From contig JANDJZ010000031.1 in NCBI GenBank assembly GCA_027943245.1, forward strand, positions 161,660-225,659: a stretch of 64,000 nucleotides of DNA, read 5' to 3'. Under the pieces are notes generated by a model, which saw only the letters and a list, made by a program, of their open reading frames with translations, was not told the origin of the DNA and ran no database searches. Both the position numbers and the translations under genes were made by a program. This DNA comes from Acanthamoeba sp. SK_2022b (Eukaryota; Discosea; Longamoebia; Acanthamoebidae). Shown piece after piece: positions 1-64,000 of the stretch (positions within the stretch are counted from its first letter, which is position 1; the number at the start of each line of letters is the position of its first letter).

Positions 1-2
1 CG

Positions 3-613
3 GAGGGCTCCCAACAAGAGAAAAAGAAAAAGACGAAAACGAAGGCGAAGGCGAAAACGAAGACATCCGCGCTGTCGTCCTCGTCGACGTCTATTCCCAC
101 CAGGGCATCGAAGAAGAAGCACCACAAGGAGAAGGGCAAGGAGAAGGACAACGGCCGGCTGCGCAAGTCGGGGCAGGACACGAGAGACAAGCGGGAGGCG
201 GCCAAGCTGCGCGAGAGGGCGTTGGACGAGATGGAGGCCTGGTGGTGGCGCAAGCAGGCTCGTCGGGTCATGATCAAGTGCGTGTGGGGCGATGAGGTGA
301 CAAGCCTCTTCGTGCGACGCGACATTCGTTTGCCGCAGCTCAAGCGCCTCATTCGCGAGAAGTACCAGCGACCTCCAGAATGGCGCATCGAGTTCAAATC
401 ACGAGCGAACCTACAGGTGCGTGTCGCGAGCAATGCTTGCCTATCGCGCTCAGGCACAACTCACCCACAACATTTCTCGAACAGAGGCGATTGGTGACGC
501 TGAACAAGACGCCGTACCTGCAGGCTGCGCTGCAATATCACGTCCGAACGTGCCGCGACCCCGATCATCCGCTCGGTCGAGCCGCGATGAGGCTCTACCT
601 CTGCGAAGTGTAG
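3..613 (+). CDS. C-terminal part of a PB1-like domain protein (5' end outside window)
   Basis: Open from the window edge; the start codon lies upstream. The visible N-terminal 70 or so residues are very Lys/Ser/Arg-rich and probably disordered. They are followed by a segment with VMIKCVWGDEV, then IRLPQLKRLIREKY, then VTLNKTPYLQAAL, which follows the order of a PB1 domain (basic first strand, helix, and a late V-x-L strand followed by a helix). One intron (417-484, GT-AG, phase 0) splits the domain, and the protein ends with TAG at 611-613. PB1 domains mediate heterodimerisation of signalling and autophagy proteins. The PB1 call is a fold-level resemblance only; the acidic OPCA motif is not obvious. 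Confidence 0.55.
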
Positions 614-739
614 TGGCCCTGTTGCACAACAACCCTTGCGCATTGTAAGATGTTTTTTAATGTTTTTTTTAATGTTCGGTGAAAGAAATAATAGAAATGA
701 GATGGAAAATGGGCAATAAAGGTTCATGGTGCTGGTCTT

Positions 740-2263
740 GTGGTCTACACACTTGTCTGCTGCCGTGTACGACCACGCCAGACTTGGCCCTCTTTCACCT
801 CCAGCGCCAACTCGCCGAAGCTACGGACCGTCTTCAACGAGATGAGGAGCTGCACTTCAACTACAACACCGCCGGAGGAGGTGACAAAAGCGACGACAAC
901 GCGAGGTGTGCGTAAGGCGGCGCTAAAGTTAAACAACCCGGAGCGGATATGGAAGACGTGGAAGTTCCCGCGGACCAACCTCACCCTCACTGGTTACTCC
1001 CGCTCTGCCGACAAGACCTTCTTCCACATACCTGAGCTGCAGGTGGGCCTCGACGCCGGCATGTGTCGTGGACGGTACCTCTTCTTAAGGCCTTAATTTT
1101 GTTGCTTTTTCAAGCACGCGAAATCTGACTTGGTGGTGTTGGCAGACAACCCAAGTACGTGTTCTTGACACACACGCACACCGACCATTCGGTCGATTGC
1201 CCGTACATGTGCCAGAAGGAGGGCATGACGCTCTACTGCCCGCAGGTAACGGACAAGCTGGCTGAGATTGTCCACATTTCCTGTACACCCGATGCTGATC
1301 GGGTGTGATGCGTCCCTGATGGGTGCGTGCAGGAGGTGTCGGGTGTGGTGGAGGAGTATATCAAGGCGCAAGTGCAGCTCAATTGGGGCCAGCCCGTACC
1401 CGAGGGTCACGGCTTCATGACAGGACACCTGCAGCCGGTCAAGCCGGGGGACACCTACCTCATCAAAAACGGTCTCTACCAGGTCACCGTCCTCCGATGC
1501 TTCCACTCGGTACCGCAGCGCCCGTACTCTACACGGAATCGCACAAGCTCGAGTGAGACTCATCGCCATCAACAGGTGGCGTGCGTGGGCTATGCGTTTG
1601 CGGAGCGTAAGAAGCGATTGAAGGCGGAATACGTGGGCACGCCCGGCCGCGAGCTCGGACGGCTGCGAAAGGAGGGCGTGGAGATCGAGGAGGAGACGTA
1701 CACTCCGCTGTTCGTCTACCTGGGCGATACGTCGACCCAGGTCTACGAGGCCCACCCGGAGGTGTTCGACTACCCGGTCATCATCACCGAGTGCACGTTC
1801 ATACCCGACCCAGACGCACCCGAGGTCACACTCCCCTCTCACCGCTTGCACCGTTTGGGCAGTACCGGGGGGGGGGGTGAATGAGAACCAACGTTGGGTG
1901 TGGGTCGTTGCACGTGATACGAACAGGACGACCGAGTGATCATGGAGCGAGCGGAGAGGGATGGTCACATCCACTGGAACAAACTGCAGGACATCGTGCT
2001 GTCCCATCCCGACAACACGTTCGTCCTCATCCATTTCAGGTGCGGCGCGCCAGGCGCAACCTCCCTCACTGGCTTCAATGCTGGTTTGTCTCAGCTCACC
2101 GTCTTTGTGTTCTCCGCTCCCTCCCGGGCGCAGTTTGCGCTACAAGGAGCGCACGATACACCAGTTTTTCGATGACCTGACCACGCGAGAAGAGAACCCC
2201 CTGCCGCTCGACAACATCGTCGTATTTGTCGGCGAGTGCAGTGAAGGAAACCCTGATAACTGA
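740..2263 (+). CDS. metallo-beta-lactamase-fold protein, ribonuclease Z-like
   Basis: Five exons can be joined through GT-AG introns at about 1075-1145, 1246-1332, 1510-1575, from 1831, and 2040-2129. The core contains LDAGMCRG, then the metal-binding motif HTHTDH in THTHTDHSVDCP, a CFHSVP segment followed by VGYAFAERKKRLK, a late HPEVFDYPVIITEC segment and LIHFSLRY near the C-terminus. That order matches MBL-fold proteins of the tRNase Z / ELAC type, zinc-dependent endonucleases that trim tRNA 3' ends. The intron phases agree, and the 1510-1575 intron removes an insertion between HSV and ACVGY. The start at 740 is the least certain element, since the N-terminal 40 residues are low-complexity and another start or exon is possible. 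TGA ends it at 2263. Confidence 0.75.
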
Positions 2264-2486
2264 GGGCGCAACCCAGGTTGATACGGAAGGTGTTGTTACC
2301 AACGGGGACGGCGCGTGAAATATAATGTTGTCATTCTATTCGACTATGACTGTCCATTCGGCAGCGGAAGCACGTGACACAGCGCTGAACAGGAAGAAAT
2401 ATATACACCTTTTTTGGGTTTTTCGCTTGGAAAACTCCGGGCTAACAAGTAGTAAACGCCAAAAAGGAAACAACTAACTTGACGAC

Positions 2487-3357
2487 TTAGACGTTGTCGG
2501 CGGAGGGCTTCTGGTAAGCCGCTTGGTCGTAGGTGTATGCGGCGTAGGGCATCTGCTGCTGCTGCGGCAGGGCCTGCTGGGCCTGAGGGGGAGCGAAGCC
2601 GGCCGGGTTGGGGTAGTACGCGGGCTGCACCATCACCGCCGCCTGCTGGTGGCGGTACTCGTCTGTACAGAGGTACGCATGTGAGCTGGTACAGCACACT
2701 GGGAAGGCAAGAGGCCAGAGAGGTTACCCGAAGGAACGGTGTTGGTGCTCGAGAACTGGGGCAGGATGTCGATGACCAGGTACCAGCGGCGGTAACCCTT
2801 CTCCAGACGGAAGTTGATGCCCTGCTGGTTGTAGTGCACGTTGGCCTGCGCCAGGTAGTCGTCGACCCTCCTCCTCAACTGCGTCCACCAAAAACCTCAT
2901 TAGCTTGGCCGAAAAAAGCGAAAATGAATGGAGGGGGGGGGGCAAATAGAGCGAAGGAGTTTTGGATGGGTACGTTGACGACGTAGGCAATGGAGAAGAT
3001 GATCGTCAAGAGACCGAAGAAGACCATCGAACCCTCAAAGACCCATATGAGGGTAAGGTAGTCGGAGTATTCCCACGAAAAGATACTCCACATGAAGACT
3101 CCAAAAGCTGCCCAGAGACCTACAATGCTGAGCCACATGAAAGTTCGGTAGACCGACGGAGCTTGGAGGGTCTGGTTGAGGCCATGGATGGTGGTCGCGA
3201 ACTGCTCGTCCGCCACACGACCGCGGAGAAGGAACGGCGTGCACTCGTCGAACGTTCCCACGCTGAACATGCGCCTCCTCATGTCCAGGCGCACCTGGGT
3301 GGGAGCCACGCCGTGCACAGGAGCCTGCGAGTGGACGATCAGCGTCTGGTGTTCCAT
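2487..3357 (-). CDS. two-transmembrane-segment protein with a proline/glutamine-rich tail
   Basis: Three exons (3357-2974, 2878-2728, 2662-2487) joined by GT-AG introns. After a soluble N-terminal region (VRLDMRRRMFSVGTFDE, then FATTIHGLNQTLQAPSVYRTF) there are two hydrophobic helices, around WLSIVGLWAAFGVFMW and MVFFGLLTIIFSIAYVV. Next comes a cytosolic-type segment with DDYLAQANVHYNQQGINFRL and YRRWYLVIDIL, and a tail rich in Gln, Pro, Ala and Tyr. I do not recognise the family with certainty. The N-terminal part has faint resemblance to Golgin A7/ERF4-type palmitoyltransferase cofactors, but this is weak. Start chosen at the first ATG after the stop-rich upstream region; an upstream exon cannot be excluded. 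Confidence 0.6.
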
Positions 3358-3790
3358 GTATCCTTGCTTGGTGGTTATGGTTTTGTTGCGGCAATATAAA
3401 AAAAATAAAATGCCAGAAGCAAATGGGTGTTTTCTTTCGTAGCTGTGGGGGGAAAGCGACAGCGTTTTCCGTTTCTTTTTTCTATGGAAGCGCAGGGGGC
3501 AGATGAAGAGGCGAACGAAAGGGAGGCAGCAAGAAATAGCAGAAGAAACCTCACCCATTTCTTGTTCAACGTGGAAGCCCTCACCAAGCTCAGTCCGTAG
3601 TTAAGCTCATCAGAAAACAAACTTGAGTCCAGAATTATGGATCTGGATCACATGAAGTGTGGGGTGAACTAAAGGAACACCTCATCCTCTTATGGTGAAA
3701 CCACGGCGAGGGAGTTTTCCATTTGTAGAAGTACACAACACAAGTGGAAGCAGGGACGAAAGGGAGATCTCGGTTTAACCTGAAGAGGTC
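3358..3790. other. intergenic spacer between the two-TM gene and the Roco 3' end
   Basis: This 430-bp stretch holds the 5' region of the leftward two-TM gene and the 3' flank of the Roco gene. Positions about 3598-3706 contain no CpG although the surrounding core DNA is CpG-rich; the rest looks like ordinary flanking DNA. No ORF or RNA gene is supportable. Confidence 0.4.
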
Positions 3791-4671
3791 TCAGTCGAAC
3801 TCGTCCAGTTCGAGAAGGAGCTTGACGAGCTCAGCCTTGCCGTAGAATATCTGGTTGATGCCAGCGACGGCGCTCGACGCCGAGGTGAGCTCGTCGGTGG
3901 CCACCGCCACGGGGCCAGAGGCCGACAGGCCCGACACACCCGAGGCCAACGAGAAGCGCGGGTTCACGTCCCGCAGGGACTTGCCGCTCGAGCTCAGCCG
4001 CTTGCGGGTCATCGAGTTGTTGGACGATGACGAGCGCTTGAGGAACTTGCGCTTGGCCGATGTCGCGTCGTCCACCGATTTGGTCGAATCGGTCAGGCCG
4101 CTGCCGCTGCTGGCCCGCTCGGGCTCACTGTCGGTGTTGTCCTTGTCGTCAGCGCCGCCGGGAGAGGCATCGGTGTGCGTCGGGTCGTTGTTGGTGTTGT
4201 CGTCGTCCTTGGGCTTCATGCTCTTGCCCTTCTCGTCGCCGCCCTCCTGTGGCTCGATCCGCAGCTCGACCCTCCTGCGCACGTGGCTGTCGGAGCTCTT
4301 GATATCCTCCGCAACCGCCGCTGCGTTGCTGCTCTCGCCCGAGGCGTCGTCCTTCTCCTTCCCCTTATCGTCGCCACCATCGGACTCTCGGCGGTGGTGC
4401 GGCTCCCGCTCACCGAGCTTCGGCGATCGCGCGATGGGTCGGGCGTAGGTTGTGCTCCCTGTGGTGGAAACGCAAGGATGCTCGTTAAATTCGGGAACTA
4501 GGCAGCCCTCGAGAGCAACGAAGGAGCCACGCGGGGCGTTACCTCTCGACGCGAGTCCAGAGCCTTTGCTGGCCAGTGGCGAGGGCGCGGCAGGCACGAC
4601 CTGGCGCTGTTGCATGTTCTCCCAGTAGGCCAACCTGTCGAGGATGCGCTTGCTCAAGCTCCTCCTCCTCA

Positions 4672-4751
<80 letters not shown>

Positions 4752-7700
4752 GCCCGCGGACACCAACGCATCTCAGCCGAGACACACGGGGAGAAAGGCG
4801 ACGCCCACGGAAAGCGGCACGCACCGTTCCTGAATCTCGCGTAGGTCGACCTCCTCTCCCGAGACCGCGGGCGACGCGTAAGGAGTGAAGAGGCTCCGCT
4901 GGACGCGTGTAGAGGTGGAGAGGGCCGTGAGCTGCCGCTTCTTGTTGTGGTCCTCCGACACGGAGCTCGCCAGCGACGAGGTCGCAATGGCTCCGGTGTC
5001 CGCGGCCACGTAGCCGTCCTCCTCCAGCGGGATGATGCCGACCGCAGCGGCGACAGCGGCGGTGGGGTCTCGGTCCCTCTCGACATCCCTGAGCGGTGCC
5101 GGCGACGACTGCTTGCTGGACGGTCCGGTGCGCACGGTCTTCATCATGCGCGGGGCAGCGCCGGGCGTCCCGCTCTGTCGGGCAGCCTCCTTCATTAGCC
5201 TGTCGTTCTCGCTCTTTAGCGCTTCCACTTTCCTGAGTGTTGGCCATACGCACGCACGCAAGCACGGAATTACATACACGCACACGCGCGCAGAGGGTGA
5301 GTTGGTAAGAGGCGGGAGCTCTCTGTGGCGCTTGGTGGCCTAGGGCGTGGATGCGGACCGCTTGAGTCGCTCCATCTGTGTGTGCTGACGATCGTTTTCG
5401 AGGATCTGGAAGGCCAGGCTCCTTTCCGCCTTTGACTGTGCTTTCTGGGCCTCCTTCAGCTGGCTGCTCACGGCACGGTCCAATCAGTAAATGGGAGGAG
5501 GGGGACACAGGAAGAGAGCAGGGATACCTCTGGAGAGATTCGACCTGCTCTCGCATGCGCTCGGCTTGGCGCTGCAGTGCCGAGTTGTAGCTGCCCTTGT
5601 CCTCGCTCAGGTAGTCGTGTTCGGCTGACTGGGACTTGGCCATCCCGCCCCTGCTAGCGCTCGACCGCAACGTGAGCGTCGACACCTGTCTGGGCATTCC
5701 GGCCTCGCCCGACGTGCTCGTCTCAAGACGTCGCCGCAGTGGCGGAGGCGTGCCGACATCAGAACTCGATTTCTTCGCCGGGGCGCCCTCGATCGCCGCA
5801 GCGGCCGCGGCCACCGTGCCGGTTGTCAGTCGCGGAACCGCGACAGTGGCACTTGTTGTCGACGGCGACGACCCACCGCCGGCGCCACCTGCCGTGCTCG
5901 CGGTGGCGGTCGTCTCCAGCTCGTCTGACTCGAGCTCACGCTGGAGGGTGGCCAGCGTGCTCTGCAGCCGCTTCTTGATGCTGTTCTCCTCCTTGGGCGC
6001 TGGCGTGCTAGCAGCTGTAGTACTGGCCGCGGCCGCCGGCTTCTCCGGAGGTCGCTCCTCGGCTTCGGCTTCGGTCGCAGTTTCGTCGTCGTCGCCGTCG
6101 TCGTCGCTGCCATCGCGGGGTATTGGTGGAGACGATCCCATTCGTCGCCTGCTGCTCCTGCTCCTCCGCGTGTCGTCCTCTTCGTTCTCGTACCTGTCAC
6201 GCCAACCGCGTCATCAAAACTCCGACACCTCCCACCGCCAATAACCCTAACGCCAAGGGAGATGGGGGGTAGCGTACGCGACGCTAAACTTGCGAACGGA
6301 GTAGGAGGGGAGAGCGATCTTGCCCGAGGGGCCGGGGAGAGGCAGGTCGTATTTGATGGCGATGCGCGAGATGCGCTTGAGGATCGACTCGAACGACGGC
6401 CGGAGTGCGGGGTCCGCGTGCCAGCAGTCGGCCATCAGGTCCTTGTACTCTACGTAGCAATCTGTTTGTTCGATTGGTTCGTCGAGTCAGACACACGACT
6501 CGGCGCGGGCGAGAAAAATACGAAAAGAGCGAAGAAGAGCGAATTGCGATACGCGGGGGGGAGGCTGAGGGACCTGTGGGGACGTCGGGGCGGTCGCCGG
6601 CAATGATGCGTTTCTCGACGCCCGACCAGCCCGAACCGGGGATCTGGGACGCGAAGAGGGTCTCGCCTGCGACCAGCTCATAGAGCAAAGTGCCATACGA
6701 GTAGACCTGCACAATAAAACCCCAAAGGTCAGCCAAGCCTCCGTGAGCCAGCGGCAGATTTCTGTATCGGGCCGCAGGCGGGCAACGTACGTCGGACTCG
6801 GCGGTGTGCTTCTGCTTGGACAAAACCTCAGGGGCCAACCAGTACGGCGCGTCCTCTGTCCCAACAACCGTCCCCCGAGAGGCGACACCAGCGAGTCAGT
6901 GATCGCGCGACAATTCAAACGGCGCGAGTCTTGAAGTGCACCTCTGTTTTCCACGTAGATGGGAGCCCAAAAGAGACCGAAATCGGCGACCTTGGCCACC
7001 ACCACGGGTTCGTGACTCGCATTCTCCATCGCGAGCTGAACGAAGCAGAGCAGCAGGGTGAGGTGATAAACGTTTGGTGGGGGGGGGGATTTGCAGGACA
7101 GACGTACCAAAACGTTGGAGGAGGTGAGGCGGCCATTGATGATTCGAGGAGTGAGGTTGTGCAGGAACATCATCGCTCGCGCAATGTCGGCTGCGATCTG
7201 GTGAGGACACACACGCCACACAACTTGGGGGGTGAGAACCCACTACACCTGGTGATGGGGCAGGGGCCGGTGCCCACCTTGATGCGGAACTTCCAGTCGA
7301 GCGGCACCAGGCGGTGGGATGTCGGGTCGGCCAGGAAGCTCTCGAGCGACGGGCCTTCGACCTGTTCCATCACGAGGCAGAACGGGTCGACGCACAGGCC
7401 CTTGAGCGGAACGATGTTCGGATGCTCCAGGCCACTGCGCGCACGCATCCCCCCCCCTTTAGCCACACAGGCTCGCATGCGCATAGAGACTATGACGAGG
7501 GCGTGTGGGACACTAACCCTATTTCCCAAACTTGCGCGCGGAATTCGTTGGAGACGGCAGTGGCGGAGAGGCTGCTGGCCGAGAGGGACTCCTCGCGGAA
7601 CTGCTTCACGACCACCGTTTCATCGCCCAGCTGAGCCTTGGATCTGGCGGACGCCCACGACTGCGCGTTAGGCGCCCCATCACAGTGCCGATGAAGTCGT

Positions 7701-10700
7701 AGCAGCGACGTACATCTTGGTGCGGGCGGTGAGGGCGAGCTGGTCACCGATGCGCATGTCTTCGTATTTGATGATGACGCGGTTCAGGTCCAGCATCACG
7801 AGATCGGGCGCCAGTGCAAAGATGCCCACCACGTCCACGCCGCGACAGTTCACCACCTGTCGCACAATCACGCGTGGTTGAGTTGGATTGGTTGTCACTC
7901 GACCCCATCAGCCATTATTGTTGGTGCACGCTACCGTTTTGCCCTTGGCAATTGCCTGCTCGAGCTGCGTCTGCGTGAACAGGAAAGGCTGCGCATTCTC
8001 TGCGTGACGACGGTGGATGGGTAAGCCCGAGCAACGATGGACAAGGTCCAGGCCAGGCCAGACCAGGCAAGAAGACCGAAGAAGCAGAGAGCGTGCTGGG
8101 CGTTACCATTGATGCAGTGCGTGCAGGGGATGGTGACTTTGACGTCGACGCGGAGCCAGTCGGCGATGAGGGTGTCGATCATCGCCGTCAGCACCAGCAT
8201 CTGTCGCGATGGGGCCGTGCCCCGCATGCACAGCTTCAGCCTGAACGCCACCTCCATGTCGAGCTCCAATAGCAGCTTATCGTCGCCCTTGGCAAAGAAC
8301 ATTCCGTTCTTCCAGCACCTGTCGCGCGCACCGGCTCCGGGGTGAGGCGCTGCGCGGCCTGTGTGCGGGGGTGGGGCGTGTAGCGTCTGGTGGGGCCGGC
8401 ACCTGATGAGCGTCCATCCAGAGCGGAGGAGGCGGACCATGAAGCGGTTGAAGAAACCGAAGGGCATGAAGTCGAATGAATAGAAGCGGGTCAATTGCAC
8501 GAGGTCGCTCTCCTCCTTGGGCCACATATCGGGGTTGTGCAGGTCCGCGGGACGCGCGTCTGGTAGCAGGCACGGCACTAGTATCGCGCCCTGCGGGTTG
8601 ATTTCTGCACAGCACGCACGCACGTCATGCGGCTGCTCTCCTGCCTCACTTCCGAATCGAGGGAGGGGGACTAACCTGACGCCGGCAGCGCGTAGGCGAC
8701 CTCGAACTGTTCGAGGAGAGCGACGAGCGAGTCGTGCACGGTCTCGGGATAGGCGGGGGCCTTCCATATCTGGGGCAGGTCCTTACGCTGCAGCACTCCC
8801 GACTTGACAAAATTGTGCTTGAGCGTGATCACGTCGCTGAAGACGTTCGTCAACCATTGACTGGCGTGACCCATAGGTTGTGGCCACAACATCGCGGCAA
8901 CACACGTTAGCTACAGTCGCACGGGGCAACGGATCGAAGGGCAAGGCCAAACGGCCCTTGATAAGGAGGAAAAGTAAAGCAAGCGGGCACCTGTCGAGGA
9001 TGACTAGATCGTCCAGTCCCGATTCGCGCTCGTTGAAGTGGACCAGGGAGCCCAGCTGATGCAGATATTTGGCCGCCTTTGGGAGCATCGGTTGGGTCAC
9101 GCCGCTGCTCAACGCAAGCCGCTCGTACATTTCCCAACTCACCACCGGCTGTGGCTCCAGCATTGCGATCGCCCGAATCTGATGAGCGATACAAGCGCAA
9201 GCGTTAATCACACGGTCTGTGGGGAGATGAAGCATGCGGCGCCGAGAGCATCTCACCTTCTCCTCGAGGGTGAGGTAGGCCTGAGGGATGAGGCCCTCCT
9301 TTTCGATCATGCTCTGCGCCACTTCGATCAGCTTCTTGCGCAGGTCCTCCACGCCCTTGCCCGTCGCGCAGCTCAGCGCGAAGAAGAAGCGGATGTTCTT
9401 GAACTGGCCGCTGAACTTCTGCAGGAGGTTGGCATAGAGGTGGTCCAAATACTTCTTCGTGCACTTCTTGGCGTCCAGGTGGGTGCCCACCAGAATGACA
9501 GGCGCTCCTATCGCGAGGCAGTGTCAGCCCCACGTGGCGCGCACGCACGCAAGTTTCGAAAACAAAAGGGGAGAGGAGAGGCCGTGAACCTCGAGCGCGA
9601 GTGTGGATGGACTGGAGCCAGTATTCGATGCGTGAGGCCTCCTCCTCGGGCTTGAGGAGGTTGAAGATGAGGAGGTAGATGCCCCGCCGCGAGAGGAAGA
9701 AGAGGTGGGTGTAGTAGTAGATCTCCTGGCCGGCAAAATCCCACGACGAGAAGGTGATGATGTTCTCCCTGCTCTCCTTGCCGCTGTCCTTCTTGTCGGA
9801 CTTGGCCGGCGCGTCCTTGCGGATCGACTTGGCAGTCCAGTCACGGATGCGGATGCCGTCGGTGGCCACGTCTACCTTCTTGAGTGGCCGTCGTCTGTTC
9901 TTGGCCGGGCTCGACGATTTGTCGTCCCAATCCTCGCCGCCAGCGCCGCTTGCGCCACCGCTGCTGACCAATGACAGCTTGCCGTGCTCCACCTCGGAGT
10001 AGCTCCACCGTCGGTTGCGCTCGCTGTCTGTGCGCTGGACCGCAGACACGGCCTTGTTGTTGACTTCGGGACCCATGCTCACCCCCGCCGTACCCAGTTC
10101 GTAGTCGTCCTCACGGTGGCCGCCGTAACCTTGGTGAGCGTGACGCCCTGCGCGAGCCAGTCCAGACTCGGATTCGGTGGGTTTGGTGACCGATTTGCTG
10201 AGCAGCTTCTCGACGAGCGAGGTCTTGCCTACATTGGCCTGGCCCACGCACATCAGCTTGATGCGGTGGCACAGTGCGCTGCCGCTGTTCTTCTCTCGCA
10301 GGTACGACAGCACGCCGGTGCCAGTCGACGACAGTACCACTTTCTGCGATCGCAGAAGAATCGGAGTTAAAACAACCGGGCGAAACTACTTCGGAGAGTG
10401 CTGCCTGTCTGGGAGGCTTACCTTGGGGTAGGGCAGTGGGTTGTTGTGTGCGTGAAGCTCCTTGAGGCCGGGCAGCGTGCCCAAGCTTACCGGAAGGAAA
10501 GATATCTCGTTGCTGCTGATGTCCAGCACCTCTAGGTTGTCCAGCAGGTTGAGCGTGAGCGGCAGCTCGCTCAGATTGTTGTGTTGCACGTCGAGATGCT
10601 TCAGCGTGTGAAGCGTGCCAAGCTCGAGCGGCAGCTGATGGACAGAGACAACGGGTGTGGATCAGCAACCCACTCGGCGAAAATCGCCCTGTGAAGGAGG

Positions 10701-12566
10701 AAAGGCGCTACCTCTGCCAGCTGGTTGTGCGACAGGTTGAGGAATTCGAGGCGCGTGAGCTGTTTGATGCCTCGGGGCAGGTACTTCAGGCGGTTGTGCG
10801 AGAGATCGAGCGAGACGATCGTGGGGATCACCAGGAACAGCGACGGCACTTTCTCCATTCCGCGACCGCTCAGGTCCACCTTCTTGCTCTCCCCCGAGAA
10901 GCACTGCACAGTCGCGAGGAGGAAAGAAACGAGAGCAGCAAGCGATCTCAGCCGAACGTGGGCACGCGACGGATGATGGGAGAGGAGGACCCTACCTTGG
11001 AGAGGGTCTTGTTGGAGACAAGTATCTCCTCGATCCTGTGCTTGTCCCGCTGCTCCTGGTCGATAATGGACGAGTTGTCCGAGTCGCCAAAGATGAGGTC
11101 GTCGCCGGCGATGAGGAGCTGCTCGGCCTCGGAGAGATGGAGGTCGAGCAGCGTGATGTTGGTCTTGAGGAAGGACGCGATCGCGTGAAGACCCTTGGCT
11201 GTGATCCTGTTGTGGCGCATGTCCACCGTCTTGAGTCCTTCGTTGATCCCCAGGCCAGCTGCACATGGCATTTGATCGTCAATTTTTTTTCAAAAAAAAA
11301 CGTTAATAAAATAAATAAATAAAAATGCTGTCCAAATAACAAACCTGCGAGGGCGGCTGCGCCAGCATCGCCGAGGTCACACCAAGTGATGTTGAGATAC
11401 TCGAGTGTCGAGTTCACGCGCAGCGCTTCGGCTAGCAGCCTCACCTCGACTTCCTTCATCTCGCAACCGGACAGATCCAGTTTCTGTTTGCCGCACAAGT
11501 CAGACACATCGCGTTCGAAGAACGAAAACGAACGAACGAAGCGGAGGAATTGCACGCAGACCTTGAGGTGGGTGTTGAAGACCAAGCAGTCGGAGATGAT
11601 CTTGATGAGCTCCAGAGTCGACGCCTGCAGCTCCTGCATGATCGTGGGTGGCGTCTTGAACTCGGTCAGATCGCGATCGTTGGACTTGAGCCGCTTGAGC
11701 GTCTCCAGCAGCGAGCCGTCGCCCACCGACCCTCGCATCCCGCCGCCGCTCTCTCCTCCATCCGTCGTCACGATCGGCATCCCGCCTCCTCTCGCTCCAG
11801 CCGCTTTGGCCGCCGACTCCTGCACGCACCCGGCAGCTCGCCCCTCGTACGAGTGGTCGCTTTGTTGCGAGGGCGGGCCGCGCGCTCCGCGGCTGGGGCT
11901 GGTGGGCGTCGACGGCGACGTGGCCGAAGGCGGACCGGCCGAGCCGGGCGACAAGAATTGCGCGCTGCCGCCGCTTGAGGGGCTCTCGAGTTCGAGGCCG
12001 CTCATGTCGGTCGAGTCGCTCTTCTTGCTGACGCTGGTCTTCTTGAGCTTGAGGCTTCGCGGGCGTATCCAGCTGCCGCTCCGGCGCCGTTCGCTCTGGA
12101 CGTGGGGCGCCGGCTGCATGCCACCGACCAAGGGAGACGACGAAGTAGGAGATGAAGAGGAGGAGGTAGAGGAAGAAGAAGAAGAAGAGGTGAAGGAAGT
12201 GGCGCAAATGGCAGAGGAGGTGGCCGAGGAAGAGGAGGGAGCAGGTGAGGTGGAAGAAGAGGACTTTTTGATGTGGATGGCGGTCTCCTTGTCGCCGTCC
12301 TTTTTCTTTTTCTTGTTCTTCTTCTCTAGCTCCTTCTCGCGCTTCTCGAGTTCCTTCCTCTCCTTCTCGAGCTCTTTCTTCTGCCGCTCGAGTTCCTTCT
12401 CGCGCTTTTCCATCTCCTTCCGCTCCTTCTTGCTCTCCTCCTTTTTCTTCTCTTTCTTGCCGCTGCCGCTCTCATCTCTCTCCTTGCTGTCCTTCCTCAC
12501 CCCCGCCCCCGACAGCACGGCCTGCCTGGCCTCGCCCGCCGTCGAACTCTTGCTCGACCCCAACAT
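3791..12566 (-). CDS. Roco family protein: coiled-coil, LRR, Roc GTPase, COR, degenerate kinase domain, long acidic tail
   Basis: A chain of about 20 exons reads leftward from ATG at 12566. Order: a Lys/Glu coiled coil and Ser-rich linkers; leucine-rich repeats (YLNITWCDLGD, LDLSHNRLKYLP, LDVQHNNLSELP); a Roc GTPase with P-loop GQANVGKTS, switch II DFAGQE and THLD; a COR region; a kinase-fold domain; and a long Ser/Asp/Glu-rich tail with predicted coiled coil ending at TCA 3791-3793. Roco proteins (LRRK2 and Dictyostelium GbpC/Pats1 relatives) couple GTPase state to kinase output. The kinase domain keeps VVVK and DFG and has plausible late motifs (VYSYGTLLYELV, CWHADPALRPSF). However, the Gly-rich loop aligns to LALTARTKI without glycines, and the HRD position reads NGR. 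I therefore predict a pseudokinase. Some exon borders are approximate. Confidence 0.88.
4675..4748. repeat. (TG)n microsatellite in a Roco intron
   Basis: About 37 uninterrupted TG units. It lies in an intron between exons encoding VDLREIQER and LRRRSLSKRIL, on the coding strand as (CA)n just before the acceptor side. Confidence 0.97.
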
Positions 12567-13196
12567 GCCTCCTCAATCGGCCGTCGATTTACAATTTGTA
12601 AACAATTTATGGATGGACCAAAAATCAGATCGTGCCACCACGGTGCCACGCCAGGAGGTGATACCGTGGCCTTGCTCGCACCGTTGGATGGGGAGTGTGG
12701 TGTTTCAGCAAGCCGCCAAGGCCGAAGAACCGTTGCCCCGCCAGCAAATTAAATTAATTACCGTGAAAAGAAGAAGAACGAACACGACGGAAAGCGAAAC
12801 GAAAAGCAACTAAGGAAACTGTCCACAAAAGTGCCAACCAGATGGTACTTCTTCAGTTGTTGAAGTCTAGGCTCTTGACCAGCAAATGGTGCTTAACTCC
12901 ACACATCATTTTAGATAAGGACTCACCTTGAAGACCAACAGTTCCCACCATCAGCTATGAAGTGGGAATCTTCCTCACTGCTCACCAGGCCAAAAGTAGT
13001 GGTTCATGCTGTAAGTGCTGGATTTGAAGCTGTGCAATGCACTCTTCAGAGTCACATGCCTGAAAATGGTTATAAAAATGATTTTCCGTGGACAATATCG
13101 TCGACCATCATATGGTTTTGGCGGGAGCGGCCCACGTTGCGTTTTGTCCGGCTTGGAGAGAAGCGTTCGTGATCTAGCCTGAGCTGGATAACACCA
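12567..13196. other. divergent intergenic region with a CpG-free islet
   Basis: A 630-bp gap between the diverging Roco and kinase genes, so both promoters should lie here. From about 12,812 to 13,086 there is not a single CpG although both flanks are CpG-rich. Short ORFs here look unlike the neighbours, and I cannot assign a gene. A TTATAAAAAT motif occurs near 13,070, upstream of the rightward kinase gene, and could be TATA-like, but this is weak. Confidence 0.5.
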
Positions 13197-15370
13197 ATGG
13201 AGCCTACCTTTTCGCCGTGGAAGGCCAAGGGCGTGGCAACGCCGAGGAGATGGCTCAGCCAATACACTCAGTGCTCGCCATCGTCTCTGGGTGCCGTAAG
13301 TGGGGGCGGAAAGAAGAAGAAGAAGACCAAACGAGGGGGTGCTCACTCGGACGTGTTTATCGTCCAGTCCACGCGACAACGTGCGCCCGACGAGAAGCGT
13401 CGATTTTATGCCATCAAGCGGCAGGCTCTCATCTCAACGGAAGCTAAGAACAGAGCCGTCCGAGAACAAAAAATCGCTGAAGAACTCAAGAAATTGGTCT
13501 ATCGATCGATGTGCGGCAATTTCGTGCTTCTTCACGATTGGAACTCATGCGAGACATACGCGGAGCCCGGCTTTGCCACGCCTTCTCGAAGTGCATCTGG
13601 GTCTTCGTCCTCGCCTTCACCCAGCAGCGACGCAGCAATGAAGCTGGGCTGGCTCGGTGGAACTCCCACCAAGAGCCCTGCGCCTCGGGGCAAGCGCGGT
13701 AGGTCTGGACTAGACCACGAGAGCCCTGCCAAGTACGAGTTCATGCACTTTGTGCTCGAGTACGGCGAGAAGACTCTCGCCAACTGCCTGAAGGAGGTCA
13801 ACCTCGCCCAATACCGAGAGATCCTTTGGCAGGTACCTTCTCACGCATGACGGGGGGGGGGGGGATGTTGCTCGCTGCTTATCACGTGCCTGTCGTAATG
13901 TCAGGTTCTCTATGCGTTACACGTGGCGGGTAAGACCTTTTCATTTAGCCACTACGGTACCCTCCACTCCCTCCCTCTCGTTCTCCCCTGAGCTGCTGAA
14001 GTGTGGTCTGGCCTGCCTTACGCGTATGTGCGGGTTGCTGATCGCGGTCATCACATAACTCAGACCTCCATCACAAGAACATCCTCCTCTGTTCCCTGCC
14101 GATGGAAAGGGGCTGCTATGTATACTACCACAAGGGAGTGGCCCACTACAACCAAACTTGCATTGTAAAGATTGCTGGTGCGCGCACTTGCTCGCAAACG
14201 TCAGAAACGACGAGATGCATCTCATCAGCTTTTGCTCTTTCTTTCGCGGCTCCAGACTTTGGGCTCAGTCGCATTACCACAGAGGAAGGGGAGGAGCTGT
14301 GCAACACCAAGAACGCCCTTGGGCAAGCTTATTCTCCAGGTACGCGGCAGTGGTGAGCTTGTCCAGCTTGTAGTGCTGCCGGTTCGTCGCTTAACAGCCC
14401 CAAACCTGCCCAATAGGCGTTGATGTGATGAGCGTGGTTGGGTGGCCCTGGAAGAACCTCGATCCCAACAGGGAAGACGATCCTAACTACAAGGTAGTAG
14501 CGACCCATGGTGTTTGGTGAAGCCTCGCCTGCTTTACTCAGCGCAAGGTTCTACGCGTACTTCCAGGAGCTGCAAAGCTTGCGGAAGCTGATGCGCAAGG
14601 GCGTCCGACCAGCTGTTCTCCTCAATCATTCCTTTTTCGCTGCGCTCAAGGAGATGCCGCCGACCTTCAGCCCGGACCGATGCGTCGCTGTCTCCCCCGA
14701 CGGGCTCGAAGGCATTCCAAAGGACCTCCATCCTCGCGCGCTGGCAACCTGCGCGCCACCCACACCCTCCGCGGGTCGGTCATCATCCAGCAGCACTACT
14801 TCGCCCACGGGCGGATTTGTTGTGCCGGCATCGCCCTACCACACCGTGGGCCCATCGGGGCTCAGACGTTCGTTTGTGAAGCCACGGCAGCCCTTCACTC
14901 CCTCTTCTACCGCCAAACTTGCGGACGAGGAGCCGGTCGACTTAAAGGAGAGCGAGCCCACGCCCAAGAGGGCTAGGCGTCCGAGCGAGCCAGCCACACC
15001 CAGCTCATCATTGGAGGAGACCAAGTCGGAGAGCACGCCACCTCAACCAACGGCAGAGGCGAAGAAGGTCCGGTTGGCCAAACGAAAGCGACCGCCGCCA
15101 CCTTCGTTCTCCGCCGCCGATGATTCGAGCAAGGAGAACATGCCCAACCAGGCCCAAGGCTGCGACGAGACTAAGAAGAAGGCCAAACTGAAGGTTGTAG
15201 ATGCACAGCCGGAAGAGCAGCGGGCCAGTGCATCTGCTGATGGTGTCGATGAAGACACGGTGCACCAGCAAGCACGCAGAAGCGCCAGGTCAAGGAGAGC
15301 CGTTTACGCCTTCAGCCCTAGCGCCAAACGCAAAGCCACTTCGTTGCGGCGCAAGGCTGCCACACGATGA
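13197..15370 (+). CDS. divergent protein kinase with basic disordered C-terminal region
   Basis: Six or so exons with GT-AG introns (first donor after 13832). Features in order: a Lys-rich loop; FYAIKRQ supplying the ATP-anchoring Lys; a Ser/Pro insert; FMHFVLEYGEKTLANCL as hinge and alphaD; then the catalytic loop, split by an intron, as VA-DLHHKN. Asp and Asn are kept but His-Arg of HRD is not. DFGLSRI follows, and a helix-F-like GVDVMSVVG. The last exon encodes a tail of more than 250 residues rich in Ser, Pro, Lys and Arg, consistent with a nuclear protein. The subfamily is unclear: DLHHKN recalls the haspin loop DLHxxN, but DFG rather than DYT argues against simple haspin membership. The splice before QELQSLRKLMRKG is inferred. 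Confidence 0.65.
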
Positions 15371-15491
15371 TCTCTTTCACTGGCGAACAACCTTCACGTC
15401 GGTTCACGTTAACCCATCAGTGGCCCAAGAAATAAATAAATTTTATTGACAATTTCTCGGTCTTGGTGACCTTAAGGTAGCTGAGGGTTAA

Positions 15492-16158
<667 letters not shown>

Positions 16159-16310
16159 GCTCTCTGCTATTGCGTTATATACACACGGTCTCTTTGACGC
16201 CCCTTCAACAACACCACTGGAAGTTGGCCATTTTTGCTCGTTGCAAAATCAAATGTCATAACCACCACCGGGGAGGAGTGCAAGGAGACAGTGGCAACTT
16301 TAGTTCTCAC

Positions 16311-17015
16311 TCAACCCAAGGCATCGAGCTGCTCTTGGATGGCCTCCAGTTTGTTGAAAAAGCTATACAGTTCGGCGTGGTTGAACTCCACGTTTACCAT
16401 CTCGTCCGTCGTGCCGTCCTCGTTAACTCCATTTGCGTTGTTGATTCTGAGCTGGAAGATGGCGCTGGGCTGTGGGATGGGATGTTGCTTGCCGGCGTCG
16501 GCTCTCTTCTTGCCGCCTGCCTTCTCGGGTGGCTGTTGCGAGGGGTCTTGCGCGGGAGGCGGAGCGGGCGGCACGACGAGTTGCAATCGCCAGTGGATTT
16601 TGTCTAGATGATGGGGGCTGAGCGAATGCTGCCTTAGTTTATCGAGTAAGCCCTCCCTCTCGTGCTCCCACACGTGCTTGAAGGCAGCCGACTGATCATC
16701 CCCGAGCGATGGCGATGTGAGCGATTGGCCGAGCTCGTTGCCCAGACGGGCAACCGACAGTGAGAAGTAGGCAGCACGTTCGAATATGAAGGAGCAGGAG
16801 TCGATGACCAGCTGCAGCTCGGAAGCGCTGAAGCCGAAGACCTTCTGGAGTTGCTCCTCTTCCGTCGCATTGAAGGGGCGGCTGTTCTTGATGTGAAGCC
16901 CTCGCACAACCCGCGTTAGCAGCTGGACCAACCGTCGCGCCTCGATCTGATTGATAAACCCCACAGCCGTATTGAGCCGTTCACTTTCCGGTATGACCTG
17001 CTTGGCTGCTGCCAT
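16311..17015 (-). CDS. COMMD10: COMM domain-containing protein 10 homologue
   Basis: A single-exon ORF of 234 codons. The N-terminal helical part has LNTAVGFINQIEARRLVQLLTRVVRGLH, the same layout as animal COMMD10 ([24 protein letters not shown], family knowledge). The C-terminal COMM domain shows KIHWRLQLVV, then AIFQLRINN and VNVEFNHAELYSFFNKLEAIQEQLDALG, ending in the family-typical leucine-rich motif. A Pro/Gln/Lys-rich insert sits inside the COMM domain. COMMD10 is a subunit of the Commander complex, which with retriever recycles endosomal cargo. Intronless, unlike most neighbours. Confidence is high because both ends of the protein match the same paralogue. Confidence 0.92.
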   Translation of the reverse strand: MAAAKQVIPESERLNTAVGFINQIEARRLVQLLTRVVRGLHIKNSRPFNATEEEQLQKVFGFSASELQLVIDSCSFIFERAAYFSLSVARLGNELGQSLTSPSLGDDQSAAFKHVWEHEREGLLDKLRQHSLSPHHLDKIHWRLQLVVPPAPPPAQDPSQQPPEKAGGKKRADAGKQHPIPQPSAIFQLRINNANGVNEDGTTDEMVNVEFNHAELYSFFNKLEAIQEQLDALG

Positions 17016-17164
17016 CCTCCTTTTTGATCAAACTGCAGCTTGTGACAATCGGCTGCGTGTACCCTTCTTTCTCTTTTTCCGCGCGCGAGCAAAATCTACG
17101 AAAAAAAGAAAAAAAAAAATTTAACCGTGCCAGGGGCGCCCCAGCCAAGCAGACAGTGAACAAG

Positions 17165-18912
17165 TTACAGTTGATTGACTGTGTCGTGCTGGTGCGAGAA
17201 GATGATGCCGTGATCTTTCTCGAGCTCGCGCAGGATGGGCGCGTAGAGTTCGGGCTGCGTGGGCACGTGGACGCCGATCTTGCCCTTGACCTGTTCGGTG
17301 GCCACCATGCGCGTGGCAACGGCGAGCGGCAGTCCCACGGTCTTGGCCATGGCCGTGCCCGTATCAGTGCCGTCGCCCTTCACCACAAGGCTGCTCTTGG
17401 TCTCCTTGAGCTCGCCTGACCAGTCACACATCGGCCGTGAGGGGAAACCACGCACGCAAGCCGTAACACGAGGGGCAACCACGCACCGTTCTTGTTCGTG
17501 TAGACAAAGTGGTGATACATGACAATCATGTCCTTCTCACCCTCCTGCAGCGCCCACTTCTTCTCGAGGACCTGCTGCAGGACCTGTGCGGGGGTCGCCG
17601 ATTTAAGCGAGATCTTCTGGTCGTCGAACATGCCCAACCTGTGTCGCCCCAACGCGTGGGCGTGTGAGAGATCGGCCAATGAGCAATCGAACACGCGTGG
17701 GGCGTGTGGTCGCGCGCACCATTTGATCTTCCTCATCTCGGGCGAGTTGATGTCGAGGCCGAGGTAGTGGGCCAGCTTGAGCTCAACGGTGTCGTGCGGC
17801 CGGTAGGGAAGGAACGAGTTGAGGAAGTCCCGGTAGGTAAGCGAGTCGGCGTTCTCGATCGTGTAGGTGTCGTCCGTCATGCCGAGCTGCACGAACACAT
17901 TCCACGCAGAGCAGTAGCCCGGCTTACGCAGCGTTCCTGCCATACGAGGGCCACCGGCCGGCGTCAATTGCCCTTTTGATACAGAGCGCGCCCAGGGGAA
18001 CGGCGCCTGCTCAGATGAGCGGGCACGTACCGCGAAGGACGGTGGGGCAGTCGGGGATGCCGTAGATGCCGCGGTAGGAGAGCGAGTCGCGATTGGGGTA
18101 GCCCTCGAAGGTGCCGTGGCCGGGCACGTGGATCTCGTCCGTGCGTCGGAAGAGCTGGTGGTAGGGCACGTACTTGTACTCGCCGTTCTGGAGGTATTGG
18201 CATACGCCCTGCCCGGCCACGACCACGTTGCGCGGGTTCCAGCTGAACTTGTAGCCCCACGGGTTGTCGTCCGACTCGGGCGCCACCAGGCCGCCGGTGT
18301 ACGAGCGGAAAGACTTGAGTTGGCCGCCTTCGCGCTTGATGGCGTCGATGACCTCCATCGCCGACATGTGATCGATGCCCGGATCGAGACCGCATTCCAT
18401 GAGGATGGTGACACCGGCTTTCTTGGCCTGCTCGTCAAAGGGCATGAGCGCGGCCGAATAGGAGGCCGTGACCATGTGCGAGCCTTGCTTCACGCACTCG
18501 GCGGCGACGATTGGGTGCATGAACGCCGGCAGCAGCGACACCACGACGTCGGCGCGCTTGATCTCCTCCTCGCGCTGTCGGATGTCGTTGATGTTGAATC
18601 GGAAGGGTGTGCCGTCGGGGTGGTCCCTCACCTTCCGGCGCGCCGTGTGCTCGTCCTCGTCGCCTACCTTGACAGCCCACCGCTCCTTGGCGGCATTCTT
18701 GAGAAGGTAGTCGATGAGGAAGGACGACGACCGACCGGCGCCCAGCACCAGAATGCTCTTCTTGGCGGGGTCCTTGTGACTCACAATCGCCTCCTTGAGC
18801 GTGGCCACACGTTCCTCGGCAGCCTTGAGCTCGGCTTTGAGCGCGCCAATGTCGTCGGCCTTTTGCCACGTGCCCGTAGACGTAGAAAGCAAACAACGCT
18901 GCTGTCCGCTCA
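17165..18912 (-). CDS. saccharopine dehydrogenase-like oxidoreductase
   Basis: Four exons run leftward from ATG 18912 to the stop at 17165. The N-terminal region has a Rossmann nucleotide-binding motif KSILVLGAGRSSSFLIDYLL, followed by ADVVVSLLPAFMHPIVAAECV, GSHMVTASY, then the active-site region TILMECGLDPGIDHMSAM. The central and C-terminal parts read GYKFSWNPRNVVVAGQG, GIYGIPDCPTVLRG, LRKPGYCSAW and a closing GKIGVHVPTQPELYAPIL. This is the layout of saccharopine dehydrogenase (glutamate-forming, LYS9/AASS C-terminal half), which interconverts saccharopine with aminoadipate semialdehyde plus glutamate in lysine metabolism. The first 15-20 residues (QRCLLSTSTGT) could be a mitochondrial presequence. 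No fused lysine-ketoglutarate reductase half is seen upstream. Confidence 0.9.
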
Positions 18913-19372
18913 TGGCGTGCAGCGCGCGGCTGGTGCTCGCCCTTGTCAATCTACAAAGCGTGCAAGGTTAACGCCTCTTATAATAAATATTATATCTAAG
19001 TACTGTAATCGGATGTTTAAGTCCGACAAAACCGTCATGCAATCGACCACGACCACACTCAGCTTCATCTTGGCCACAAAGGCGCCGGATGAGCTGCTCT
19101 TTTCGAGGAATTTGTGTAGGAGGCGACGGAAGTGAGGTACCTGCGCATAAACATGGCTCTGTACGTGATGTCGTGTGGACAAAGAAGAAGGGGTCCTTCG
19201 GGGTCACCGGTGCTGGAGCTGAGCGGGGCACGCCGTGTTGCGAGATACTGACCGTGCAAGGGCACAAGCAATAACCTGTTGTGGGAAAAATAAAATAAAA
19301 ACACTTTTCTTTCCTCCAAGGAGAGAAAAGCACCCCGCGCTTCACGTTTTCTTGATTTATCACATACACACC
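18913..19372. other. divergent spacer between saccharopine dehydrogenase and LAMTOR4
   Basis: A 460-bp region holding the two divergent promoters. An AT-rich stretch near 18,975-19,020 stands out. ORFs crossing it on either strand are short and overlap the flanking UTRs; I do not support any as a gene. Confidence 0.4.
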
Positions 19373-19953
19373 ATGGTATGCCTTTGCCACGCTCCAAGTA
19401 TATAGCACGGCCGTTTTAACAATTTTTTATATCTATTTATATTGGGTTCTTGCAGGAGGACAATCTCAACGATGTGGAGGGACAAGTGGGCACCCTCAAG
19501 CTTAATCTTGACGGCTCTGTCGTCTCGGTGCGTTCAAAGCGTTGCCCTCCCTTCCTTCCAAACACGCAATCCCTTGTTACCAAGCCCTGCCTAATCGCAA
19601 CAATTCCGAAGTCGTCTGGCGATTTGGCGGACGATCCCGACCTGCCGAACATCATCGTGAGCTTGTTGCAGGACGTGAACGCCATTGTCAAGAACTCCGG
19701 CAAAGAGTCTCCCTTCAAGAGGCTCACCGGTACCTTCCCTTCCCTGCCCCTTCTCTGCAACGCGCGTGTCTGTGTCTCGGTGGCTTGGCCCATGGGACGA
19801 CCTTTCTTTCTCGTGTGGCCATTGCCTGCCCTCTCCCTCTTATGTGTACTGCGTTCGCTCACCCTGATGATGTGATTCACAGTGGCATTCTCGCAATCGT
19901 CGTTCGTGGTGACCATCGCCAACGGCAAGATCTACGTGGTCAAGAAGAGGTGA
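19373..19953 (+). CDS. LAMTOR4: Ragulator complex subunit LAMTOR4
   Basis: Four exons: 19373-19375, 19456-19527, 19612-19729 and 19883-19953. The first exon is just the ATG, followed at once by a GTATGC donor. Joined, they give 87 residues. The body reads VEGQVGTLKLNLDGSVVS, then SSGDLADDP, then SPFKRLTVAFSQSSFVVTIANGKIYVVKK. This matches human LAMTOR4 in motif order ([38 protein letters not shown], family knowledge) and length (99 aa). LAMTOR4 is a roadblock-type subunit of Ragulator, which anchors Rag GTPases and mTORC1 to lysosomes. The start exon is inferred, but phase, length and consensus all agree. Confidence 0.88.
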
Positions 19954-20121
19954 GGCTGCGAGCACCGCACATCGCGAAATAGCAAGCTGCCTCGCGTCCA
20001 CTGAGGAGGCCAGCCGCGCCATCTCGAGGGAAAGGGAGGTTATTTAATTAGGGAGGACAAGCTAATAAATACGCGTTAACTGCTGACGGCTTCGCACACG
20101 AGACATCGCCCGACCAGCGCA

Positions 20122-21512
20122 TCAGACGCGCTTCTTTGCGTGGCCGACGAAGCCCTTCATGCCATCGTAGGCGCCCAGAAGACTCGCAAGCCGGTCCAGG
20201 AGCCACGTGGGGGCCAGGAAGCGCAGCAAGAAGACGAGCCAGAACTTGTACCGGATGAGCACCACTTCATCGCGCATCAGGATGGCCTCTATGATCTGCT
20301 GCGCCACCCAGGCCTGCTTGAGCACCGGGAACATGATGCGGCTGTACCACGGCACTGTCACTCCCGAGAACATTCCTTCCCGCCGCGCAAGTACGGCAGC
20401 CACTGCGGTAAGCGAGGGCCCGAAACACGGAGGAGAGGTCTTGAGAGCGTGGTGAGGTACCTGTGTCGATGTGGTAGGGACATACGAGGGTGGTGCAGAC
20501 GTTGCTTCCTTCACTCTTCAGTTCCATCCGCAGGCACTCGGTGAATCCAAACACCGCGAACTTGCTCGCCGAGTAGTCGGTCAGCTGCGCTCCACCAAAG
20601 ACGCCTGGCCATTCATGAACCGTCCAACAACATGAGCTCATGTGTGTTGCACACGCCACGTGTGCGCAGATCCACTACACAAGATGCCTACCGAGCACTG
20701 AACCGATGTTGACGATGTGGCCAGAGTTGCGTTGCTTCATGGAGGGAAGGAAAGCCTTCACCGTCCAGAAGGGAGCCAGCGTGTTCACGGCGAGCGTGCG
20801 CAAAACCTCTTCATCGGTGGTCTCGAGGATGGGCTTTCCGCTCACCACTCCCGCATTGTTGATCAACACATCCTGCCACCACACCATCACCACATGAGCT
20901 GCTCTCCACCACCAGTGGGGAGTGGTAGAGTGATGCGTACGAGGGGCCCTATCTCCTTGGCGACCTCCTTGGCGACATCGTAGATGACGCGTTTGTTGGT
21001 GAGGTCCACGAGGTACGTGTGCACCCTCTCTTTCAGCTCTTCCTCTGCAGAGGAAGGGCAGCGGATCCGTCACACCGGTGAGCCACAGCACAGAGGAAAA
21101 AAGGGGAGGAAAAAGTTTTCAAGTCGTATTAGAGGACACCTACCGAGACACCCAAAGATTGGGAAGAGACATATGGCGGAGATGGCGGTGTACCTGCACT
21201 GCGGAGGCCTGCCTCGTCGATATCCCAGAGCACGACGACGGCACCGAGGGCGTGCAGTTGCTGCGCAAGGTGGCGGCCCAGCCCGTTCGCTCCCCCGGTG
21301 ACCAGCACTACACGGCCCCGCAGCTGGGCTCTCCTCCGCCGCATGAGCGCCCACCGCACGAGCGTAACCAGCACCGCGAGGGCAAGACCGACGAGGGCAA
21401 GACCGACGACGGCCACCTGTACCCACGCTCGCGTAGTTGGCGCCAGCGCCGTGCGCCACCACCGCTCCGCTGCCGTGACCTGCTGTGTTGTTGGCCACAC
21501 CGTCCACCCCAT
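20122..21512 (-). CDS. membrane-anchored short-chain dehydrogenase/reductase (retinol dehydrogenase type)
   Basis: Five exons run leftward. A hydrophobic anchor ([21 protein letters not shown]) is followed by the NAD(P)-binding [13 protein letters not shown]. Then come [41 protein letters not shown] and the catalytic YSASKFAV, with Ser in the IGS strand, then VCPYHIDTG. The C-terminal part has a further hydrophobic stretch ([18 protein letters not shown]). This matches SDR family 16C/RDH10-like enzymes, ER-bound oxidoreductases acting on retinoid, steroid or fatty alcohol substrates. All catalytic residues (Asn, Ser, Tyr, Lys) are visible. The substrate cannot be read from sequence. Confidence 0.88.
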
Positions 21513-21722
21513 TGCCTTTACTCAGCGCTCCTGTGTGTGTGGTGGTAGCACTGGCTTGGTCGACGTGCGCGACTGCGTGGTGATACACCCGCCAATGACG
21601 TCAGCCGCCATGACGTCGGCACTTAAGGTTTCGGTGTGTCGGGCCCTTCGCTTGATTTGTGACACTCAGCTAGCTGGCCGGCCTCCGGAGGATATAACGG
21701 GAGTGGGTGCCGGGGCTTGAAC

Positions 21723-22804
21723 ATGGCGGAAGGCGACTTCATGGACGCGCCGTTTGCGCGCACGATAGCGGTGGGAGTGGCTTGGAATTGGTTCTGCACG
21801 ATCTATGGGCGGGGCACTTTTGCTCACGTTACCTTCACTCTTCTCTCAATTTATTCCGTTGGCATCCCTCTTGCTATCTTTGGTACCCCTTGCTGCATTT
21901 CTTTATTCAGATTTTTGACACAAAAAGAAGATCGAGGTAGAATTTAAATTTAAATAAATTTAAATAAATAAAATATCAAATATAATGCATTCAGAATACT
22001 GTTCGTGCGCAGGTTTCCTCTTTGACTGCTGTTACAAGAGGAAGGGACCCAAAGCCAAACTCTTCCTCTCTGGACTCTGGCGCGTTGTCTTCCTCATTTT
22101 TATTCAGGGTACGCGCGCCTGTCAAGCACACAGCCAGCCCGTGTGTACGCGCGTGCTCACGTGGTGTCTGTCCAGTGGTGCATCTGGAGTGTGGTCAGTA
22201 CCTGCTGCAGAAGGACTTGGCCAACGCACAGGCCTACTGCGACTCCTTTGTGACACCACTTGAGCAGTACAAAGTGGAGACAGGCACTTATCCCACACGC
22301 CTCTCCCTCCTACCATTCTACGCTGAGCAGAAGAAGGCAGCGGCCAACAAAACAATCAGTACGACATGAACCACCCATTGGGCGCAGCTTCGCATGCGTG
22401 AGGCCTGTCTAAATGGCAAGTGTCTGTACACAGGCATACCGTGGCTGCTCAAGGAGGCTGTAAAGGAGACCTCGGATGGTGATGATGTGCAGTTCTATTT
22501 GGCGGACAGTACTGGGAGTAGCTTCAGCTTTCGCTTTGATGACCCAGCAGACATTGGTGGCCAGCACTATGTCTACCACAGCTCGTCAGCTGAGTGGCGC
22601 CTTGTCGATGCCAACAATAAAACCACCAGCATTCCTTATTCCTTTTTCCAACTGAGGGGAATGTGTTTATGGAGGCCACGAACGAACGCGCGCTGTCGGG
22701 CACACCTGGCAGAGCCCACTCGAGTGCGTCCTCGTCGACAGCTTCTCTCAAACAAAAACAACACTCAAGTGATGTGTCCAAGGTACACCACCAGTCAGTC
22801 TTAA
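21723..22804 (+). CDS. multi-pass membrane protein with a soluble C-terminal domain, unknown
   Basis: Exon 1 (MAEGDFMDAPFARTIAVGVAW) ends in TTTG before GTACCC and joins to FLFDCCYKRKGPK, giving two or three hydrophobic segments (LLSIYSVGIPLAIF, LSGLWRVVFLIFIQ). The next exon gives VVHLECGQYLLQKDLANAQAYCDSFVTPLEQYKVETGTYPTRLSLL, superficially like the pseudopilin/GspG layout (helix, then xxYPTxLxxL). A last exon carries KCLYTGIPWLLKEAV and FSFRFDDPADIGGQ. The join after KTIST could not be made in phase with a canonical donor, so the model has one unresolved intron. The 3' end overlaps the stop of the convergent ABC gene by 3 bp and may really lie earlier. I do not recognise the family. Confidence 0.5.
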
Positions 22805-24712
22805 AGGTCCTCTCTCCTGTCCTTCCCCTTCTCATCCTCGTCGTCGGTTTCCACACCGGCGCTGCTGGTGGGTATGTCGAGTTCGTCGTCTGCGTCGCCA
22901 CGCGCCAGCTGGCGAGTGGCCAGCTTGAGGTAGAGACCTAACACACCACAGCGTCAGGCGGCAATCGTCAAAAAAAGAGGGAAGCGTGGCCAAGCGCATA
23001 CCCTTCTTGGCAAGGAGGGCCTTGTGGGTGCCCTGCTCGGCGACCTCACCCTTGCTGAGAACGAAGATGACGTCCGCATTTCGCACCGTGCTGAGGCGAT
23101 GCGCAATAATGAACGACGTGCGTCCCACCATCAGCTTATCTAGCGCCTGCTGCACAAGCGCCTCACTGCCAAAGAAGGAGGTCAAGGTTTTGTGAGCTTA
23201 TTAATCGGAGGTGAACGCTTGTGCAGCAGGAATGGTTTACCTCTCCGTGTCGAGCGCCGAAGTGGCCTCATCGAGCAGGAGAATCTTGGGGTTTTTGAGC
23301 ACTGCCCTCGCGATGGCCACACGCTGTTATGAAGAGAGCACGACACCATACAATAAGTGGGCCACGTGAGCTCTCCAAGGTATTTTCGCTACTGCGCAGA
23401 CAAGCCACAAGGGTCGAACCTGCTTCTGTCCGCCGCTGAGCGCGATGCCCCTCTCGCCGACCAGGGTGTCGTAGCCGCTGGGCAGGCCCGTGATGAAGTC
23501 GTGGGCATTGGCTGGTACAGCGAAGAGTGAGCCAGAGGCCACGCTTTGAGCGCCAAACGATCCCGGGAAAGGAGAGCGTGGTACCGGCTTTGGCCGCCTC
23601 GATGACCTCGGCGTCAGTGGCGTCGTCCTTGCCGTACATGATGTTCTCCTTGATCGAACCGCTGAACAGGATGGGCTCCTGAGACACGATAGCCACCTGG
23701 CGGTGGTACCACTTGGGGTCGAGTTCCCGGAGGTCCACACCATCGATCAGCACCTGGCCGCCTTCCGGATCGTAGAAACGTTCGACCAGCGCGAAGATCG
23801 TCGACTTGCCGCTGCCTGATTCGCCCACCTTCCCAATTGGAAACCACCGCGCCATGAGCAACACGCAAGGGTAAGTTCATACTGTTGGCTGTCGTGGGTT
23901 ACCAGGGCGACAGTTTGGCCGGGCCGTGCGGAAAGCGAGAGCTCGTTGAGAACGACGGCGTCACGCGTGGGGTACTTGAACTGGATCTTGCTAAGATCGA
24001 CTTGACCGTTGATTCTCTCGAGCCTACGCCCGCCCGTGTGCGGGATCTGAGGCGTCCGTTCCACGATCTCCGCGATCATGGCAAAGGCCGCCTTCGTTTT
24101 GAACACCTGCATAGCCCGCAGCATCCCAAACGTTCAGACGAAGGCAAGGCCAGTCGGGGAGGGGAACGGGAAAGGTGGAAATACCTCGGGCAGCTGGTTG
24201 AGAGCTTGCGAGATACCGATGACGGCGAAGAGCATCATACCGAACACGGAGATGACCTCGCCAAGTGTGATCTTGCCGTCCTCGACTTGGAAGGCGCCAT
24301 AGCTTTGCACTCACGGTCAAGGCGCAATACAACGAGTCCAGCCATCCTCCCTCTCTTTCAACCGAACAAACGCGCGGAATGGGGGGGGGGAGGAAAGGAT
24401 ACAAGAAAGCCAGAGCAGCTGCAGCCCAGATGCTGGTCATTCGCGCAAGCATAAACGGGTAAGCACAGACTTGAGTAGACCATGGGCTGGGTGGGAAGGA
24501 CGAACCAGCCGGTAACCAAGCCGAGACTAAGACCCTGCGCGCCGGCCTTGGCATATCCGACTTTGAGGATACCTTGGACCGCCTTCTCGAATCGGTTGAC
24601 TTCCTTCTTCTCGGCCGCAAAGGAGCGAACGGTTCTGAAGTTGGTGATGACCTGCACTCACCGCGCATCAAGTTATAGGGGAGGGAGAGAGAGAGAGAGA
24701 GTGTGTGTGTGT

Positions 24713-24760
<48 letters not shown>

Positions 24761-25786
24761 ATTCACCAAAAAGCTGAATAAAAGCTGAATACAACAACGA
24801 GTACGACGGAAATGACTCACCTCTTCGGCCACAGAGACAGCATGTGCCGAATTATCGGAGGCCTTCTTGGTAAAAGTGACTGTGAGCTTGCCTTGGATGG
24901 CGATGGCGACTCCCATCAACGGCGCTGTGCCGAGCATGACCAGCGTCTGCCAATTGATAACCCCCCCCCCGGTGAGACCTCCACTTGCTGAGGAGGAGTG
25001 GTGGCGTTGGCAGGAGACTCAAGGAGCGCACCATGCTCCACGAGTAGTAGAAAGCGAAAGTAAGACCGCCGACGCACTGGATGATGGAGGTGAAGAGCAT
25101 GCCTAGCTTCTCGCTAAACAGACTGCGCACTGTGGTGCTGTCTTCCGAGAGACGTGTGATGAGAGTGCCCGTCTTGGTCTGATCGAACCAGCCCACCTCC
25201 TGAATGGTGATGGCCTCGAATAGCTCGCGTCGAATACGGGCGGAAACGCGCTCGCCCACGAAGAGGAACAAGGCGTTGCTCAGCCACGCGCAGACACCGC
25301 CCACGACGGCGATGCCAAAGAAGTAGTAGCTCGTCTTCCGGATCTCGTCGGGCAGGTCAGAATCGTTGGCATAGTCAACCAGCCGGCCGAAAAAGTAGTA
25401 GAACGCCAGTGGCGTAACACCGAGACCGGCTGCCGCCGCCCCGCCGAGGAGCAAGACGAAGTATTCATACCTGTATACACAAACACCGTGCTCAAGTTAC
25501 AATTCACACACGATTGAAAAACAGGCTTGGCGTGCCAGCGTCGAGAAAAGTCCCCATTGGCTGGTGGACCAATAAGGTGGCCGGAGAGGAATGAGGAGCT
25601 TGAGGAGGAAAGAGGAGAGAGGTACCAGCGCAGGTTGGAGAAAAAATAGTACTTGCGTCGTTTGGGCGTGGCAGCAAAGTGCGAGTCGTAGCCCGGCAGG
25701 TGCTCAACATCTACACCCGGGGCCTTGCCCTTTGACGAAGAAGCCTTTCCCTCCCCCACCAGCAGTGGACTCTTCTCTTCGCTCAT
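22801..25786 (-). CDS. ABCB-type half ABC transporter
   Basis: About ten exons run leftward. An N-terminal cytosolic segment ([13 protein letters not shown]) precedes the transmembrane domain ([55 protein letters not shown], the coupling-helix-like [10 protein letters not shown]). The ATPase has Walker [11 protein letters not shown]-loop [12 protein letters not shown], signature LSGGQKQ, Walker [13 protein letters not shown] and H-loop IIAHRLSTV. One TMD plus one NBD makes a half-transporter that should dimerise. ABCB half-transporters sit in mitochondria, lysosomes or ER. I see no clear mitochondrial presequence, and the [17 protein letters not shown] layout recalls TAP/ABCB8-10 relatives. 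The tail is Asp/Glu-rich. Confidence 0.92.
24682..24759. repeat. (AG)n(TG)n microsatellite in an ABC-transporter intron
   Basis: A GA tract runs directly into about 29 GT units with a single interruption. It lies between exons encoding the TMD segments [10 protein letters not shown] and [11 protein letters not shown]. Confidence 0.95.
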
Positions 25787-26045
25787 CTTGCTTGACCAGG
25801 TCAGAAGACTTGTTCCGCGCTGTGGCGAAATAAGACAAGGGCAAGGAGGGCAGCGAGGATAAGTTGCAGCGCGGCAGGCAGATATTATGGGTAACTCTTC
25901 TGCGAATTTAGAGGTTTCTCTTGTTCTTCTTCGAATGTTGCCGTCTGTTGTCTGGGTCTGGGTCTGCGACAACCTTGACAGGACCTGTATGTTTTTGGTC
26001 GACCAGTTTCAAGCTTTTCCAGGAAGCCGAAATGTTGCGCCAGTC

Positions 26046-26853
26046 ATGAAATTCCCGCCGAGTACATCGTTGCAAAGGAGGACGAAGATGGAGTTGGCGG
26101 GGGAAGTGACAACCCCCTGTGCTCTTACTGAGGACTACGCCTTCGCTTACGATTGTCCCTCATTTTCTGATCGCATTCTTTGCCTCACTACGGCCCCCCT
26201 GCTTCACTCGTCTCAGGCGCACCTGGCCTCAGCGTTCGCTGCCGCCTCGCCCTTCCTCTCGCTCGATGGCGCTACCACTGGTGCCAGCGGTATGGTCGCT
26301 CGTGAGGCCCCCCTCGCCAAACGCAGAAAGATTTTGATCGACGACGGCGAAGGCGAGGAAGAGGAAGGAGGCGTACACGGCACCTTGACCACGGCTTCCA
26401 CGGTAGCTGCCACCACCACGGTCCCGGTCAGCGCTGGACTCCAGTCAGTACCCTCTCCAAAGCGCCTCGCTAACGTCATGATCAAGTCCTCTAAGAAGGC
26501 GAGGAGGAAGGTCACGAGAGCGATGGTGGTGAGCGAGAACAGTGCCGAAGACGAAAAGGCGCTGGAGGACACGAGCACCTGCGGGGCAGAGGAAAAAGAA
26601 GAGCTCCTCGACAAGGGAGATGCCCTCGAGGTCGAGGATGAAGAGGACGAAGAGGAGCTCAGTGCCGAGCAGCAACAAGAGCCAAAAAAGAGGAGGCGGC
26701 GGAGCGCTCCGAGCGAGAACCAAGAGCAGCAGCAGCACGCAGTGAAGATACACGTTAGCGGGCTGCTGCTGGCAGCCAAGAGCCGGTTCTTTCGTTCACT
26801 CTTCACGTCGGGCATGAAGGAGACCCACCAGAAGGAGGTGCGCATCGGTGGTG

Positions 26854-26889
<36 letters not shown>

Positions 26890-27705
26890 TGTTTATCGCA
26901 CGCGAGACTCATGCACACACTCATGTGACCGTCCTCGTTCGTTGCAGGTGTGGTTGCAACTCGGCAAGGATGAGCTCAAGCCGTTACAGGATATCATTCG
27001 CTTCATCTACGAGGGCAAGCTCCACGCCACCACATTTAGAGCCCTCATCGACGTGCTCACCGTGGCAGACAAGGTGCGCTTGGACCACCCACTTCACTTT
27101 GCATTCTCCACTTCTGGATACAGCCTAAGCGGGGCACGCTTTACCTCTCTCCTTGCAGTATGACGTCCCCTCGGCGGTCGATGCCGCATCGAGGTCGCTG
27201 GCAAACCATCATTTCACCCTGCGGCAGTGTGAAGAGGCACGGATGCCATGCTCGCACTAGTAGGGCCAGCAAATGCGCCAACCTAACTGTCCCATCCCTC
27301 TCCCGGTTTCTTCCCTTGACACGCTGCTACTCCTGTTCGCGCAGGTGTTGTCTCTCCCAACGCCCTTCCAGAAGACGCTCGCGCCCAGGTGCCAAGAAGT
27401 GCTGTTCGAGCGTTTTGGCAACTTGGACAAGGTCAAGCTCCTCAGGTGAAGTATGTAATCGACTGTAATCGACTCACCCACAAACTTTGTGGGCGCAAGA
27501 TCAGGTGTGGGAGCAAGAGGACTTTTGGCAACTCAGCTCCGCGGCCTTGCGTACCCTCCTGGAATGCAGCAAGTGCGAGAGCTCAAGCGAGAACAACCTC
27601 TTTCACGTGCTCCGTGCATGGGTCGCGAAGGTTTGGCCACACATTGCATCGCCCAAACTTAACACACGCACACGCACACGCACACGCACACACACACACA
27701 CACAC

Positions 27706-27762
<57 letters not shown>

Positions 27763-27767
27763 CGCAC

Positions 27768-27809
<42 letters not shown>

Positions 27810-28804
27810 CACACAACATACGTCGCTAAATCGACTCGTGCTCGCAGGACAGGGAAGAGAGGCAAAGCCAACTCGGCTGCATCCTGCCCAGTATCCGCTG
27901 GCCTATGATGGACAGACATTTCCTTAACGACGTCGTCGCAAGGGCTTCGTGGCTGACCAGTTGCTCCGCTTTTGAAGTTCTCCTTCCTAACTCTCTACCT
28001 TCCCCCCCCCCCTGCCCCATGGTCCTGTTCGCGCTGCATTAACACCTGTCGTTCTCCCGTCCTCGGGTGCAGGATCTTCACAAGGAGGCGTTGGTGTGGC
28101 TCACCTTCGGCAAGAAGCGGCAGCAGATGGAGCTGGCGGGCAACAAGCACGTGATGGGCAACCTCCGCTATCGTCATAGGCCGCTGCCAGCCGAGCCGCA
28201 GAAGAAGCTCGTGTTCGGATGGGAGGTCGAACTCAAGGACGGCACCGAGCACTACACCAGTCCCTATTTCCTTCATAAGGGCTACTACTTGTACGTTCTC
28301 CCAGGATCATCCGCCCGCCCGTTTTCGCTCTCCTGCTGACGCTTGGTTCGCCTCCTCCCCTCTTGCGATACTTGGCAGCTACTGCGAGCTGTCGAGAGAG
28401 GGCGACAAGATAGGATTCTTCATCTGCATACACCCCTACCCCAATGATGATGCCAACGACGCTGCGGACGAAGGCGACGATCGCGACGACGAAGATGATG
28501 ACGCCGTGCGTTCCTGCTTCGTCCACTTCAAGGCCATCGCGAAGGTGGTCGGAAGAAATGGCGAAACCGTCTACACCCGGTATGCTCTCTCTCCATGGTA
28601 CCTTGACGCTGCGCTGTGGGTGCTGATCATTGGAGAGCGCGCAGGAAAGGCGCAGACATGTTTACCTCGTTGAATGACGGCTGGGGTTGGTACGACTTTC
28701 TCGGCTCATGCACGTGGGACGAGCTCGTCGACCGCAGCAGGGAGTTCGTTAGCCCGTCCGGCACCGTCACCTTCGCCATCAAGATCGAACTCACCAGGAA
28801 GTAA
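26046..28804 (+). CDS. BTB-BACK domain protein, Cullin-3 adaptor type (POB1/LRB-like)
   Basis: About ten exons. The N-terminal part has FAYDCPSFSDRIL and a long acidic/basic low-complexity insert. The BTB domain then reads VKIHVSGLLLAAKSRFFRSLFTSGMKE, LQDIIRFIYEGKL, ALIDVLTVADKYDVPSAVD, followed by a BACK-like region (FHVLRAWVAKDREERQSQLGCILPSIRWPMM). A C-terminal beta-rich domain (LVFGWEVELKDGTEHYTSPYF, FTSLNDGWGWYDFLGSCTWDEL) ends at TAA 28802-28804. This is the order of plant POB1/LRB proteins, which bring substrates to CUL3 ubiquitin ligases. ATG 26088 is an equally plausible start. The insert within the N-terminal half is unusual and its role is unknown. Confidence 0.8.
26859..26890. repeat. 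(CT)n(CG)n tract in a BTB-gene intron
   Basis: A pure CT run passing into CG dinucleotides, just after an exon ending KEVRI. It is a short intronic simple repeat. Confidence 0.85.
27662..27817. repeat. compound (CA)n-(CAA)n-(CA)n microsatellite in a BTB-gene intron
   Basis: CACG/CA repeats, then about 18 CAA triplets, then CA again, about 155 bp in total. They fill most of the intron between exons encoding VLRAWVAK and DREERQSQ. The tract has no coding sense despite long open frames on both strands. Confidence 0.95.
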
Positions 28805-29172
28805 GTAGTAGTAGCCGTCTCTTAGAGACTCTTGCCCGCCCCCAGTCTGTCCCTTGTGCTGGTGGCGTGGCTACCGTTGCTGTATAGTCAGAACCGATGG
28901 CATTGGTGCAACTTGCCGTAGCCAGCGACAACCGCGGGCATTTCTATACTAGTCCTTCCGGCGCTAGGGGAATTGGGAATGATGGCCAATTGGGAGGTTT
29001 TATGCGCGACAACACGTTGTTGGCTCGATCCCAGGGAATCTCCCGCACGCACGTGTGTGTTCTACCAAGCGCCCAGCTCGAGGTTTCTTCATTTATGTTG
29101 CGCGCGCGCCTTCTTTCTGTCCCCCCAATCAGCCAAACCACCACGAACGCCCACGGGCCAGATAAACCTACC
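28805..29172. other. spacer and presumed promoter of the first giant receptor gene
   Basis: A 370-bp region. No ORF is supportable. It shares no obvious similarity with the upstream region of the second receptor copy at 38,512-38,906, so the two paralogues probably have different promoters. Confidence 0.4.
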
Positions 29173-32100
29173 ATGCCCAGGTCTCGCTTGTTGCTGCCCT
29201 CGTCGTCGGCAACAGCCCTCTTCTTGTATTATACTTTTTTTGTGCTCTGGCCAGGTGCGTGCGCAAGAGACCCCCAGAAGGAGAGAACGGGACAACAACT
29301 AACGAACCAGCTCCATCTTCTCCTACAGCGGCAGTGGAGGGCACGGTGGTGGTGAATGGGGTGGGCAGTGTGCAGAAGAACTTGTTCAATTCGTGGAGCC
29401 TCGGTTACTCCTACAACACCGAGAACTTTGTCATTAACTACAACGCCGCCGACAACACGAGCGCCTCGCTGGCTCGCCTCGCCGCCGGCTCCATCGACTA
29501 CCTCATCACCGACGGTCTTATCACCAACCTGCCAGCCGATGCCTTGCAGGTGCCGGTGACAGGTTCTGCGTTGGTGATGGCCGCCAACCTGCCCGGCATC
29601 AACGTGTCTTCTCTTGTACCGCCTCCTCCCTCCCTTCGCTCTTTCTGGTCGTTTTGCTTTCGTTTTTCTCGAATGCCGGCCGGATCAAGCGAAACGTTTG
29701 GCTGTCTGAGCCAAACCCCCAACCCCTCGAATAGCCCTCGGGTGGAAAAAAAAAGGGGTATCTGGGTGCCTGAGTTTGTGCCCGTGCCTTTGCCGGGTTA
29801 CACACGGTGGCGCCTGGTGGTTTTCGCGCAGTTGCGAGCCCATGCCTAATGTAAGCCGGCACACAGGTGGTGAGCAGCGAAGTACTGGCCAAAGTATGGA
29901 TGGGCACCATCACCACGTGGGACCACGAAGACCTGCGCAGCCTCAACCCCAACGTGAGCCTGCCCACCAATGGCATCACGCTCGTGGTGTCGGCGGCGCC
30001 GAGCAGCGAGGAGATGAGCGGCGTGCTGGTGCGCGCCCTCTCGGCGGTGTCGAGTTCGTTTGCGGCGGCCTTTGCTTCAGCAGGGTCACTGGCGGCCATG
30101 GTGCCCGCCAGCGCCATTGTCGTTTCCGGCACAGACGCTCGCCTCACAACCGTCAAGGTCAAGCATTCCTCATCGGCCCTTGCCTCTACCGCCCACTCAC
30201 TTACTGGTCTTGTATTACCACAGGCGAACGCGTACAGCATGACGTTCGGCGACCTGGGATCAGTGCTCGCAGCGGGCATGTCTTGCGCGCAGATGAAGAA
30301 CGCTGCCGGTCGCGTGGTGTCACCCTCGGCGGCAGCCATTCAGTCAGCCATGACCGACTTCAGCGTCTCTGTAAAAGGTGGTACGCGTTGGCTGGTGTTG
30401 TTGCCCTCTTTAAAGAGGCAGGTCCTCACTCTTTTTTCCACAGGCAACATGAGCAGCGACATTTCGAACGGAGCAGGCAACGCGACGTGGCCTCTTGCCT
30501 ACACCGTCTTCCTCACCACCATGCTCACCAAGCAGGCCAAGGACTGCGGTCCCACCGAAGGCCTCATGCGATTCCTCAGCTGGGCACAGACCAACGACCA
30601 GGCGGCGAGGACGATCAACGGGCAAGGGTGGGGCGCACTGGCGATCGTGTACAAGCGAGCGCTGATCAACTCGTTCGGCACGGTGGAGTGCAACAACGAG
30701 ACCGCCCTCACCACGGCCTACATCATTGGTATGGGTGGTACGATCCGAGCAGTCGACGACTGGGCTGTGTCCTATACATCAAACACATTCGTCGAGAAGT
30801 ACTATGTCTACGACTCGCCCACTACCATCAATCAGATGATTGCTGGTTCGTATTCCTGCGCGCTTGTCATCTGGGTCGAGTGGTCATTAACCAAGATGCC
30901 TCATGGGAACGGGCAGGCACGATTGATTTTGGAGCAGTGAGCTATGAGCCCACAGCAGCGCAGTGGGCACAGCTGCCAAACGTGGAGCTGGTGCCCTTGT
31001 TGGGTCAAGCCGGCCTGGCCTCGTACAACGTATATGCAACGCCAAGAGCAGGCCTTCTGCCTGTTGCGTTACCTGATCCTAATTTCTCAAATTTCCTGCG
31101 CTCACAGATACCTGAGATCCTGGAAGCAGAACCGTTGGTGTTGACGCTGGAGATCCTAGCTGATATCTACCTCGGCAAGATCTCAAACTGGAGAGACTCA
31201 AAGATATTGGACATCAACAGGCCCATCGCTGATCTCATCCCCAACCAATCGATCATCGTGGTCGTGCCAACGGTACGCGGTCAAGGTCTACTTTATTCTT
31301 CTGCCATGTGTTGAACGCCAATCGCCTGTCATTCACTTTTCGCACAGATCTTCTCAGCAATCAACGTGGTCAACTCGGCTGCGCTGGCCAAAGCCGTCCC
31401 CGAATTCGCGGCGCAAGTATGTCGTTCTTGACACCCCTTCACCGTCTCTCGACGACCATGAGTTCTAATCACAAGGACAGGTGACGCCAGGTGGACTTGT
31501 CAACTATCCCGTGCAAACCATCGCTCCCGAAAGGGTCAAAGGAGTGCCCAGCTCCGCCAATGTGCAAGTGACGGTGGCCGCGAGCACGCCCTACGCCATT
31601 TGGCTGGCTCTCAGCGGGATGATAGACCCCTACAACAACCTCCGAGCCGCCTCGCTCTACAATCCCGCCGGAAATGTAGTTGCGCCCGGGCCGGAGACGA
31701 TCCTCTCCCTGCTCAACGACTTTGCTGGCACCTCTGATTTTGTGCTCTTGCTGGGTACCGCTCTCCCGCGTGTGAATCGATGATAGATAGTTTCTATTCG
31801 GTTACTGTCGTCGAAAGAGAAAGGAGGCACTAACACCGTGCTCCCAAACGGCAGGAAATGGAGCGAACTCATGGCCCATGGCGTCCTACAATGGCCTTCT
31901 CATCAACCAGATCGAACCCAGCAACTGCGCCAAAGCAACCGCGCTCGTCGATTGGATCTATTGGACTCAGAGCTCGTCAACAGCGTCGACCATCGCCACG
32001 AGAAACGGCATCACCACGGCTGGTCGCTCTCCGGGCGTGCTCAAGCGGATCCTCACGCAGCTCACGAGCGTGACATGTCAGGGCACGCAGGTGAGCTCCA

Positions 32101-35100
32101 TCGCCGGATGCGTGCGCGATGGCGTGTTATGCTCGGATCACGGATCGTGTCAATCGGGCGAGTGCTCATGCACAAGCGGCTGGACTGGCACCTTCTGCGA
32201 TGGTGCGTCTGCAGTTGGTCATCAATCGTGCTTTTCCACCGCTTCACAAAACTGTGCTACATGCAGAAGAAACGAGCGGGGCGTCGAACGAGGACTCGAC
32301 CTCGATCGCGCTGGCAGTTTCGCTGGGCGTGGGCATCCCGTTCTTGGTGGTGGTGGTGCTGCTGGCGGCTGCGGGCATCATCGTGGCGGCGGCGGTCAAG
32401 CGGAGACAGTGGGGCAACGACAACTGGGAGATCTCGCCCAACGAGCTCGAGATGGAGGACCACCTCGGCACCGGCGGGTATTCCTCCTTCCCCTTCTCCC
32501 ATGTCATTTGTCTGATGACTACGACGATCTTGTAGAAACTGACTTCTGTGGTCTTGTTGTCGTTGTTGTTGTTGTTGTCGTCGTTGGCGTTGGACAGATA
32601 CGGGAGCGTGTACAAGGCCAAGTGGCGCGGGACGGAGGTGGCGGTGAAGGTGATGTCGTCGGAGGTGGTGAGCAAGGAGATGCAGCGCAACTTTGCCGAC
32701 GAGGTGCGCATGATGACGGCACTGCGGCATCCCAACGTGGTGCTGTTCATGGCGGCCTGCACCAAGCCACCGAAGATGTGCATCGTCATGGAGCACATGT
32801 CTCTCGGCTCCCTCTACGAGGTGCTTTAGTCGCTCTCCTTCTTTACGCACTCTATCCATAACGCTCGCATGAATAAGCTAGATGTGGGCCAACTATTAAT
32901 CGACGTCACATGGGCGTGTGTGCTGAGCAGCTGTTGCACAACGAGCTGATTCCAGATATACCGCTGGAGCTGAAGGTGAAGATGGCCTACCAGGCGGCCA
33001 AGGGCATGCACTTTCTCCACTCGTCGGGCATCGTGCACCGGGACCTCAAGTCGCTCAACCTGCTGCTCGACGCCAAGTGGAACGTGAAGGTGAGCGACTT
33101 TGGGCTGACCAAGTTCCGCGAGGAGGTTCAGAAGGCGACGGTGCGCGAGGCACAGGGCTCCATCCACTGGACTGCGCCCGAGGTACATCTAATCTCGGTC
33201 TTGAATGCAATTTGAGATCGACCACCCTCGCCTCTTATTTTTTTGACGTCGATCTACCGATCTAGGTGCTTAACGAGACCGCCGACCTTGACTTCACCCT
33301 CGCTGATGTTTACAGCTTTGGTACTCCTCTGTCAAGCTACGCCGGTGGGAGCTTCTTCTTTTTTTGACTCTTCTCCATTCATTGGAACGCAAACAATGGC
33401 AGGCATCATCATGTGGGAGCTGATGACTCGTGAGCAGCCCTATGCCGGCATGGGGTACTGTCTCCTTGAAAACAAAGCAATTAACTGTGGCTTCCCTTCA
33501 CTACTGCTCACGTGTGTTTGTTCGTTTGGCGTTGTCGCTCGCGCGCGCGCATTGGTGATGGTGCAAAAAAAGGACGGCAGCGGTGGCGGTGGCGGTGATC
33601 CGCGACAACCTGCGACCGCGTGTGCCCGACGACATCGAGATGCCGCACGAGTACCTCGACCTCATGGCCGGGTGCTGGCATCCCGATCCGGCCATTCGGC
33701 CCACGTTCCTCGAGGTCATGACGCGCCTGTCAGCCATCGCGGGCGAGCACACGAGCATGGGCGGCACGTCGATGACGACAACGTCGTCGGGCATCTCGAT
33801 GTCCGGTGGGTCGACATCGAACGGCACCGGATCGGCGTCTGTCTCTTCGAGCGGTTCCACCAGCCCGGCCATGTTGAACGCTGCCGGTAACGGGGCAGGC
33901 AACAATGGAAACGGAGGGGTGGCGGCGCCAGAAGGAGAGATGGCAGTGGTGTTCACTGACATCACTCGCGCGGCCTCGCTGTGGGAGCACGACCCAGCAG
34001 CGATGCGCGACGCCACCATCCTCCACAACGACATCCTCCGCTCGCTCCTCAGAAAGCACCGCGGATACGAGGCTCTCTTTGCTCGGGGCGGACATCACCA
34101 CAACAGCGGAGAGGGCTCGTTCTGCATGACGTTCCAGGAGGTGGGGAACGCGGTGGAGTGGTGCATGGAGGCGCAGCAGGCGCTTCTCAAGGCCGAGTGG
34201 CCGCGGCGACTGTTGACTCATGCGGGAGCAGGCGAGGAGTGGGGCGACACCGACGATCGGGTGCTGTTCCGCGGTCTGCGAGTGCGCATGGGCATCCACG
34301 TGGGCTCACCCCGAAGCAAGCGCGATCCGACGACCAGACGGGTGGAATACTCGGGAGCGGCGGTGGACATTGCGGCGCGGATCACAGCGCTGACGCATGG
34401 CGGGCAGATCCTGGTGTCAGGCCCAGCGTTCGCCAAGCTCAAGGCGGCGGGGGTCGGAGAGAAGCTGCGGTTCGCTCGCGTGGGTCGGTTCGACGTCACC
34501 GGCTCTCCCTCCGGTATGTGTTCCTGCGCCCGGACGGTCTGCTCAGCTCGTGGCTTCGCATTGCAGGCCTGGCTGATAGTTGCGTGTGGTGGTGCCTTTC
34601 GCCCACGTGGGTGCAGGCGAGGAACTGCATGAGGTGAAGGCGCGAGGCCTCGAAGCTCGATTCTTCGGCGGCGTGGCTGATGACCGATCGAGCTCGCGTC
34701 TCTCGGGGTCGTTTACCTCAAACGATGACAACAGGTCGCGTGGCTCGCTCGACCAGCACGAGCTGGAGACGCACGTGGGCCAAGGCATGGAGTTCAAGGA
34801 GGACACCTTCCTCACGTCGGCCAACATGGTGCGCTGGGTGGTCGACTTCAAGGAGATCGCGCTCGGGCGTCAGGTGGGCATGGGCTCCTACGGCGTGGTC
34901 CACCGGGGCCAGTGGAAGGGAGTCGAGGTGGCGGTCAAGCGGTTCATCAAGCAGAAGCTCGACGAGCGGCGCATGCTCGAGTTCCGCGCCGAGATCGCCT
35001 TCCTCTCAGAGCTGCACCATCCCAACATCGTGCTCTTCATCGGCGCGTGCATCAAACCGCCCGACCTGTGCATCGTGACCGAGTTCGTGAAGCAGGGCTC

Positions 35101-35671
35101 GCTCAAGGACATCCTGGCCAACTCGACCATCAAGCTCGCGTGGACGCGCAGGCTCGAGCTGCTGCGGTCGGCAGCGCTCGGCATCAACTACCTCCACACG
35201 CTCGATCCGGTGATCGTGCATCGCGACCTCAAGCCGTCGAACCTGCTGGTGGACGAGAGCTGGAACGTGAAGGTGGCCGACTTTGGGTTCGCGCGCATCA
35301 AGGAGGAGAACGCGACGATGACGCGGTGCGGCACGCCGTGCTGGACGGCGCCGGAGGTGATCCGCGGGGAGAAGTACGGGGAGAAGGCCGACGTGTACTC
35401 GTTCGGCATCATCATGTGGGAGGTGCTCACGCGCAAGCAGCCCTTTGGCGGGCGCAACTTCATGGGCGTGTCGTTGGACGTGCTCGAGGGCAAGCGGCCG
35501 CAGGTGCCGGCCGACTGCGGGGCCGAGTTCAAGAAGCTCATGAAGAAGTGCTGGCACGCCAATGCGGCCAAGAGGCCCACCATGGAGGACGTGCTCTCTC
35601 GACTCGACGATATCTTGCAGACGGCCCAGGCCACTGGCCCCACACCACGCTCACCACACGACGCCGTGTGA
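29173..35671 (+). CDS. giant receptor, copy A: PstS-like x2, EGF-like, TM, kinase, class III cyclase domain, kinase
   Basis: A multi-exon gene. A signal peptide ([13 protein letters not shown]) precedes two PstS-like phosphate-binding-type modules: the first with [26 protein letters not shown] and LNPNVSLP; the second with [23 protein letters not shown] and SIIVVVPT. Then come an EGF-like [18 protein letters not shown], one TM helix, and kinase 1 ([36 protein letters not shown]). A class III cyclase domain follows ([22 protein letters not shown]), then kinase 2 ([34 protein letters not shown]). Both kinases keep all catalytic motifs. The cyclase keeps the first metal Asp (FTDIT) but has GEGSF where EGDxF supplies the second, and Asp where the N-x-x-A-A-R Asn should be, so activity is doubtful. 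Architecture suggests sensing an external ligand and signalling through kinases. Confidence 0.88.
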
Positions 35672-35846
35672 TCAACGCAGCCTAACCCCAAGAAAAAAGG
35701 TGATGACACAACAGCGCCGCAGTTGTCTGTTGATCGCTTTCGTGGTGCTGGCTTTGAATAAAGGATTCCTAAACAAGGCAGGGGGTTGAACACCGAGACC
35801 AAAGAGAACCGATCTTGCAGTGACGGAAAAGCGCATCTTTGTTCAC

Positions 35847-38511
35847 TCAGGACAAGACGAGCTCGCTGACGAGCGCCAAGTGGTCTGATGGGAACGTGAC
35901 AGAGAGCAACGAAGTCCTACTCTGCGGGTTAAGGCGCCTGACTCGGTCCCTGGACAACGGCTCCATGATACTTAGGACCTGTAGGCGTCCTTCTATCTCG
36001 CCACCATCGCGCTCGGCATCTGGTACAGTGCCGGTAAGTTTTTCCTCCTCCTCCTCATTTGCCTCTTCTTCGTCGTCATCCAAAATGTTGTCCCTCCCCC
36101 GGCATCCCCGCTTTGAAGCTCCACTGTCGCTGGTGCCGGCAATTTTCGAGGAGCCGGTCGATGTGGTGGAGACCCAGATGTAGTCGAGTGTGCCGTTAAA
36201 GCCGGGCGTGAAGTTGGTGAACTCTGGCTCCCATCGGCTCTCGTTCCGCCTCTTATTGTTCCTCTTCCGCTTTTTCTTCTTTTCCTTCTTCGTTTCCTGG
36301 CCTGCGTACTCGGAACTGGTCGCCGGTTCATCGCCGCTTCTCCGTGCAAGCTGGCCCAGGACGTGGGCGTAGGCGCTGGTCAAGCTGAGGCTCTGCCGCA
36401 GACCGTTTCGTGCAAACTCGTCCGACACCTTCGCCGATAGATCCACATGGCCTGGTTCCACACCGCCCTGCAGAGCGACGTTTTGCTTTCGGTTCACAAC
36501 ACACACTCACTCGGAGAGCTTTTCACACAAAGAACCGGCAACCCACCTGAGAGAGCAGGGTGTAGACCGAACTATCAGGAGTACTGTTGAAGTCGCCGCA
36601 AAGCACCACGGGGACTGCCAAGAACGGCATCGCCGGTCAGCTCAGCGCAGTAGCATATGACGAGGATCAATCGGTTGATGGAGTGAGGCAAATCGTACCC
36701 GATGCGCCGTCTTCACGGTCGCGCCGCCATTCCACAATGATGCGCTCGATGGCTTGCGTGAGGAGGTAGACCTGAATGAGCTTGATGGAGGGATAGGTCG
36801 GATCCCAGTAGATGTGCGTGTTGGCGAGGCACAGATAAGCGGGCTGAGCGCTCGGGTTGGTGGCCGTGGCGCGCTTGACTTGGAGCATCAGCACCATAGC
36901 TTGCTTATCACTGATGCGGAACTGGCTGCGGAAGTACTTGTTGATGTTGGCGCCGCAGGGCAATTGGTCGATGAGGTGCATGAACTCCAGCTTATGCACC
37001 TGTACTAGATTGAATAGGGAAGTCCGGAAGAAGGTTGCATTGCCCACCGGGTTGTTACTGCGCACACACCAGCAAGTTAGTCAGTCAAAATAAAGAGAGA
37101 TGATCAGGTTTTGAGTCAAAAAATAGAAACATTTACGCACAAGAAGGAATAAAAAACCGTTGTTTGCCAACATCGAGGAAGGCGTCAATAGGCCTCTCTT
37201 GCGCTGGCGGTTGGAAAACGCTCTCGAATCCAAGCCTTCCCAGGTGTTTGCAAAAGTAGCTTTACGGGGAGAGGCAAAAGGCATGTGAGGTGCACAACCA
37301 AATAAAAGAGTGGAGGGAGAGCCAAGGCCAAGCTTTCTTGAAAGGATGTATACCCGTCGTAGGCCCTCTTTTCGATTTCCTGGAAGCATACAATATCAGC
37401 TTTGCTGTGCAGCACCTCCCACAGTATTTTCCGCTTTCGGTAGCTCCATTTGTGCGCCCATGCTGGACAGCCGTGATCGCCTGGTACGCGAAACGCTAAG
37501 GCATTACTGGCCATAAACAAGAAGAGAGCGAGTCGCCACAAATATCTCTCCAGAGCTCATGGGCGGATGGGACGATCAACCCGGAATGATGCTGGAGAGG
37601 CATACCATTAGGAGAAGTCCACGAAGGAGCTAGAATGTTGTAGGTCATGACCCGAAATATGGTCTCCCGAGAAGCTCTGGGCGACCTCGTCATCGTCGTG
37701 GCTCTTGCAAGAGAACTGTTGCCCTCAGCGACCTCTTCGGACGAGATGTGAGAAGGGTGTAGGTAGAGCATGCGCCGTCGAGGCACTTCCTCTTTAACTG
37801 TACATTACGTCAGCGCGCAGAGGAAGGAGGAGTAAGTGTGTGCAAGGTGACGTGGAAGTTCGATCAGACCGCTGGGAGCCAAGCGACTGGTAGCTTACTG
37901 GGGTTGAAGGGTATCGTTTTGAGATAGCGTAGGAACAGCTGTGGATTTGTGGCCAGCTTCTGCTTCGTGACATTAGAGACTTGCAGCTTCCTAAGCCCGA
38001 CCAGCCCCTGCATTTCCGCTGGGCTCAACCGGGGCATTGTGAGCCAAATTATTTTTCATATGAATATATATAAAAATAAAATAAAATAAAATAAAATATC
38101 GGTTTACCTGGAAGAGAGGTGAGGGGGTTGCCCAAAAGGTTGAGAACCTGCAGCTGTGTCAGTCTGCCCACTTCTGGCGGCAGTGTAGCGAGCTGATTGA
38201 AACTCACATCCTTGCACGGGAGGGGGCGGGGTGTCAACAACAAAAACAACAGAGAGGGATCACGCTGTTGACTGCAGCGTACGTACTAGGCGAGCGAGAT
38301 GGGACAATTGGAAGAGGGCCGTGGGCAAGCTGGTGAGGCCATTATGGCTCAAGTTCAGATCCGTGAGTTCCTCGTGCTCCAGTGCAGCGAGCACCTCTTC
38401 GAGGTTTGCAAGAACGTCTCCTCCGGTACTATCCAGGCCCGTACCGCATAGATTTAGTACGGTGAACTTCGCCCTGCCTCGTGCGACCAAAGGGCTGGCC
38501 TTCTCTTCCAT
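35847..38511 (-). CDS. CNOT6/CCR4 homologue: CCR4-type deadenylase: LRR plus endonuclease/exonuclease/phosphatase domain
   Basis: About eight exons run leftward from ATG 38511. Leucine-rich repeats (LTDLNLSHNGLTSLPTALFQL, FNQLATLPPEVGRL, VLNLLGNPLTSLPG) precede an EEP nuclease domain with FRVMTYNIL, DIVCFQEIE (catalytic Glu), YLCLANTHIYWDP, VVLCGDFNSTPDSSVY and a closing TLDYIWVS and PSDHLAL. All signature residues (N, E, D/N, D/H) are present, so it is predicted active. CCR4/CNOT6 shortens mRNA poly(A) tails in the CCR4-NOT complex. An acidic, Lys-rich insertion lies between GDFNS and DYIW. The gene sits inside the tandem receptor pair on the opposite strand, and no second copy of it is present. 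Confidence 0.9.
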
Positions 38512-38906
38512 CCTTTTTCTTCCTCTGCTCAAACGAACGAGTTGTTTGCTGAAACCCAGAAATATGGGGTTTTTTTTTGGCGTATGACAAATGAGGCAGA
38601 CAAGAAAAGGTCCGGGCAACAATTGTTTCTAATTGTTTCTCTTCTTCCCTCATCGGAACTCCGACAGACCAATAGAACAGGTCCGCAGCTGTGGTGATAG
38701 TTTGCATTAATGCCGGAGTTGTTGCAGTAGGTAATTTTGGGCGCGTGCTAGGGCCTTGATACCGGCACACGTATCCAATCACTCTGGCTCAACCATGGCG
38801 CCCGTTGTTGTGTTAGCTCGGGCCGGCCGAGTTCTCCCTCGCTTCTTGTCTCCCCGCGCCAACGCGGCCCTATTCTTCTATATCCCTCCACACAATACAA
38901 CGCACC
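38512..38906. other. divergent spacer between CCR4 and receptor copy B
   Basis: A 395-bp region with the start regions of both genes. A TATATCC motif lies about 25 bp before ATG 38907. I see nothing else to annotate. Confidence 0.4.
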
Positions 38907-41900
38907 ATGCCGAGCCTGTCTTGGACGCGTCTTATTCCTTCTCCCTGGGTCGTCCACTTTTTGCTTTTATCGATCACCTTAGTCCTGTTCCGTAATGGTA
39001 CCCCATTTCTTCTCTCTTGGAATCAATGCGGGCTAAAAACTCCAACCCCTTTCTCCCGACTCCTGACATCCCTCCCTACTCCTACCAACGCTGCAGCGGC
39101 GGTGGAGGGCACGGTGGTGGTGAATGGAGTGGGCAGTGTGCAGAAGAACTTGTTCAATTCGTGGAGCCTCGGTTACTCCTACAACACCGAGAACTTTGTC
39201 ATTAACTTCGATGGCGCCGACAACACGAGCGCCTCGCTGGCTCGCCTCGCCGCCGGCTCCATCGACTACCTCATCACCGACGGTCTTATCACATCATACA
39301 CCCTTCCCACCAACGCTATGCAGGTGCCGGTGGCCGGGTCAGCGTTGGTGACGGCCATCAACCTGCCCGCAGTCAACGTCTCCTCCCTCGTACGGGCTCA
39401 CCACACTTAACAATAACAATAACAATAAAATTAAAATTAAAAATTTTAAATAATACCGTAATACCACGTCTGCAGTTGCGGGGCGTGACTAAAGTAAGGC
39501 CGCACGCGCACGCAGGTGGTGAGCAGCGAAGTACTGGCCAAAGTGTGGATGGGCACCATCACCACGTGGGACCACGAAGACCTGCGCAACCTCAACCCCA
39601 ACGTGAGCCTGCCCGCCAATGGCATCACGCTCGTGGTGTCGGCGGCGCCGAGCAGCGAGGAGATGAGCGGCGTGCTGGTGCGCGCCCTCTCGGCGGTGTC
39701 GAGTTCGTTTGCGGCGGCCTTTGCTTCAGCAGGGTCACTGGCGGCCATGGTGCCCGCCAGCGCCATTGTCGTTTCCGGCACAGACGCTCGCCTGGCGGCA
39801 GTGAGTGTACGGGCTTCCTTGCCATGCTCTTATTGTAATCGTATACTCCGGTGGCATGACAACTCTTGATCTACTGGCTACAGCTAGGAGCATAATCCCT
39901 CCCTCAACAATAACAGGCAATAATCGTTCGTTTACACCACAGGCGAACGCGTACAGCATGACGTTCGGCGACCTGGGATCAGTGCTCGCAGCGGGCATGT
40001 CTTGCGCGCAGATGAAGAACGCTGCCGGTCGCGTGGTGTCACCCTCGGCGGCAGCCATTCAGTCAGCCATGGCCGACTTCAGCGCCTCTGTAAAAGGTGG
40101 TACGTCACTCTGCAGTTTCTCTCGTACGACTTTCCACCCACATACACATACTTAATCATTCAATCACCCGGCCAACAGGCAACATGAGCAGCGACATTTC
40201 GAACGGAGCAGGCAACGCGACGTGGCCTCTTGCCTACACCGTCTTCCTCACCACCATGCTCACCAAGCAGGCCAAGGACTGCGGTCCCACCGAAGGCCTC
40301 ATGCGATTCCTCAGCTGGGCACAGACCAACGACCAAGCGGCGAGGACGATCAACGAGCAAGGGTGGGGCGCACTGGCGATCGTGTACAAGCGAGCGCTGA
40401 TCAACTCGTTCGGCACGGTGGAGTGCAACAACGAGACCGCCCTCACCACGGCCTACATCATCGGCTTAGGAGGCGGAATTCGAGCAGTCGACGACTGGGC
40501 TGTGTCCTATGCATCCAACTCGTTCGTGGAAAAGTTCTACTATTCTGATACGGCCAACGCCATCACTCAAATGATAGCCGGTAAGGCGTCCGCCTTTTCT
40601 GTTCTCTGCTGTATGGCGCTTAATCAAAGAGCCACACTGTCAACATTGTTGTTCAGGTACAATTGACTTTGGCGCTCTCAGCTTCGAGCCGACGGAAGAG
40701 CAGTGGGCCCAAATGACCGATGTGGAACTGGTGCCAGTGCTGGGCCAAGCCGTTATCCCTTCTTACAACGTACTATCTTAATCACTATGGAGCCTTGGCC
40801 TTTGTTGCTCGCCAACTAAGTCAGTGTGCCGCTTCACAACAGATACCCGAGCTTCTCGAGGTCGGCACGCTTGTGCTTACGTTGGACATCCTGGCCGACA
40901 TCTACCTCTCCAATATCGAGAGCTGGCGTGACCAACGCATTTTAGACATAAACCCGCTCATTGCTGATCAGATCCCCGATGAGCCCATCATCGTTATCGT
41001 GCCTACGGTACACCTGCTGCCGTGCCTTTTCACCTGTGGGACCACTCTTGACCTTTAGAACACTCTGGTCTTCTTCTTCTAACGTATGTATGGTGTCACA
41101 GATATACTCGGTGATGACTCTTGTGGCCACTTCGGCGATGGCCAAGGCCGTTCCCGCATTCAACGTCGCTGTACGTAGCGTGCCCACACCCGGAGAGGCT
41201 TCCTGTGCCAGGCAGGCGTCGTGTAGAGCTCTAACCATGAGGAGGGACCTACGGACAGGTGGGTTCTGGGGGACTGCTTACATTTCCGGTGCAGACCCAG
41301 GCCCCCGAAAGAGTTAAAGAGATTGCTGGCACCAGCGCGGCCCAGGTTCCGTTGGCCGTCGACACGCCCTACAGCATATTCTTCACACTCAGCGGCCAGA
41401 TAGACGTTACTACTGCCCTCAAACCTGCATCTCTCGTCAACCCCTCCGGGCGGGTTGTGGCGGCAGGCACGGAAAGCGTTCTCGCCGCACTTGACGACTT
41501 TGCCAACACGTCTGACTACATTCTCCTTCTCGGTACCGCTCCGCACTGAATTCACCAAATTCATCAGTGCTTCGACTGCACTCACCGCACCCCCATATCC
41601 AGGGAAGGGGGCGAGCTCGTGGCCGATGGCGACTTACAATGGCCTACTTATCCACATGGTGGAGCCCAGCAACTGCGCCAAAGCAACCGCGCTCGTCGAT
41701 TGGATCTATTGGACTCAGAGCTCGTCAACAGCGTCGACCATCGCCACGAGAAACGGCGTCACCACGGCTGGTCGCTCGCCAGGCGTGCTCAAGCGGATCC
41801 TCACGCAGCTCACGAGCGTGACATGTCAGGGCACGCAGGTGAGCTCCATCGCCGGATGCGTGCGCGATGGCGTGTTATGCTCGGATCACGGATCGTGTCA

Positions 41901-44900
41901 ATCGGGCGAGTGCTCATGCACAAGCGGCTGGACTGGCACCTTCTGCAATGGTACTTTGAACGCTTTCTCTCACACTCTCATGGAAGGACCTAAGCCTGGC
42001 GCATGTGCGTTTGTGCAGAGGAAACGAGCGGGGCGTCGAACGAGGATTCGACCTCGATCGCGCTGGCAGTTTCGCTGGGCGTGGGCATCCCGTTCTTGGT
42101 GGTGGTGGTGCTGCTGGCGGCTGCGGGCATCATCGTGGCGGCGGCGGTCAAGCGGAGACAGTGGGGCAACGACAACTGGGAGATCTCGCCCAACGAGCTC
42201 GAGATGGAGGACCATCTCGGCACCGGCGGGTATTCCTCCTTCCCCTTCTCCCATGTCATTTGTCCCATGGATTGAATGTTGATGGTATGTGGTGTGACAA
42301 CTTGATGGGCAGGTACGGGAGCGTGTACAAGGCCAAGTGGCGCGGGACGGAGGTGGCGGTGAAGGTGATGTCGTCGGAGGTGGTGAGCAAGGAGATGCAG
42401 CGCAACTTTGCCGACGAGGTGCGCATGATGACGGCACTGCGGCATCCCAACGTGGTGCTGTTCATGGCGGCCTGCACCAAGCCACCGAAGATGTGCATCG
42501 TCATGGAGCACATGTCTCTCGGCTCCCTCTACGAGGTATTTCTCCCTTTTCTTCTCTCCCCCCTTGCGCTCCAAAACGCCTGGTGGCAGTTTCTTACGCA
42601 TGTGTGCTGAGCAGCTGTTGCACAACGAGCTGATTCCAGATATACCGCTGGAGCTGAAGGTGAAGATGGCCTACCAGGCGGCCAAGGGCATGCACTTTCT
42701 CCACTCGTCGGGCATCGTGCACCGGGACCTCAAGTCGCTCAACCTGCTGCTCGACGCCAAGTGGAACGTGAAGGTGAGCGACTTTGGGCTGACCAAGTTC
42801 CGCGAGGAGGTTCAGAAGGCGACGGTGCGCGAGGCACAGGGCTCCATCCACTGGACTGCACCCGAGGTGCTAAACGAAACGACAGACCTGGACTTCACCC
42901 TCGCCGATGTGTACAGTTTTGGTAAGTGGGCTGCTTTCGTAAGGCATGCGTGGGTGGCTTCTTGACTCTTCGTATCATCACAGGCATCATCATGTGGGAG
43001 CTGATGACTCGTGAGCAGCCCTATGCTGGCATGGGGTACTGTCTCCTTGAAAACAAAGCAATTAATTGTGGCTTCCCTTCACTACTGCTCACGTGTGTTT
43101 GTTCGTTTGGCGTTGTCGCGCGCGCGCGCATTGGTGGTGGTGCACAAAAGGACGGCAGCGGTGGCGGTGGCGGTGATCCGCGACAACCTGCGACCGCGCG
43201 TGCCCGACGACATCGAGATGCCGCACGAGTACCTCGACCTCATGGCCGGGTGCTGGCATCCCGATCCGGCCATTCGGCCCACGTTCCTCGAGGTCATGAC
43301 GCGCCTGTCGGCCATCGCAGGCGATCACACGAGCATGGGCGGCACGTCGATGACGACAACGTCGTCGGGCATCTCGATGTCCGGTGGGTCGACATCGAAC
43401 GGCACCGGATCGGCGTCTGTCTCTTCGAGCGGTTCCATCGTCGGCCCCTCTCCTGCTCATACCAACGGAGGCGCGACCGGCGGGGTGGCGGCGCCAGAAG
43501 GAGAGATGGCAGTGGTGTTCACTGACATCACTCGCGCGGCCTCGCTGTGGGAGCACGACCCAGCAGCGATGCGCGACGCCACCATCCTCCACAACGACAT
43601 CCTCCGCTCGCTCCTCAGAAAGCACCGCGGATACGAGGCTCTCTTGACGCGCGGTCGGTATCACAACAGCGGAGAGGGCTCGTTCTGCATGACGTTCCAG
43701 GAGGTGGGGAACGCGGTAGAGTGGTGCATGGAGGCGCAGCAGGCGCTTCTCAAGGCCGAGTGGCCGCGGCGGCTGCTGACGCATGCGGGAGCAGGCGAGG
43801 AGTGGGGCGACACCGACGATCGGGTGCTGTTCCGCGGTCTGCGAGTGCGCATGGGCATCCACGTGGGCTCACCCCGAAGCAAGCGCGATGCCGCAACACG
43901 GCGCGTTGAGTATTCGGGGCCGGCGGTGGACATTGCGGCGCGGATCACAGCGCTGACGCATGGCGGACAGATCCTGGTGTCAGGTCCAGCGTTCGCCAAG
44001 CTCAAGGCGGCGGGGGTCGGAGAGAAGCTTCGGTTCGCTCGCGTGGGTCGGTTCGACGTCACCGGCTCTCCCTCCGGTATGTAGCTATGTGGATGTGAAA
44101 GGGGTTTGCAACTCATTGTAGACGCGCGATTTTTTCCCTCAGGCGAGGAACTGCATGAGGTGAAGGCGCGAGGCCTCGAAGCTCGATTCTTTGGTGGCGT
44201 GGCTGATGACCAGCACGGCTCTTCCCGAACTATGTCGTCGTCATTCAACTCAAACGACGACAACAGGTCGCGTGGCTCGCTCGACCAGCACGAGCTGGAG
44301 ACGCACGTGGGCCAAGGCATGGAGTTCAAGGAGGACACCTTCCTCACGTCGGCCAACATGGTGCGCTGGGTGGTCGACTTCAAGGAGATCGCGCTCGGGC
44401 GTCAGGTGGGCATGGGCTCCTACGGCGTGGTCCACCGGGGCCAGTGGAAGGGAGTCGAGGTGGCGGTCAAGCGGTTCATCAAGCAGAAGCTCGACGAGCG
44501 GCGCATGCTCGAGTTCCGCGCCGAGATCGCCTTCCTCTCAGAGCTGCACCATCCCAACATCGTGCTCTTCATCGGCGCGTGCATCAAACCGCCCGACCTG
44601 TGCATCGTGACCGAGTTCGTGAAGCAGGGCTCGCTCAAGGACATCCTGGCCAACTCGACCATCAAGCTCGCGTGGACGCGCAGGCTCGAGCTGCTGCGGT
44701 CGGCAGCGCTCGGCATCAACTACCTCCACACGCTCGATCCGGTGATCGTGCATCGCGACCTCAAGCCGTCGAACCTGCTGGTGGACGAGAGCTGGAACGT
44801 GAAGGTGGCCGACTTTGGGTTCGCGCGCATCAAGGAGGAGAACGCGACGATGACGCGGTGCGGCACGCCGTGCTGGACGGCGCCGGAGGTGATCCGCGGG

Positions 44901-45206
44901 GAGAAGTACGGGGAGAAGGCCGACGTGTACTCGTTCGGCATCATCATGTGGGAGGTGCTCACGCGCAAGCAGCCCTTTGGCGGGCGCAACTTCATGGGCG
45001 TGTCGCTGGACGTGCTCGAGGGCAAGCGGCCGCAGGTGCCGGCCGACTGCGGGGCCGAGTTCAAGAAGCTCATGAAGAAGTGCTGGCACGCCAATGCGGC
45101 CAAGAGGCCCACCATGGAGGACGTGCTCTCTCGACTCGATGATATCTTGCAGACGGCCCAAGCCTCTGGCCCCACACCTCGGCCCGTGCCCAACGAGCTC
45201 GTCTAA
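38907..45206 (+). CDS. giant receptor, copy B: tandem paralogue of copy A
   Basis: Same domain order as copy A: signal peptide ([14 protein letters not shown]), two PstS-like modules, EGF-like module, TM, kinase 1, class III cyclase domain, kinase 2. The first exon (38907-38997) is unrelated in sequence to that of A. From [13 protein letters not shown] on, PBP module 1, the EGF/TM region, both kinases and the cyclase are near-identical to A at nucleotide level. PBP module 2 is clearly diverged ([24 protein letters not shown]). Copy B lacks an intron that A has between WTAPE and VLNE. The cyclase shows the same GEGSF and VDIAAR substitutions as A. Kinase motifs are intact. It ends NELV-TAA. 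Likely a cell-surface sensor with a ligand specificity different from A. Confidence 0.88.
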
Positions 45207-45496
45207 CCCCTACTCTCACCTTCTGGTAAGCCAGTGTTGCAGGTTCTTAGAAATGAACACTTGGGCCTTTGCTGCTTGCTCGAGCAAGCAGTGTGTGTCA
45301 TAACTCTAAAAAGAAGCTCTTTACCCTCCAGGGAAGGAGAACCAATCAAGGGAAGGGAGGATGAAAGCGGGCAGGAATGTTTTGCTCACCACATCACCAC
45401 GCGCCAGCTTCCACTGATCGCCAAAAGCAACTGCGTATGTCGTGAGAGAGATGGAGAGAGTGCCGTGCGTGTCGGTAAAATGTGGAGAGCGGCTCA

Positions 45497-47979
45497 TCAC
45501 TCAAGCGGGAAGGGGGGGGGGGCACGAACTGTTCTTGATGACGTGCTGCGTAAATGGTCGCACCCGTTGCAGCAGCTGTCCTGACTGCAAATCCCAAATA
45601 CGGACCAGCTTGTCTTGCCCTCCTGGTTGGTGGTGTAGAGCGGCGATGGTGAGACGCAAAGTAAACAAGTTGTGTGAGGCGACGTACCGGCAATCAGCAG
45701 AGAGTAGTCCTGGGCCAGAGTGAATGAAAGGTGCGAGTACTTATTGACGTGCTCTTTGAAGGCAACCACGGGGCGTACCAACCTGCGGTCCCACCGCTGT
45801 AACTGCACACATCATGGGATGATTAACATGCGATTCAAGGGGGGGGAGGCGCCCTCTCTGCACACCACAAACCTTCCCGTGGTAGGAGCTTGCTATGAGG
45901 TAGTTGTCGTCTCGAAGGCTCTTGACACAGCATACAGGCGACTTTTGATCGAGGATCGGGTGATGTGAGCCATCGCGTGCCTCGCGTGGATTGGCGCGAA
46001 GATCAAATCCGCGCACCAAACCGTCTCGTGAGCCGTTGAAGAGGATGTCGCCCTGCGGTGGTCAACGCAAAGCAAATAAAGTTTACAATTTCCATGTGTG
46101 AATGCGAAACGTTGGGAGGCGACGGGAAGACGCATGGGCAATGTTATATACTGTAGCATCAAAGCACTGGGCGAACACGTCGCTTTTTCTAGTCCACATG
46201 GTGTTCACCTGTGATAGTAATACAACGTGAGGCCTCCTCATATTGTATTGCAACGAGATGCAAGAGAGAGAGAGAGAGAGAGAGGAAGGACACACTCGTG
46301 AGGTGGTGACATCAAACAGCATTGCCCCTTGCGAGGCGCCAAGGGCGACATGGCTTCCCTGCGGACTCCATTCGGCGCACCACAAACTATGTCCCCCACG
46401 AATGCACGAATGAATGTTGACACTGGCGAGGGCGGAGGTGAGGGGGAGGAAGATACCTTCCCTTGTTCAGGTTTATTGCCGTTCTACTCTGAAAATCGAC
46501 GCCGCGAATGTCAACTGATCCTGGAAGATTGTAGCCGCCAAACAACCCGATTCTGTTGACAGCGCGGGGGGAGGGTGATCAGAGATGGATAGCCTTAAGG
46601 CAAGCGTGCATATGCAGACGGACAAGTGCGCCCTCTAAAGCTGGCTGAGCGTACGCAAAAAGTGGGGGCTGGCCTGTGGAGGGGGGTGCCCAGCGTAGGG
46701 AGCTGATGGGAGAAGCAAACACTTGTCTCAGCCGAGAGGAGTAGAACGCCATGCATAAATCCTCTTGGTCTCGTTTCATGCAGCACGCATCGAGCCTTAC
46801 ATTGTGGTAAGGAATTCAAGGTCAGATGTTGCATGCGCAATACACACGCAAAGCAAGAGAGAGAGAGAGAGAGAGAAGTGTAACAACTAAGCACACAGGC
46901 AGTGTAAACGACATACGTGACAGCGCCTCCTTTAAGCCCCACCAGAAAAAGGCCGTTTTCGTGCAGGGCAATGTCATCCACCTCGGTTGGCGTCAAGGCA
47001 GGTCCTTCTCTTTCTGTCTCCCGTTCTCGCCAGTGAGATGCCAATGCCAACGTTTCTTTCCTATTTTAGGGTATTTGTTGAGACGAGGAACAGTTAGTCG
47101 CTATGTTTGCATGTTGGTGATCGGGAGGAAGAAGAGGAGTGCGGCTTTGGAGATAAGCCGCAGATCTGGACCTTTGGAACTCGGATGGCGAGAGCAACCC
47201 CGATTGTTGTCTCTGCAAGAGTTTGCCCACGGGGGATATGTGCCGTACCACCTGCGACCGTGCCGTGGGCCAAGACGACACGCAAGCACGCACGCACACA
47301 AAGTTCTCGCGGTGAGCGATCCATCTAGGTGAATAAAAACAGCGAGAAGTGATGTGTGTGTGTGTGTAGCAACAACAATACGGTGCGGCAAAAACAAAAT
47401 ATGATGGGACACTGTACGGTGGGACCAGTCGTGGCCGTAGTGGTTGTAGGAGCGGAGGGCGCCACAGATGCGGGAAGCGTGTGCGCTGGCTGTGGTCTGA
47501 AGGGATCCTTCTTGAAATAGCGATTCAGTCGCGAGTCGTAATAGTACCCTGCGTGCGTGACAAGGTGGAGGTCAGCCGTAGGAATGAAACCAGAGGACTG
47601 ATAACGGCCGGTTCGCACCTGGTATGTCCTTCTGCGCAGTGGTCGCGGCAGCCGTCGAAGAAGAAGAAGAGGAAGAAGACATGGACGATGAAGCTGCTGC
47701 AGTGGGCGCTACTGATGGCGAAGAAGTCACAGGCGCGGGCTGCCGATTGAGTTTCCACTTCCGTGCAGCCCCTACGTGAGGGGTGGCACAAATCTTGAAG
47801 ATAAGAAAAAAAAATATATATATAGACGCGAAAGTGAAGAAGATATGAAGATTTAAGAGATCACCTTGACTCGGACGTGAGGAACTGGCAACCGAGCTCG
47901 CTCCATCATTGGTTGCTACTTCACGCTTACCCTGCCTCCGGCGCTTCCTGGGTCGGGCCTTGCTGTGTGGTTCGCTCAT
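45497..47979 (-). CDS. DCAF4-like WD40 protein, putative CUL4-DDB1 substrate receptor
   Basis: Multiple exons run leftward. A basic/Ser-rich N-terminus is followed by YYYDSRLNRYFKKDPF, the signature of DCAF4 (lPGFYYDxxxNRYF, family knowledge), then by WD-like segments: EVDDIALHENGLFLVGLKGGA, MWCAEWSPQGSHVALGASQGAMLFDV, GLVRGFDLRANP, CVKSLRDDNYLIASSYHGK, LQRWDRRL, LAQDYSLLIAG and DKLVRIWDLQSGQLLQ. DCAF4 proteins link substrates to the CRL4 ubiquitin ligase. The final exon may continue past the TGA at 45497-45499 through another intron. Several introns carry AG repeats (for example 46,262-46,285 and 46,855-46,876). Confidence 0.75.
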
Positions 47980-48172
47980 CCCGCAGCGATAGCAATTTTT
48001 TTGCCTCTTTCCCCGCGATTTTTGCGTGTGCACAAAGAGGAAAAGATGCCAAAATTCCTAACCCGGTGCAATAGGCAAAGTCTATTGGTATGCACTCACC
48101 CAGTCCTCAATGTTAACATCACCCACTTGTGAGTATGTGAATGTACTGACTCCTGGTCATGTTCTGCCAGCT

Positions 48173-48481
48173 TCATGTGGACAGCTGCTGAGGATACAGC
48201 TTGCCACTTAGTTGCATGCAGAAATAAGGAACAATGTCACTATTGAACAAACCAAAAAACTGGTGTACATGCACCTGATGTTGAAGGTAAGTACTTTTCA
48301 TGTACATGCAAAATTCCTTGCAGTGGTCTTGTAGGTCATGGATGACTTCAGAGGGGAAAGGTAAGGATTTTGTATGGCTTATCACTTCCTTAAAGGAAGA
48401 AGTGAAAGATAGGGGGAATTGTAGACCCTCAATAGAGGTGAAGGCTAAGCCAGCTCTTTCAATCCCAAACAGTGTCAACAT
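48173..48481 (-). CDS. hypothetical protein in CpG-poor DNA, preceded by the 140-bp leader repeat
   Basis: 102 codons, open a further 16 codons upstream to a TAA. It has hydrophobic and aromatic character (LTLFGIERAGLAF, FPLSFTSSFKEV, VHVHQFFGLFNSD) and no recognised domain. Codon and base composition (low CpG) differ sharply from the DCAF4 gene 200 bp away. The upstream sequence on this strand is the repeat also found upstream of the ORF at 62139-62366, including a CAG|GTAAGAT donor-like site, so the gene may have a leader exon. Confidence 0.4.
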   Translation of the reverse strand: MLTLFGIERAGLAFTSIEGLQFPLSFTSSFKEVISHTKSLPFPSEVIHDLQDHCKEFCMYMKSTYLQHQVHVHQFFGLFNSDIVPYFCMQLSGKLYPQQLST

Positions 48482-48523
48482 GATGAAAAGTTGGAGCAGC
48501 TCCTTAACCCATAGGGCTGATTA

Positions 48524-48663
48524 ATTAAGCCACTTTGTTTGATTTTGATAGATGTGAAGTTGACCATCTTACCTGGCAGTTGAATGTTGAAAGCATATCT
48601 TTCCAGATTTTTCTCTAAACACCCAAGGCCAGAAAGTGATTATTGTTCTAAGACTTAGAGGAT
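48524..48663 (-). repeat. 140-bp leader repeat, copy 1
   Basis: Closely similar to 62,379-62,520 in the same orientation. Shared landmarks, read on the minus strand, are CTAAGTCTTAGAACAAT, TAGAGAAAAATCTGGAAA, CAACTGCCAGGTAAGAT and ATCAAAATCAAACAAA. It lies immediately 5' of a leftward ORF, as does copy 2. Confidence 0.85.
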
Positions 48664-48735
48664 GCCATGGAAACACATAAAACTACTTAAACTCATAAAA
48701 CTCGTAGCACTGGTGTCATCAATACAATGAGTAAA

Positions 48736-48942
48736 ACTAGTTTTGAAGTAGTGAAACTTGTTTTGTAGGAGTAAAACGAGTTGGGCACACATTGAACGAG
48801 TTGCACACTAGTTAAACAAGCTTGCCACTCATAAAATGCATAACACTAATTGAACACACATTTAATGAGTAGGACACACATCAAATGAGTAGGACACACA
48901 TGAAACTGGTTTGACACTCATAGGATTAGTTGGACACATATG
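48736..48942. repeat. degenerate 20-bp minisatellite
   Basis: Ten or so tandem units of 20 bp with consensus close to ACnAGTTnGnCACnCATnAA, for example 48865-48884 and 48885-48904, which differ at one position. One partial unit (48856-48864) breaks the phase. The tract lies in noncoding, CpG-poor DNA. Confidence 0.85.
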
Positions 48943-48960
48943 CTGGTTGGTAAAGACAAT

Positions 48961-49780
48961 TTATTGGTAGTGTTTTGCCTTGAGCTGGCTCACAATTGCC
49001 CAGCGAGTTGAGTTACAGGCATCAGGGCACTGTGGTGCCATGCAGGAGACAAGCACTATCCCACACAATGATGGTGCCATGGCAAGCAGAGACATACCAA
49101 TGTAGTTCTGGGCAGAAGAATCTCCAGTGCTGAGTGCAATGCACACATGAGCATCCAGGGCGATGATCCTCAAGAAACACTGCAATTGCCTTGGTACTTT
49201 GCAGGTCACCAGTGTCATTGTGGGCCACAGTTGTGTAGTCATGAGTGTCAAACATGTTTGTCGTGCCTGTGTCACAGAACACAGGCACTCCAGCATGGGC
49301 TGCAGCAAGCTGTCAACTAGCAGGAGGTTAGTTGGGTTAATGGATAGAAAGGAAGTTACTGTTCATGTCCTCAAGCTTCCTTGCAAAGCGAGCAATTGTT
49401 GCAGCAAGGGTGGGAGAATACTCCTCCACAGTTTGGCCAAGCTCCTCATGGATCCTGCCCATCTTGAGCAGATACAACTGGAATGGCTTACCAGTTGCAT
49501 ACTTTTGAGTCTGTCCCATACCAGCAACATGGCCCTTCTCTTTGATAGAGTTATGCTTCAGTGATGGCATTATTGCACTCACCTGCAGCAGTGTCCAGCA
49601 GAGACCATGAGTGATGGTTAGTTGGTTAGTGAACTGGACACAAGAAACTCTGGGTTTAGGGTAATCAAGTTTATTATATACAGTGTGTAAAACAAGACAC
49701 CACAATGCCAGGCACGTATATTGCCGTGGCAGTGTCCCAAAGGGCAGTATGAGTCCTTGAAAAAGTAACATACCCTTCAT
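48961..49780 (-). other. fragmented ORFs in CpG-poor DNA (possible decayed gene)
   Basis: The leftward frames hold two proteinaceous stretches: 49337-49780 (with VSAIMPSLKHNSIKEKG and a GTGAGT donor-like site at 49583) and 49022-49288 (with VFCDTGTTNMFDTHDYT and IAVFLEDHRPGC). They are in different frames, with stops between them. They could be exons of one gene or a decayed ORF. No domain is recognised. Confidence 0.35.
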
Positions 49781-49910
49781 ACGATATCATTTTGAAGCCC
49801 ACGAGCTCCTCTACAAGATTTAATGATTCAATTTTAAATCGGACATCATACAACTGAGATATACGATCGTCTTTACTTTTTAGCTGAAACAGTGGGTAAG
49901 GACTATGTCA

Positions 49911-50160
49911 CTAATGTTGGAACTGAAGCTGAGCTTGTAGATTGGTTTGTTGAGATTGGAAGCCAAAGCACACACAAAGGACAACTTGCCGGTGCCCGGT
50001 GCACCCCAAAGTAGATACCCTTGCCGATAAGGTTGTCCGCTCTCCGATAGATTTCGATTGCCTGCTTGGAGAAAAAGCGTTTTGCTTTGTTGAAGGCATG
50101 ACTGACATCCAGGGCCAGTGCCAGGCTCTTCACGTTGCGCTTGACCTTGGCACGTGCAGC
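49911..50160 (-). pseudogene. BCS1-like AAA ATPase fragment, frameshifted
   Basis: One minus-strand frame gives LALALDVSHAFNKAKRFF and IYRRADN. A neighbouring frame gives PYRQGYLLWGAPGTGKLSF followed by ALASNLNKPIYKLSFSS. In BCS1-type AAA proteins (mitochondrial Rieske-assembly chaperone family, also found in amoeba giant viruses) these segments are contiguous around Walker A, so a frameshift separates them here. Walker A ends GKL rather than GKT/S. Nothing of the Walker B or later AAA region follows within the window, so only a short relic remains. Confidence 0.7.
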
Positions 50161-52130
50161 AGATCACATACCGATGGTGTTGTGCTGGTAAAAGTGCACA
50201 GTCATGTCGCCGTGTCCCTGGTAGTTTACCAGAGCCTCTTCAACCACTGTGGGGCGTCATCGTGGACAACTGCCTCGAGCTTGATCACCCGCTTCTGCCC
50301 GGTGATCTTCTCTACTTGAGGGTGGGTAACGCGCCCGCCAATTTCCTACGTTTGGACACGCACGCCAACCGACCCAGTGAATTGCCACACGAGACCATGC
50401 TTGCGTGGAAGAAACAGAGGATCGGCGAACACGTAGACAGCTTCATCCATTTGTGCGTGTCAAAATTCTCCGTTTTGCAAGAGGCCGCATCCAAGTTGGA
50501 CGCTGCAGTTACTGTGTTCAGGAAGACGGGCGAGCACTTCGTAGACAGACACTTGGCCGATCAGTACGCTTCGGTGAGGTTCAGTGGTCTGTACCCGTTC
50601 CTTCCAGTGTCTCAGCGGCCTGTCGACGAGCCTCTCGGAGGGTTGCCGTCGGATAACCTCTGGGTCAGGTGTGCCGACTCCTGTGGCTACGACATCCAAC
50701 AGCCGCTTCCTCTGCTTGCGTTGGCCAGTGTCGCGCTCGCCCACTTCCTTGTCATGAGGAAGTCGGATGGCCGCGTCAGTCATGCCTCATTCTACGCGTT
50801 TGACAATTCACCGCTGGATGTGACGAGTAGGTCAATCACAGACGCCATGCAGGTGTTGCGCGTTGTGCGCCCTCGACAGGACAAGTTCTGGTGTTCCGAG
50901 GGCGGGCAGCACTACCGCATGGTGGTGGAGTCACCCGTGACCGGCACTCTTCAAGATCTCATGGAGTCGGAGTCCATGACCGAGAAGGACGTGAAGCAGA
51001 TGGTGAGACTGGTCTACAGGATCATCAACCGGATCATCAGCTACGGCCCTCGGCCGGCGGCGGGGAAACACGCCCACCGCAACTTTGATCTGATCGACGC
51101 AAGACCCCTCGAGTTTGTCTACACATGGACCAAAGAAGACGGCAAGCTCAACATGTGGCTGGCCAGCTCTGAGAACATCGTCGTGCGCTGCCGCCCCCGG
51201 CAACTGCGCGAACAGACCCAAGAGAGGGTGCATGAGCTGATGTGGGATCAATTCGTCGGAGGCTGTGTGAGTGCGCTCGTGGGAAGCACTGACGCTGCGG
51301 CAATCGAAGCCAAGCTGGCGTCGGAGGACACCATCTTGCATGCGGTGATGGACCACACGACCAAGTTCTCTGGCTTCTTGGAAGCCGTCGAAGCTCACAA
51401 GACGATCGAAAGCCAGCACTTCGCCATCCCGGACGTTGTTCCGACGGAGAAGTACATCGATTGTCTTGAAAGGAACGGCTACGCCATCATCCAAGAAAGC
51501 CTGGCCAGAGCAGCCTCTGGTGATCCTCATGCGCAAGTCATCGCGCAAGTAGTGTCCAAATCCAACGGCGCTGACAAGAAGCACCACTTCAAGGCAGTTA
51601 TCTATGGGCATATCAACAATGCACAGGTACAGTGCATGGAAAGAAGCATCACCAACGTGTACACCGCAGTCGGAGATCAATGCCTGATGCCTTGGGTCGA
51701 ACACATCCTACCATGCCCCGAGGCAGATGGTCTCGTGATACTGCAGGGCGCCACTGGCTCCCTGTTGAGCGACAATCTGTTCAGGACGTCCACCGAAACC
51801 GTGGCAGAACTCGTTCACAATTTCCTGACCGAGATCTACTCTGGTCCATCGCCTCTGACTTTCCGGTGGCGCGTGACTGTGGACAGCTTCATGCTTGACC
51901 AGAACGGCCGAAACCTGACTGTTTCCACTGCCACGATCTTGCAATTCCTGCCCAAGTATGCCGCACCCAACGCCCAGACGAGAAAGGACAGGATCATCAG
52001 AGGCATGAGGGACTTCTTCCTGGACTACATGGATCTGGTCAGTCCCAGTCATGAAAAGTGCAGCGAGCTTGCCAATGCCTTTAACGTTATCCTGGATAGT
52101 GAATATGGACTGTCTCCTATGTTTGCTTAA
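50154..52130 (+). CDS. 658-codon intronless ORFan
   Basis: A long uninterrupted frame in CpG-normal DNA, unusual in a genome where most genes are split. The frame opens with GTG at 50154; the first in-frame ATG is at 50398 (ETMLAWKKQ). An upstream exon is possible because the opening residues overlap the BCS1 relic. I recognise no domain securely. A central stretch (HYRMVVESPVTGTLQDLM, VRLVYRIINRII, KHAHRNFDLIDA) loosely resembles a kinase hinge, helix and HRD loop with N for D, but without DFG. The C-terminal third has FRWRVTVDSFMLDQNGRNL and TILQFLPKYAA. The gene ends with TAA. Expression and homologues are unknown. Confidence 0.6.
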   Translation: MQQITYRWCCAGKSAQSCRRVPGSLPEPLQPLWGVIVDNCLELDHPLLPGDLLYLRVGNAPANFLRLDTHANRPSELPHETMLAWKKQRIGEHVDSFIHLCVSKFSVLQEAASKLDAAVTVFRKTGEHFVDRHLADQYASVRFSGLYPFLPVSQRPVDEPLGGLPSDNLWVRCADSCGYDIQQPLPLLALASVALAHFLVMRKSDGRVSHASFYAFDNSPLDVTSRSITDAMQVLRVVRPRQDKFWCSEGGQHYRMVVESPVTGTLQDLMESESMTEKDVKQMVRLVYRIINRIISYGPRPAAGKHAHRNFDLIDARPLEFVYTWTKEDGKLNMWLASSENIVVRCRPRQLREQTQERVHELMWDQFVGGCVSALVGSTDAAAIEAKLASEDTILHAVMDHTTKFSGFLEAVEAHKTIESQHFAIPDVVPTEKYIDCLERNGYAIIQESLARAASGDPHAQVIAQVVSKSNGADKKHHFKAVIYGHINNAQVQCMERSITNVYTAVGDQCLMPWVEHILPCPEADGLVILQGATGSLLSDNLFRTSTETVAELVHNFLTEIYSGPSPLTFRWRVTVDSFMLDQNGRNLTVSTATILQFLPKYAAPNAQTRKDRIIRGMRDFFLDYMDLVSPSHEKCSELANAFNVILDSEYGLSPMFA

Positions 52131-52165
52131 AACCAAACAAACAAACAAAAAACAAAGAACACTCT

Positions 52166-52399
52166 TCAGGCCATTGCCATCTCAAACAACGGGTCGGGCA
52201 TGGGGAGCTCCTTCGGGTGCGGACTGGTGAACGTGCTGGCCCATTGTTCGTGGGCTGGCTTTGTGGTGTTTGGTTGCGACTTCTTCTCTCTTGTCGTCCT
52301 TAGCCTGTTGTTCCGCATGGTGGGATTGATGGTCTTGCGTTCTCGTGCATTGCCCTTCGCGGATCTCCTGCCGCTGTTGACGAGGCCTCCTTCAGTCAT
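52166..52399 (-). CDS. small basic hypothetical ORF
   Basis: 77 codons, Lys/Arg/Thr-rich, ending PDPLFEMAMA. It is convergent to the 658-codon ORF. It could be a terminal exon of an unseen gene or a chance frame. Confidence 0.25.
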   Translation of the reverse strand: MTEGGLVNSGRRSAKGNARERKTINPTMRNNRLRTTREKKSQPNTTKPAHEQWASTFTSPHPKELPMPDPLFEMAMA

Positions 52400-52496
52400 C
52401 TACTCGTGGTGGCGGTGGCGATGGTGAGTGTTTGTGTGTTGATGCGCTTGGTGTATCCCTTGACAGTTTTATTTGATGTTGGTATGGTTCATCCGT

Positions 52497-53154
52497 CTAG
52501 TCCGCTGACATAGTAGGAAAATTCATGGATCGTTCTCCTTGCAACATCCTGCGTGCCAGCTCGTAGCTCATGAAGGCATCCCGTGCCGCGTACTCCACAT
52601 ACTGTTTGGGGAGCCTTGATGGTTCGAGGTCCCAGTCCACGTGCATGATCTCACGGGACTTGATTCGTTTCTTATCGCCCACTGGTATGCCAAAGTGCTC
52701 GGCCAGGCCCAGTAGTGAGGTAGAGGGTAAGCTCGTGGCACGAGCTATCTTTTGTAGTTCGAGCACGCCCCTCACCTTGATGCCATAGTTTACAGCCAGC
52801 GAGGTGACGTCGTTCTCGATGTCGACCCCCACTTTGATGATGCTGATAGAGTTGAGGATCTTTCGAAGTGATGGTGGTACTCGATTGGCGTATGGTTTTC
52901 CGGGTGCGTATTCGCCATGAGAGAGCGCGTAGAGATGAAAAAGGTAGACCCTCGGTAGCGGATCCCCCGGAATGCAGAGTTGCAGCAGTGATTCCTTACC
53001 AGTTACCAGTTACACTCCTGACCGTTTTTTCAGTGTCCATGCCAATCATGCAAGGCTGGGAGTCAAGTAGGCGCTGACAAACGTCTTCAGTCTCCTTGTA
53101 ATCACTGGTATGAATGACGAGGACGTAATCATTGTTTTGTGGTTGTTGCAACAT
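52497..53154 (-). pseudogene. DEDDy 3'-5' exonuclease (WRN/RNase D-like), broken by a 7-bp duplication
   Basis: The minus-strand frame from ATG 53154 reads YVLVIHTSDYKETEDVC and CMIGMDTE (exo I Asp/Glu), then meets a stop. After a tandem 7-bp duplication at 52997-53010 a second frame continues with LLQLCIPGD, then KVGVDIENDV (exo II Asp) and YVEYAARDA (exo III Tyr and Asp). The span of 658 bp is one 7-bp unit more than a multiple of three, consistent with a single frameshift in an otherwise intact 216-codon gene. The family removes 3' nucleotides from DNA or RNA. All active-site residues survive, so the lesion is recent, allelic or a sequencing error. Confidence 0.8.
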
Positions 53155-53209
53155 GTCGTGTGCGTGTATTATGTGCGATTGGGGGTGGGATGTGCTATGT
53201 GTGTATATA

Positions 53210-53212
<3 letters not shown>

Positions 53213-53263
<51 letters not shown>
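53213..53263. repeat. (TG)n microsatellite
   Basis: About 25 TG units immediately upstream of the exonuclease start, in the presumed promoter region between two leftward genes. Confidence 0.95.
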
Positions 53264-53265
<2 letters not shown>

Positions 53266-53326
53266 GGTGCTGACGCGCCAGACGGTAAGGGTGAAGCAAT
53301 TTTAATAAATCAAGAGGAGGAGCCCT

Positions 53327-53690
53327 TCACCCTTGTTGTGCTACTGGCTTTTCCAGTGCAACCAGTGACTGCTCAATACCGTCCAGCCTCACTCTGATGC
53401 GACGGCACTCGTGCATGACACTACCCAACTCCTCCTAGAGGTGGTCCATATAAAATTCCAACGCGGAGGCGTTAACAATGCAACACGCCCAGTACTCGCT
53501 TTTGTAAACAAACAAAAAAAAAAAAAACTACACCCCTACCTGAACAGCTTTGACGTCGGTGTTGTCCTCTCGGTGGGCTGTGCTAAACCGGAGGGTCTCG
53601 CGTTGATCCAGCAGCTCGATGAAGTGTGTCTCCAGGTCGTTCAGCTCTTCAAGTTGTTGGGTGCGCTCTTGCCTGAGAATCTGGTCCATG
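53327..53690 (-). CDS. small coiled-coil protein, 86 residues
   Basis: Two exons (53690-53540 and 53434-53327) joined by a phase-0 GT-AG intron. The product opens MDQILRQERTQQLEELNDLE and ends LDGIEQSLVALEKP, with heptad-like leucines throughout, so it is probably an almost entirely alpha-helical coiled coil. Size and layout resemble small subunits of BLOC-1/BORC-type complexes, but I cannot assign one. It lies in the CpG-normal block and looks intact. Confidence 0.55.
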
Positions 53691-53803
53691 GGGGTCAGGG
53701 GAAAAACACATCTGCATAGACCCGTGGACCCGTTTCTTTGTGTTCTTTTTTTGAACCGTTGACAAAGGGCGGGAACCACATTCGATGGTAATTGGTTGCC
53801 CAT

Positions 53804-54766
53804 TCATTTTCCAATAAAAATTTGGCCTCCAAGAGCCGAGATGTAACCAAGAAAATCGTCAATGGTGGCATGTTCTTTTCCGTTGAAGAATTGAAGGGGA
53901 TCTGGCATCGTGTGCAGGACACCCACTTGCTCGAGCAACTTCATGCAAGACGTGGGAGATGACCTCTTGATGGCGGCGTGGACGTCGTTGTATCGAACGC
54001 AGTGGTTGCTCCACAACTAGTTGTCCGTAAACCATGGGTGATTGATTGCTGTAGCTCTGTAGCAACCATAGAAGAACCTCCTCAGCATTGGGTCGGGTTG
54101 CTTGGTGTGTGCGCGCAGTTCTTCCACGTCTCGGTCCGGGAGCAGAGAGAGAAGTAATCCTCCGAAGGCGAACAAACTGGGCGCGTAGTCAACGTGGAGG
54201 GTAGTCAACACACACCACGGATTGCAGAGAATCTCACGCACGAACTTGACCAGGAGGACATCCTGCGGAATGTTGGACAGCATCACAATTGGCCCCTCAG
54301 TATTGTCGCCCGCTGCCGAAGAAGGGATATTGATGATTGAGATGTGACTGTCGTCGTACGGGGCCATGAATGCGAAGATTCGTTCTACGAGGCATTCGGT
54401 CTGGGCGAGGATGTCTGTTGCGGAGACTCCTTTGGCAGCTGCCGTGAAGCACGTAGTCAGGTCTTGCTTGATGGCCAGGGGTATCTCGCGTAGGTCAAAT
54501 ACCGATGCGAGACCATGTCGTCGTCGGTCCAGACCACAGCCACGCGAGAAGAGGTAGTTCGACCAAAGTGGCTGCCGCTGCGGTGGCTTACTGGCGGCCC
54601 CGTCGAACTTGACGAAGCAGAAGATGCTCGGTTTCTTGACAACCCAGTTTGTTGCCACCAGCGAACTTAAGATATATAGACGTAGATCTGCAGCGAAATC
54701 ATGGACTTTGTCGGAACGCGATAGAACGATGGAGAACGGCGTTGGTCCTGCTTGTGTGCTCCTCAT
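53804..54766 (-). pseudogene. unknown ORF interrupted by one in-frame TAG
   Basis: From ATG 54766 the frame runs 249 codons (FSIVLSRSDKVHDFAADL, ILAQTECLVERIFAF, ISIINIPSSAAGDN, FGGLLLSLLPDRDVEEL) to a TAG at 54017-54019. It then continues in the same frame for 70 more codons (NHCVRYNDVHAAI, CMKLLEQVGVLH, ATIDDFLGYISALGG) to TAA. The continuation reads like protein, so either the TAG is a recent nonsense mutation or the first stop is the true end. No domain recognised. Confidence 0.45.
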
Positions 54767-55207
54767 CTGCGCGCGCGTGTGTGTGTGCGTGTGCCGAAAT
54801 AACGCGCCAACCCTAAGGCCCTGGCGCAGTGGACAAGTTATCCACTGAATTAAAATTTCAATGATAAACCAAGACTGAGGGTGAACGTATTTCAACGGTC
54901 ACGCCACAAGGCGGACCACGAGCCGGCCACTAGGCAGCCACAAGACAGACACGAAGGGTGCCACACTTCGCCTCCCGGTCATCTACAGTCCCCACAGTGT
55001 AGCATCAAGTAAGGAGTTTCCCATTTTGGGCAGGAGTTTTCATGTCATCGCCTGCTTGGGACAAAGCACAGGGTTTCAACTATTTTTCTCATGTTGTAGC
55101 ACGACACCTGCCATGGTGTCACCAGGACATGAATCACGATTTCGCAGAAAAACTTGAACAACTGCCGACTTTGTGCAGCAGCCTTCATAACTACAAGGCA
55201 TCACAAC

Positions 55208-55851
55208 ATGGCAAACAACCTTCAGGTGGACTACTTGTTCATCGTCCAGCTAGAAGGCAATAGAACCAGGGGGTATGTGCCCACGGATGAACAGGGCCAT
55301 GTGCTAGGGCATAGTGGCGTGACGATTGGCGTGGGCTATGACCTGGGTCAGCACAGTGAAGCGGACCTTCGTGCACTCAATCTGGACGACCAGTTGATCA
55401 GGAAACTCAGGCCCTATCTTGGCTTAAGAGAGCAGGTGGCCGAAGACGCACATCCCGAGAATTTGGTTTTGACCGACAACGAGGCTGAGAAACTCAATAG
55501 TGCTGTTATGCGCCTCCATGCTGCCCACGTGGCTGAACTCTACGAGAAGGCCAGGACGAGACACTTTAGTGTGCTCCCAGGGGCTGCACAAACGGTCATT
55601 GCGTCAGTCCTTTATCAGTATGGTAACCCTAACAAGGTACTCGCCAACCGCTGTTTCTCTATTAACCTTACCTCGCACTCACTGTCCTTACTGGTTGATA
55701 GGTACCCAACTTCTGGAGAGACGCCATAGACACTAACTATGTGGGCATGGTCAAAGAGCTGAGGCACTTTGGTGATAAGTACCCCACCCGCCACAACAAG
55801 GAAGCTGACCTTCTCCAAAACTGGATTGACCACAATCAGCACCATCCTTGA
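55208..55851 (+). CDS. pesticin/T4-lysozyme-type muramidase-like protein
   Basis: Two exons (55208-55636 and 55702-55851) join in frame to 192 residues. The first carries EGNRTRGYVP, then HSGVTIGVGYDLGQHSE, which holds the Glu and the Gly-Tyr-Asp segment typical of pesticin-like and T4-type lysozymes, then LTDNEAEKLN and TVIASVLYQYGNP. The second gives VPNFWRDAID and the closing ELRHFGDKY with RHNKEADLL. The family cleaves the MurNAc-GlcNAc bond of bacterial cell walls. No signal peptide or pesticin receptor-binding domain is seen. The spliceosomal intron shows it is a nuclear eukaryotic gene, and CpG content is normal. A role in digesting or fending off bacteria is inference. Confidence 0.82.
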
Positions 55852-55948
55852 ACTCTGCATTGCTCTCGACAAAGAGTTCTTGTGGATAGGCCGTCATAAA
55901 TTGTATGGAAAATCACCCATTAAAATGAAGAGAGGCCTTTTCCTTAGA

Positions 55949-56266
55949 TTACTGAACAAGCAGCGCAATGTCATTCCTGTTGGAGGCCTCCTTGAAGTGG
56001 TTCAGCTGGGTGTCACTTTGGTCAGTAACAGCGGTTTGTGTGGTGAAAAGTAAACAACACCATGGATGACCAGCACTCCACTGCCAGTGTCTAAACAACC
56101 TGACACAGACCAACTGCCCCCACTTGGATCCAACCATCAAGGACTGGCACATTGGCTCAACATGGACCAGCAGCTCAGTTCCAGCCAATGGCAGCAACAT
56201 GATGATCCCTGCCAATACCAGGGTGTTGGTGTCCTCCTGCTCATTCAACCAGTCATTCAAGGACAA
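55949..56266 (-). CDS. hypothetical ORF at the start of the CpG-poor block
   Basis: 105 codons, opening MSLNDWLNEQEDTNTLVL with a short hydrophobic stretch. No recognised domain. It overlaps nothing better, but could be chance coding in low-stop DNA. Confidence 0.25.
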   Translation of the reverse strand: MSLNDWLNEQEDTNTLVLAGIIMLLPLAGTELLVHVEPMCQSLMVGSKWGQLVCVRLFRHWQWSAGHPWCCLLFTTQTAVTDQSDTQLNHFKEASNRNDIALLVQ

Positions 56267-56352
56267 TCACAATCCCAGCCAGCTCAGCGCTCATCCCTCA
56301 TGACTGTGAAAACCACAAGGTCACAATCAGTCACTGTTGGGCAGGGTGGTCC

Positions 56353-56826
56353 ATGGTGAGAGCCATGCCCACTTACACTCGGCCCACTCAGGTAGAACAA
56401 CAAGTGATTGCCACATGTAACCCCACTGAGGCCATGAACATTGCACTTGATATTGACCAGGTCATCAACAACAGACTCAGCATGGGAGATCATGAGATTT
56501 TCATCCAGAAACAGTATTGCCAGTCCACCACAAAGTTCAAAGACCTCTTATATGCACTGAGACTTCTTCAAAACACCAATGTCTACGCCTCTCATCAGGA
56601 TTTCCAGATCATGTTGGTATTGCAAGATTGTTATCCTATCCTCATCACAAATGGTGAGGTGTGTGATGGACATTTGTATACATTCTTGGACAACAGCATG
56701 GTGGACACATCTTTTGGTGACAACATACATGAAACCCAATGGAGCAAGGATGCCACAAGGTGGATCAGACATTTCATCAAAACCAATGGAGAAAGCTGGG
56801 ACAAGCCCATGTTCATTTCCAACTGA
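56353..56826 (+). CDS. hypothetical protein, member of a local tandem duplication
   Basis: 157 codons from ATG 56353. The central part reads TKFKDLLYALRLLQ and FQIMLVLQDCYP; the C-terminus reads LDNSMVDTSFGDNIHETQWS. About 1.1 kb downstream the same C-terminal segment recurs (LDNSMVDTPFGANIHKTRWS) in a degenerate copy, so the region was duplicated. CpG-poor and without introns. A poly(A)-signal-like AATAAA lies just after the stop. Function unknown. Confidence 0.45.
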   Translation: MVRAMPTYTRPTQVEQQVIATCNPTEAMNIALDIDQVINNRLSMGDHEIFIQKQYCQSTTKFKDLLYALRLLQNTNVYASHQDFQIMLVLQDCYPILITNGEVCDGHLYTFLDNSMVDTSFGDNIHETQWSKDATRWIRHFIKTNGESWDKPMFISN

Positions 56827-56959
56827 TAAATCAGCAATAAATCCATCTTAACTGAACTGCATCTTTATTTTGGTTGTGTGTGTCATGTGTCATGTGTTTG
56901 TGTGTTTTCATATTTCCTTCCCTTTAAAACTCTGAGATTAGTAAAACCAACATCATCTA

Positions 56960-57196
56960 CTACCACCATGAGCAACCCAACTGGCGAAAATGCCACATGA
57001 GTCTCCCTGTAATGTGTTCAGAAAGATACCTGGTGTCCATGACAAGGTCACATAAAAGGACATAAACATCAACCAAATTGGCCTTCCTGCTCGCTGAAAC
57101 ACAGTTGCCTGCGCCAACCAAAAAGTCTTTGCCAGTCTCCTTGCTACCATAACTCCACAGGAAAGGGTCTGCCACTGCAACGGTTACACACAGCAT
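56960..57196 (-). CDS. short hypothetical ORF
   Basis: 78 codons with balanced composition (VAVADPFLWSYGSKETGKDF, DVYVLLCDLVMDTRYLSE) ending LGCSWW. No recognised domain; could be an exon or relic. Confidence 0.3.
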   Translation of the reverse strand: MLCVTVAVADPFLWSYGSKETGKDFLVGAGNCVSASRKANLVDVYVLLCDLVMDTRYLSEHITGRLMWHFRQLGCSWW

Positions 57197-57340
57197 TTTT
57201 TCGCCAACTGGGAAGCGCCTGGTTGTCTAGTGTTTGTAGAAGTTTCCTCCCTCTAAAACTCCAGCAGTAGTTTATAATGAAAGTGTGATTTTGTTCTTTT
57301 TGAACCTAACCCTCTCACCTACCACCACCCAACCATCACC

Positions 57341-57982
57341 ATGAGCCTTGTTGGAGGGGATTGGTATGTTCACTGCAGCCACTGCAACCAACAAGACAAG
57401 TGCAGCAGCCTTACCAAGGACCACAAGTGTTCAAAATGCTCACACCACATGTTTAGAAACAGCAAGGGATGGTGACTTGCACTAAAGGCCATCCAAACAC
57501 TGTATCGGGGGTGACTCACAAACACCAGTGCAATGCCTGCACAGGAGCATGCAGGCAGTAGTTCAGCAAATCTGTCTCTTGCACCAACCACTCCTGCCCA
57601 CAATCCACACCAACCATACCACCCACCGCCACCCAACTGTCCCCTCCCCATTTACACCCTTCTGTCTGGAGGCTTAAAAGTTTATGGCATAGTCACACAT
57701 CACTCACACTGCCCTTTGATTATTTTCCTTGCTTCTTTGCACTTTGTGGGATACAGTCAACCTGTGGTAACATACAAGGACCTCTTGGGTGAATTGTACA
57801 CATTTGACTTGGACAACAGCATGGTGGACACACCATTTGGTGCCAACATTCACAAGACCAGATGGAGCAAGGATGCCACCATTCAGAGCAGACAGTCATC
57901 AAAACCCATGGAGAAAGCTGGACAGCCCCATGCTAATTTCCTGATTGTTAAATCAACAATAAAAAATGTCCACATCCATTAA
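57341..57982 (+). pseudogene. Cys-rich (zinc-ribbon-like) ORF with two in-frame TGA codons, partial duplicate of 56353-56826
   Basis: ATG 57341 begins MSLVGGDWYVHCSHCN and continues with a CxxC...CxxC pattern (HCSHC, KCSKC). In-frame TGA codons at 57473 and 57512 are followed by continuing sense (LALKAIQTLYRG, MPAQEHAGSSSANL, a Pro-rich stretch) and then the duplicated LDNSMVDTPFGANIH segment, after which the frame shifts relative to the upstream paralogue. It looks like a decayed gene. Both TGA codons could derive from CGA by C-to-T change. Confidence 0.45.
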
Positions 57983-57996
57983 GGTTAACTAAGTTT

Positions 57997-58025
57997 CCTA
58001 ACCCTAAACCCTAAAACCCTAAACC
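57997..58025 (-). repeat. interstitial telomere-like tract, inverted relative to the terminal array
   Basis: Four tandem CCTAA/CCCTAAA/CCCTAAAA units, the complement of the terminal TTAGGG/TTTAGGG mix. It lies in the CpG-free run just before the deoxynucleoside-kinase-like ORF. Confidence 0.75.
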
Positions 58026-58071
58026 ACTCCAAAACAAAAAGAAGCACAGGACAGTCATCAAGGAAACAACC

Positions 58072-59166
58072 ATGGGTTCTGCTCACTCTCATGAAAATGA
58101 AGATCAGTCCAACAACTACACTGAAGAGGAGGAGGAGAGGGAAGAGGAAGATGAAGTTGATCAGGAAGGAGAGGAAGAGGAAGATGAAATTGAAGGTGAG
58201 GAGGGCTAGGATGAGTATTCTTCTTCCTCTTCTGAAAATTGTTACAATGATAACAGTGACAGTAGTTTCTCCATGGGGGAATTTGGATGGGATAAGGATC
58301 AAGACATCAACAATCTCAGCAATAGTGAAGGATACAAGGAGATTGAGGGGCAGATGCACTCTTCCAGAGAGAGCAACAGGGCAGAACCAGATGAATTGCA
58401 GCCACTTCTGTCCACTGCACCAAGTCCCCAGGTTGATCACACATCCTCCCTGCACAGAGTGCTGAAGATCATTGTGGATGGGCCAATCAGGGCCAGTAAG
58501 ACATCCATCCTGCAAGTGCTCCAAGCCCTCCAGGAGGTTTCCATGGTCTGACCCAAGTTTCAAAACAAGATGCATGTCATCTTTGAAGACATGGACAAGT
58601 GGGCGTACCTGCTCAAGAAGAACTACAAGACCATGGACTGGTTCCACAAGGGCAATCACTCATGGTCCATCAATCCACAACTCTTCCAACTCAAGGTGCT
58701 GACACACTACCTGTCAGTGATGGAAAAGCTCATGAAGCTCAAGGAGGCCTGCGCTCAAGATCCTGAATGGTTCAAAGTGGTCCTCATGGAGCATTCACCA
58801 CTGGACATGATCAAGATCTTCTTGGAAGCCAATGGCAGAGTCAGCATTTACAGCAAACATGACCTGGAGACACTCCTACGCATCAGAGAATTGATCACCA
58901 GTGCACTGGTATGGAACAACAACATCCATTATCTTATCCTGGATGTGGATGCGTTGCTGTGCACTTCACATATGCGTGTGCAAGACCAGGATGGGGAGGA
59001 GAACATTGACCTCACCTACATGACCAAGATCAAGAAGGCCTACAGACATTTCAAGAAGGACTTGGGCAAACATGCCACCTACATGCCCATCTCCTCTGGG
59101 CAGAACCCATACAAGGTGGCAAACGATGTATTGAAGATCATTTACAGGCTTTCACTGTGTTGTTAG
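58072..59166 (+). pseudogene. deoxynucleoside kinase-like ORF with in-frame TAG and TGA
   Basis: One frame from ATG 58072 to TAG 59166 is interrupted by TAG at 58207 and TGA at 58549. An acidic leader precedes LKIIVDGPIRASKTSIL, which occupies the place of the dNK P-loop but has Ser where the Gly before Lys should be. FEDMDKWAYLLKKNY and WSINPQLFQLKVL follow, then MEHSPLDMIKIF (where the ERSxxxD motif belongs), YLILDVDALLCTSHMRVQD (lid-type segment) and NIDLTYMTKIKKAYRHF. This order is that of the deoxynucleoside kinase family (thymidine/deoxyadenosine kinases, common in large DNA viruses and eukaryotes), which phosphorylates salvaged nucleosides. The frame has no CpG until 58604. A decayed gene is the simplest reading. 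Confidence 0.65.
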
Positions 59167-59257
59167 TTGAGCATATTCAGCATTTTTAGGACAAGTATTC
59201 CCATGAGATTTCCATTACCATTTTACTTTGCCACACATAAAAGATGCCTCCTGCTAC

Positions 59258-60040
59258 ATGGAGTGCACACCACTCAAGGAAAAGATGCAATCACAAACAC
59301 AGCACTCCATTCCACCACACCTCACACCACCCAGCAGACAAGTGCAAGCCAGGAGCGCAGTGCCTGCCACCCTGGCCATCAGCACCAGCAATGTTCCTCC
59401 CTCAACGCAGTACCAACAGCCACAGAGCCTGTTCCAACTCACATGGAGGCAGATAGTCAATATCCTCCTGTGTGCTGATCTGGAGTCCACCCATGAGCAA
59501 GCGTACAATCAGGAAGGCCTCACCAGCAGCTGCATCATGGACAAGCTCCTCGTTCAGCACACAGTGTTTGCCTTGGTGCAAGGCCTGGTGAAACAGGCAA
59601 GTAGCCAGAGAGACAAGGTTGCAACCAGAACTAAGCCTGTTGACATGCCTGACGATCTCAACAACAAAACGGTGTGGCACCATCACATGCACCACCCAGT
59701 GGTCCCATGGATGGACTACAGACTGCACTTTGAGTGGCGCTCTGTGACAGCTATGGGACCTAACAACCTCTACTTTAGCACCCAGAAAAACGCCAGGCGA
59801 GCCACATATTGTTGGTTGACCAAGCGGGTCAGCAATCCAAGCCAACTTCTGCCTTCTTGGCTGATGATGGAAGCCAACAAGGCAAGAACACTTTGACATT
59901 TCCTGACGTGGATGGACGAAGTACAAGACGCCAAGGAGCAAGCAGCCACCAAGTCGTGGATACAAAGTGTTTTAGTTGGTCCGGACGACATCATGGCTAT
60001 CACTTCATATGTCCCATGCGCATTGGAATTTATGGCATAA
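59258..60040 (+). pseudogene. hypothetical ORF with one in-frame TGA
   Basis: From ATG 59258 (ECTPLKEKM) through a Pro/Gln/Thr-rich stretch to LTWRQIVNILLCADLE, VFALVQGLVKQASSQRD and WHHHMHHPVVPWMDYRLHFE. TGA at 59894-59896 is followed in the same frame by FLTWMDEVQDAKEQAATKSW and VGPDDIMAITSYVP up to TAA 60038-60040. The tail reads as sense protein. Family unknown. CpG-poor but less extreme than the dNK region. Confidence 0.4.
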
Positions 60041-60229
60041 AGAAACATTTCCAAAAAAAAAAAACAAAACTTAGACAAAGAGATAGAGCTCATGGCCTGT
60101 TGCCTTTCCTATGGCATTAGCTCACCTGATGACCAGCATGAGTTGGGACTCCAGACCTCTACTAGTGATAACTACAATATCATACATTTTTATGTGGCAC
60201 ATGGCTAGCAAACAAATCACCATCTATTG

Positions 60230-61282
60230 TTACAATGTAATCTCCATGTATTTCCCAGTCTTGTATTCATTGTTAAATACTTCTTCGGCACAAAAGAGGG
60301 TACTCAAGGGCTGAGGGGGAACCAATATCAGTGGCAGGATGGATGGCGGTCTCAAGGACAATACTTCCTTGTACTTGAGAAAGATGCTGTTGGTGCTCAG
60401 ATCAGTGCATATGGCCATCAAGTCAAGCATCACATTCTGGAAATCAACCAGCTTCTTCACACACTCATGAATCATGCTGTAGTTCAGTGCATTGACACCC
60501 AAGATCCATTGAAGGTCAAAGCACCACAGAGGCATGGCAAGTGTCACATGGGTGATCACCAAGGAGGCCATGGCAATGATGGATGGAAGAAAGCCAGTGG
60601 AGCCAACACCATGATCCACCACCATCATTTCTGGGACAAGGGAAGACATCTCGCAGTAGTAGCTGGAGAGGGAGTCGCCCTTTGTGCATGTCTCCTTCAA
60701 CTGATCCCATGCGCAACACGACACAAGGTCCCTGAAGTAGAGCAAGAACAAGTGTGGAGTCAGAACTACAAGGCTTGTGGGAGTGGTGGTCATGACCAGC
60801 GCAAACTCCACAGCACAAATCTCCATGCAGTTCACATGGTACTTGGTCATGCAGGCATAGTCGTCAACAGACAGGCGCAAACTGTTGTCTAGCTCTTGCA
60901 TCTTGGCAGCCAGGCAAACACAGGCCATTCCAAGGCACTGGTAGCAGGACAGAACAATCTGGGCCTGCCTGTGGTAGACATAGTCATCCAGACACTGGAT
61001 GGCCATCTCAAACATGTGGGAAGAAAAGTTGAATTCAGTGCATAGTTCATTCATCCAGCTCACCAGAATCTTGCAGTTGTTGAAACTGATGCCAGTAGTC
61101 TGTGCCCCTGGTTGCTCTTGGAACCAGCGCCTGACACCCTGACTCTGTTCCACCTCATGCATATTTGACAGCACATCTTGAACATAGGCCACCTCAAACG
61201 GTTTGTGTCAGTCTCACTCAAGCCTTGTCTCCATGGACTGCTTGTAGAAGTCAGTACACTGTTCACTACAGATGCAGGCCAT
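60230..61282 (-). pseudogene. cyclin-like protein with two early in-frame TGA codons
   Basis: The minus-strand frame from ATG 61282 has TGA at 61216-61214 and 61210-61208, then about 320 open codons to the stop at 60230. The open part shows a cyclin box: VSWMNELCTEFNFSSHMFEMAI, YQCLGMACVCLAAKMQE, LSVDDYACMTKYHV and MEICAVEFALVMTTTP, corresponding to the first cyclin fold and the conserved Ala-Lys in its third helix. A second helical half follows. Cyclins activate cyclin-dependent kinases. If translation begins at an internal ATG the main domain could still be made, so disruption is probable rather than proven. CpG-poor. Confidence 0.65.
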
Positions 61283-61475
61283 CTTGTTTTCTGGTAGTAA
61301 TTGTTGTCATCATTGAAGTAGATGATGTAAAACACAGTGAAATATAACTACAATGTGAGTTCATATACAAAATATGTAAGTTCACATGAAATTCATGTTG
61401 TTTATAAATATATTATTTTTTGATTGTTTTATCATTCATCAATGTCAATGACCCCAACACTCAAATCCTATTGTC

Positions 61476-62144
61476 ATGCAGCAGGACAACAATGCCCCCT
61501 GGGAAAAGGACCCTCTTGACCCAACATGTTTCATTCAATGGATGGAGAAGCCACTACCCAAGAACTCCATTGTCATGATTCACACGCTCCAGGGCAACAG
61601 TACCAAGCCGGGCTGGATTCTGGTGTGGACACATGACAACACACCCTTTGACAAGCACAGCGACCTCAAGAAGATCACAGAGGAAGCCAACTTCTTCATG
61701 AGCATCACCACTCTCCAACAAGTATTCACCACCAAGGCCAAGCACAAGTTCCAAGTGTGCTACTACAAGGGCTATGAGGAGGAAGCCATCCAAGCCAATT
61801 CCATCATCTACGGCCCACTCAACAACTACATGGAGTCTGTCAGGACCAACAACAGCCAGGTCTACAAGACTCTACCATACCAAATGCTGGCAGAGCTCCA
61901 GTACATCTTTGCACTGGATATGTGCAGCGAACCTACCAAAACCTATGCACCAGGCAAGCCTCTTGTTACATTCAAGAAGAAGTGAAAGAGAGTCGGCAAG
62001 AAGAAGGACAAGCCAGAGAAAGAAGAGAAGACTGACAAGCCACCCTCCAAGAAAAAGAAGAAGCAGCAGCAGCAGAGCAACACAAAGAAGAAGAAGAAGA
62101 CTAGATCTATTGCCAAGGTCACAAAGAGCAAAAGTGTGTCATAA
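61476..62144 (+). pseudogene. hypothetical ORF with Lys-rich tail beyond an in-frame TGA
   Basis: From ATG 61476, 169 codons (KPLPKNSIVMIHTLQGN, PGWILVWTHDNTPFD, TKAKHKFQVCYYKGYEEE, NNYMESVRTNN) lead to TGA 61983-61985. The same frame then continues 52 codons of Lys/Ser/Gln-rich sequence like a nuclear-targeting tail to TAA 62142-62144. A Lys run straddling the TGA makes read-through or recent mutation of a CGA Arg codon plausible. No recognised domain. Confidence 0.45.
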
Positions 62145-62366
62145 AATGGCAGGCGCCAATATAATTATGCCTTCATCCAATTTTGATAATTTGGTGAGTA
62201 AGTCAATGCGCACTTTGCTTGTCTTTGCCAGCCTCTCATCCACACTGTCCATAAGCTCACGGTATTCAACAGGATCAAGATATTCCTTGGTCATTTCAAG
62301 ATCATGTTTTGATGGACTGCCACTGCTAAAATGCCACACAAGAATCCTTGGCAGTGATCTTGTCAT
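62139..62366 (-). CDS. hypothetical 75-codon ORF downstream of leader repeat copy 2
   Basis: Reads MTRSLPRILVWHF, DLEMTKEYLDPVEYRELMD and VRIDLLTKLSKLDEG. It starts 13 bp after the leader repeat, in the same arrangement as the ORF at 48173-48481 although the two proteins are not alike. Probably real or a terminal exon, but small. Confidence 0.4.
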   Translation of the reverse strand: MTRSLPRILVWHFSSGSPSKHDLEMTKEYLDPVEYRELMDSVDERLAKTSKVRIDLLTKLSKLDEGIIILAPAIL

Positions 62367-62378
62367 GGGCTTGGGCTG

Positions 62379-62520
62379 ATTTAAGCCAATTTGTTTGATT
62401 TTGATAGTTGTGAATGTGACTAGATCTTACCTGGCAGTTGCATGTTGAAAAGCATATTTTTCCAGATTTTTCTCTAAACGCGCAAGGCCACAAAGTGATA
62501 ATTGTTCTAAGACTTAGATG
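62379..62520 (-). repeat. 140-bp leader repeat, copy 2
   Basis: Direct repeat of 48,524-48,663, conserved along its whole length including the CAACTGCCAG|GTAAGAT donor-like site and an AT-rich stretch before the ORF start. Confidence 0.85.
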
Positions 62521-62597
62521 ACCAGCCCTAATAAGACTTGAGAGATGGATGATAGGAAGAAGAAGAAAAAAAACAATGGAGTTGGAGGTCTATATTA

Positions 62598-63510
62598 TCA
62601 TTCTTTCTTGGGACCCAAGAGAATTACCTCAAGGTTGGGCTTGAGGAATTCCTCCACACATTCCAGGGCATTCCCCATCTGGTCAAAGTCCTCCCAGGTG
62701 TTGAACTCAGTGGGGTAGCCTTCCCACTTGACCCAGACCTCGAGCTTGCTATCCTCACTATTGATCCTCATGTCTTGAATTGCTTCCACTTGATCCTCTT
62801 TCTCGTTGTCGCTGAAGTTGTGGTTGTTGTCAGAGTTCATCTCTTCTTCTTCTTCTTCTTCTTCTTCATCTTCTGCTTCTTCCTCTTCTTCCTCTTCTGC
62901 TTCTTCCTCTTCTTCCTCTTCCTCCTCAAGCAGCCTGGCACTCTTTCTTTTGTGGCCAGACAAGCTTTCCCACTCTGCATCATCAGCAGTTTCTCTAGCC
63001 TTCCTCTTTTCCACATCGACTCTCTGGACTTTTCCCTCAGAGGTGATGGCACCAAGCATCTTCTTTTCCATCTCAGACATGGTTTCGTGGTCACATGCTG
63101 CTACCTTGGCAGAGTTGGCCAGGTGAAGAGTACCCTTGTGTTTTTTGTGGAGATCATGTCTTTTTTCCCCCCCCCAACCCAGTGCACACTTTGCTGTTAG
63201 TTTGACAAACAATCTAGTGTGTGTGTGGGGGGGGGTTAAGAACCACACAAACCTGTTATAGACAGTCTTCATGACCTTGACAGAGACTCCCAGGTAATCA
63301 CTGAACCTGTTGTGGAGGTGCTCTATGGTCTCACCTTCCTCCAGGGGAATCCTCTCTGTGTTTGTTGTTGTTGTTGTTGTTGTCTATTAGTTTTTTTTTG
63401 TTGTTGTTTTTTTTGCCTGTGTGTGTGAGAGAGAGAGAACCTGCAAAGAGATTGGTGATGACCATCCTCCTGAAGTCAAGGGCTGAGGTGGTGAGCTCAG
63501 GGTTAAAGTC
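62598..63510 (-). pseudogene. chromodomain protein gene truncated by the telomere
   Basis: The C-terminal part reads VEAIQDMRINSEDSKLEVWVKWEGYPTEFNTWE (positions about 62,660-62,780), a chromodomain with the aromatic residues W/Y that would cage methyl-lysine. It is preceded by a long Glu-rich run and a basic SGHKRKSARLL. Upstream exons at about 63,256-63,340 (ERIPLEEGETIEHLHNRF) and 63,441-63,509 (SALDFRRMVITNLF) join in phase. The latter exon runs into TTAGGG repeats at 63,511, so the 5' end of the gene is missing. Chromodomain proteins bind methylated histones in heterochromatin. The gene is CpG-poor. Confidence 0.7.
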
Positions 63511-63740
63511 TTAGGGTTAGGGTTAGGGTTAGGGTTAGGGTTAGGGTTAGGGTTAGGGTTAGGGTTAGGGTTAGGGTTAGGGTTTAGGGTTTAGGGTTAG
63601 GGTTAGGGTTAGGGTTAGGGTTAGGGTTAGGGTTAGGGTTAGGGTTAGGGTTAGGGTTAGGGTTAGGGTTAGGGTTAGGGTTAGGGTTAGGGTTAGGGTT
63701 AGGGTTAGGGTTAGGGTTAGGGTTAGGGTTAGGGTTAGGG

Positions 63741-63781
<41 letters not shown>

Positions 63782-63905
63782 GGTTAGGGTTAGGGTTAGG
63801 GTTAGGGTTAGGGTTAGGGTTAGGGTTAGGGTTAGGGTTAGGGTTAGGGTTAGGGTTAGGGTTAGGGTTAGGGTTAGGGTTAGGGTTAGGGTTAGGGTTT
63901 AGGGT

Positions 63906-63965
<60 letters not shown>

Positions 63966-64000
63966 GGTTAGGGTTAGGGTTAGGGTTAGGGTTTAGGGTT
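63511..64000 (+). repeat. telomere array, TTAGGG with TTTAGGG variants
   Basis: About 80 tandem hexamers with scattered heptamer TTTAGGG variants, for example near 63,581 and 63,898. The array runs to the window end with the G-rich strand 5'-to-3' outward, as expected at a right-hand chromosome end. Confidence 0.98.

Follow-up and report, generated by a model that had tools for sequence, protein, structure and literature searches.

Methylated, silent viral insertions at the subtelomeres of Acanthamoeba have already been published (Blais et al. 2025, PMC12210455). That study reports that no insertion carries the full suite of viral hallmarks and that, in Neff, the best viral hit falls to Medusavirus more often than to any other virus. 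For A. castellanii, Cyanophora, and Naegleria, DNA acquired from viruses has been described as bearing repressive 5mC (PMC12344493). Cyclins are reported for the amoeba viruses Medusavirus and Clandestinovirus in the accessible portions of PMC6450098 and PMC8383183.

The locus described here lies in a window of 64,000 nucleotides, the whole stretch of Acanthamoeba sp. SK_2022b DNA that was analysed, which ends in a telomere. An adenosylhomocysteinase exon also places the host almost certainly in Acanthamoeba; a search with PF04997 yielded a Pol II exon and bacterial contigs. It resembles the insertions in the excerpts of Blais et al. (PMC12210455) in its foreign genes beside telomeric repeats, its broken genes, and its host genus, but differs in having no named viral relative or hallmark. 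CpG methylation, the silencing mark in PMC12344493, is also the likely cause of decay here; the available text of that work offers methylation maps, whereas here the consequence for the sequence is measured. The block shares an encoded cyclin with Medusavirus and Clandestinovirus, a likeness of gene content alone, and the accessible portions of the two virus reports (PMC6450098, PMC8383183) mention no deoxynucleoside kinase. The decay spectrum is an addition to PMC12210455, whose available excerpts mention neither deamination nor stop codons. Overall, the block is explained with good confidence by a foreign, most likely viral insert which underwent CpG decay after lodging beside a telomere-associated repeat.

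Extent and layout of the CpG-depleted block

The original prediction described a block at 55850–63510 that is nearly devoid of CpG beside a CpG-rich core. This contrast is borne out, with a CpG observed/expected (o/e) ratio of 0.16 (65 CpG) against 0.99 at 1–48000. Each of 394 overlapping windows of equal length taken from 1–47000 contains far more CpG (548–757), and TG+CA reaches 1.56 times expectation in the block against 1.16 times at 1–48000. The claimed absence of CpG between 57629 and 58603 is also correct, the flanking CpGs lying at 57506, 57627, and 58604. When the sequence is segmented into two states by its CG, TG/CA, and remaining dinucleotides, the left edge moves to 55675 and a second depleted block appears that the prediction had not delimited. 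The DNA between the two blocks is CpG-normal (o/e 0.86). CpG-normal DNA adjoins depleted DNA here and at all four of the other telomeric ends that were extended, and the edges of the depletion are sharp and element-bound.

Table 1. Features of the window and the basis for each
Feature	Position	Strand	Basis or remark
Second CpG-depleted block, o/e 0.17	48026..49989	.	Segmentation; includes part of the telomere-associated repeat along with other repeats
CpG-depleted block, o/e 0.16	55675..63510	.	Two-state segmentation and composition
Fragment resembling a host frame	56096..56295	+	72% similarity to a section of an open frame of 658 aa, CpG-rich, elsewhere in this genome (contig C1074)
Orphan open frame	56206..56826	+	No Pfam match over cut-off
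Orphan frame, TGA at 57473 and 57512 read through	57341..57982	+	
Decayed deoxynucleoside kinase gene, stops at 58207 and 58549	58072..59166	+	Pfam dNK 1.2e-11 for the portion after 58549
Orphan frame with TGA at 59894	59207..60040	+	No Pfam match
Decayed cyclin gene, TGA at 61216 and 61210	60230..61282	-	Pfam Cyclin_N 2.6e-13, Cyclin_C 1.3e-5
Orphan gene with lysine-rich tail, TGA at 61983	61476..62144	+	Relatives P0001–P0005
Telomere-associated repeat	62368..63510	.	Near-full-length copies (93–95%) on seven other contigs; partial copies on more
160-aa acidic ORF with C-terminal chromodomain, inside the repeat	62598..63080	-	Pfam Chromo 1.5e-8
TTAGGG telomere array	63511..64000	+	Sequence

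The block is a composite of ~6 kb holding the cyclin, deoxynucleoside kinase, and orphan genes, followed by 1.1 kb of the multi-copy telomere-associated repeat. A foreign origin, which the original prediction gave to the whole block, is supported at 58.2–62.1 kb, where the kinase, cyclin, and tail genes lie, but does not apply to the last 1.1 kb, which is a host repeat. The insert sits between CpG-normal DNA and this repeat on one contig near the chromosome end, as would be expected of an integrated giant endogenous viral element (GEVE). Other genomic copies of the repeat are as CpG-poor as the block. Across ten copies of the chromodomain ORF compared with that of the window, 0–3 synonymous and 3–7 nonsynonymous codons of 160 differ, with no sign of purifying selection in this comparison. 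Of 11 repeat copies, 8 retain a chromodomain at the end of their longest open frame.

Gene content and likely origin

The kinase (relatives P0010 and P0011), cyclin (P0006–P0009), and tail genes each occur at one place in the genome, and their relatives carry them as single open frames, all on contigs of 1.0–9.4 kb. The tail gene is divergently oriented to the cyclin gene. P0010 had no match among solved structures at 0.01, and the predicted models of the cyclin and lysine-tail families (mean pLDDT 32 and 38, respectively) were too poor for a fold search. The frames at 56.2–58.0 and 59.2–60.0 kb, which may or may not be foreign, have no known relative, including none in viral_contigs for 59207–60040; the first two of these frames have an 87-base stretch in common (83%). 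In the fragment at the left end, changes are not confined to CG to TG/CA. Of its 49 base differences from the C1074 frame, 17 are CpG-type and 18 are transversions, so that this piece appears to have undergone much ordinary divergence besides its CpG changes.

The donor is likely to have been a large DNA virus. A source that was foreign or accessory yet non-viral, such as another amoeba, a plasmid, or a transposon, with the same CpG decay, is a less probable alternative. Pfam gave no match to capsid, PolB, or packaging ATPase in nine pieces between 55133 and 63383, and the scans of viral_contigs and genome_contigs confirmed no viral or prokaryotic relative. The lack of hallmarks and of viral_contigs relatives in these searches would suit a non-viral source, as would the piece in the left part that resembles a gene of the same genome. 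The pairing of kinase with cyclin, the single-frame relatives, and their restriction to short contigs suit a virus better, without amounting to proof.

Under the viral reading, DNA of a large amoeba virus with a deoxynucleoside kinase and a cyclin would have lodged between the last genes of the host and the telomere-associated repeat. Cytosines there would be methylated by the host, and their deamination to thymine would turn CpG-containing arginine codons into TGA stops and kill the genes. A C5 cytosine DNA methylase is encoded, with DNMT1 among its matches; among solved structures its best match is a bacterial enzyme, HaeIII methylase (2.2e-21), and DNMT1 comes behind it (8.3e-20). The genes in the insert would be dead, and the block is presumably methylated and silenced, a putative state which fits the published Acanthamoeba data.

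In-frame stops, substitution spectrum, and competing explanations

All eight in-frame stops listed in the original prediction are present as triplets, and seven of them are TGA. Relatives allow comparison at four of the eight; 57473, 57512, and 59894 have no relative, and 58207 is upstream of the start of P0010. As P0010 is the sole relative reaching so far, the TAG at 58207 may be outside the kinase gene. At the four covered stops, the relatives have arginine in nine of ten aligned cells and glutamine in one. They also span these stops. The spectrum is a protein-level comparison, as the DNA of the relatives was not seen. In two genes set against their closest relatives, 67 codons differ, three stops among them, and 62 of these fit a change from CG to TG or CA. 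Among residue differences from P0001 and P0009, 59 of 64 are of the CpG class and none is of the CpA class, with 32 and 27 CpG-class differences observed against shuffled maxima of 15 and 14. Both strands are affected, the coding strand showing C to T in 24 codons and G to A in 38. The resulting ratio of CpG to other rates is ~80 uncorrected and 170–218 corrected, a rough protein-level estimate from two genes. Against more distant relatives, many of the differences are not of CpG type, and P0005 falls within its shuffled range. The proposed loss of CGA arginine codons through CpG decay is thus backed at the four covered stops and by the spectrum of two whole genes. Since nearly all CpG has been mutated away, the odd stops look like broken arginine codons rather than another genetic code, and those lacking comparable relatives were probably made by the same process.

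A strand bias in the decay was considered and dropped. CA exceeds TG at 55850–62367 (802 vs. 514), outside the range of 162 windows in 1–47000, and the arginine columns, which can reveal either outcome, divide 27 to 13 by strand (two-sided P 0.038). However, the direction varies among depleted stretches of four other telomeric ends, and asymmetry is 0.248 at L002, a locus with normal CpG, compared with 0.219 in the block.

The predominance of TGA among the stops would also be expected of a genetic element in which TGA encodes an amino acid, the other reading offered in the original prediction. This is rejected at the four covered sites and has a negligible probability overall, as relatives predicted under the standard code run across these stops with no constant residue that mutation would not give, all 10 cells in which relatives have tryptophan show TGG here, and dozens of other changes share the class of the stops. 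A donor that was CpG-poor from the outset, with no decay after insertion, is hardly more credible. Some DNA viruses are CpG-poor; nevertheless, the residues of the relatives demand CpG at the 62 changed codons, and the host's own repeat is equally depleted. Contamination or misassembly joining foreign DNA to the contig is very improbable; bacterial contigs are present in the assembly, but the block continues gap-free into the repeat known from other contigs and then into the telomere.

An active mutator aimed at CpG, in the manner of repeat-induced point mutation, is unlikely to have inactivated the DNA. In fungi, repeat-induced point mutation makes C to T changes on both strands and inactivates DNA, which the block resembles; in Neurospora the context is CpA, unlike the CpG context here. 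The duplicated target of that process is present in the multi-copy repeat, which is depleted to an equal degree, but absent from the three single-place genes. Rate ratios of 10–20 would give 48–95 other changes, against the five found, which favours a mutator. Unrepaired deamination of 5mC combined with a low base-substitution rate, as is presumably the case in the host species, would also yield a high ratio, and a runs test on the P0001 and P0009 comparisons gave no sign of strand-wise clustering. A special mutator seems unnecessary, and it is equally doubtful that Acanthamoeba has one which, as a defence, responds to foreignness or methylation and inactivates foreign DNA even where this is single-copy. 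If this were true, the DNA inactivated would be that of an undescribed amoeba-virus lineage with a deoxynucleoside kinase and a divergent cyclin/orphan gene pair.

Meaning of the decay

What is new here is the purity of the CpG decay in two genes and the sharp, element-bound edges of the depletion. The locus also points to a gene set, the cyclin pair and the kinase, that is present in environmental sequence. If the ratio of ~80–200 holds true for DNA, CpG decay by itself would kill inserts well ahead of ordinary drift, and methylation data would not be needed to detect insertions or to date them approximately. As a caution, TGA-interrupted frames beside protist telomeres need not indicate recoding. 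Read as CpG decay, the puzzling stops become a mutational record of a protist genome disposing of foreign DNA.

CpG depletion at the contig end

The Acanthamoeba sp. SK_2022b assembly comprises 44.9 Mb in 1129 contigs, and the window takes in the terminal part of C478, finishing in a TTAGGG array. An adenosylhomocysteinase exon of the assembly differs from PDB 6uk3, the A. castellanii enzyme, at 6 of 132 residues and scores 284 bits, the next chain 213, which makes an Acanthamoeba host almost certain; assembly size and GC agree. The predicted CpG depletion beside the telomere was borne out, with the observed/expected ratio (o/e) falling from 0.99 at 1-48000, where GC is 0.578, to 0.16 at 55850-63510. 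Two-state segmentation of the window, which set the block edges, gave depleted blocks at 48026-49989 and 55675-63510. As 5.7 kb of CpG-normal DNA separates them, depletion does not simply rise towards the telomere. When other telomeric contig ends are extended, depleted DNA gives way to DNA of o/e 0.86-1.05 in 4 of 4 cases. Within the interior block lies part of the telomere-associated repeat, along with other repeats; the block is perhaps a former chromosome end. A third depleted stretch of 286 bases (12801-13086) was found by the same segmentation; it has no CpG and a GC of 0.43, with CpG-normal DNA on both sides. The + strand of 55850-62367 carries more CA than TG (802 vs 514) whichever the coding direction, an excess that is not consistent across other telomeric ends.

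Features of the terminal depleted block and its flanks, in order along the contig
Feature	Position	Strand	Remarks
Frames resembling a BCS1-type AAA ATPase fragment	49880-50239	-	Likeness judged by eye; Medusavirus is reported to encode a BCS1 homologue (PMC6450098)
Open frame	50145-52130		661 aa; without Pfam match
Pesticin-type lysozyme gene	55208-55851		Last gene of the CpG-normal side, at the block edge; Pfam 5.8e-34; apparently with an intron
Fragment	56096-56295		72% similarity with an open frame of C1074
Two orphan frames			Share a repeated stretch
Deoxynucleoside kinase gene	58072-59166	+	
Further orphan frame			
Cyclin gene	60230-61282	-	
Tail gene	61476-62144	+	Orphan with a lysine-rich tail; divergent from the cyclin gene
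Telomere-associated repeat	62368 to ~63500		Right part of the block

The genome has a single locus each for kinase, cyclin and tail gene. Seven other contigs (C688, C466, C488, C713, C15, C534, C205) bear near-full-length copies of the telomere-associated repeat at 93-95%. Partial copies exist too, as does a second, more distant family (66-67% identity). The repeat encodes an acidic ORF with a chromodomain at its end, is present on many contigs and is CpG-poor in the copies examined.

Relatives and the substitution spectrum

Searches of each of the three proteins against 5.8 billion proteins returned five tail-gene, four cyclin and two kinase relatives, on contigs of 1.0-9.4 kb. Contigs of 2340, 7225 and 9442 bp appear among both the tail-gene and cyclin relatives, so these two genes are probably neighbours there as well. 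Neither the viral_contigs scans nor the genome_contigs scan confirmed a relative. The kinase relative P0011 (6283 bp contig) looks partly decayed itself and may be a further case of such an insertion.

Each codon differing from a relative was checked for which class of change (CpG, CpA, CpC or CpT) suffices alone to explain it; the classes may overlap. From the two closest relatives, P0001 (tail gene) and P0009 (cyclin), 67 codons differ, among them three stops; the CpG class accounts for 62, these stops included, and leaves 5 other. With stops left out, it accounts for 32/34 and 27/30, respectively, compared with shuffled means of 7.8 and 7.2 (maximum 15 and 14); the CpA or CpC class explains 0 of these 64 differences and CpT two. 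CpG-class counts for the remaining relatives are 31/73 (P0002), 31/66 (P0003) and 6/25 (P0005) for the tail gene, 37/62 (P0008), 46/116 (P0006) and 46/98 (P0007) for the cyclin, and 42/76 (P0010) and 13/37 (P0011) for the kinase. Every relative except P0005 exceeds its own largest shuffle, P0011 barely (13 vs 10). The many non-CpG differences to these other relatives would fit divergence between donor lineages.

The original prediction attributed the in-frame stops to arginine codons lost by CpG decay. This is supported at the four stops covered by relatives (58549 in the kinase, 61216 and 61210 in the cyclin, 61983 in the tail gene), where Arg is found in 9 of 10 cells and Gln in one, and agrees with the two-gene spectrum. 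However, the 199 bases over which the C1074-like fragment aligns with its counterpart include 49 differences, 17 of them CpG-type and 18 transversions, which counts against pure decay across the whole block. The kinase is broken independently of its stop, as conserved P-loop glycines are lost. The competing proposal, that TGA is read as an amino acid, is rejected at the same four stops because they share a class with dozens of other changes, relatives predicted under the standard code span them and Trp of the relatives lies opposite TGG in 10 of 10 cells. Recoding is needless at the remaining stops.

Rate and cause of the decay

The 62 CpG-class changes, 13 remaining CpGs and 5 other changes over 411 codons give a per-site CpG:other ratio of 78-84 uncorrected and 170-218 corrected, under a rough model in which the protein is taken to be altered by 0.75 of other and 0.5-0.9 of CpG changes. 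At ratios of 10, 15, 20 and 50, one would expect 95, 63, 48 and 19 other changes, compared with the 5 seen. In double-stranded DNA, 5mC deaminates at ~6e-13 per second at 37 °C, and ~0.9-1.2 changes per CpG cytosine would take ~50,000 years unrepaired, longer if cooler or repaired. Given a low base-substitution rate, such a passive process could reach the observed ratio; an active mutator need not be invoked and is the less likely reading.

Matches to PF00145 occur at 11 places on 6 contigs of the assembly. C152 has the best of them, with hits to bacterial HaeIII methylase (2.2e-21) and to DNMT1 chains (8.3e-20), and that on C44 is HhaI-like. Locus L028 (C1005) encodes a bacterial RpoC, hence the assembly contains bacterial contigs; L027 (C186) looks like it and is perhaps bacterial too. 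With such contigs present, an encoded DNMT1 is likely rather than proven. CpG methylation in A. castellanii is given as 1.3% (PMC12344493), and 5mC was concluded to have no substantial effect on genomic base composition across eukaryotes (PMC12695648). The block shows a strong local effect, which genome averages would hide.

Nature of the insertion

No viral hallmark gene was found in the pieces scanned between 55133 and 63383, hence strict membership among giant endogenous viral elements (GEVEs) is not claimed; the insertion is probably viral. Blais et al. 2025 (PMC12210455) report viral insertions that are methylated in the subtelomeres of Acanthamoeba. Titles and abstract openings yielded no report of a CpG decay spectrum in Acanthamoeba, although this leaves absence unproven. 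Read as a whole, the evidence points to a CpG-decayed foreign insertion in an Acanthamoeba subtelomere, of a known kind in an unusually clean state. What is new is how purely two genes have decayed, as measured here, how sharply the depleted DNA is bounded, and a gene set whose other known occurrences are all on short contigs.
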